From assembly GCA_028376655.1 (NCBI GenBank), contig JAONAZ010000009.1, positions 1-36,503 on the forward strand: a DNA stretch of 36,503 nucleotides, in the 5' to 3' direction. A program made the position numbers and the translations under genes. This stretch comes from Acidimicrobiia bacterium. Lineage in GTDB: Bacteria; Actinomycetota; Acidimicrobiia; Actinomarinales; Actinomarinaceae. A model generated the notes under the pieces. That model made no database searches, was not told the DNA's origin, and saw only the letters and a program-made list of their open reading frames with translations. This document shows positions 1 through 36,503 of this stretch, in pieces. The first letter of the stretch is position 1, and each line of letters begins with the position of its first letter.

Positions 1-470
1 TATATTACGGGGTACTTTAAGGGAACCGTCAACTTTGGTGGAGGGAACGTAACTTCTGCTGGTGGTAATGACATTTTTGTTCTTAAACTGGACTCTTCTG
101 GTGTCTTTCAACGAGTGGTTACTATTGGTGGTAGTTCTGATGATGTTGGATACAGCGTAACTGCTGACTCCTCTGGAAATACATATTTTACTGGGTATTT
201 CTCTGGAACAGTTAACTTTGGCGGAGGCAATATAATTTCGAAAGGTAATGATGAGCTCTTTGTTCTTAAACTGGACCCTTCTGGTGGCTTTGTTTGGGTA
301 AATGGTGGTTCTGGTGGTACTTCAAATGATATTGGATACGGCATAGCTGTTGACTCCTCTGGAAATTCTTATACCACTGGGTTCTTTGAAGGAACCGTCA
401 ACTTTGGTGGAGGTAATGTAACCTCTGCTGGTGGACGTGACATTTTTGTTCTTAAACTCAACTCTTCTGG
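1..470 (+). repeat. Tandem 183-186 bp coding repeats
   Basis: The DNA behind the SBBP-like repeats is itself strongly repeated. Near-identical blocks encode GTVNFGGGN at about 22-48, 208-234 and 391-417, and blocks encoding FVLKL recur at about 76-90, 259-273 and 445-459. The period is 183-186 bp, equal to one protein repeat. Such similarity permits copy-number change by recombination. Confidence 0.75.
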
Positions 471-483
471 TGCTTTTGAGTAA
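1..483 (+). CDS. SBBP-type repeat protein, 3' end only
   Basis: The reading frame is open from the left edge and ends in TAA at 481-483, so this is the C-terminal 160 residues of a longer protein. An internal GTG at 115 could be mistaken for a start, but homologous repeat sequence continues upstream of it. The visible part consists of about 2.5 tandem repeats of 61-62 residues. Each has the order Y-x-T-G-x-F-x-G-T-V-N-F-G-G-G-N, then F-V-L-K-L-[DN]-x-S-G, then A/T-D-S-S-G-N. This pattern is typical of SBBP/beta-propeller-like repeats in secreted bacterial proteins. The protein ends directly after a half repeat, with no visible sorting or anchoring domain. The function is probably extracellular or adhesive, but that is inferred. 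The N-terminus and export signal lie outside the window. Confidence 0.8.
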   Translation, partial: YITGYFKGTVNFGGGNVTSAGGNDIFVLKLDSSGVFQRVVTIGGSSDDVGYSVTADSSGNTYFTGYFSGTVNFGGGNIISKGNDELFVLKLDPSGGFVWVNGGSGGTSNDIGYGIAVDSSGNSYTTGFFEGTVNFGGGNVTSAGGRDIFVLKLNSSGAFE

Positions 484-604
484 CTCGGAACACTTCTTGA
501 ATCATGTTCTATAGTAAATTCTTAGAATTTATTTATTTATCAAAAAATTACATAGTAGTTACCCAAATCGTTAACCAACATAACTACATTAACTGTGTAA
601 ATTG

Positions 605-610
605 TAAAAT
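605..610 (+). promoter_or_regulatory. -10-like TAAAAT, leaderless start for gene at 617
   Basis: TAAAAT lies exactly 6 nt before the ATG at 617. No Shine-Dalgarno sequence separates them. The placement predicts transcription starting at or next to the start codon, and it is the same arrangement seen at ten other genes here. Confidence 0.5.
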
Positions 611-616
611 ATAGGT

Positions 617-808
617 ATGAGCATGTGGAAAAAATTTTTAAAATGGGAAAATAAAATCTTTTCTGCGCCCTATAAATGGTTACTTAAAAAAGGCATTATA
701 GCCATAGGAACCATTGCTAAAAAAGTTTATCTCTCCATGGATGATTTATATGAAGAAAAATTTTTAGATGAATACAAAGGTAACCCAAATTGGTCAGGGG
801 ACGATTGA
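617..808 (+). CDS. Small basic hypothetical protein (63 aa)
   Basis: I do not recognise this protein. It is short, with a lysine/tryptophan-rich first half, a short hydrophobic stretch (around residues 25-33, GIIAIGTIA), and an acidic C-terminus (DDLYEEKFLDEY then NWSGDD). The first half could be an amphipathic membrane-associating helix, but that is only inferred from composition. Support for its being real comes from the start context: a TAAAAT hexamer lies 6 nt upstream of ATG 617, the leaderless layout of other genes here. No operon partner is obvious; the flanking gaps are 133 and 232 bp. Being short and unrecognised, it remains a moderate-confidence call. Confidence 0.55.
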   Translation: MSMWKKFLKWENKIFSAPYKWLLKKGIIAIGTIAKKVYLSMDDLYEEKFLDEYKGNPNWSGDD

Positions 809-1040
809 TAAATAGACCAAATTAATTCTTGGTCATAATGTCTGCCAATATCTTAAAAATAAAGAATACAAGTCCGAATAATCAAATAAATTTTTAATCT
901 TGCTGTCTTAAAAAATTGATTCGAGTGAAAGCCCTATGAATTATTTTTATGGTTTATAAATTGAAAAATCAAAATTTTCAGAGTCGAATAATCTAACCCT
1001 GGATAAAGAAGTACTTAAAAATTCATCAATGATTTTTTGA
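809..1040. other. Non-coding gap, 232 bp
   Basis: This AT-rich gap lies between the 63-residue gene and the convergent zinc-ribbon gene. I see no RNA gene, clear terminator or conserved repeat in it. Confidence 0.5.
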
Positions 1041-1313
1041 TTAAGGCTTACTCTTAAAGTGGGGTCTATATTGGCTTACTTGAAAGACTTCTCCACACTC
1101 TGAACACCAAACCACATTTTTAAATACTTCCTCAGCACTTTTCTCAGCTTGTTGACGATTTGAATACCACTTAAGCACACCCTTTTTAGATATACCTAAG
1201 ATTCTCCCCTTAATTTTATTCTTTTTTATGTAGAGCTTTTCACTCTCACAATAAGGGCAATACTGTTGTCCGAACGAACTTTCTTCTATTCTGGGGGAGT
1301 CTTCTTCAACCAT
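1041..1313 (-). CDS. Small zinc-ribbon protein (90 aa)
   Basis: Two CxxC pairs, Cys19/Cys22 (CPYC) and Cys70/Cys73 (CSEC), are separated by a lysine-rich linker. This arrangement fits a single zinc ribbon. The family is not recognised, and nucleic-acid or protein binding would be guesswork. The ATG at 1313 is chosen because TAAGAT (minus strand, 1320-1325) sits 6 nt upstream. The gene follows the DUF1289 gene on the same strand with a 15 bp gap, but it has its own leaderless-type promoter. The tail after the second knuckle is short and basic (YRPHFKSKP). Confidence 0.65.
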   Translation of the reverse strand: MVEEDSPRIEESSFGQQYCPYCESEKLYIKKNKIKGRILGISKKGVLKWYSNRQQAEKSAEEVFKNVVWCSECGEVFQVSQYRPHFKSKP

Positions 1314-1319
1314 AATGTT

Positions 1320-1325
1320 ATCTTA
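1320..1325 (-). promoter_or_regulatory. -10-like TAAGAT for gene starting at 1313
   Basis: On the minus strand TAAGAT ends 6 nt before the ATG at 1313, just past the stop codon of the upstream DUF1289 gene. This predicts a leaderless transcript. Confidence 0.5.
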
Positions 1326-1328
1326 CAG

Positions 1329-1583
1329 TTATTCTTCGTTCAGAAGTTTTTGTTCTTTTATAGGACTTTTCCCGGTATCAACTTTTTGTTGATAGGCTTT
1401 ATCAAAAGCTTTTAACTGCCATCCGTCCATTCTGGACCTACCAAGTGCAATGACTGCTTTTTGCTCCTGATCTGTATAGGAAGACCATTTTGTTATTTCA
1501 CCTGTTGTACGGGCACACCCATAACATAAATCACTATTTGGATCTGTTACACATACATTTATACATGGAGAAATAATTGCCAT
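1329..1583 (-). CDS. DUF1289-family cysteine protein
   Basis: The 84-residue protein starts with SPCINVC and carries four cysteines, at 7, 11, 20 and 23 (C-x3-C-x8-C-x2-C). These are followed by the family-typical region G-R/T-T-x-E-I-x-x-W and a run near QKAVIALGRSRM. This matches the small DUF1289 family, whose members are usually 55-90 residues long and may bind metal through the four cysteines. The biochemical role of the family is not established. The charged C-terminal third extends past the conserved core. The start is ATG 1583 with TAATAT 6 nt upstream. It may be co-transcribed with the zinc-ribbon gene downstream. Confidence 0.8.
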   Translation of the reverse strand: MAIISPCINVCVTDPNSDLCYGCARTTGEITKWSSYTDQEQKAVIALGRSRMDGWQLKAFDKAYQQKVDTGKSPIKEQKLLNEE

Positions 1584-1589
1584 TTCTTT

Positions 1590-1595
1590 ATATTA
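1590..1595 (-). promoter_or_regulatory. -10-like TAATAT for DUF1289 gene
   Basis: TAATAT on the minus strand lies 6 nt before the ATG at 1583. This is the leaderless arrangement common in this window. Confidence 0.5.
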
Positions 1596-1711
1596 ATTTG
1601 TTTTGTGAGTTTCATTACAATATTTTTTCATCTTCATAATTTATATTGGTTGGAACATACTGATACTCAAATTCATAAGGAATCTTTATTATGCTTAACC
1701 CTTGTAGCTAA

Positions 1712-1717
1712 TAAAAT
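1712..1717 (+). promoter_or_regulatory. -10-like TAAAAT for pntAA
   Basis: TAAAAT ends 6 nt before the pntAA ATG at 1724. No ribosome-binding site is visible in the spacer AAAATC, which predicts a leaderless mRNA for the transhydrogenase operon. Confidence 0.5.
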
Positions 1718-1723
1718 AAAATC

Positions 1724-2752
1724 ATGAAGGTTGGATTTTTATCAGATATAAATGGGTTCAGATCGCCATTGCATCCAGACTCTCTTAAAAAATATGATAA
1801 AACACAATTATTTGTTGAAAAAGATATATTTAAGAATCTTGACTTGGAGTCTAAAGACTACAAAAAACTTAAAACTTTAAACAAAACAGCTATGAAGCAA
1901 ATGGATGTTATATGCTTTGTTGATTCTGTAGACGTAGATATAGTTAAGTCACTGAAGCCTGACACAAAAATTATCGGTCTCTTTGATGAAAAAACTAAAA
2001 AAGATATCCAAAAAATAAGACAAGATTTAGCGCTGTATGATTTTTTCCAACTTCCACGAATTTCAAGAGCACAGAATATGGATGCTCTTTCATCACAAGC
2101 AAACCTACTTGGATACGCATCAGTTCTACGAGCTTCACTAGAAACTTCAAATGTTATTCCTATGATGACTACTGCAGCAGGGAATATTTCACCAGCTAAA
2201 GTATTAATTCTAGGAATAGGTGTAGCTGGCTTACAGGCTATTGCTACAGCAAAAAGATTAGGCGCACGTGTTTGGGGTTATGATGTGCGAGCTGATGTTA
2301 AGGATCAGGTAGAAAGTCTTGGTGCAAAATTTGTAGAAGCAAGCTCCACATCCCAAGATGGCGTGTACGCAAAAGAGTTGACGAAGAAGGAAGAAGCAGA
2401 TTTAAAGAAAGCACTAGCTAACCAAGTTATTGATAGTGATATTGTGCTTACCTTTGCTCAGATACCTGGTAAAAAAGCACCCTTATTAATTGATAAAAAG
2501 ACAGTTTCTAAAATGAAAAAGAACTCAGTTATTGTTGATTTAGCTGCAGGAACAGGTGGTAACTGTGAACTTACAAAAGTCGGAAAAGTTGTTCAAAAAG
2601 ATGGCGTAAAGATTGTTGGGGAGATGGATATTCTTAAAAATGTAAAACATGCTGCAACAAAGCTCTATTCAGAGAATATTAGAAATCTTGTTCAGCTTCT
2701 TGAAGAGAATCCAGAAGATGAAATATTTGAAGAAATGAGCAAACATGACTGA
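1724..2752 (+). CDS. pntAA: NAD(P) transhydrogenase alpha subunit, NAD-binding domain I (PntAA)
   Basis: This is the soluble NAD(H)-binding domain I of proton-translocating transhydrogenase, which transfers hydride from NADH to NADP+ using the proton gradient. The signature SRAQNMDALSSQANLLGY lies at about residues 114-131. The Rossmann glycine motif GIGVAGLQA starts at residue 164, followed by LGARVWGYDVR. The 342 residues are on the short side for the family, and the first 60 or so residues are divergent and lysine-rich rather than the usual N-terminal sequence. The gene heads a three-gene operon and overlaps pntAB by 8 nt (ATGACTGA). In this three-subunit form, domain I and the first membrane segments are separate proteins, as in Rhodospirillum-type enzymes. 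Confidence 0.92.
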   Translation: MKVGFLSDINGFRSPLHPDSLKKYDKTQLFVEKDIFKNLDLESKDYKKLKTLNKTAMKQMDVICFVDSVDVDIVKSLKPDTKIIGLFDEKTKKDIQKIRQDLALYDFFQLPRISRAQNMDALSSQANLLGYASVLRASLETSNVIPMMTTAAGNISPAKVLILGIGVAGLQAIATAKRLGARVWGYDVRADVKDQVESLGAKFVEASSTSQDGVYAKELTKKEEADLKKALANQVIDSDIVLTFAQIPGKKAPLLIDKKTVSKMKKNSVIVDLAAGTGGNCELTKVGKVVQKDGVKIVGEMDILKNVKHAATKLYSENIRNLVQLLEENPEDEIFEEMSKHD

Positions 2753-3032
2753 GATTTTTCTATACACCTTATTAATTACTGCAATGGCTAGCTTTATAGG
2801 GTATGAACTGATTTCAAAAATACCTCAAACATTACACACCCCTCTCATGTCAGGCTCAAATGCAATTTCAGGCATTACCTTAATTGCAGGTATTCTTATT
2901 TATCCAAATGTAGTTGATGATATATTACTTAAAACAATTGTGCTTATTGGAGTCTCCTTTGCGACTATGAATATAGTTGGCGGATTCTCTGTTACTGGAA
3001 GAATATTAGAAATGTTTAAGAAAAATGACTGA
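2745..3032 (+). CDS. pntAB: NAD(P) transhydrogenase small membrane subunit (PntAB)
   Basis: The 95-residue membrane protein supplies the short first part of the proton channel (domain IIa). It has an N-terminal transmembrane segment, the conserved PQTLHTPLMSGSNAISGI region (about residues 27-44) that packs near the membrane face, then two hydrophobic helices. PQTLHTPLMSGSNAI is highly characteristic of PntAB. The start overlaps the pntAA stop by 8 nt, and its own stop overlaps the pntB start in the same way, implying translational coupling and equal subunit supply. Confidence 0.93.
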   Translation: MTEIFLYTLLITAMASFIGYELISKIPQTLHTPLMSGSNAISGITLIAGILIYPNVVDDILLKTIVLIGVSFATMNIVGGFSVTGRILEMFKKND

Positions 3033-4353
3033 ATCACTTTATCTCATCTCCGCAGTACTTTTTATCCTTGCGCTTAAATTGTTTTCAAGACCTTCTACTG
3101 CATTTCGTGCCAACAATTTAGCTATTGGAGGTATGGTTTTAGCAATCATCTCTGCATTTAATCTTAAGTTTGCCGATTATGACGGTGTGTTTTATTTAGT
3201 AATTCTTGTTTCAGCAGGGCTTGGAGTAGTTGTTTCTAACAGGGTACAGATGACACAAATGCCAGAGTTAGTCGGTATTTTTAATGGCCTTGGGGGTGGA
3301 GCATCAGGAGCTATTGCTTATGTGGAGCTCTCAAATAGTACTTTGGTTCTTTCAGATTTCTCAGTAGCCATATTTTCTATGACCGTAGGTGTCTTTACTT
3401 TTTCTGGAAGTTTAATTGCAGTAGCTAAATTACGTGGAAAGTTAAATAGTTTCAATGCAACAGTAATCAATATTTTGTCAGGAGTATTACTGGGCGGGGT
3501 AATTGCCTTGCTTATAACTAAAATAGACTACTCAACTGAGTACATCATCATTCTTTCTCTATTACTTGGAATATCACGAGTGGTATTAATTGGTGGCGCC
3601 GATATGCCAGTAGTCATAGCATTCTTAAACTCATTATCGGGAATTGCTGCAATGGCAGCAGGGTTTATTGTAAACAGTATCATCTTGATCATAGCGGGTG
3701 CCTTAGTTGGAGCATCTGGAATTATTCTTACTCTTTTAATGTGTAGCGCCATGAATAGAACTATTTACCAAGTACTTAAAGGTGGTTTTGGAACAACGAA
3801 GATCAACAATGAATATGCAAAAGATCCAATTAGTACATCTGCAGAGGATATTGCTATTCAGTTAAGCTATGCGGAATCTGTTGTCATTGTACCGGGTTAC
3901 GGTATGGCTGTTGCACAAGCACAGTCTGCAGTAAAAGAACTTACCAATACCTTGAAATCAAAAAATATTGGAGTGAAATTTGCTATCCATCCAGTAGCTG
4001 GAAGAATGCCAGGACATATGAACGTTTTATTAGCAGAAGTAGATATTGATTATGAGGATATGTTTACCTTAGAAGATATTAATTCTGAGTTTTCCGCAAC
4101 GGATGTAGTACTTGTTATTGGTGCGAATGACGTTGTAAATCCATTAGCAAGAACAGATGAAGACTCTCCAATCTATGGGATGCCAATCTTGGATGTGGAT
4201 ATGGCAAAACAGGTTGTTGTAATAAAAAGATCTATGTCACCAGGTTATGCTGGGATTGCTAACCCACTCTTTATTGAAGAGAATACGAAAATGTTATTTG
4301 CGGACGCAAAAGAAGGCTTAGAAAATATTGTTAAATCTTTTGAATTGGTATAA
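3025..4353 (+). CDS. pntB: NAD(P) transhydrogenase beta subunit (PntB)
   Basis: The 442-residue protein combines the multi-span proton channel (domain IIb, about residues 1-260) with the NADP(H)-binding domain III at the C-terminus. Domain III is recognised by VPGYGMAVAQAQ, then HPVAGRMPGHMNVLLAEV, GANDVVNP, and the late KRSMSPGYAGI-NPLF motif. Length and domain order are normal for PntB. It overlaps pntAB by 8 nt (ATGACTGA). The complete pntAA-AB-B set should form a functional NADPH-generating enzyme, which fits the nearby fatty-acid genes that consume reductant. Confidence 0.95.
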   Translation: MTESLYLISAVLFILALKLFSRPSTAFRANNLAIGGMVLAIISAFNLKFADYDGVFYLVILVSAGLGVVVSNRVQMTQMPELVGIFNGLGGGASGAIAYVELSNSTLVLSDFSVAIFSMTVGVFTFSGSLIAVAKLRGKLNSFNATVINILSGVLLGGVIALLITKIDYSTEYIIILSLLLGISRVVLIGGADMPVVIAFLNSLSGIAAMAAGFIVNSIILIIAGALVGASGIILTLLMCSAMNRTIYQVLKGGFGTTKINNEYAKDPISTSAEDIAIQLSYAESVVIVPGYGMAVAQAQSAVKELTNTLKSKNIGVKFAIHPVAGRMPGHMNVLLAEVDIDYEDMFTLEDINSEFSATDVVLVIGANDVVNPLARTDEDSPIYGMPILDVDMAKQVVVIKRSMSPGYAGIANPLFIEENTKMLFADAKEGLENIVKSFELV

Positions 4354-4362
4354 AAAATTATA

Positions 4363-4368
4363 TATACT
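4363..4368 (+). promoter_or_regulatory. -10-like TATACT for gene at 4374
   Basis: TATACT ends 5 nt before the ATG at 4374, inside the 20 bp gap after pntB. The membrane-protein gene may therefore have its own leaderless transcript as well as read-through. Confidence 0.4.
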
Positions 4369-4373
4369 TTTAG

Positions 4374-5033
4374 ATGATTAACGGTGATTATTTAGCAATA
4401 GAGAAACCTTTACTTTACCTTCATATTCTCGCCGGTTTTATTTCTCTAGGTATTGCCTATGTTCTTTTATTCATCAAGAAAGGTAATAAAAGACACAAAA
4501 AATTAGGGATGATTTATGTGTATGGGATGTCAACTATTTTTGTGACAGCAATTCCACTAAGTTTGCTTGGAGAATTCAACCCATTTCTGTTTGTTATTGC
4601 CATTTTCTCGTTTTATCTCGCATTTTCAGGATATCGCCAAGGTCGAGATAGAAATGGAGCACGTGAGCAAATAGATAAAGTTCTAGGTGTATTCATTACT
4701 GCTACAAGTATTCTTTTTTATTCTATGGCTGTGAGTTTATATTTAATCGAAGATTCTATGTGGATTACCTCTGTTGTTTTTGGAAGCATAGCATTAGGTA
4801 TGGGTATTAATGATTTTCGTCGTATGAAGATAGTCGAACGTCCAGATTTTTATGACAGAACTAATCTGCATTTAAACCTCATGCTTGCTGGAACTATTGC
4901 AACTACAACTGCATTTATTGTGACTTTAAATCCATTTTCTATTGATTGGCTTAACTGGGTTGCCCCAACTATTGTAGGAACCCCTATTATTATTTATTTC
5001 TCAAAAAGAGAGTTAGCTAAAAAAGTTACTTAA
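4374..5033 (+). CDS. DUF2306-like multi-pass membrane protein
   Basis: The 219 residues form about seven hydrophobic segments. The first contains LHILAGFISL and is followed by KKGNKRHKKLGMIYVYGM. This H...G...K...RH..LG layout is typical of DUF2306-like predicted membrane proteins, in which conserved histidines lie near the membrane face. A charged loop GRDRNGAREQIDK follows the third span, and a second basic loop (DFRRMKIVERPDFYDRTNLHLN) precedes the last two. The function is unknown. Heme or metal coordination by the histidines is possible but not shown. It starts 20 bp after pntB, so co-expression with transhydrogenase is plausible, although a TATACT element lies just before its start. Confidence 0.7.
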   Translation: MINGDYLAIEKPLLYLHILAGFISLGIAYVLLFIKKGNKRHKKLGMIYVYGMSTIFVTAIPLSLLGEFNPFLFVIAIFSFYLAFSGYRQGRDRNGAREQIDKVLGVFITATSILFYSMAVSLYLIEDSMWITSVVFGSIALGMGINDFRRMKIVERPDFYDRTNLHLNLMLAGTIATTTAFIVTLNPFSIDWLNWVAPTIVGTPIIIYFSKRELAKKVT

Positions 5034-5103
5034 ATTATTTAATACTTTTAGCCAACTTAAGTACATCTCTCATTGTTTTTACAATCTCACCTTATAAAAG
5101 AAA

Positions 5104-5121
5104 AAGGGGCGTGAACCCCTT
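5104..5121 (+). terminator. Hairpin after the pnt/DUF2306 unit
   Basis: A 6 bp stem AAGGGG/CCCCTT with loop CGTGAA lies 70 bp after the stop at 5033. The plus-strand tail TCTTC is only weakly U-rich. On the minus strand the tail would be TTTCTTTT, so it may work better in that direction. Confidence 0.4.
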
Positions 5122-5318
5122 CTTCAAAGCCAAACTTTTAACAACCGCATTAAAAGTTGACCAGTTAACAATCTAACAATGTAAAAACCATATGAAAAGA
5201 GGTTTCTATTTTTATATAAAGTTTAAAACTCTCCAAGTAGATAAACCTACATGGGTTGTATAGTTGTTAACTTATGGACTAACTTACTTGTTCCCACAGA
5301 AGAGGTAGGTTGATAGAT

Positions 5319-5341
5319 AGGGAGCTTATGCTCCCTTTTCT
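5319..5341 (+). terminator. Intrinsic terminator in the 5034-5419 gap
   Basis: A perfect 7 bp stem AGGGAGC/GCTCCCT with a 4 nt loop (TTAT) is followed by TTTTCTAT. This is the clearest Rho-independent terminator in the window. It lies nearly 290 bp beyond the last plus-strand stop and 80 bp before the next start, so it may end a separate small transcript. Confidence 0.65.
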
Positions 5342-5406
5342 ATAAGGGTCTAGTAACTTTATTTAAACTTTTGACACAACAAAAGTGTTCTAAATCATTT
5401 CATTAG

Positions 5407-5412
5407 TAGAAT
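5407..5412 (+). promoter_or_regulatory. -10-like TAGAAT for gene at 5420
   Basis: TAGAAT ends 7 nt before the ATG at 5420. The spacer TCTTTTT has no ribosome-binding site. Confidence 0.45.
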
Positions 5413-5419
5413 TCTTTTT

Positions 5420-5983
5420 ATGAGCGATGTTTTAAAGCAATCAAAAAATTTAATTTATTTTACTATTTTATATAACCTTGTTGAAGGCATCATTGCTCTT
5501 ACTGTTGGTATAGGTGAAAACTCCACCGCACTTCTTAGCTTTGGTCTTGATAGTTTTATAGAGATCTTTGCCTCCAGCGTAGCTTTGTTGGGAATCTCAA
5601 ATACTAAAAAATTAAACGCAGAAACAGCCGAAAAATACATCGCATACTCTTTTCTTTTTCTAATATTTTTTATTCTTGCTAAATCCTCTTATGACTTACT
5701 CAATAGTAAATTAAATGAAATTACCTACATTGGAGTAATCATTGGAGTTGTTTCAATATTTGTTGAAGGACCCTTAGCTTATAAAAAGTTTAAATTAGGG
5801 CGAAAACTTAATAATGACCTCATTATTGCTGAAGCCAAAGAAACATTATTTTGTCTAAACTTATCTGTTCTCGTAATTATTGGTGTAGGTGTAAATTATC
5901 TATTTGATATCTGGTATTTTGACCCAGTTGCTGCTTTATTTATGATTCCATGGCTTTATAAAGAGTTTAAAGAACATAAGTAA
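5420..5983 (+). CDS. CDF-like cation-efflux membrane protein lacking the cytosolic domain
   Basis: The 187 residues form about five or six transmembrane segments with the layout of the cation diffusion facilitator core. The region LYNLVEGIIAL is followed by ALLSFGLDSFIEIFAS (about residues 38-53), resembling the CDF second helix with its metal-binding Asp. Later EAKETLFCLNLSVL (about 138-151) occupies the position of the fifth helix, where canonical CDF pumps have HxxxD; here the residues are E-A-K-E-T. The cytosolic zinc-binding domain (about 80-100 residues) is absent; the protein ends after DPVAALFMIPWLYKEFKEHK. Canonical HxxxD sites are not complete, so the substrate may differ or transport may be lost. 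Its -10-like TAGAAT is 7 nt upstream, and a structured region precedes it. Confidence 0.65.
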   Translation: MSDVLKQSKNLIYFTILYNLVEGIIALTVGIGENSTALLSFGLDSFIEIFASSVALLGISNTKKLNAETAEKYIAYSFLFLIFFILAKSSYDLLNSKLNEITYIGVIIGVVSIFVEGPLAYKKFKLGRKLNNDLIIAEAKETLFCLNLSVLVIIGVGVNYLFDIWYFDPVAALFMIPWLYKEFKEHK

Positions 5984-6008
5984 AGAGCTAAATAAAGAAT
6001 ATAAAAAA

Positions 6009-6073
6009 ATAGAACCAGCTCCGAAAATCCCTTTTTCAAATTTGGTCTTTGCTGGATTTTGGGCTGGTTCTAT
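6009..6073. other. Long imperfect inverted repeat between convergent genes
   Basis: The arms 6009-6030 and 6054-6073 pair as ATAGAACCAGC/GCTGGTTCTAT, then an unpaired patch, then AAAATCC/GGATTTT, closing a 23 nt loop. Total pairing is about 18 bp. It sits between the stops of the CDF-like gene and the GAPDH-like gene, so a bidirectional terminator or mRNA-stabilising hairpin is likely. A dispersed palindromic element is the alternative. Confidence 0.5.
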
Positions 6074-6088
6074 AAGATACTGTTTACC

Positions 6089-6115
6089 GTGCTATCCGTA
6101 CTCAATAGCACTTTT
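6089..6115 (+). terminator. Hairpin with T tract
   Basis: A 7 bp stem GTGCTAT/ATAGCAC (6089-6095/6105-6111) encloses a 9 nt loop and is followed by TTTT. This fits an intrinsic plus-strand terminator just after the larger inverted repeat. Confidence 0.45.
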
Positions 6116-6252
6116 CCTGATAATCCAATTTCCCCCTAAGTAGATACTTTAAGAGTATCAAGAACATTAAGCGGTTTCTTATAAAAGCCAATATTTTCAC
6201 AAGGCTAAGTTGATTGTGAAAGCTATATCGATTAAAATGGTACCTTGTGTGA

Positions 6253-7296
6253 CTAAATATTTTTGAAAATATATTTATTAAACACTTTCATTTTTTCAAC
6301 CCAAGTGTCTTCATAAAAATAATGTACAGATGCAGCAACAGATGACAATAAGGCATTTCCATCTTGCGGGGTAAAACAATAACCCGTCAACTGATTACCT
6401 TTTACGTGTAGCGAATCAACTGCGACAACACCATGTGAGAGAATTCTTCCGTGGTATCCATGGTCTCGACCGAAAGAGAAGACTTTATTGGAGGAGAGTT
6501 TCTCAGTAGACATAAGATGCTCACTACTATCTAACTCTTCCAGGACGGTATTAAGCTCTAAACTATTTTCAAATGTTAAGTTGAACCAAAGCGTATGCAT
6601 GTATTGGGTTGGTAGTTTTATCGCTGAGGAAAATAGATCTAACTCCAGACCATCTTGTTTGAATAATTCATAAACATCCCTTGCATGATGCGTACCGAAA
6701 TCCTGGTTGTCATGCTTGGTAATAGTCGGAGATGGAGCAAAAGAGTCATTTTGCGAGACATCATTTGCCCTACGAAGACAAACAAATCTTCCATCACTCA
6801 ATTCTCGACCTGCATCTTGAGTAAAAGTTTTAACAATTGAGGCCATGTTGTGGGTATTGCATGAAGCAACAAGGTATTTATTAATATCAGTGGTCAATAC
6901 ATCATTATTTATTCCCCAGGCAAAGAAGGGGCCAAAGCCATGCTCTGAACCCTGAGCGAGATAGCGCTTACCAGGATCTAATTTAGAATACACCCTATCC
7001 CAATTGTCATTTCCAGTTGGTGTACAGTCAATAATTACTTGAGAATCTATATATGCGTTCGCAACATCACCAGCATCAAAACCTAATGTTTTAAAATCTG
7101 CAATAGTTTCTGTTTTGGTAACTAACTCAGCACCTTTTCTCTGGAGTGCTTCTACTTTTCCTCTTTCCTCAGTTAAAGGAGTTCTTTTGAAAAAGTAGAC
7201 GTTGTCAATACCTAGTGCTGGTTTATGTTCAGCAAGTAAACCAATAAGAGGTTCACCAATTGTTCCAGTTCCCACGACTAAAATGTTTTTACTCAA
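6253..7296 (-). CDS. Type II (archaeal-type) glyceraldehyde-3-phosphate dehydrogenase homologue
   Basis: The 347 residues do not look like the usual bacterial GapA. They follow the archaeal type II family in order: N-terminal nucleotide fold GTGTIGEPL (residues 10-18); VIIDCTPTG (87-95); the catalytic-cysteine motif ASCNT (144-148, Cys146); RRANDVSQ (175-182), then HHARDV (203-208); and LPTQYMH (228-234), aligning with the archaeal PTTLMH. In the family the cysteine forms the thioester with glyceraldehyde 3-phosphate, and the enzyme can use NADP. Some otherwise typical positions differ, so another oxidoreductase role is possible. No in-frame ATG lies near the N-terminus. TTG at 7294-7296 gives the expected beginning, only 24 bp from the divergent ppdK ATG. 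Confidence 0.7.
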   Translation of the reverse strand: MSKNILVVGTGTIGEPLIGLLAEHKPALGIDNVYFFKRTPLTEERGKVEALQRKGAELVTKTETIADFKTLGFDAGDVANAYIDSQVIIDCTPTGNDNWDRVYSKLDPGKRYLAQGSEHGFGPFFAWGINNDVLTTDINKYLVASCNTHNMASIVKTFTQDAGRELSDGRFVCLRRANDVSQNDSFAPSPTITKHDNQDFGTHHARDVYELFKQDGLELDLFSSAIKLPTQYMHTLWFNLTFENSLELNTVLEELDSSEHLMSTEKLSSNKVFSFGRDHGYHGRILSHGVVAVDSLHVKGNQLTGYCFTPQDGNALLSSVAASVHYFYEDTWVEKMKVFNKYIFKNI

Positions 7297-7320
7297 TATA
7301 ATATAAGAATATCAAATATT
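7297..7320. promoter_or_regulatory. 24 bp divergent promoter region between GAPDH-like gene and ppdK
   Basis: The two start codons face away from each other across 24 bp. On the plus strand a perfect TATAAT (7297-7302) precedes the ppdK ATG by 18 nt. On the minus strand TATATT (7300-7305) lies directly before the TTG start. The two -10-like elements overlap, so the promoters probably compete. Neither gene shows a Shine-Dalgarno sequence. Confidence 0.5.
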
Positions 7321-9969
7321 ATGAATAACAACCACATTTTTGAATTTTCCAAAAACCATACAGATGGAGATGCTTCGTTAACAGATTTACTTGGAGGTAA
7401 AGGTGCAAACTTAGCTGAGATGAGCAAAATGGGTATTCAGGTTCCACCAGGTTTCACAATCACAACTGAGGTTTGCAACTACTTCATGGAACATGAAAAA
7501 TTACCAGATAGTTTAGAAAAAGAAATTAAGGTAGCTATCGAGAAACTAGAACAATACTCCGATAAACAATTCGGTGGAGACGGTACACCACTACTTTTAT
7601 CTGTTCGTTCAGGTGGTAAAGTATCTATGCCGGGAATGATGGACTCAATTCTAAATATTGGTTTAAATGATGAAAATGTTAGTAAGTTAGCAGAGGCATT
7701 CGATGATGAGAGATTTGCTTTAGATTCATACAGGAGATTAATTCAAATGTACTCCAATGTAGTGTTGGGCTTGGAACATGAGCGCTTCGAAGCAGTCATC
7801 GCTAACAAAAAAAGAATGGATAATGTTGCCTCTGATGCAGATTTTACTGTTGATCAATTAAATTGGATTATCGATGCTTTTAAAAATACAATTGAGAGAT
7901 TCTCTGAAGTTCCCTTTCCACAGGATCCTCAGGATCAACTAGTTGGTGCTGTAGAAGCAGTTTTTGCTAGTTGGCTAAACGATAGAGCTGTAACCTACAG
8001 GAAAATTAATAATATTCCTGACACATGGGGAACAGGGGCAACAATTCAAACTATGGTTTTTGGTAATTTAAATGAAAAGTCTGGTACGGGAGTAGCTTTT
8101 ACAAGAAATCCATCCGATGGGATTAAAGAATTATATGGAGAGTATTTAATGAATGCACAGGGAGAAGATGTTGTTGCAGGAATTAGAACACCATTACCAC
8201 TCAATAAAGAAGCATCAACTGGCGGTGATTCTTTAGAAGTAAAGCATCCTAAGGTTTATGAAGAGATAGTTAATACTGCTAGCAAGCTTGAAAATCACTT
8301 TAAAGAAGTTCAAGACATAGAATTTACAATCGAGAATGAAAAAGTCTTCTTATTGCAGACAAGAAAAGCCAAAAGAACTGCTCAAGCAAGTGTCAAGATT
8401 GTAATTGATATGGTTGAAGAGGGAGTTGTTACTAAAAAAGAGGGACTCTTGATGGTCGATGCTAATAATATAAATAATCTTTTACACCCACAGTTTGTGG
8501 AATCACAAGAAAAAAAATTCTTTAATAAAGCTTTGAATGCATCGCCTGGAGCAGCAGTTGGTGAAATTGTATTTGATGCAGATAAAGCAGAGGAAGAGGC
8601 GACAAAGGGTAGAGATGTCATTCTCGTGAGAGATGAAACAAGCCCAGAAGATATTCACGGTATGCATTCTTCTGTAGGAATCCTGACAACAAAAGGTGGC
8701 ATGACCAGTCACGCTGCAGTTGTTGCACGAGGCATGGGTAAGCCATGTGTTGTTGGAGCTGAAAATCTTTTTATTGACCTAGAAGAGAAAACTATATCAA
8801 ATGGAACCATCACCCTCGAAGAAGGAGATTTAATTTCTCTTGATGGAACATTGGGTGAAGTATATATAGGAGAGTTAGAATCGGAACCACCCAAGCTTTC
8901 TAAAGAGTTCAATACACTTATGGAGTGGAGTGATGAATTTAGAAGAATGAAGGTTAGAGCTAATGCAGAAACAACCATGGATACAAAAAAAGCTTTAGAG
9001 TTTGGAGCTGAGGGCATTGGTCTTTGTAGAACTGAACATATGTTTTTTGAAGGGGAAAGAATCATTCCTATGCGTGAGATGATAATGTCTGACAGCGTGC
9101 AGGGAAGGAAAAGAGCATTACGTAAATTAATCAAATACCAAGTGGCTGATTTCGAATCTATTTTTAAATTACTGCAAGAAAAACCAATTACTGTACGACT
9201 CCTTGATCCACCTATGCATGAGTTTTTGCCTAAGAGTGATATTGAAATGACAGATTTAGCAAATGTTATAGGTGTTACTCCTACTTATGTGAGGGAGATG
9301 CTTTTAAGACTCTCAGAAAGCAATCCTATGCTTGGTCATCGTGGAGTAAGGCTTGGATTGAGTTATCCAGAAATTTACGAAATGCAAGTTGAAGCAATTT
9401 TGAAAGCTGCACATAAGTTGTTTAAAAAAGATGGAGTAATGGTAACTCCTGAAATAATGATTCCACTTGTCATGAATGCTTCAGAGCTAGAGCAAATGAA
9501 AGAAATTCTTATTCATAAAATTCAAAAGGTAGAAAAGAAACTAGATTTTGAATTTTCTTACACCATAGGAACAATGATTGAGTTACCAAGTGCAGCATTA
9601 AACTCTACCGCAATTTCAGAGCATGCAGATTTCTTTTCATTTGGAACTAATGACTTAACACAGACTACCCTCGGTCTCTCAAGAGACGATGCTTCGAAGT
9701 TTTTAAATGAATATGTAGAAAGAGATATTTTTAGTGTTGATCCTTTCGTCTCAATTGACGTTGAGACTGTCGGAAAATTAGTTGAAACATCAGTTCTTGA
9801 TGGTCGAAAAAAGAATAAAGATATCAAAATAGGTGTTTGTGGTGAACATGCTGGTGAAGCAGATTCAATAAACTTTTTTAATACTTTAGGGATTGACTAC
9901 ATATCTTGTTCCCCCTTTAGGATTCCAACTGCTCGATTAGCAGCTGCACAAGCTGAAATTACTAAATAA
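7321..9969 (+). CDS. ppdK: Pyruvate, phosphate dikinase
   Basis: This 882-residue cytosolic enzyme interconverts pyruvate + ATP + Pi and phosphoenolpyruvate + AMP + PPi. It is full length, with an N-terminal ATP-grasp domain (LGGKGANLAEM at about residues 24-34, then SVRSGGKVSMPGMMDSILN), a swivelling phospho-histidine domain, and a C-terminal PEP/pyruvate TIM barrel. The phosphorylated His464 sits in GGMTSHAAVVARGMGKPCV, and the C-terminal catalytic Cys840 in GVCGEHAGE. Both positions correspond to known PPDK residues. It diverges from the type II GAPDH homologue across 24 bp, so the two could be reciprocally controlled steps of lower glycolysis/gluconeogenesis. All key motifs are intact. 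Confidence 0.97.
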   Translation: MNNNHIFEFSKNHTDGDASLTDLLGGKGANLAEMSKMGIQVPPGFTITTEVCNYFMEHEKLPDSLEKEIKVAIEKLEQYSDKQFGGDGTPLLLSVRSGGKVSMPGMMDSILNIGLNDENVSKLAEAFDDERFALDSYRRLIQMYSNVVLGLEHERFEAVIANKKRMDNVASDADFTVDQLNWIIDAFKNTIERFSEVPFPQDPQDQLVGAVEAVFASWLNDRAVTYRKINNIPDTWGTGATIQTMVFGNLNEKSGTGVAFTRNPSDGIKELYGEYLMNAQGEDVVAGIRTPLPLNKEASTGGDSLEVKHPKVYEEIVNTASKLENHFKEVQDIEFTIENEKVFLLQTRKAKRTAQASVKIVIDMVEEGVVTKKEGLLMVDANNINNLLHPQFVESQEKKFFNKALNASPGAAVGEIVFDADKAEEEATKGRDVILVRDETSPEDIHGMHSSVGILTTKGGMTSHAAVVARGMGKPCVVGAENLFIDLEEKTISNGTITLEEGDLISLDGTLGEVYIGELESEPPKLSKEFNTLMEWSDEFRRMKVRANAETTMDTKKALEFGAEGIGLCRTEHMFFEGERIIPMREMIMSDSVQGRKRALRKLIKYQVADFESIFKLLQEKPITVRLLDPPMHEFLPKSDIEMTDLANVIGVTPTYVREMLLRLSESNPMLGHRGVRLGLSYPEIYEMQVEAILKAAHKLFKKDGVMVTPEIMIPLVMNASELEQMKEILIHKIQKVEKKLDFEFSYTIGTMIELPSAALNSTAISEHADFFSFGTNDLTQTTLGLSRDDASKFLNEYVERDIFSVDPFVSIDVETVGKLVETSVLDGRKKNKDIKIGVCGEHAGEADSINFFNTLGIDYISCSPFRIPTARLAAAQAEITK

Positions 9970-10015
9970 TTAAATTTCTTTGATACATAGTCTCTACTTT
10001 TAGAGTCTTAGTTAG

Positions 10016-10021
10016 TAGGAT
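10016..10021 (+). promoter_or_regulatory. -10-like TAGGAT for the enoyl reductase gene
   Basis: TAGGAT ends 6 nt before the ATG at 10028. The same hexamer with the same spacing precedes the lipoprotein genes at 10836 and 14580. Confidence 0.55.
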
Positions 10022-10027
10022 AAAAAC

Positions 10028-10807
10028 ATGATCTTAAAAGATAAAAAAATATTAATCACAGGTATTTTAACTGATAAAAGTATTGCCTATGCATCTGCTC
10101 AGGTTGCAATAGAAAATGGAGCACAAGTTGTTGCTACCGGATTTGGTAAAGGCCTTAGAATTACAGAAAGAGCTGTTAAAAGATTGTCTGATGATATTCA
10201 AGTTTATGAAATGGATATTCAAAATCCTGAACAAGTTGAGACAGCTATGGGCAATATAAAAGATAATTTTGGTAATCTTGATGGAATCCTACACGCCATT
10301 GCATTTTCACCGACCGAAGCAATGGGAGGCAACTTCATGAATACAACCGTTGAAGATGCACTCACTTCTTTTGAAGTATCAGCATTTTCCTTAAAAACCT
10401 TATCCCAGGGATTTTCACCCATATTAAATAATCCAGGCTCGATCGTCGCTTTAGATTTTGACAACACACAAGCATGGCCAGGATATGACTGGCAGGGAGT
10501 TGCGAAATCAAGCCTTCAATCAATCGTAAGATATCTTGCTTTCTATATGGGTAAAGATGGAGTAAGAGTAAATGCTGTAGCAGCCGGTCCTCTTGCAACA
10601 ACGGCAGCAAAAAATATTCCAGGATTTGGCGATATGGATGATGAATGGAACCAGAGAGCACCTCTAGGGTGGGACTCAAAAGATGCCATACCAGTTGCTA
10701 AAGTAGTTAACTTTTTACTATCAGAATTTTCAGAAGCAGTATCTGGTGAAATAATTCATGCTGATGGTGGAGCACACTCTGTCGGCGGAACGATGTTGCC
10801 TAAATAA
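10028..10807 (+). CDS. fabI: Enoyl-[acyl-carrier-protein] reductase, InhA/FabI type
   Basis: This NAD(P)H-dependent reductase completes each fatty-acid elongation cycle. The 259 residues begin with ITGILTDKSIAY, the divergent SDR nucleotide motif of enoyl reductases. The catalytic pair is Tyr153 and Lys160 (YDWQGVAK, the YxxxxxxK spacing of FabI/InhA). VNAVAAGPLATTAA, APLGWDSKDAIPVAK and a C-terminal IIHADGGAH resemble mycobacterial InhA more than E. coli FabI, which supports an actinobacterial origin. It stands alone about 8 kb from the main fab operon, with its own leaderless-type promoter. The triclosan/isoniazid response cannot be judged from sequence alone. Confidence 0.93.
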   Translation: MILKDKKILITGILTDKSIAYASAQVAIENGAQVVATGFGKGLRITERAVKRLSDDIQVYEMDIQNPEQVETAMGNIKDNFGNLDGILHAIAFSPTEAMGGNFMNTTVEDALTSFEVSAFSLKTLSQGFSPILNNPGSIVALDFDNTQAWPGYDWQGVAKSSLQSIVRYLAFYMGKDGVRVNAVAAGPLATTAAKNIPGFGDMDDEWNQRAPLGWDSKDAIPVAKVVNFLLSEFSEAVSGEIIHADGGAHSVGGTMLPK

Positions 10808-10823
10808 TCAAGTCATTTTCTGA

Positions 10824-10829
10824 TAGGAT
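10824..10829 (+). promoter_or_regulatory. -10-like TAGGAT for lipoprotein at 10836
   Basis: TAGGAT, preceded by TGA in the extended -10 style, ends 6 nt before the ATG at 10836. The minus-strand lipoprotein at 14580 has the same TGATAGGAT and the same spacing. Confidence 0.55.
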
Positions 10830-10835
10830 AAGTGA

Positions 10836-13364
10836 ATGAGAAAATATTTAGTCATCGTCCTTGCATTCTTCACTTTCTGCTCAAACGATGCTTCTATAAC
10901 TGATGATTATTATGTCCTAGACTGTAGCGAAATAGAAAAAAATTTTAGTCAAATGGAAGAAAGTATAGAAGAATTAGAAAGTAAGGATTCTCTTACCCTT
11001 GAGGAAGAGCAGGAATTAGAAAACCTTATGGATCGAATCGTATGTCACGAAGAGTATGTTAAGGAGGCTGAAGATGATTACGAAGACCAGCCTTTTGACG
11101 AAGAAGAATTAACAGATTTTAATGATCCGATTGTAGCTAAATACTTTACTGAAAACGAGGCTGATCCAAGTTATAACCCAGGTAAATTTTTACCTCGTCA
11201 CTGTACTTATGAGGGAAGATATGAAGATATTTTTTATGAAGAGACCCCCGTCCTTGAGGTGCCATTTAAAGATGAATTAATTTTAGATTTGTATCCAGAA
11301 ACGCTCGGACTTTTTAGTGAGGGACTGTTTCCAAGAAATATCGAAGATTATGGTGGAGAGTACGGAGAGCAGCTTGGTGAATTTAAATGTCAACCAGATT
11401 GGAGTTTTAGCTCTAGTTTTGGTGGAGACGTAGTAGCAACAAATAATGAGCCAGATGAAACAAAAAGACAAGATTTTTACGGACTGTCATTTTACGATAG
11501 AATATTTCCTTTTTACAGTGTGACGCCTGCAGAGCAACAAGGACTTTGGGGGCAATGGATTCAAGCTCCAGATTCACATCCCTATGGACCAGCAGGCGGA
11601 AGTATTGAGGGTGGGCTAGGTGTATATGACAAATTTGGACGTACAAAATATCCAATCTATATGGCCTCTGGAGCAACTTTGTACTACAACCCAAATAGTT
11701 CATTTTATGGTTGGGGTTTCTATGAAACAAGAGTTCCTTGCGATTGTTATGGTGGTGTTCAACTCACAAACAAAGTATTAAATCTTCCAAATGCTATTCA
11801 CTTTGATGAAGATCAAAATGAATACAATGAAGATGGAGGTATATATTTTGGACATGGCTGGTTTGCGCTTCCTATTTTTAGCGGAGACAAGAGAGTTGAA
11901 ACTCAAGAACCAACAACTGATACAGGGAAGTTGACATGGACTTTTATTGCAAATACCGCCCAGTACAGTGGTCCAATGTGGGCATATGTTCCAGAGTTTT
12001 GGCATAGAAGAATTGATAGATGGAATGCTTTAGAAATGATTTTAGATGGTGAAGATCAGATATCAGAGGAAAATTATCAAACTCTAATTGATTTTCTTGG
12101 TAACAAAATAGATAAAGACACTTTATATGAAGAAATTTCAGATGAAGAATGGTTTATTAGCGATGTTGAGGAGTTTGACCAAGAACAAGGAGGGGTGTTT
12201 TGGGTTGATGAAAAAAATACACTTGCTTACACTACAACAGAATATGCAGCTATTGGATCAGAAATGGGAGAGTTACCAGCATTTACTGAATATGATAACG
12301 ATGGAAATTTATATTTAAAAATTTTCCCACCATCTGTGCCATCAACTGGTGATAAAGAATATTTCACATTAGACGGAAGAATATATGATATTAATTTATA
12401 TAATCATTTTGTTGATTTCTTCTCTGGATCTCAAGATTTAAGTGATATGGATCCAAGTTTTTTAAAATTCTCGAAACCACTAGTTGTTGAAAGAACGGAG
12501 AAAGCTCGACCAGATTTAGAAATGTCCGACTTATTTGTAAGTACAGATTCACAATCTTCATATCAAGCTGAAACTCTTGATGGCTTATCTGTTTCATGGA
12601 ATGTAGTACTAACGGGTGAGACAAATAATGGTGAAACAAATATGTTTTGGGACTGGTCGGGAACTAATAGTGAGGATAGAGATTTGAGTCAGTATTATAA
12701 AGTAGAAATTAACGGATCAAGTGAAGATTTTGAAGATTATATTTTCACTCCTGTTGATGAAAGCGAAGTACCAGGATCATTACAAGTATTAGAGATGAGT
12801 ACACTTGAACGTACTGTATCTTATATGCCTCATATTAAGACAGCTCAAGATAGTAGTTTAGAAGCTGAAATAAAGTCTGATATAGATGAATCATTAGGTA
12901 TTGACTCAACACCACTTGATTTTTCATGTTGGGATTGTGAAAGTGAGGGATGTGATCCTGAAATCTATGAGTCAGTTTTAGATGATGGCAGTAAAATTAA
13001 ATATCGCTGGTATAGATTCAAAGATCAACCAAGTTTTAAGTATTTAAAAATAGATTATCCTGATATTTACACTGACGAGTATTTAGATCTTGTTCAATCA
13101 AGAGTTGAACAAATGCATAAAGAATGGGGACCAAACCAAGAGTTTATTGCTAATCCTGAGACTTTAGAAAATTTTCATCTTGTGGAGCTTGATAACGGAT
13201 CCGTTGTTAAACCCCCAGTTGGTAAAGAAGTTGGTTGGGTGCCTATAGTTTTAGAACTAGAGATACCTTATGGTGAGTATCAAGATCAATTACACTATAA
13301 CGAGTTTATGGAACTGTATGGTGAAAGGGCAAATGAGTTCAGCGCGATAACGATGCTTCCTTAA
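10836..13364 (+). CDS. Large secreted lipoprotein of unknown function (842 aa)
   Basis: I do not recognise a catalytic family. The N-terminus is a lipoprotein signal (MRKYLVIVLAFFTFC, Cys15), with Phe just before the cysteine. A short acidic coiled coil follows (about residues 27-65), containing KDSLTLEEEQELENL. That coiled coil and the signal peptide are nearly repeated in the lipoprotein at 13375-14580, although the rest is unrelated. The main body is acidic and rich in Trp, Tyr and Gly. It has a cysteine pair DCDCYG-like region near residue 300 (PCDCYGG), FGHGWFALP near 345, and a cysteine cluster CWDCESEGC near 690. No HExxH is present. The likely location is the outer face of the membrane. 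It is convergent with the next gene, with a 10 bp gap. Confidence 0.8.
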   Translation: MRKYLVIVLAFFTFCSNDASITDDYYVLDCSEIEKNFSQMEESIEELESKDSLTLEEEQELENLMDRIVCHEEYVKEAEDDYEDQPFDEEELTDFNDPIVAKYFTENEADPSYNPGKFLPRHCTYEGRYEDIFYEETPVLEVPFKDELILDLYPETLGLFSEGLFPRNIEDYGGEYGEQLGEFKCQPDWSFSSSFGGDVVATNNEPDETKRQDFYGLSFYDRIFPFYSVTPAEQQGLWGQWIQAPDSHPYGPAGGSIEGGLGVYDKFGRTKYPIYMASGATLYYNPNSSFYGWGFYETRVPCDCYGGVQLTNKVLNLPNAIHFDEDQNEYNEDGGIYFGHGWFALPIFSGDKRVETQEPTTDTGKLTWTFIANTAQYSGPMWAYVPEFWHRRIDRWNALEMILDGEDQISEENYQTLIDFLGNKIDKDTLYEEISDEEWFISDVEEFDQEQGGVFWVDEKNTLAYTTTEYAAIGSEMGELPAFTEYDNDGNLYLKIFPPSVPSTGDKEYFTLDGRIYDINLYNHFVDFFSGSQDLSDMDPSFLKFSKPLVVERTEKARPDLEMSDLFVSTDSQSSYQAETLDGLSVSWNVVLTGETNNGETNMFWDWSGTNSEDRDLSQYYKVEINGSSEDFEDYIFTPVDESEVPGSLQVLEMSTLERTVSYMPHIKTAQDSSLEAEIKSDIDESLGIDSTPLDFSCWDCESEGCDPEIYESVLDDGSKIKYRWYRFKDQPSFKYLKIDYPDIYTDEYLDLVQSRVEQMHKEWGPNQEFIANPETLENFHLVELDNGSVVKPPVGKEVGWVPIVLELEIPYGEYQDQLHYNEFMELYGERANEFSAITMLP

Positions 13365-13374
13365 TAATGTTACC

Positions 13375-14580
13375 TTAGTAACCCGATGAACCTGCCACTG
13401 TTGGATCGCCTACATCTCCATCTTGAAATATATCCCTTATAGTACTTAAATCTGGTTTACTGATAACAGGTGCTATATATGTGTTATATAACTCATGACC
13501 TAATGGATTATTTGTAAGAATCCCTGATGGTGTACGCATACTGTCATTCCATTCAGGAGAAAGCGTTCCATTTTCCCATAAACTAGTGTATTCAAACATA
13601 CCGAAGTTAAGTAAGTACAAGTATTCTTTCTGTGCAATTTCAAACATTTCTGGATCAGTCTTCCAAGCATCACCACCATATCCTTCTGAATCCCAAAGAC
13701 CTCCATCATAAGCTTCTTTCATGGCAGCATACACGGGTCCGCTTGCCCAATCTGATGAAAGGTATGAATATTGTTTAAGTGCTAATGCGTCTAAACCACT
13801 CATATGAATAGTATGGAATACGTGCTCAAGAACTTCTGCTGCATCAACGTCACCCTTGCCAAATCCCTCTCCAGAAGAATTTAAATACCAAACCATATCA
13901 TTGTTAAAGGTCGAGTCATTTATATCATCTAAATTGAAACTCTCAGGAGACCTAAGAAAATTAGAACTGTAATCATCTCCTCCTCCTCGCGCTACCCTTT
14001 GGAGTGTGGGTATTCCTGCATGATATGTACCTGGATCACCTTTTAGTGTCTTAATAAAAGTTATTTGTGCATTTGCATCTATGCCGTCTCCATTAGGATC
14101 TGTAAATAATTCAACCATTCGAGCAACTTTTTCTAAGAATGCATCAGGCACTGCTTGTTGTCCACCAACATTTCCCGCTGCTACAATTCTTACGCCATTA
14201 ATAGTGACTTCACGTTTATAGAATTCACTACCTGATCCGGCAACGTCAAGGATTCCACCTTTTTGATATGCAGAAGTTGTAGTAGTTTCTTCTTCAGTTA
14301 CTTGTGAGTCCTCTTCGAGCTCCTCTTCAGCCTCGTCTAAATCTTCTTCGAGTTCCTCTTCAGCCTCGTCTAAATCTTCTTCGAGTTCCTCGAATTGCTC
14401 CTCAAGGTTTTCTAATTCCTGCTCTTCCTCGGGAGTGAGTGAGTCCTTATTTTCTAAATCTTCTATTTTTTCTTCTGTTTGTATAATATCTTTTTCTATT
14501 TCGCTTAAGTCTGTAGATATATCTGCATCATTTGAGCAGAAAGTGAAGAATGCAAGAATGACAACAAAATATTTTTTCAT
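13375..14580 (-). CDS. Secreted lipoprotein with acidic coiled coil and EHxxHxxH motif
   Basis: The 401 residues begin with a lipoprotein signal ending FFTFC (Cys15). An acidic coiled coil (about 25-92) carries an 11-residue tandem repeat LEEDLDEAEEE, then a Thr-rich linker. The globular part (about 108-401) has VRIVAAGNVGGQQAVPDAFLE, a calcium-loop-like DPNGDGIDAN (161-170), and LEHVFHTIH (251-259) with Glu252, His253, His256 and His259. From memory this resembles an uncharacterised family of secreted proteins with a VPD..L..A start, a D-x-D-G segment, an E..H..TH motif and a C-terminal EY-rich helix. No enzymatic role is known to me. The ATG at 14580 has TAGGAT 6 nt upstream. Confidence 0.75.
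   Translation of the reverse strand: MKKYFVVILAFFTFCSNDADISTDLSEIEKDIIQTEEKIEDLENKDSLTPEEEQELENLEEQFEELEEDLDEAEEELEEDLDEAEEELEEDSQVTEEETTTTSAYQKGGILDVAGSGSEFYKREVTINGVRIVAAGNVGGQQAVPDAFLEKVARMVELFTDPNGDGIDANAQITFIKTLKGDPGTYHAGIPTLQRVARGGGDDYSSNFLRSPESFNLDDINDSTFNNDMVWYLNSSGEGFGKGDVDAAEVLEHVFHTIHMSGLDALALKQYSYLSSDWASGPVYAAMKEAYDGGLWDSEGYGGDAWKTDPEMFEIAQKEYLYLLNFGMFEYTSLWENGTLSPEWNDSMRTPSGILTNNPLGHELYNTYIAPVISKPDLSTIRDIFQDGDVGDPTVAGSSGY
14317..14390 (-). repeat. 33 bp tandem repeats in coiled-coil segment
   Basis: Two nearly identical 33 bp units (14317-14349, 14350-14382) and the start of a third encode the 11-residue LEEDLDEAEEE repeat. They differ at only one base, which suggests recent duplication. 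Confidence 0.75.
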
Positions 14581-14586
14581 ACATCA

Positions 14587-14592
14587 ATCCTA
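14587..14592 (-). promoter_or_regulatory. -10-like TAGGAT for lipoprotein starting at 14580
   Basis: On the minus strand TGATAGGAT ends 6 nt before ATG 14580. It matches the promoter of the lipoprotein at 10836. Confidence 0.55.
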
Positions 14593-14699
14593 TCAAGATG
14601 ATTCTTACTAGGCTTATTTTTTTTAACTATCTGTCAATAGGTCAGATGAGTTTAAAGTGATAACTGAATTTCCTAAATTTAAACTATTTAGTTTCGAAT

Positions 14700-17600
14700 T
14701 TATGAAGCCTTAACAAATTCCCAAGTATGGTAATTAAAAGTATAGGTTGAACCATCTTCCGGTTCGTATACTTTTGGCCTATTACAAAAATAATCAGCCA
14801 TATAATATCGACCATCTTCACCACCAACTAAACCGCCTGAAAAGAAGGTTCCTTTATATCTCTCGCACTGTCCACCCATCGCATTTCTCTCTTTAATAAA
14901 GTAGTATTGTCCCAATGCTTTAAATATCTCCTTTTCATCTTTACTCGCCGTAGGATGCTCCGCAAGATTTTCACCATAAATATTCATTAAAATTGCATAT
15001 GAAAATCTAGTATGCACATCTGAAGAGTCAAAGGAGATTCCTTCTTTTATGATCTCTGTTGCTTTAAGATAAAAATTTAATGAAACTTTTTCTTTATTCT
15101 CAATTTCTAAGTATCCATCAGCAATCTGTCTATAGCCACTGGCAATAATATTATGAGCAGCAATGAAATCACTTAAATTTTTATCAAACCATATAGGATT
15201 AATAGAATCTACACCAGATAACTGATCAGGGTCTTGTGCTATATTTTCTAATTCACAATCTTTTAATTCAATATTAAGTTGTTCTTTATTGGAGAAACAT
15301 ACCTTACTTCCAAGTTCATCACGATATTGTTTACCTTCAGATACTGAAAACCATCCTTCTGCACTAGAAAGTTCTCTGAGTTCTTTTAGGTCTAAAGCTA
15401 ATTGATTGTTATCAAAAGAGTATTCATTATTAAGGTCAACTCTTGTATTTAAGATTCTACTAAGGAGTGCACTAGAGCTAAATGTATTCTGAAGTAAGGA
15501 TTTTTTAGTAGCATCGTAGGCGGTATTTGTTAAAGAGTAGGCTTCACTTGGTTCTTCAATTAAAAAAGATTTAGCGAGATATCCATAGGGGATAGTTGGA
15601 ATGAGATCTATTGCTTTTTGTATCAATTCTGCTGAATCCTCTTCTAATGCTCTAAAGTAGAGTTCTTTATAAAGGTCTATATCTGATACTAAAATATCTC
15701 CATACTTAATTGATGAAGTTTCAACTTTAGGCATATTAAGATAACTTTCAGAATTCATCAACAATTCTTTCATATTGAGGTTAACATTTTCGAGACCGCT
15801 CCATCTCCAACTCATGGACAGTTTGTGGTCTCTCCATTTATTTCCTGGATTTGAATCCACAATGTTATCAAGAATTCCATCTTTAAATATAATTTCTGCC
15901 TCACTAAAAGGTCTCTCGGCAATATTAGCTACTGCTAAGTTGAATTTTTCAGGCTCATTTCCGTATGCATATGATCGGGGGCCAAAATGGTTTATGTAAT
16001 CATCTACTGTCCATTCAATAACTTCCATAGCCTTAACTTCATTATTTTCATCACATATAAAATCATTAATAGTTTCAAGGCAGCCATTTATAGAGACATC
16101 TACGAGGTGATAATATGTTTCCTTAACTTCACTTGCTTCTAGAACTCCCGCAGCATAAAGAAATATGTCACTTGTAACTTTGTTTAAACTATCACTTGGT
16201 ACTGCTTTGAACTTGCCATTTTCATTAATTATCCTTGTACCAAAGGTCTCACCACCTTTTGAAATTTTAACATTTTTGTAACTACGACCATCAGGTTGAA
16301 GAATTTTAAAGTCGCCCTGCAGTGAGTTTATAGCTGTGGTGTAAGGTGTTAAGTGCATGTAGTCTGGATAACTAAGTGAGGCCCATTTAGGACCTGGAAA
16401 AGGATCTTTTATTCCACCATCTGCTTGTCCAAATATAGAGTGTTCATACTCATGAAGGAACGCTCCCATTTTGGGGTTTCCCATCATTACGACTGCTTGA
16501 AGCTCCATATGAGCTTTTCCATCAGACCAAAGGCCTGCTTTTATATCAGTTGATTGAGCTGGAGCTGGCTGGTTGTTGTTGATGTAATAGTCATGATAAA
16601 AACCCGTACCTCTAATATGATCATTCAGCCTCATCATATGACCTCTTGAAAAATCTTCTCGCGGGCTGATTACTATTGTGTGAATATTATCATCAAATAA
16701 TTCAAAGATATAACGATAAACAAGAGCATCATCATTTGGGGTAAATACAATAGGGTTATTGAAATTATTATATTGTGTGTAGTCATATCCAATATTTAAA
16801 AATATCCCAGAATCAGTCATGACAACATTCTCACTTACTTGAAAGATATCAATAGAATTCCTTAAAGAGGGATTGAGAACGTGCAATTTGCTTATCTGGA
16901 TGTAGTTTTTGTCGTTAAAAGCATAATCTTTTGCTAACGTAATACAATTATTCGTATACACACCGTCACCTGCTACTTGATCACCATGGGTTCCATCATC
17001 ATAAACATATGCTTTTTCTGAAATACCATTATGTGTTGAAAGAAATTGGTCGGAGAACTCTGATTTAAGAATCCCTTTTCTGTTTGAGGCATCGTCGATA
17101 ATGGTAACTTTAGTTGCTTCATCTGGAAATATAATTTCTGGATTAAAGTACGTATCATACCTAGGGTTCTCTAGAGTATTTACAGCTTGACCTGAACCAC
17201 TAGTGTATCTTGTACCGTATGAAGCTCTGAGCCACTTTGAGTTACTAGAATCACTTGGAAAAAATCTTTCTACTACTGCAGGATTTGTATAGCTACCATC
17301 TGTGGCACTTGCATCACAGGAGGCAGCTTTCTGTGGAATATAAAGTAGAGGATCCGAGCAATTAAGATTTGAAGTATCAACGTCACATAAACGGTTAATA
17401 CTGAGTGGTCTTTTTGTGTCGTATGATAAAGAAGATTCTTCATCAGAACTTAAATCGGTAACTTTCCCAACATCACTTCCTCCACATAAAGGAAGAAGTC
17501 TTGTATTTAGAATCTCTACTTTTTTATTAACTTGCAATAAGTATGAGTTTATAAACTTTAGACCATCGTCCGTTGGTGACAACCTGTCGTAGTTAGTAAA

Positions 17601-18581
17601 ACCTCTAAACAGGTTTCGTAGTTCTTCAATAGATTCAGCAGTTAGGTTCTCATCCCAAGGAATAGTTTCTATAAAGTCACCACTATTATTATTTTCATAC
17701 TCCTCTATATTTTCGTTCGAGGGAATTGGCTCCATTCTTTTAAGAAGATGGCCTTCTATATCCAATTTAAATTCTTCTAACTTTTTTCTCGAACCAACGA
17801 ATTCATTAAAGACTTGTATTTCGTAGCAACCTGCTCTTTCGAGATCTGAAGTTAGGTACTGTCCAATGGATGATTCATTTTCTTCATCTGATTCACTAGC
17901 AGATAGCACAAGGTCACTACATGGTGGAGTTGTAGAAAGAATGATCTCCTGTGCGGCGATGTAGTCCTCAATTTCTTCTACAGTTTGAGAACTTGGTGAG
18001 AAGTTTTCTATTTGTCCTTCTAATTCAAGAATTCTTTCTTCTATTTCTAGAATTCTTGGAAAGTTTCCTTTTTTTAATATATAACGGTTTAAAGTTGCAT
18101 CCAGTAAACCGGCCTTATCTCTAGCTAAATTGAGCTGATCTTGTTCTTCAGCGGTTAAAGAATCCCTGCTTTCTAGAGGATTAATTGTTCCGTCATAGAG
18201 CTCTTCTAAAATACTATCCTGACCAAAATTATCGAAATCAACTTCTTCATAAGTAATTCCTAATTTTTCTTCTAAACGTAAAATAGTTTTGTTTAGATTA
18301 TCCTCGTTTTCACCAACTCCATCATTAGAAGATAGCTCATTTCTAAGTATTTCGATTTCAGTCATTAATTCCTCAGGTGTTGCTGTATTTCCATCACGTG
18401 ATTTCAGTTCACCCAGTTGGATACCATTTTCAATTATATTTTTATTAATTTCCTCGATTTCTGTGGTACTTAAACACTCAGCATCATCAATAACTACATT
18501 TGAGGCTGTTTCTTCACCACCATCTCCACATAAAGTGAGTACCAATGACATTGCCAACAGGAGGATTACTTTATTTTTCAC
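14700..18581 (-). CDS. Very large secreted lipoprotein with HEYEH motif (1293 aa)
   Basis: The N-terminal signal MKNKVILLLAMSLVLTLC places Cys18 after Leu, an unusual lipobox. Residues 40-220 are acidic and predicted coiled coil, including SRDSLTAEEQDQL, which echoes the DSLT-EEEQEL motif of the two neighbouring lipoproteins. A DDGTHGDQVAGDGVYT segment (about 530-545) is a motif seen in Ig-like or anchor domains of secreted proteins. HEYEH at 710-714 (LHEYEHSIFGQADGG) is an HExxH-type candidate zinc site. The C-terminal third is helical and may be TPR-like. GTG 18581 is chosen from the signal peptide; TACTAT is 7 nt upstream. Function is unknown, and a cell-surface metallopeptidase is a hypothesis only. 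Confidence 0.75.
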   Translation of the reverse strand: MKNKVILLLAMSLVLTLCGDGGEETASNVVIDDAECLSTTEIEEINKNIIENGIQLGELKSRDGNTATPEELMTEIEILRNELSSNDGVGENEDNLNKTILRLEEKLGITYEEVDFDNFGQDSILEELYDGTINPLESRDSLTAEEQDQLNLARDKAGLLDATLNRYILKKGNFPRILEIEERILELEGQIENFSPSSQTVEEIEDYIAAQEIILSTTPPCSDLVLSASESDEENESSIGQYLTSDLERAGCYEIQVFNEFVGSRKKLEEFKLDIEGHLLKRMEPIPSNENIEEYENNNSGDFIETIPWDENLTAESIEELRNLFRGFTNYDRLSPTDDGLKFINSYLLQVNKKVEILNTRLLPLCGGSDVGKVTDLSSDEESSLSYDTKRPLSINRLCDVDTSNLNCSDPLLYIPQKAASCDASATDGSYTNPAVVERFFPSDSSNSKWLRASYGTRYTSGSGQAVNTLENPRYDTYFNPEIIFPDEATKVTIIDDASNRKGILKSEFSDQFLSTHNGISEKAYVYDDGTHGDQVAGDGVYTNNCITLAKDYAFNDKNYIQISKLHVLNPSLRNSIDIFQVSENVVMTDSGIFLNIGYDYTQYNNFNNPIVFTPNDDALVYRYIFELFDDNIHTIVISPREDFSRGHMMRLNDHIRGTGFYHDYYINNNQPAPAQSTDIKAGLWSDGKAHMELQAVVMMGNPKMGAFLHEYEHSIFGQADGGIKDPFPGPKWASLSYPDYMHLTPYTTAINSLQGDFKILQPDGRSYKNVKISKGGETFGTRIINENGKFKAVPSDSLNKVTSDIFLYAAGVLEASEVKETYYHLVDVSINGCLETINDFICDENNEVKAMEVIEWTVDDYINHFGPRSYAYGNEPEKFNLAVANIAERPFSEAEIIFKDGILDNIVDSNPGNKWRDHKLSMSWRWSGLENVNLNMKELLMNSESYLNMPKVETSSIKYGDILVSDIDLYKELYFRALEEDSAELIQKAIDLIPTIPYGYLAKSFLIEEPSEAYSLTNTAYDATKKSLLQNTFSSSALLSRILNTRVDLNNEYSFDNNQLALDLKELRELSSAEGWFSVSEGKQYRDELGSKVCFSNKEQLNIELKDCELENIAQDPDQLSGVDSINPIWFDKNLSDFIAAHNIIASGYRQIADGYLEIENKEKVSLNFYLKATEIIKEGISFDSSDVHTRFSYAILMNIYGENLAEHPTASKDEKEIFKALGQYYFIKERNAMGGQCERYKGTFFSGGLVGGEDGRYYMADYFCNRPKVYEPEDGSTYTFNYHTWEFVKAS

Positions 18582-18588
18582 TACTTAT

Positions 18589-18594
18589 ATAGTA
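18589..18594 (-). promoter_or_regulatory. -10-like TACTAT for the large lipoprotein
   Basis: On the minus strand TACTAT ends 7 nt before the GTG at 18581. The divergent lipoprotein at 18645 starts about 60 bp away. Confidence 0.35.
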
Positions 18595-18632
18595 ATAACA
18601 ATATTTTTGCCAATTGTTTTAAAAAGTATTAT

Positions 18633-18638
18633 TAGTAT
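18633..18638 (+). promoter_or_regulatory. -10-like TAGTAT for lipoprotein at 18645
   Basis: TAGTAT ends 6 nt before the ATG at 18645, in the usual leaderless arrangement. Confidence 0.5.
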
Positions 18639-18644
18639 GTAAAC

Positions 18645-19004
18645 ATGAGCAAAATACCTATTCTATTATTTATTCTCTTGTTTACATTTTGTGCCCCTGA
18701 TGAGAAAAACGAGTTTATAAATGAAGATGGTGTAGAAGTATGTGATGAAGATCAAAAAGACTCTGAAGGAAGATGTTACGAACCAGATGATGAGTTAACT
18801 GGTGAGGATAATATTTTTATGATTTTTCCTGGTACAGAAGAAGAAGCCAACAAAATAATTGAGTGCGTTCGTGAATATGATACAAGCTTGCAAGGTTTTC
18901 CAGATGCTGTAGCAAATAGTTCAGAGGTTGCTTTTAATATCACCAACTACACTGATGGAACCTATGGGTTAATAGATGAGGCCCTAGCAAGTTGCGGATA
19001 CTGA
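18645..19004 (+). CDS. Small acidic secreted lipoprotein (119 aa)
   Basis: The signal MSKIPILLFILLFTFC ends in Cys16, with Phe before it, followed by an acidic mature protein. Four further cysteines are present: C33 and C44 in the N-terminal half, one in IIECVREY, and one in the C-terminal SCGY. These could form two disulfides. An NxT/NxS-rich stretch (NSSEVAFNITNYTDG) precedes the end. No family is recognised. It is divergent from the large HEYEH lipoprotein, with 63 bp between starts, and convergent with fabF. A role as a small partner of the large protein is speculative. Confidence 0.7.
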   Translation: MSKIPILLFILLFTFCAPDEKNEFINEDGVEVCDEDQKDSEGRCYEPDDELTGEDNIFMIFPGTEEEANKIIECVREYDTSLQGFPDAVANSSEVAFNITNYTDGTYGLIDEALASCGY

Positions 19005-19038
19005 AATAACTAGTATTAAAAAATACTTCAGTCTTTTT
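19001..19038 (+). terminator. Terminator between small lipoprotein and fabF
   Basis: The stem AGTATT/AATACT (19012-19017/19022-19027) with an AAAA loop, extended by CTGA/TCAG with a bulge, is followed by TCTTTTTT on the plus strand. It overlaps the final codons of both convergent genes. Confidence 0.45.
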
Positions 19039-20266
19039 TAAATACTAAAACTCCATTATGGCCACCAAATCCAAATGAATTTGACATAGCTACATTCAAT
19101 GTTTTGTTGAGGGCAGTATTAGGGGTATATTTTAAATCACAATCTTCATCAGGATTCTTTAAGTTGATAGTTGGGGGTACGATACCATTTTTAAGTGCTA
19201 AAACTGAAACCATAGATTCAAAGGCCCCACCTCCACCAAGTAAATGACCTGTCATTGATTTTGTTGATGAAATATCTAACTCATACGCTTGTTCTCCAAA
19301 AACAGTTTTGATCGCAGCAGTTTCATTTTTATCATTGGCAGGTGTAGAAGTTCCATGAGCATTAATATACTCAATATCATTTATGGCTAAATTAGCATCT
19401 TTAATTGCTTTTTGCATTGCATCAACAGCACCTTTACCACCTTCTGCTGGGGCCGTGATATGGAAGGCATCAGTACTCGCCCCATAACCAGCCACATACC
19501 CATATATTTGGGCTCCTCTTTTGATTGCCGATTCTTCACTTTCCATAACTAAAACGGTTGATCCCTCTCCCATGACAAAACCATCCCTGTCTTTATCAAA
19601 TGGTCTACATGCTTCTTGAGGATTTTCATTATTAGTCGATAAAGCTCTAATCTGTGCAAAGGCTCCAATTGTCATGGCGGTTGTTCCAGATTCTATTCCT
19701 CCAGCTATGACCATATCTACAATGCCATTTTGAATCATATTTTTAGCTTCACCTACTGCATTTGCTGATGCTGCACAAGCTGTGGTGATGGTGAGGGAGG
19801 GTCCTTCAATACCATATTTAATTGCAACTTGACCAGTACTAGAGTTAGGCATAAGTTGAGTAATAGCCAAAGGACTAATTCTTGAAGCGCCTCTCTCATC
19901 AAACGTTCTCACTGCTTGTTCTGTAGAGCCAATCCCTCCAATACCTGTTCCAAAAACAATGCCTACATTAGGACCGAGTCGCTCTTCAGAGTTTAACCCG
20001 GCATCTTTTAATGCTTCTTCAGTAGCAAATATAGAAAGATGAGACGACCTATCAAGTTTTCGTGCGTTTTGTTTCCCCATATATTCATTAGCATCAAAAT
20101 TTTTGACTTCTCCCGCAAAGGAGACTGGTAATTCACTTGTATCAAAAGCAGTTATTTTCTCAATGCCAGATTCACCATTAATAAGTTTGTTCCATGTATC
20201 TGAAACATTATTAGCTAAAGGGTTTATTGTTCCAAAGCCAGTGATTACAACACGTCTATTTGACAT
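19028..20266 (-). CDS. fabF: 3-oxoacyl-ACP synthase II (FabF)
   Basis: This elongating condensing enzyme joins malonyl-ACP to acyl-ACP. The 412 residues carry the Cys-His-His triad of KAS II: Cys164 in TTACAASANA, His304 in NAHGTSTPANDKNE, and His341 in KSMTGHLLGGGG, with Lys336. The C-terminal SNSFGFGGHNG loop is intact. It begins 6 bp after acpP, and the two form the distal end of the operon. Only one condensing enzyme of KAS I/II type appears in this operon, so it probably carries the whole elongation cycle unless another lies elsewhere. Confidence 0.96.
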   Translation of the reverse strand: MSNRRVVITGFGTINPLANNVSDTWNKLINGESGIEKITAFDTSELPVSFAGEVKNFDANEYMGKQNARKLDRSSHLSIFATEEALKDAGLNSEERLGPNVGIVFGTGIGGIGSTEQAVRTFDERGASRISPLAITQLMPNSSTGQVAIKYGIEGPSLTITTACAASANAVGEAKNMIQNGIVDMVIAGGIESGTTAMTIGAFAQIRALSTNNENPQEACRPFDKDRDGFVMGEGSTVLVMESEESAIKRGAQIYGYVAGYGASTDAFHITAPAEGGKGAVDAMQKAIKDANLAINDIEYINAHGTSTPANDKNETAAIKTVFGEQAYELDISSTKSMTGHLLGGGGAFESMVSVLALKNGIVPPTINLKNPDEDCDLKYTPNTALNKTLNVAMSNSFGFGGHNGVLVFKKD

Positions 20267-20272
20267 GTTTCT

Positions 20273-20512
20273 TTATAATTTTGAATGAAGCAAGTTGACA
20301 GCTTGACCAACTGTTCCAACATCTGTAAGTTCTTCATCATCTATTTCAATCTCAAACTCATCTTCAAATGCCATAACAACTTCAACTATACCTAATGAAT
20401 CAATATCTAAATCCTCTTCAAGCTTTGCTTCCATAGTGACTTTTTCAGCATCAATGCCGAGTTCATCTACAAAGAGATGCTTAACTTTTTCAAAAACTTC
20501 ATTTACTTCCAT
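20273..20512 (-). CDS. acpP: Acyl carrier protein
   Basis: This 79-residue acidic protein holds the growing acyl chain on a 4'-phosphopantetheine arm. The attachment site is Ser39 in the motif DIDSLGIVEVVM. Length, charge and three-helix pattern are normal for ACP. The start at 20512 is confirmed by a strong Shine-Dalgarno AGGGGGAG about 6 nt upstream, unlike the leaderless first genes of other units. It sits between fabG and fabF, and the AcpS gene that activates it is in the same operon. Confidence 0.95.
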   Translation of the reverse strand: MEVNEVFEKVKHLFVDELGIDAEKVTMEAKLEEDLDIDSLGIVEVVMAFEDEFEIEIDDEELTDVGTVGQAVNLLHSKL

Positions 20513-20529
20513 GATTACTCCCCCTTAAC

Positions 20530-21258
20530 TTAAGTTGTCAGTCCTCCATCAACTGGAAAAACCTGTCCCGTTATATATTCTGACTCATCTGAACATAAAA
20601 ACGCTACCATGTTTGCAATATCTTCTGGTTTACCCACTCTCTTTATTGAAAGTTGGCCTATAATCTCTTCTTTTTGTTCGTCATTAAGGAAAGATGTCAT
20701 GTCAGTATCGATATACCCTGGGGCAATAACGTTAGATGTAATGTTTCTTGAACCGAGTTCTTTACTTATTGTTTTTGCCAAACCTATCATGCCAGCTTTA
20801 GATGCAGCGTAATTTGATTGTCCCATGTTCCCACTAATTCCAGCGACAGATGAAATAAAAAGTATTCGTCCCCATTTATTTTTCATCATACCTTTTATAG
20901 CTCTTTGTGAAGTGCGAAAAGATCCTGTTAAGTTTGTATCGATAACTGAATCCCAGTCATCTTGTTTCAATCTTGGAAAGATATTATCTTTTGTGATTCC
21001 TGCATTGTTTACCAAGATCTCAACTGATGAGAACTCTTTTTCAATCAGTTCAAAACATTTCTCAACTGAATCATTATCTGTGACATCAATCTGAACGGCT
21101 ATAGCATTTCCGCCGTTAGCTTGAATTGAGTTAACGACTTCGACCGCTTGCTCTTTAGAGTTAGAGTATCCAACAGCCACATTAGAGGTTTCAGCAAGTT
21201 TTTGGGCAATAGCTTTGCCGATACCTCTTGAACCACCTGTTACTAAAACTGTTTTCAT
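20530..21258 (-). CDS. fabG: 3-oxoacyl-ACP reductase (FabG)
   Basis: This NADPH-dependent SDR reduces 3-oxoacyl-ACP to the 3-hydroxy product. The 242 residues contain the glycine motif TGGSRGIG (7-14), NNAG at 84-87, and the catalytic Ser137, Tyr150 and Lys154 (SNYAASKAG). The C-terminal ITGQVFPVDGG is typical of FabG. It starts 2 bp after the fabH stop. NADPH demand links it to the transhydrogenase at the left of the window. Confidence 0.95.
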   Translation of the reverse strand: MKTVLVTGGSRGIGKAIAQKLAETSNVAVGYSNSKEQAVEVVNSIQANGGNAIAVQIDVTDNDSVEKCFELIEKEFSSVEILVNNAGITKDNIFPRLKQDDWDSVIDTNLTGSFRTSQRAIKGMMKNKWGRILFISSVAGISGNMGQSNYAASKAGMIGLAKTISKELGSRNITSNVIAPGYIDTDMTSFLNDEQKEEIIGQLSIKRVGKPEDIANMVAFLCSDESEYITGQVFPVDGGLTT

Positions 21259-21260
21259 TA

Positions 21261-22352
21261 TTAGCTTTCTTTTTTTCTATTAACGAAATAATCAATTGAT
21301 TCTTGTATCACATCTACACCAGTTCCATCAAATTCTGGTAAAGCTGCGTCTGATTCACCCAAAGATGTGACACGTTGACCTAATTTAATTGCTGCGGCAC
21401 CCCAAGCAAGTCCCGCCCCAACAGCAGTGATGACAATTGTTTCTCCACCTTTTACTGAACCATCTTCTATTCCGTCAACAAAAGCTATAGGGATAGAAGC
21501 AGCAGAAGTATTTCCATACTTGTGTACATATTTTAAGGTTTTAGCATTAGGGAGTTTTAGGTTTCTCTCAAGGCCTTCAACTATTCTTAAATTTGCTTGA
21601 TGTGGAATTAGAAGATCTATATCTTCTTTAGTAAGACCCGAAGCTGCAATAGCTTCTTCAGATGCATTTCCCATTGCACGTATACCATTTTTAAATATCT
21701 CCTGTCCATCAAATGTCCAAGTGGTCTCAGCTGCAGCATACGGAGTAAACCTATTCATAGCTGATCCAAAGTTGGGAATTTCTAAAATTTCTAACTTGTC
21801 AGAACTCAAACCATTTTTAAATGAATAAATCTCTCCTTCAGATTCATCATTACTTGGTTGCACAACCATTGCCCCTGCACCATCACCGAAAAGAACAGCT
21901 GTATTACGGTCAGACCAATCAAGAAGCCATGTTATGTGTTCTGAACCAATGACCACTGCATTTTTATAAATTCCACTCTCGATAAAAGCTTTTGCTTGTT
22001 GCATTGCATAAAGAAAACCAGCACAAGCTGCATTTACATCATACACAATGGCATTGACGCAACCCATTTTTTTCTGCACATGTGATGCGGCAGATGGAAC
22101 AATGCTATCTGGTGTACAGGTTGCAAGAATTACAACATCGATATCTTCTGGTTGTAGACCAGCAGTAGCTATTGCCTGTAGACCAGCAACAGTTGCCATA
22201 TCAGAGTTGTTAACGTGTGAAAATCTTCTTTCCTTAATACCTGTTCGTTGTTGTATCCATTCATCAGAAGTATCAATAAATGTTGCCAGATCATCATTAG
22301 TTACTACATTGTCGGGGACACACTTACCCCAGCCTGTTATTGTCGACTTCAA
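21261..22352 (-). CDS. fabH: 3-oxoacyl-ACP synthase III (FabH) with C-terminal extension
   Basis: FabH starts fatty-acid synthesis by condensing a short acyl-CoA with malonyl-ACP. The triad is present: Cys110 in NAACAGFLYA, His251 in IPHQANLRI, and Asn281 in KYGNTSAAS (numbered from the TTG at 22352). I prefer TTG 22350-22352, because GGGAG lies 5 nt upstream and the protein then starts KSTITGWG like other FabH. TTG 22364, directly after the fabD stop, would add four residues. The usual end near GAGLAWGAAAIKL is followed by about 40 extra residues. No ATG start is available, so weak initiation may lower its level. Confidence 0.92.
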   Translation of the reverse strand: MKSTITGWGKCVPDNVVTNDDLATFIDTSDEWIQQRTGIKERRFSHVNNSDMATVAGLQAIATAGLQPEDIDVVILATCTPDSIVPSAASHVQKKMGCVNAIVYDVNAACAGFLYAMQQAKAFIESGIYKNAVVIGSEHITWLLDWSDRNTAVLFGDGAGAMVVQPSNDESEGEIYSFKNGLSSDKLEILEIPNFGSAMNRFTPYAAAETTWTFDGQEIFKNGIRAMGNASEEAIAASGLTKEDIDLLIPHQANLRIVEGLERNLKLPNAKTLKYVHKYGNTSAASIPIAFVDGIEDGSVKGGETIVITAVGAGLAWGAAAIKLGQRVTSLGESDAALPEFDGTGVDVIQESIDYFVNRKKES

Positions 22353-22364
22353 AATTTCTCCCAA

Positions 22365-23273
22365 CTATTTACTTAAAGACTCTAGTGAGTTAATTACCCT
22401 AATTTCTTTACTAGATATAGACTTCTTAACCATTCCTGCAGTTACATTACCTGGACCAATATGTACCCATTCTCCAGGCTTAATTTCAGTGTCTATTTTA
22501 AGTATTTGGTCGTAAAACATGACTGAGGAATCTATCTGGTCAACCAAACGTTCTTTAAGTGTTTCAGTAGTTGCTAGATTTGCGTCTACATTCATATAAA
22601 CAGGTATAGTTCCTTCTTGAATTTGAACTTTTTCTAAAGCCTCTGCAAGGGCTGGTTTTGCTGGTGAAACAGTTTCAGTATGAAAAGCTCCTGCTACTTC
22701 TAGAGGAATAACTCTTCTTGCCGCAAGGGCTTTGGCATTACTTTTTAAATATTCTAGATTATCAATACTTGAACTAATAACAATTTGTGATGCATCGTTA
22801 TAGTTTGATATCCAAACTTCAATATCTTGGGAGTTTAAAACGGCTATTTCATTTAATGTGGCATCTAAGTCTGTTGTTAATACTGCAGCCATTCCAGTAT
22901 TTGAGTTCTCAACTGATTTCTGCATTGCCTCACCACGGACTGATATTACTTTCAAAGCATCTTCAAAACTAAAATAACCGCTGATTGCAAGAGCAGTATA
23001 TTCTCCCAATGAGTGTCCAAGTAAAGCACTTGCTTGCCCGTATTTATTGATGGCTTCCAATCCGTAGCAGTAAGAAATAGCAAAAATATATGGTTGTGCG
23101 ATGTTTGTTTTCTTAATTGTTTCTGCATCACCATTATTAATGACATCTTTAAGAGACCAACCAAGTGAATCATCAAAAATATCAATTAAAAGTTCAGGAT
23201 ACTTTTCTAATAGTTCCATTCCCATTCCAGGTTCTTGAGACCCTTGACCTGGAAACATTCCAACCCAACTCAT
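22365..23273 (-). CDS. fabD: Malonyl-CoA:ACP transacylase (FabD)
   Basis: FabD moves malonyl groups from CoA to ACP. The protein opens with the family start MFPGQGSQ. The nucleophile is Ser88 in GHSLGEYTAL, and the catalytic His198 lies in VAGAFHT (302-residue numbering). ATG 23273 overlaps the acpS stop as TGATG; a GTG one codon earlier is also possible and would add one residue. Length and motifs are normal. It is translationally coupled to acpS and directly abuts fabH. Confidence 0.94.
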   Translation of the reverse strand: MSWVGMFPGQGSQEPGMGMELLEKYPELLIDIFDDSLGWSLKDVINNGDAETIKKTNIAQPYIFAISYCYGLEAINKYGQASALLGHSLGEYTALAISGYFSFEDALKVISVRGEAMQKSVENSNTGMAAVLTTDLDATLNEIAVLNSQDIEVWISNYNDASQIVISSSIDNLEYLKSNAKALAARRVIPLEVAGAFHTETVSPAKPALAEALEKVQIQEGTIPVYMNVDANLATTETLKERLVDQIDSSVMFYDQILKIDTEIKPGEWVHIGPGNVTAGMVKKSISSKEIRVINSLESLSK

Positions 23274-23650
23274 CACAGCACCTCAGAAACGGCAAAAGCA
23301 ATAGCCATCTCTTTCTCATGTGACAAGGAAATATGAACATCTTTAATATTTTCATTGGAGGCTAGTTCTGCTGCTTTTCCATGAAGAATAACTGTTGGTT
23401 TACCGCCACCAGTTATTTCAATTTCTTTCCAGTTAAGTTGACGCCATCCTTTTCCGAGTGACTTCATCACAGCCTCTTTGCCAGCAAATCTGGCACCTAA
23501 TCTTTTTGAGGGATCATCAAATCTATTTGCATAAAGTATTTCATTTTTTGTAAAACATCTTGATTCAAATTTAGATTTATTTTTACTCAATAGTTTTCTT
23601 ACTCTGTTGAGATTAACTTGGTCAACGCCAACACCATAGATGCCAGTCAT
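23273..23650 (-). CDS. acpS: Holo-ACP synthase (AcpS)
   Basis: The 125-residue enzyme attaches 4'-phosphopantetheine from CoA to Ser39 of ACP. It shows the family motifs GVGVDQVNLNRV near the N-terminus (conserved Asp) and RFAGKEAVMKSLG (about 53-66), followed by WKEIEI. It overlaps the carboxylase stop by 1 nt (TAATG) and the fabD start by 1 nt (TGATG), so the three are tightly coupled. Its presence in the operon makes ACP maturation part of the same regulatory unit. Confidence 0.92.
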   Translation of the reverse strand: MTGIYGVGVDQVNLNRVRKLLSKNKSKFESRCFTKNEILYANRFDDPSKRLGARFAGKEAVMKSLGKGWRQLNWKEIEITGGGKPTVILHGKAAELASNENIKDVHISLSHEKEMAIAFAVSEVL

Positions 23651-25338
23651 TACAACTCTATTTCAACAAGTACGTCACCTTTATTTACAGGTTGACCTTT
23701 TTTAATATTAAATTCTTTGACGACACCATTGATAGGGGAGGTTATTACATTTTCCATTTTCATTGCTTCAAGCACAAATAATGAATCACCTTTTTTTACT
23801 TTTTTACCTTCTTTGGTCATAGTATCCATAATTGTACCTTGCATATTAGCCCTTATTATTCCGGGATTTCTAATACTACCCGTTAAATCCATGCCTATTT
23901 TCTTAGGTGGTTGTGGTGCGAGTGTTGGAGAACCGGTTTCATCTAGTGAAATATTTACTTTACTTGGTCTATCCGTAGAGACTTCTTCTCCAATTTCCTG
24001 TATTTTAAAATTCTCTTCTAGAAATTTTACATGTATTCTTCCTTCTTTAAATTCTTTAGTCTTAAGTACATCAGATAAAACATTAATAGTTGTTGGAATA
24101 CCTCCAACAATATATTCCTCTAAACAACGTTGCCCTTTCGACAATGCTTCCTCTCGAGAGACACCCCATACAATCAACTTGGCAATTAAATTATCATAGA
24201 AATGAGAGACCGCTGTACCAGTTTTAACCCAACTATCAACACGAACCCCATTTCCCATAGGTTCTCTATATTCAGTAATTGTTCCCGGTGTTGGTAAAAA
24301 GTTATTACTAGGATCTTCAGCATTAATTCTGAATTCAATACTGTGACCTCTTGGTTCAACAATAAAATCTTCAAGTGAATTACCAAGAGCTATCTTTATT
24401 TGCTCCTTTACGATGTCGATCCCATATCTCATTTCAGTTACAGTGTGTTCAACCTGTAGTCGGGTATTCATCTCAAGAAAGTAAAAATTTTCATCTGCAT
24501 CAGCTAAGAATTCAACAGTTCCTGCATTTACATAATTTGAGATATTGGCAATTTGCAATGTCGCTTCTTTAAGTTTTTCCTGTCCAAACTCTGATAACCA
24601 GATTGGTGGACTTTCCTCAATAAGTTTTTGATTTCTTCTTTGAAGAGAACAATCTCTCTCACCAAGGTAAACATGATTTCCAAATTTATCACTAAGGATT
24701 TGTGTTTCAACATGTCTTGCTGGTTTTATAAACTTTTCAACGTAAACCTGATCAGAGCCAAAATATGCTTCACTTTCTCTTTTAACAATCTCAAAGTTTT
24801 CATTTAGTTCTTCATCATTTTTAACTATTCGTAACCCTTTTCCTCCTCCACCATGAGCAGCTTTTAAAGCTACGGGATAACCAAATCGATTAGCATCTTT
24901 CAAGGCCTCTCTTTTAGTTCTAGATGGTTTCAGTTGTCCGGGTACTGGTTGTAATCCTGCCTTTGAAATTAATTTACGTGACTCAATTTTGTCCCCCATA
25001 GACTTAATAGTTTCAGGACTTGGTCCTATCCAGGTGACTCCTTTTTTTTGTACTGCTTTTGCAAATTCAGCATTTTCTGCCAAGAAGCCATAACCCGGAT
25101 GAACTAAATCTGCATCGGTATCTTCAACAGCTTTCATTAAGTTCTTTATATTTCTATAACTATCTGCTGGAAGAGATCCGCCAAGATAGTATGACTCATC
25201 TGCTCTTTTAACGTGTAATGAATCAGTATCAACATCTGAATAAACGGCAATAGTATAGAGACCCATTTCTTTCGCAGATCTAATTATTCGTAGTGCTATT
25301 TCACCACGATTTGCAATAAGAAGTCTTTTTTGAGTCAT
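23650..25338 (-). CDS. Biotin carboxylase-BCCP fusion subunit of acyl-CoA carboxylase
   Basis: The 562-residue alpha subunit carboxylates its own biotin with ATP and bicarbonate. The biotin carboxylase part (about 1-445) has KRLLIANRGEIALRIIR, the glycine-rich AAHGGGGKGLRIV, and EMNTRLQVEHTVTE. A linker leads to a C-terminal biotinyl domain whose biotinylation site is Lys527 in EAMKMEN. This fused design is the AccA3-like actinobacterial form, unlike the separate AccB and AccC of E. coli. With the carboxyltransferase gene two positions upstream and bioY between them, it most likely makes malonyl-CoA for the fab genes. Propionyl-CoA activity is also possible. Confidence 0.93.
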   Translation of the reverse strand: MTQKRLLIANRGEIALRIIRSAKEMGLYTIAVYSDVDTDSLHVKRADESYYLGGSLPADSYRNIKNLMKAVEDTDADLVHPGYGFLAENAEFAKAVQKKGVTWIGPSPETIKSMGDKIESRKLISKAGLQPVPGQLKPSRTKREALKDANRFGYPVALKAAHGGGGKGLRIVKNDEELNENFEIVKRESEAYFGSDQVYVEKFIKPARHVETQILSDKFGNHVYLGERDCSLQRRNQKLIEESPPIWLSEFGQEKLKEATLQIANISNYVNAGTVEFLADADENFYFLEMNTRLQVEHTVTEMRYGIDIVKEQIKIALGNSLEDFIVEPRGHSIEFRINAEDPSNNFLPTPGTITEYREPMGNGVRVDSWVKTGTAVSHFYDNLIAKLIVWGVSREEALSKGQRCLEEYIVGGIPTTINVLSDVLKTKEFKEGRIHVKFLEENFKIQEIGEEVSTDRPSKVNISLDETGSPTLAPQPPKKIGMDLTGSIRNPGIIRANMQGTIMDTMTKEGKKVKKGDSLFVLEAMKMENVITSPINGVVKEFNIKKGQPVNKGDVLVEIEL

Positions 25339-25341
25339 GAT

Positions 25342-25881
25342 TTACTTAATTTTGTACGCAATCAAGAGTGCGCCGAATGCTTTTATTAAATCGCCAATTA
25401 AGAAGGGTAGAACACCAATGGTAAATGCTTGGACCGCTGAAATATTTAAGACAATAGTAAGTCCAAATACACCACAAAGATAGATCATTCCTGTTCCCAG
25501 CAATATAGCAACTAGGGGTACATGAGATAACCTTCCAACAATCTGAGCAGCTAAAAAGAAGCCAACTATGTAACCGATAGTGGGGCTTTTTAAAATTGCA
25601 AGACCAGCAACACTACCAGAAAAGAAGGGCAGTCCAGCCAATCCAGTAAACAGATACATTAACATGCTTAAAGACCCAAAGGTACTTCCTAATAAAAGGC
25701 CAGCTAGGATAACAACAAATGTTTGTGCTGTTATTGGTACAGGTGTAATTGGAAGTTCAATTCTAATTTGAGCGCTCAGTGCTGTAACAATAGCAAAACC
25801 TAAAGAAAGAAATAAATTCCTAGCAAGAGAACCTTTTTCGACCCATGTAATAGCAATATTTTTAGAGGGGAATGTTTCCAT
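25342..25881 (-). CDS. bioY: Biotin transporter substrate-binding membrane protein (BioY)
   Basis: BioY is the biotin-binding integral membrane S component of ECF transporters, or may act alone. The 179 residues have six hydrophobic helices. Conserved features include LPITPVPITAQTFVVILAG near residue 45, GLAGLPFFSG at about 75-84, and GYIVGFFLAA. The start at 25881 is fixed by AGGAG 7 nt upstream and overlaps the carboxyltransferase 3' end by 20 nt in another frame. Lodging a biotin importer between the two carboxylase subunits couples cofactor uptake to enzyme supply. No ECF ATPase genes are in the window. Confidence 0.93.
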   Translation of the reverse strand: METFPSKNIAITWVEKGSLARNLFLSLGFAIVTALSAQIRIELPITPVPITAQTFVVILAGLLLGSTFGSLSMLMYLFTGLAGLPFFSGSVAGLAILKSPTIGYIVGFFLAAQIVGRLSHVPLVAILLGTGMIYLCGVFGLTIVLNISAVQAFTIGVLPFLIGDLIKAFGALLIAYKIK

Positions 25882-27349
25882 GTTTATCTCCTAAATTAGT
25901 TTTATTTACTAGTTCTTTAAAAGCCTCTGTAACAACTTTTCTTGTTTCGCTTGGCTTAATTATCTTATCTACCAATCCAAGTTTTGCAGCTATATCTGGA
26001 TTACTAAATTTATCATTGTATTCTTCAACAAGTTTTGCTTTTAGGGCATCTTTATTATCAGCCTCTTTTATCTCTTTTTTATGGATAATATCAACAGCAC
26101 CCTCAGCTCCCATGACAGCAATTTCAGCACTGGGCCATGCGAATAATTTATCTGCACCGAGTCCCATGGAGTCCATCACAATATAGGCACCTCCATATGC
26201 CTTTCTTACAACAACACAAACTCTTGCAACGGTAGCTTCAGAATATGCGTAGAGCAATTTAGCACCACTACGTATAATTCCTCCATGTTCTTGCTCAACA
26301 CCTGGAAGAAAACCCGGTACGTCAACAAGTGTCAAGAGGGGTATGTTAAAAGCATCACAAAAACGAACAAAACGAGCTGCTTTTTCAGAAGCATTAATGT
26401 CTAAAACTCCAGCAACCTCTAATGGCTGGTTTCCAATAATTCCTATAGTATTTCCATTAACCCTTGCCAGTGTTGTAATAATGTTTAAAGCATAGTTCGC
26501 ATGTATTGGATACTGTTCTCCATCATCCACAATGTTGTTAATAACATCATTCATGTCATAAGGTTGATTTCTATTTTCAGGAATAAAGCCATCTAATATG
26601 TCTACAGTTTTTTCAGTGTCATCTTCTGTTATAAATACTGGAGGTTTTTGCTCAGATGATTGAGGTAAAAAACTTAAAAGATATCGAACTTCATCAAAGG
26701 CCTGTTGTTCATCTTCACAGATTTGATGGCTCACACCAGAAAGTGTTCCGTGAGCTTCAATTCCTCCAAGTTCTTCAAAACTAACATCCTCTCCGGTTAC
26801 TGTTTTAACAACAGCTGGTCCTGTCACATAGAGTTGACCAATGTCCTTAACTTGGAATATGAAATCAGTTAATGCAGGGCTGTAAACTGCTCCACCAGCA
26901 GAGGGACCAACAATAACTGAAATCTGAGGTATTTTTCCTGAAGCCTGAACATTCTTTTTAAAAATCTGAGCATATCCGTATAGAGATGAAATTCCCTCTT
27001 GTATTCGAGCACCACCAGAATCCTTAATGCCAATAATTGGAGCTCTAGCTTCTAAAGCAAGATCCATAACTCGCATAATTTTTTTAGCAACAACTTCACC
27101 TAAACTTCCTCCCATAATCGAAAAATCTTCAGAATATATGTATACAGGTCTTCCATGAATTGTTCCTGAACCAGTAATGACAGCTTCACCATCAGGGTTT
27201 GCATCAGATGATACATTTTCATCAATCTCACTAAATGAATCCACGTCCAAAATGAGGCCTATTCTTTCATAGGCTGTTAATTTACCTTTTGGATGTTGAA
27301 CTTTCTTTGCTCGTTCATCCCTTATTTCAGCTAAATTATCGTCTGACAT
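25862..27349 (-). CDS. Acyl-CoA carboxylase carboxyltransferase (AccD/PccB type)
   Basis: This 495-residue beta subunit transfers CO2 from carboxybiotin to acetyl- or propionyl-CoA. It has GSGTIHGRPVYIYSEDFSIMGGS, then GGARIQEGISSLYGY, GPSAGGAVYSPALTDF, and the C-terminal half PGFLPGVEQEHGGIIRSGAKLLYA with KAYGGAYIVM. It lacks the zinc-finger start of E. coli AccD, fitting the PCC-beta/AccD actinobacterial group. The ATG at 27349 has AGGAAAG upstream. It is the first gene of the lipid operon and diverges from birA across 65 bp. Substrate choice between acetyl- and propionyl-CoA is not decided by what I can see. Confidence 0.93.
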   Translation of the reverse strand: MSDDNLAEIRDERAKKVQHPKGKLTAYERIGLILDVDSFSEIDENVSSDANPDGEAVITGSGTIHGRPVYIYSEDFSIMGGSLGEVVAKKIMRVMDLALEARAPIIGIKDSGGARIQEGISSLYGYAQIFKKNVQASGKIPQISVIVGPSAGGAVYSPALTDFIFQVKDIGQLYVTGPAVVKTVTGEDVSFEELGGIEAHGTLSGVSHQICEDEQQAFDEVRYLLSFLPQSSEQKPPVFITEDDTEKTVDILDGFIPENRNQPYDMNDVINNIVDDGEQYPIHANYALNIITTLARVNGNTIGIIGNQPLEVAGVLDINASEKAARFVRFCDAFNIPLLTLVDVPGFLPGVEQEHGGIIRSGAKLLYAYSEATVARVCVVVRKAYGGAYIVMDSMGLGADKLFAWPSAEIAVMGAEGAVDIIHKKEIKEADNKDALKAKLVEEYNDKFSNPDIAAKLGLVDKIIKPSETRKVVTEAFKELVNKTNLGDKHGNIPL

Positions 27350-27414
27350 GCCAGTCTTTCCTGTTTATTGTTAGTGTAAGTATTTGACCTATATATATGT
27401 AAAGAAGTAACACA
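27350..27414. promoter_or_regulatory. 65 bp divergent promoter region, lipid operon and birA
   Basis: This short region must drive the carboxylase/fab operon leftward and birA rightward. A leftward -10-like TACACT occupies 27373-27378, followed by a 23 nt leader with AGGAAAG before the ATG. For birA I see TTGACC (27384-27389) but no well-spaced -10. No clear inverted-repeat operator is visible. Confidence 0.4.
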
Positions 27415-28071
27415 ATGAAAGCAGTTTTTTTTGATTCTATAGACAATACGCAGGATTACGCGCTAGAGAATTTTGAACAAGAACCCCTACTTGTAGTTAG
27501 TTATTTTCAAGAAAAAGGGAGAGGTACCGATAATAGAGATTGGAAAAATGCTGATCAAGCTCTTGCCTGTTCGTTAGTTTTCAATGAAATACCTCAACAT
27601 TTTATCAAAACATTAATTCCTCTTATTTCAGGCTTTTCATATCTGGAGGCTGTTAGCAATATAGACCTACGTCTTAAATGGCCAAATGACATCTTATTAA
27701 ATGATGCAAAAGTTGGTGGTATTTTAGTTGAGGAAAAAGAGAGCAAAATATGTATCGGAATGGGTATAAATTATTTTTGGGAGAATCCAGAAGTACCTAA
27801 TGCTTCAGCCATTTATCCAGAAAAACTAGATGATCAAATTTTGAATAATCATGCTCAACATTGGGGAGAATTAACCCTAGATACTATTCAAGAAAACAGT
27901 TTTGACCTTAATGAGTATAAGAAAAAACTTACAACTTTAGGAAAACTTATAGAGTATCCAGAAGGTAGAGGCTGGGCAAAAGATGTAAACATTGATGGTT
28001 CTCTGTCAGTTGAAACCATTTCAGGTGAGATGATTAATTTGACCTCACCTTTAATATCAGAAGTGAAGTAA
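27415..28071 (+). CDS. birA: Biotin-[acetyl-CoA-carboxylase] ligase, class I BirA
   Basis: The enzyme makes biotinyl-AMP and attaches biotin to the carboxylase lysine. The 218 residues include the adenylate-loop region EKGRGTDNRDWKN (about 34-46), LRLKWPNDILLNDAKVGGILVEE (83-105), and a short C-terminal beta domain. It lacks the N-terminal helix-turn-helix of E. coli BirA, so it should not bind DNA itself. It diverges from the carboxylase operon, next to its substrate genes. No strong Shine-Dalgarno is visible; AAGAAG lies about 9 nt before ATG 27415. Confidence 0.92.
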   Translation: MKAVFFDSIDNTQDYALENFEQEPLLVVSYFQEKGRGTDNRDWKNADQALACSLVFNEIPQHFIKTLIPLISGFSYLEAVSNIDLRLKWPNDILLNDAKVGGILVEEKESKICIGMGINYFWENPEVPNASAIYPEKLDDQILNNHAQHWGELTLDTIQENSFDLNEYKKKLTTLGKLIEYPEGRGWAKDVNIDGSLSVETISGEMINLTSPLISEVK

Positions 28072-28097
28072 GTATCATAATTAAAGGTGATTATTAA

Positions 28098-30215
28098 ATG
28101 AAACAGTTGGTCGTCGAAAGGAATAATCCGGTACCTGTTATTTGGGATACACCAATTCCACAGCCAGGACCGAATGAGGTTCTTGTAAGAAATTATTACT
28201 CTGTTGTATCTTCTGGTACAGAGTTAGCCTCTATAGAGTCTGCAAATAAAAGTGTCACGGATAAGCTTCAAGACTCCTCAAATATCAGTAAAGGTTTAGA
28301 CCTATTAAAAAAAGAGGGATTAGGTGCGGTCATTGATGCTGTATTTCCAAAAAATATATTGCCACTTCAGCTTGGCTACAGCTCTTGTGGAGAAGTAATT
28401 CAAGCTGGAAAAGATGTAAAAGACTTTCACGTTGGAGATAAAGTGGTTTCAAATGGTAGTCATGCAGAATATGTGACGGTCAATCAAAATTTATGTTCCC
28501 GAATTCCTGAGAATACTTCTGAAAAAGAAGCTGCCTTTACAGTACTCGGTAGTATTGCCCTACATGGTCTGAGGCTTTCAGAAACGACACTTGGGTCTAC
28601 AATAGTTGTTATTGGTCTTGGGATTGTTGGACAATTGGTTTGTAGACTTGCTGAAGCACAAGGGTGTGAAGTTATTGGAGTTGACCCTGATGAAAAAAGA
28701 ACTCTCAATAGGAAAAACTTCTACACCTCTATTGATGACGCAATAAATGATAAATCTATTAATTCAGAAAATGTTGATGCAGTCATTATTACTGCAGCCT
28801 CCTCAAGTAATGAACCAATAGAGGTAGCAACACGTATTGCTAGGAATAAAGCAAAGATCGTAGTTGTAGGTGATATTCCACTGAATATTTCAAGAAATGA
28901 TTTTTACTACAAAGAACTAGAACTAGTTGTCTCTAAGTCATATGGACCTGGTAGATATGATAAACAGTATGAGGTTCTTGGAAATGATTACCCCATAGAA
29001 CATGTCCGATGGACAGAAAATAGGAATTTTTCAGCTTTCCTTCAACTCTTACAAACAAATCAGATTTCATTGTCAGATATGATTACAGAGGAAATAGATT
29101 TTATTAATGCTCCTTCTATATATGAAAAATTTGAATCTGCTGATAAACCACTATCAATTGTTCTTAGGTATGAACTCAACAATGAACCCAAAATTGATTT
29201 CGAGAAGACTGACACGTCTACACCTTCATCTAATGGAAAAATTAAATTAGGAATTATTGGAGCAGGTAACTTTGCTTCTACAACAATCCTCCCAATCCTA
29301 CGTGAGTTAAAACGAGAATGTGAAGTTATTGGTGTTGCCTCTTCAGGTGGCTTAAGTGCAGAAGTACTCTCTAGAAATTTTAAAATTAAAAACAAATATT
29401 CAACTGAGAGTGAGATTATTGATTCTGAGGAGATTGATGCAGTATTTATTTTGACACAACATCATAATCATGCAGAACTTGTTATTAAAGCTGTTAATGC
29501 CGGTAAAGCTGTATATGTTGAAAAACCTTTAGCTTTAGAAGTAGGGTCTTTAATTGAGATTGAAGAAGCAATGTACAACGCAGAAAATGCAAAAATATTT
29601 GTTGGCTTTAATAGAAGATTTGCTGAAGCTACTCAGTTTGTAAAATCAAAACTAAACAACACCCCAGCGAACAGTATTAATTTCCGTTTTAGCGTTCCTG
29701 CTTTAGACAAAGATCACTGGACGAACATTAAAGAAATCGGAGGGGGAAGAATCGTTGGTGAAGCAGTTCATGCAATTGATTTAGCTTCGTATCTTTTCGA
29801 TTCACTTCCACAAAGTATTTCAGCATCGTCACCTTTGGACAAAGAGAATGATGTAGCTTTAGATAACCAGGTATTTATCAATATTAACTTTGCTAACGGC
29901 TCCCATGCTGCAATCCAATACTTCAGTGAAACAAATCAATCATTAGCTAAAGAACGAATAGAAATACATGGCGGTGGAAATTCATACATTATGGAGGACT
30001 TCCAAATGCTTCGATACCTTGAAGAGTCGGATGATAAAAGTAAGGTGTTCTCAAAGGGAAAAGGACATAAGGAATCAATACAGGCATTTCTTACTTACGT
30101 AAAGGGTGAATCAAATAACCCTTACACTTGGCTTGAATTAAAATCTGTAGCTAAAGCAGCTATATATTCTCAAAATTACATGAACTCTGGCTCTCAACAC
30201 AGTATTTTTTCATAA
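28098..30215 (+). CDS. Bi-domain oxidoreductase (MDR dehydrogenase + Gfo/Idh/MocA)
   Basis: The 705 residues join two oxidoreductases. The first (about 1-360) is a medium-chain, zinc-ADH-like domain with LGYSSCGEVIQAGKDVKDF, GDKVVSNG, and a VIGLGIVGQLV nucleotide motif. The second (about 372-690) is Gfo/Idh/MocA-like, with LGIIGAGNFAS, the catalytic-region YVEKPLALEVG, and GFNRRFAEA. Such fusions are known in bacterial polysaccharide or nucleotide-sugar gene sets, but their substrates are mostly undefined. Shine-Dalgarno AAGGTGA lies about 8 nt before ATG 28098. It is 26 bp after birA and 2 bp before the phosphatase-family gene, so a single transcript is likely. Confidence 0.88.
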   Translation: MKQLVVERNNPVPVIWDTPIPQPGPNEVLVRNYYSVVSSGTELASIESANKSVTDKLQDSSNISKGLDLLKKEGLGAVIDAVFPKNILPLQLGYSSCGEVIQAGKDVKDFHVGDKVVSNGSHAEYVTVNQNLCSRIPENTSEKEAAFTVLGSIALHGLRLSETTLGSTIVVIGLGIVGQLVCRLAEAQGCEVIGVDPDEKRTLNRKNFYTSIDDAINDKSINSENVDAVIITAASSSNEPIEVATRIARNKAKIVVVGDIPLNISRNDFYYKELELVVSKSYGPGRYDKQYEVLGNDYPIEHVRWTENRNFSAFLQLLQTNQISLSDMITEEIDFINAPSIYEKFESADKPLSIVLRYELNNEPKIDFEKTDTSTPSSNGKIKLGIIGAGNFASTTILPILRELKRECEVIGVASSGGLSAEVLSRNFKIKNKYSTESEIIDSEEIDAVFILTQHHNHAELVIKAVNAGKAVYVEKPLALEVGSLIEIEEAMYNAENAKIFVGFNRRFAEATQFVKSKLNNTPANSINFRFSVPALDKDHWTNIKEIGGGRIVGEAVHAIDLASYLFDSLPQSISASSPLDKENDVALDNQVFININFANGSHAAIQYFSETNQSLAKERIEIHGGGNSYIMEDFQMLRYLEESDDKSKVFSKGKGHKESIQAFLTYVKGESNNPYTWLELKSVAKAAIYSQNYMNSGSQHSIFS

Positions 30216-30217
30216 AT

Positions 30218-31027
30218 ATGAATACTTCTTACGATATATATGAATTAAATAATGCTGTCCTGGATGCGTCCAAAACCATAAAAGACATGAGAAATGATTT
30301 TACTGTCGATTCAAAAGATGCAGTTGTGGACTTAGTAACAAATGCAGATCTTAAGTCTGAAGAAATTCTCATAGAGGCTATAACCAAATATTTTCCAGAG
30401 GATGGAATTATTTCAGAAGAATCAGATGAAGTCCTCTCTTCTAATGGCAGATCATGGTTAATTGATCCCTTGGATGGAACTGTGAATTACGCAAATAATA
30501 TTCCACAAGTTGCGATTACCCTGACTCTACTCATCAATAAAGTACCTCAACAAACTTATGTGTATGATATTTTTCAAGATGATTTATACGAAGGATATAC
30601 AAACAAGGGTGCGTATAAAAATTCTGAAAAATTACAAGTTACAAAAGAAACATCCCTACAAAAAGCAATTATTGCTACTGGTTTCCCCTATGACAGGTTG
30701 GAGTTTGGAGAGCAATACATACAGACCTTCCTCTCAATTCTCAAAACGACGGGTGGAGTAAGAAGGTTTGGATCGGCAGCATTAGATGTTTGCGGGGTTG
30801 CTGATAATAAGTTTGATGCTTATTATGAATTTTTCATTAAGCCATGGGACACTTTAGGGGCTAGCTTAATTTTAAAAGAAGCTGGAGGACTTGTAGTTGA
30901 TGAACATGAAGCATTTCCAACGCTTTCATCAAACTTAATTATTGCTACAAATAAAAACATACACAATGAATTCAAGAGCCTTATATTGGAAAATATTGAT
31001 CCGGAGTTGCTGAAAAGATTTAAGTAA
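30218..31027 (+). CDS. Inositol-monophosphatase-family phosphatase
   Basis: The 269 residues contain the metal-binding set of the IMPase superfamily: ISEES (Glu67/Glu68), DPLDGTVNY (Asp83, Asp86, Gly87, Thr88), and KPWDTLGASLILKEAGG near residue 210. These enzymes remove phosphate from inositol phosphate or related sugar phosphates using magnesium. The start lies 2 bp past the preceding stop. The neighbouring bi-domain dehydrogenase suggests a shared sugar or cyclitol pathway, which is inference. Fructose-1,6-bisphosphatase and histidinol-phosphatase activity also occur in this superfamily, so the substrate is open. Confidence 0.9.
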   Translation: MNTSYDIYELNNAVLDASKTIKDMRNDFTVDSKDAVVDLVTNADLKSEEILIEAITKYFPEDGIISEESDEVLSSNGRSWLIDPLDGTVNYANNIPQVAITLTLLINKVPQQTYVYDIFQDDLYEGYTNKGAYKNSEKLQVTKETSLQKAIIATGFPYDRLEFGEQYIQTFLSILKTTGGVRRFGSAALDVCGVADNKFDAYYEFFIKPWDTLGASLILKEAGGLVVDEHEAFPTLSSNLIIATNKNIHNEFKSLILENIDPELLKRFK

Positions 31028-31074
31028 TCCGATATTTTTAATAAAATCTTACGATAAAAGAATAATAAGTCTGT

Positions 31075-32292
31075 CTAAATACATAACGGGTTAAATCCAA
31101 TATTGGTATCAATCCCTTCTTTTATGTGGAATTGTTTTTTACTCATCCAAGTTGGGTCATTTACTAAATCAACATCTACTATACGTTTCATTAAAACATC
31201 TATACCAAAAGCCATTTGATGAGTGAACTTCCTAGCATTCTCTTCGGAAGTTGCGTTTCTTACGTATTCAGTTAGTTCTCTACTTGTGAACTTGTCATAA
31301 TCGGTGATTGCAAGATTAACTATTTCCGCTGATTTCTTCAATTTATAGAGAATTTGCTCTGGTACGGGTACATTCCACGCCTGTGCAATATGGACATATC
31401 CAAGTCCAATATTCACCCCATACGAGTGATACCATTGGCCCCTAGTTCCCCTAAACGAATTATTGTATATATATCCATCATCAAGAAAGAGTCTATTCAT
31501 TTCTTGAAACCTGAAGTTGAATTCTTCTGTAGCTAGTTCTTTATCATCTGTCCATGATGCGTAAACCAATGCAAGTATTCCCTGATTAGCCATTCCATAA
31601 AACCCTTTATCCTGCTCTTCAAACATTCTTGGTTGTAGGAATTTCTCATACATTTTTTCAATATAGCGATTTACTTCTTTTAATTCCTCTTGGTTAAATT
31701 CATCTTTAAGTGAATGCATATTAATCAAATACATTCCGAACCAATTAGCTGCAAATTCATACTCATGGTAATGGCAAGGAGCATCAGGATCATTATTTTC
31801 CCAGCACATACCAAGGTCTTTCAATTCCTCATAACCATAACTATTATGCAGGGTGTCTACTTTTGCTATCTGTACTGCGAAATCTTTTGCAATCGCTAAA
31901 TTATTATCCTCTCCGTTAATTAATGCATTGTGAGTTGCAATCATCCAAGTCTGCATTGGTAAATTTATTACAGAGTGATCGACAACCAGTGAAGTGCCTG
32001 TTTCCATATGATACTTATGCCAGTCAAACCCTATTACAGATTCAACCAAATTTTGAGAATCATCTGAATCAAAACTTACAGGTGGAAGTGCAGTGCATTC
32101 TTTAATCTCCGTTGTATAAAAAAATTTTGGAAATTCAAAATCATTTGCCGTTATTACATTAATTGGACCAAAATTAGGAGTTGAATTTTCTTGAACAGTT
32201 GTAGTTGTTGTATCAGGAACAGTTGTAGTTGTTGTATCACCAGAAGTACAAGCAGTAAAGAAGAAGAGAGAAAGAATGATTGCTTTTTTCAT
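31075..32292 (-). CDS. Secreted lipoprotein, possibly alpha/alpha-toroid (lyase-like)
   Basis: The protein starts MKKAIILSLFFFTAC (lipid Cys15, standard TAC lipobox), then a TTTTTVPD/VQ linker. ATG 32292 is preferred over TTG 32298 because TATACT lies 6 nt before the ATG. The remaining 340 residues are helix-rich with many Trp, Tyr and His: QTWMIATHNALI, CHYHEYEFAANWFGMYLINMHSL, YGMANQGILALVYA, GTRGQWYHSYGVNIGLGYVHIAQAW. The repeating helix pairs and Asn-His-Tyr patches loosely recall alginate-lyase-like toroid folds. This is weak evidence, and no catalytic residue can be assigned. It shares promoter and linker style with the next lipoprotein. Confidence 0.72.
   Translation of the reverse strand: MKKAIILSLFFFTACTSGDTTTTTVPDTTTTTVQENSTPNFGPINVITANDFEFPKFFYTTEIKECTALPPVSFDSDDSQNLVESVIGFDWHKYHMETGTSLVVDHSVINLPMQTWMIATHNALINGEDNNLAIAKDFAVQIAKVDTLHNSYGYEELKDLGMCWENNDPDAPCHYHEYEFAANWFGMYLINMHSLKDEFNQEELKEVNRYIEKMYEKFLQPRMFEEQDKGFYGMANQGILALVYASWTDDKELATEEFNFRFQEMNRLFLDDGYIYNNSFRGTRGQWYHSYGVNIGLGYVHIAQAWNVPVPEQILYKLKKSAEIVNLAITDYDKFTSRELTEYVRNATSEENARKFTHQMAFGIDVLMKRIVDVDLVNDPTWMSKKQFHIKEGIDTNIGFNPLCI
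32193..32240 (-). repeat. Two 24 bp repeats encoding TTTTTV linker
   Basis: Two adjacent 24 bp units (32193-32216, 32217-32240) encode the octapeptide TTTTTVPD/VQ after the lipid cysteine. The same unit occurs six times in the neighbouring gene. Confidence 0.75.
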
Positions 32293-32298
32293 TATCAA

Positions 32299-32304
32299 AG
32301 TATA
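32299..32304 (-). promoter_or_regulatory. -10-like TATACT for lipoprotein starting at 32292
   Basis: On the minus strand TATACT ends 6 nt before ATG 32292. The spacer TTGATA is identical to that of the next lipoprotein. Confidence 0.55.
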
Positions 32305-32338
32305 TAGATTCTGATTAAAAAAAAATGTTTATCTAGTT

Positions 32339-33460
32339 TTATTTCTTCACCTTAGAGTTATAAATATTATCTAATATTTTTAGTAACTCATCATTGGGTT
32401 GTTGTAGCCAGGTCTCAAACTCATTTATATATGTTCTATGATCTTTACCATAAACATCAATAAAAGTTTGATCAAACCCTTTCTGATTAACTGTGTTCCA
32501 TAGTGTATATACAGATTCCTCTCCATGATTATGCACAAGATAAGCTGTGAACCAATTACCGATTCTATATCCGAGATCGACTCCTTGTCCTGAGCTCCAA
32601 GAAATGTTGTAGAGTTTTATACCGTCTTGAAAAAATTGTGTTTTTCTATCTACTGGCCAAGGACCACCCTCTAGTGCCCAACGCATTTCATTTTTAAACC
32701 CCTCAAGATCGTAGGTGTAGAGTGCCGAGAAAAAATCTGCATTGCCCTCACTCCACCAAGCTACATCTTCACCATTATCTCCGCTTCTTTTACCCATGTA
32801 CTCATCAACATCATCATATTCAGTAGTAAAGATATTAGACAATTGATAGATATGAAAGACCTCATGATAAGTCATAGTTTTATACCCGTTATCAATTTCA
32901 TTATCTTGTGGTGCCATAACCATAAAGTAGAATCCATCAACTGCACTGGAATTTACTCCGCCCCCACCGTTATTTACATAGTCTTTATAAGTGTCTAATC
33001 TACACCAATCCGCAGAAGGAAAACCTATTACAGTTAAATGATTACAGTATGCTAGATTTGCATTTTTACCAGCTTCCATATCAGAACCAGTAATCATTAC
33101 ATAAATTGCTTTTGCTTGACTTTTGCCGTAATAGTCATTGGCCATCCATAGGTCATATGCTTCATTTGTGTATTGGACAGTTAAATCTACAGTTTGCTGA
33201 GGTAGATCACTGGCGGGGAAAACTCTAATAATTTTATCATCTAGAAATGGTGATAATACTTCTTGAACAGTTGTAGTGGTTGTATCAGGAACAGTTGTAG
33301 TGGTTGTATCAGGAACAGTTGTAGTGGTTGTATCAGGAACAGTTGTAGTTGTTATGTCTTGAACTGTAGTTGTGGTTGTGTCTTGAACTGTAGTTGTGGT
33401 TGTGTCTTCAGTGGCACAAGCAGCAAAAAACAAGAGATTAAAAATCAATACTTTTTTCAT
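32339..33460 (-). CDS. Secreted lipoprotein metallopeptidase, HEVFH (gluzincin-like)
   Basis: The 373-residue protein starts MKKVLIFNLLFFAAC (Cys15, standard AAC lipobox), followed by six TTTTTVxD octapeptide linkers. The catalytic region is MTYHEVFHIYQ with His199, Glu200 and His203. WWSEGNADF follows, with Glu238 35 residues after the second histidine. This HExxH plus downstream E-G-x-A arrangement is the gluzincin pattern, so a zinc peptidase is likely; the exact family is not recognised. The ATG 33460 is preferred over the TTG 6 nt upstream because TATAAT lies 6 nt before it. It probably projects from the membrane on the Thr-rich stalk. Confidence 0.82.
   Translation of the reverse strand: MKKVLIFNLLFFAACATEDTTTTTVQDTTTTTVQDITTTTVPDTTTTTVPDTTTTTVPDTTTTTVQEVLSPFLDDKIIRVFPASDLPQQTVDLTVQYTNEAYDLWMANDYYGKSQAKAIYVMITGSDMEAGKNANLAYCNHLTVIGFPSADWCRLDTYKDYVNNGGGGVNSSAVDGFYFMVMAPQDNEIDNGYKTMTYHEVFHIYQLSNIFTTEYDDVDEYMGKRSGDNGEDVAWWSEGNADFFSALYTYDLEGFKNEMRWALEGGPWPVDRKTQFFQDGIKLYNISWSSGQGVDLGYRIGNWFTAYLVHNHGEESVYTLWNTVNQKGFDQTFIDVYGKDHRTYINEFETWLQQPNDELLKILDNIYNSKVKK
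33265..33408 (-). repeat. Six 24 bp repeats encoding the Thr-rich stalk
   Basis: Six consecutive 24 bp units at 33265, 33289, 33313, 33337, 33361 and 33385 encode TTTTTVPD or TTTTTVQD. The first three read identically across the unit; the last two form a second subtype. Copy number is likely to vary between strains. Confidence 0.85.
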
Positions 33461-33466
33461 TATCAA

Positions 33467-33472
33467 ATTATA
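33467..33472 (-). promoter_or_regulatory. -10 TATAAT for lipoprotein starting at 33460
   Basis: A perfect TATAAT on the minus strand ends 6 nt before ATG 33460, with the spacer TTGATA. Confidence 0.6.
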
Positions 33473-33527
33473 TAGATTATTTAATTAAAGATGATAGCTC
33501 TCTTGGTGTCTCAGATTACTAGACGGG

Positions 33528-33533
33528 TAGAAT
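33528..33533 (+). promoter_or_regulatory. -10-like TAGAAT for lipoprotein at 33540
   Basis: TAGAAT ends 6 nt before the ATG at 33540. It lies back to back with the leftward promoter at 33467-33472. Confidence 0.55.
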
Positions 33534-33539
33534 ATAAGA

Positions 33540-35171
33540 ATGAAAAAGCTTATACTTCCTTTTTTACTACTTATAACATTCTGTTCGTCCGGTGCTGAAA
33601 ATACCGAACCTCAAAATACTAGCAACAATGAACAATCACAAGAATTAGCACAAAATGAACAATCACAAGAATTAGCACAAAATGAAGAATTTGAATTTGT
33701 GGTTGATTCAGGTTATGACATATATGAGTTATTTAGCTGTTTGGAAAGTAAAGGGTTGAGTGGTCTTCCAGAACCTGAAATAAACACTTCTGAAATTCTT
33801 GTCCGATTTGATGGTTATCAAGAGGATAATATAGAGTCCTTACTAGCAATGGTACGTGAGTGCGAAGAGGAAAGAGATAAAGTTAATAACACTGAAGATA
33901 ATAACACTGAAGATAATAACACTGAAGTTAATGTGTCGGAAGATAAAGTGTACAGCTGGGACCAACCTGAAAATATTGATTGGATTGAGTATAACTTCAA
34001 TACTACAGATACATTTTGTGATGATGTAGATGGATATTGTGCTGGATGGCAGGATAGTGCCTCTCAAGAATGTAGAGATAATTACAAACTTGGCAGTGTT
34101 GAAGAAGATGTCAAAAAAAGATTAACCTATGAACGTTGTGTTTATCAAATGGTTTTCAAGCCATACATCTCATTAGTAACAGACAGGACAACCACACCAC
34201 TAACGCAAGAACAAAAAAGAAACGGTGAGCGACTAAAAAATACTGGATGGAATACGCCTACAGATCAAGTAGTTGAATTTAGAGTATCTGCAGATATTCC
34301 TACTGAAATTGTAGAAGCATCAAAAGAGGGAATGTTAGCTGCTATAGATTTCCTAGGAAGTTATGGTCCCCTCAGGGTGTATATCGTCGGTAATGATGTT
34401 GAACTAGCAGAAGATCTAGCAAGTGATTTTTGTGAGTACAACTATCCCTTAGAAGAAAAAAATAGGTGTCTCGATGATCAAGGTGAAGGTATGTTAGAAA
34501 TGGCTTACATATATCCATCAGGTAATGGATTTCAACAGTCATCTTGGAGGAAAGATTCTCCAGTTCAAGCTTTTGTCCATAATCCATATGCAGATGAGAA
34601 TAATAAACATAGTATTCATCCAAATGAATTGCTAAGTGATAGAAAAGTAAACGCCCATGAGTATTTTCATGTTTATCAGGGAGCTCATAGTATCTATAGG
34701 GGCGGAAGTGATAACTCATTTGGCTGGAGTACACCTAGATGGGTAGAAGAGGGAGTTGCAGTTTACTTCGAGCAGGTTCTCTTAGAAAAAATGGGTTGGC
34801 AGAGTAAGAGAGAACTAGATCAGAGAACCATCGGAGATTTACGCGTGATAAAATCATTTACTACTAGATTTCCTGGAATCTCCATGAAAGATGTAGACAC
34901 TGGTTTCCAGACAGAGAGATTATTTTCTTACTGTGGAAATCTCTGTATTGGTAACTTACAGTATGAATTTGGACATGTAGCTTTTCAATATCTTGAAACT
35001 AAATCTTCACAAGAAAAAATACTTTTTGACTACTGGGAAGAGTATACAGAATTGGGATGGGCTGATGCTTTTGAGAAAGTGTTCGAGATGTCTGTCAGTG
35101 ATTTTTATATAGAATTTGAAGAGTTTTTAAATTTAAGTGTTGAGGAACAGATGAACATCTTGAATATATAA
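33540..35171 (+). CDS. Secreted lipoprotein metallopeptidase, HEYFH (gluzincin-like)
   Basis: The 543 residues begin MKKLILPFLLLITFC (Cys15, Phe before Cys). Low-complexity linkers follow: EQSQELAQN twice, and NTEDN repeats near residues 116-130. The catalytic region is NAHEYFHVYQG with His373, Glu374 and His377. RWVEEGVAVYFE follows, whose Glu404 precedes the Gly, 27 residues after His377. The HExxH...E-G-x-A pattern matches gluzincins and resembles that of the divergent lipoprotein at 32339-33460, so the two may be distant paralogues. Several cysteines (for example FCDDVDGYCAGW and YCGNLCIGN) suggest disulfides. The substrate is unknown. Confidence 0.82.
   Translation: MKKLILPFLLLITFCSSGAENTEPQNTSNNEQSQELAQNEQSQELAQNEEFEFVVDSGYDIYELFSCLESKGLSGLPEPEINTSEILVRFDGYQEDNIESLLAMVRECEEERDKVNNTEDNNTEDNNTEVNVSEDKVYSWDQPENIDWIEYNFNTTDTFCDDVDGYCAGWQDSASQECRDNYKLGSVEEDVKKRLTYERCVYQMVFKPYISLVTDRTTTPLTQEQKRNGERLKNTGWNTPTDQVVEFRVSADIPTEIVEASKEGMLAAIDFLGSYGPLRVYIVGNDVELAEDLASDFCEYNYPLEEKNRCLDDQGEGMLEMAYIYPSGNGFQQSSWRKDSPVQAFVHNPYADENNKHSIHPNELLSDRKVNAHEYFHVYQGAHSIYRGGSDNSFGWSTPRWVEEGVAVYFEQVLLEKMGWQSKRELDQRTIGDLRVIKSFTTRFPGISMKDVDTGFQTERLFSYCGNLCIGNLQYEFGHVAFQYLETKSSQEKILFDYWEEYTELGWADAFEKVFEMSVSDFYIEFEEFLNLSVEEQMNILNI
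33630..33683 (+). repeat. Two 27 bp repeats (EQSQELAQN)
   Basis: Two identical 27 bp units at 33630-33656 and 33657-33683 encode EQSQELAQN, directly after the signal region. Confidence 0.8.
33885..33929 (+). repeat. Three 15 bp repeats (NNTED)
   Basis: Three 15 bp units starting at 33885, 33900 and 33915 encode NNTED, NNTED and NNTEV. They are identical except for the last codon. They form a second low-complexity linker in the same lipoprotein. Confidence 0.75.
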
Positions 35172-35174
35172 AAT
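35169..35174 (+). promoter_or_regulatory. -10-like TAAAAT for gene at 35180
   Basis: TAAAAT overlaps the stop codon of the preceding gene and ends 5 nt before ATG 35180. Confidence 0.4.
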
Positions 35175-35179
35175 GATTT

Positions 35180-36503
35180 ATGCAAAATAAAAGTATTGTT
35201 TTATCTTTAAGTTTTATGATGCTCGTGAGTTTTTGTAGCTCTGCTGAAGTTACTGAGGAAACACCTACCAGTACGCTTACTGAGGAAACACCTACAACTA
35301 TGCAAGACATAACGACTACAACTGTTCAAGACACAACGACTACAACTGTTCCAGAAGTATTGAATTTAGATTATGTAACAGTATATGATTCAGGAGCCTC
35401 CTTTGAGGAAGCATATTCATGGAAAAATACTTGGGTTCCGAGTGAAGTAGATGATAGTTGTATAGAAAGATCTATGTTAAATCAATCATCAGTTACACCT
35501 GGGGCTAAGAGAAACTTAGAAATAATATTTAACAAAGACTTTACTTCCATTAATGAAGAAGACATATTAAATCTAAAAATACTCAGTTTTTCGGAGTCTG
35601 ACTTTCCAAACTCACTGTCTTTCAAGAGTTCAACAATAAATGATATAGACTCATATGAAGGTTTGGAGTACTTAACCTGTTTGCAGTATTTAGATCTAAT
35701 TAATCAAGACTGGGGTAGAGACCTTAGGTTTTTATCAACTCTTACAAATCTGAGATACTTAGATTTAGTATTTAGTGATATGCCCAGAGTCGAAGTACTT
35801 TATACTCTTCAAAATTTAGATACACTGATTTTGCCTCAACGTTTTAGAGAAATTGAAAAGCTTGTAAATATTCCTAGCTTGAGAAGAGTAGCTGCAAATT
35901 ACAGTCTCGGTTGCAAGGAAGAGGTCTTTTCTAAAATGAAAAACCTAGAAGTTGTACTGCTAAATGGTTCAGACATCCAAAGTTACAATAATTTACATAC
36001 TAGAGAAGATAGTTTTACTATCAACAAAAGTCCTTCTGGGGAATACTTAGAACTAATAGTTCCAGAAGGTCCAAATGCTTTTATGCCGGATTACGATGTT
36101 TTGAATCTTGCTGGAGTTCACAGTAGAGAATATATGATGAACATCATGCAGAATATTTACAAGATTGTTGATGACCAGTACGAAGTTGTTATATTTGTTG
36201 GAAATCAACCGGAGTCATCAGTAGGCTATTCGGGACAGGCAGAATATATAAGTAATGATGAGCCTGGTCTTGGAACACCCATTTGGTCTGGTTCTTCTTG
36301 CTATGGCTCAACGTCAGAATTACGAGGACATATAAGTTTTCCATCTACATCAGATCTTTATAACGTATTTTCAGACGAATATGCTTCCTACGGATACGGT
36401 CCGCTACTTCATGAAGTTCTTCACTTATGGGGAGGAGCTGACATTATTCCTTACTTCCAAATTCAAGATGGACTTTATGGAAGCGGTCATTGGGGTTACT
36501 CAA
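35180..36503 (+). CDS. Secreted lipoprotein with leucine-rich repeats and HEVLH, 5' part
   Basis: The frame runs from ATG 35180 to the right edge with no stop (441 codons), so the C-terminus is missing. The signal MQNKSIVLSLSFMMLVSFC gives Cys19, with Phe before it. A Thr-rich linker of TTTTVQD type follows (residues 42-57). A leucine-rich region (about 150-260) contains LEYLTCLQYLDLI, LTNLRYLDLV, LQNLDTLIL and LEVVLLNGSDI, spaced about 22-24 residues, as in LRR proteins. HEVLH at 411-415 (GPLLHEVLHLWGGADI) is an HExxH zinc motif; the third ligand would lie near or past the edge. It is likely a surface metallopeptidase with an LRR recognition part, starting 8 bp after the neighbouring HEYFH peptidase. 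Confidence 0.8.
   Translation, partial: MQNKSIVLSLSFMMLVSFCSSAEVTEETPTSTLTEETPTTMQDITTTTVQDTTTTTVPEVLNLDYVTVYDSGASFEEAYSWKNTWVPSEVDDSCIERSMLNQSSVTPGAKRNLEIIFNKDFTSINEEDILNLKILSFSESDFPNSLSFKSSTINDIDSYEGLEYLTCLQYLDLINQDWGRDLRFLSTLTNLRYLDLVFSDMPRVEVLYTLQNLDTLILPQRFREIEKLVNIPSLRRVAANYSLGCKEEVFSKMKNLEVVLLNGSDIQSYNNLHTREDSFTINKSPSGEYLELIVPEGPNAFMPDYDVLNLAGVHSREYMMNIMQNIYKIVDDQYEVVIFVGNQPESSVGYSGQAEYISNDEPGLGTPIWSGSSCYGSTSELRGHISFPSTSDLYNVFSDEYASYGYGPLLHEVLHLWGGADIIPYFQIQDGLYGSGHWGYS
35252..35350 (+). repeat. Short tandem repeats in Thr-rich linker
   Basis: ACTGAGGAAACACCTAC occurs at 35252 and again 27 bp later at 35279. Two 24 bp units at 35303-35326 and 35327-35350 then encode QDITTTTV and QDTTTTTV. 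The octapeptide design matches the linkers of the lipoproteins at 31075-33460. Confidence 0.75.

Follow-up and report, generated by a model that had tools for sequence, protein, structure and literature searches.

Bacillus subtilis GapB is a type I, NADPH-linked glyceraldehyde-3-phosphate dehydrogenase (GAPDH) with a gluconeogenic role. Haloferax volcanii uses gapII for gluconeogenesis and gapI for glycolysis (PMC10817205). Canonical type II GAPDH has been called uncommon in bacteria, and the one bacterial member of that group for which we came across an assay in the literature showed no measurable activity (PMC6543838). The gene described here lies in a 36,503-nucleotide stretch of DNA, the whole of which we call the window, and an earlier note had taken its product for an archaeal-type (type II) GAPDH. 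We find that the gene is real, well conserved, widespread and unnamed, and that its product belongs to a new, mostly bacterial family within the type II GAPDH fold that is separate from the archaeal enzymes. No description of this family was found in the literature (open-licence papers). The features on which the comparison draws are these.

1724..2752, plus strand, transhydrogenase alpha-like subunit with a PNT domain (PF01262, 172.6 bits)
3025..4353, plus strand, pntB, NAD(P) transhydrogenase beta subunit (NF006974, 400 bits, below the cut-off of 689)
6253..7296, minus strand, type II-like GAPDH gene, an intact open reading frame of 347 aa with a TTG start
6595..6597, minus strand, codon of His234, presumed catalytic base, aligned with His219 of 1cf2, invariant
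6685..6690, minus strand, codons of His203-His204, invariant and common to canonical type II
6769..6774, minus strand, codons of Arg175-Arg176, invariant and common to canonical type II
6859..6861, minus strand, codon of Cys146, presumed catalytic nucleophile in SCNTHN, aligned with Cys140 of 1cf2, invariant
7186..7188, minus strand, codon of Lys37 in the presumed NADP 2'-phosphate loop KRTP, aligned with Lys33 of Methanothermus fervidus GAPDH
7297..7320, 24-bp spacer between divergent start codons, shared promoter region
7321..9969, plus strand, pyruvate, phosphate dikinase (PPDK), the divergent neighbour (TIGR01828, 1245 bits, cut-off 843)

The source genome (883 kb, 79% complete) carries the gene on contig C34. 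Of 41 other Actinomarina genomes, 35 also have it, and each of the six that lack it is at most 75% complete. The gene is under strong purifying selection, with a dN/dS of about 0.05-0.08 against three congeners, a value that is approximate because synonymous sites are near saturation.

The window protein scores 79.1 bits against the NCBIfam type II GAPDH model NF003251, for which the cut-off is 185, and 49.6 bits against TIGR01546 (GAPDH-II_archae), for which it is 232.9. Four diverse homologues score similarly, and a canonical control (locus L041) passes. Type I GAPDH is recognised by PF00044 (Gp_dh_N) and PF02800 (Gp_dh_C) over their cut-offs; the only Pfam match of the window protein is a sub-threshold one to Gp_dh_C (12.9 bits, cut-off 24.4). 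A search for a better match to another dehydrogenase family, which the earlier note had proposed, returned none better than type II GAPDH; aspartate-semialdehyde dehydrogenase and erythrose-4-phosphate dehydrogenase were rejected as far weaker profile matches. With phmmer against the PDB, the first matches are the type II enzymes 1b7g, 2yyy and 1cf2. The same note had called for structure prediction, and an AlphaFold model built from 48 window and locus sequences is confident (pLDDT 90.2, pTM 0.89). Its six top PDB matches are all type II GAPDHs (TM 0.77-0.79 by query, E 2e-21 to 5e-20), the closest being 1b7g, 2yyy, 1cf2 and 2czc, and type I structures rank next with TM up to 0.69. The type II fold and catalytic layout proposed earlier are thus borne out by profile matches, PDB alignment and model, but as a statement of membership "archaeal-type" does not hold, since the protein falls far below both curated cut-offs and belongs to a family of its own across a saturated branch.

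The motifs quoted in the earlier note are present and align with solved type II GAPDHs. Cys146 and His234 align with Cys140 and His219 of the M. fervidus enzyme, the catalytic pair there. When the new family is aligned with 28 canonical type II sequences, the catalytic and phosphate-site positions common to the canonical enzymes show no variation across 48 of its proteins, drawn from many phyla, and Lys37 is invariant in both families. Common to both are GxGTIG, K37, P40, D90, P93, G95, Q115-G116, E118, S145-C146-N147-T148, R175-R176, D179, H203-H204, D207, M233-H234, R277 and Q311. The protein has the type II RR and HH pairs, the SCNT motif and a Lys at the NADP loop. Several positions differ from the canonical enzymes (e.g., NTHN for NTTG, S117 and Q231), as the earlier note had said of the archaeal ones. 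After the nucleophile the new family has SCNTHN, as opposed to the canonical SCNTT(G/A), and the window protein has Q231 and L236 in place of the canonical Thr and His (position 236). Invariant positions of its own are E15-P16, S117, H149-N150, T202, Q231, T309-P310 and D312-G313-N314.

The new family is not uncommon in bacteria, contrary to what had been supposed for this protein: degenerate scanning across 84,980 species genomes turned up at least 545 confirmed genome stretches. The best 80 of these come from Acidimicrobiia, Acidobacteriota, Marinimicrobia, Krumholzibacteriota, Bipolaricaulota, "Deltaproteobacteria", one Planctomycetota record and two Bathyarchaeota records, as read from record titles, which can be wrong for MAGs. 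In an even draw from the phylum of G111 (the genome of locus L080, titled Acidobacteria), 26 of 119 genomes carry the family, leaving out two more with weak matches of 47-49 bits. Across 22 carrier genomes from other lineages, NF003251 scores are 66-104 bits for the new family and 448 for two canonical members; in 81 genomes from the same phylum as a Bathyarchaeota carrier, the scores are 302-535 bits for canonical members and 84.8 for the single new-family member. No sequence scoring between the new family and canonical type II was found in the genomes searched. A quick tree places the 28 canonical sequences together in a single group, on a saturated branch of length 9, and the two Bathyarchaeota members among bacterial ones; because long branches attract, it does not fix the root or establish that the new family is monophyletic. 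Canonical archaeal-type type II GAPDH does occur in the bacterial genomes G072, G113 and G115, and the latter two (Acidobacteriota) hold it alongside the new family. Viral contigs yielded no relatives of the type II-like GAPDH.

The earlier suggestion that this might be the only GAPDH of the cell is ruled out by two type I GAPDH genes in tandem in the source genome (contig C12, 91558-93565, minus strand). Type I GAPDH is present in 21 of the 22 carriers from other lineages, the exception being a 1.5-Mb draft, so the type II-like enzyme is an extra GAPDH. In the tandem pair (see also locus L042, 5556-7566), an active gapA ("a") is preceded by an overlapping or adjacent type I paralogue ("b"). 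In Actinomarina, Asn replaces the catalytic Cys of paralogue b (SNTAN for SCTTN) and Thr takes the Arg231 position, and degraded paralogues with various substitutions precede gapA in other phyla too. Among 40 sampled tandem loci, the Cys is replaced in one partner in 25 (by Asn, Ser, Ala, Gly, Phe or Ile), often together with Asn for Arg231, and is kept in the others. Within the class, paralogue b occurs in 9 of 11 carriers versus 0 of 46 non-carriers (Fisher P 6e-9), and 17 of 26 carriers in the G111 phylum have tandem type I genes versus 7 of 93 other genomes there (P 4e-9), both P values being inflated by shared ancestry. In the carriers L201-L204 the first tandem gene is intact and the second is of another type, and in the non-carriers L185-L190 tandem sets can also hold a dead partner; the new family is therefore associated with tandem type I genes and not strictly with a dead one. 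That paralogue b is a regulatory subunit is speculation.

The adjacency to PPDK, on which the earlier note had based a role in central carbon flow, extends across the genus, with PPDK beside the gene in all 25 database loci of Actinomarina and a start-to-start spacing of 24-56 bp in 24 genus loci. The spacer has two layouts, one of 24-36 bp that is mostly without an evident ribosome site and one of about 55 bp with the inverted repeat CCCCCC...GGGGGG (L057-L065), the arms of which could provide the GAPDH-like gene and PPDK each with a ribosome site. Also nearby are transhydrogenase genes (19 of 25 genus loci; pntB is a possible NADPH supply), a glycerate kinase-like gene (21 of 25; best family match below cut-off), and malate synthase with isocitrate lyase (5 of 25). 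Elsewhere in the window, three open reading frames of 842, 401 and 1293 aa (10836-13364, plus; 13375-14580, minus; 14700-18581, minus) have no Pfam match at E 1e-5, and a 705-aa protein (28098-30215, plus) appears to join a zinc alcohol dehydrogenase to a GFO/IDH/MocA oxidoreductase in one chain.

Of 55 loci outside the genus, 15 have malate synthase and isocitrate lyase next to the type II-like GAPDH. Six of the non-genus loci have four genes in a row on the same strand, namely malate synthase, isocitrate lyase, GlpX and type II-like GAPDH, with about 10-55 bp between the last two, apparently a single operon in other Acidimicrobiia. The same-strand coordinates at L078 are as follows.

21-740, malate synthase
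803-2047, isocitrate lyase
2113-3123, GlpX
3134-4189, type II-like GAPDH

Within the class, true isocitrate lyase occurs in 8 of 11 carriers versus 4 of 46 non-carriers (Fisher P 4e-5); the species are not independent, and counted by family the figures are 3 of 3 versus 2 of 20. Sampled neighbourhoods outside Acidimicrobiia consist of uninformative housekeeping genes. A frequent antisense "neighbour", cluster 10, was discarded as an open reading frame artefact of high-GC DNA overlapping the gene. In the Bipolaricaulota locus L090 (6222-8833), pdxS (NCBIfam), a 190-aa open reading frame and the type II-like GAPDH stand in a row, the second being probable pdxT by position and length only.

A 93% complete relative, G037, has PGK, TPI and PEP carboxylase. 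It also has pyruvate kinase and hence no need of PPDK for glycolysis, which makes a glycolytic PPDK less likely. In its contig C2 (L251, near 4360-4458) all that is left of PPDK is a 33-codon remnant, next to an intact type II-like GAPDH. With E. coli queries, tblastn found no Fbp, GlpX, YggF, class II aldolase or ATP-PEPCK in G037, and malate synthase was not found there either. GlpX is absent from 26 Actinomarina genomes; given also the lack of class I Fbp in G037, the FBP-to-F6P step must go otherwise. GGND and PKTIDND motifs in a PFK-like protein of G037 suggest a pyrophosphate-dependent, reversible enzyme, and the window encodes an inositol-monophosphatase-family protein (30218-31027, plus strand). 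The missing conversion could be made by a PFK of that reversible type or by a phosphatase, the inositol-monophosphatase-family protein being one candidate.

Taken together, these findings lead us to favour, with moderate confidence, a phosphorylating GAPDH of a separate type II-like family that would act mainly in gluconeogenesis and leave glycolysis to type I GAPDH (gapA). The enzyme would convert 1,3-bisphosphoglycerate and NADPH to glyceraldehyde-3-phosphate, NADP and Pi, with Cys146 forming the thioester, His234 acting as base, and Arg175/Arg176 and His203/His204 binding the phosphates. PPDK, divergently transcribed, would supply PEP from pyruvate in Actinomarina, and in other Acidimicrobiia the gene lies in the apparent operon that also holds genes for malate synthase, isocitrate lyase and the fructose-1,6-bisphosphatase GlpX. 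We infer activity, direction, cofactor and single-residue roles from residues, fold and neighbourhood; the gluconeogenic role is probable, and a preference for NADPH is suggested by K37-R38-T39-P40 only. The gene is linked to gluconeogenic genes and is distinct from the glycolytic GAPDH, and the earlier proposal of a gluconeogenic or NADP-linked enzyme gains support, as a prediction, from the neighbourhoods and from the conserved K37-R38-T39-P40. Several points weigh against this explanation: NTHN for NTTG, S117 and Q231; the retention of the gene in G037 without a full PPDK and with no malate synthase found; the lack of measurable activity in the one assayed bacterial canonical type II enzyme that we came across (PMC6543838); the uninformative neighbourhoods outside Acidimicrobiia; and the missing GlpX and Fbp. 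A tentative extension, which we consider doubtful, is that this is a third phosphorylating GAPDH family working in a three-gene set, in which pseudoenzyme b would hold GapA to glycolysis and the type II-like enzyme would do the reverse.

GAPDH-like chemistry on a different phosphorylated aldehyde, such as erythrose-4-phosphate, would explain the altered residues near the nucleophile, and the positions H149-N150, S117, Q231, T309-P310 and D312-G313-N314 are invariant and unlike those of canonical type II; the vitamin B6 setting at L090 points the same way. The PdxST route, however, uses triose phosphate and not erythrose-4-phosphate, the phosphate sites retain their Arg and His residues, and the neighbours are gluconeogenic, including the operon with GlpX, so that we judge a different substrate unlikely. 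Slightly less likely again is an amphibolic or glycolytic NADP-reducing GAPDH that makes NADPH; K37-R38-T39-P40 does resemble the NADP loop of type II enzymes, and the type I genes might run the NAD-linked reaction both ways, but the neighbouring transhydrogenase would already supply NADPH, and PPDK, isocitrate lyase, malate synthase and GlpX are gluconeogenic. Acquisition of an ordinary archaeal type II GAPDH by transfer would account for the common fold and motifs, yet we hold it to be highly improbable, as the profile scores (66-104 bits against 300-535) have nothing between them in the genomes searched, canonical copies coexist with the new family in G113 and G115, and the few archaeal members group among bacterial ones.

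Few enzymes have been studied as thoroughly as GAPDH, yet this family, which occurs in hundreds of species and in abundant ocean bacteria, lies under the curated type II models and all Pfam cut-offs. Should it prove to be the gluconeogenic GAPDH, the metabolism reconstructed for Actinomarina, Acidobacteriota and other uncultured groups would change, and separate enzymes for each direction would be common in bacteria. Its co-occurrence with tandem type I genes, one often with a decayed active site, makes the regulatory-subunit idea directly testable.

Compared with canonical type II GAPDH (NF003251/TIGR01546), the new family is alike in fold, Cys, His, RR, HH, GxGTIG, KxxP and length, but is 18-20% identical to 1b7g, 1cf2, 2yyy and 2czc in structural alignment, falls below both cut-offs, has its own invariant residues and is mostly bacterial. 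As with gapII and gapI of Haloferax, a type II-like and a type I GAPDH occur in one cell with a similar division of labour, here suggested by neighbourhoods, although gapII is of a different sequence family. GapB likewise stands beside a glycolytic GapA, as we propose for the type II-like enzyme, but it is a type I GAPDH of a different subfamily.
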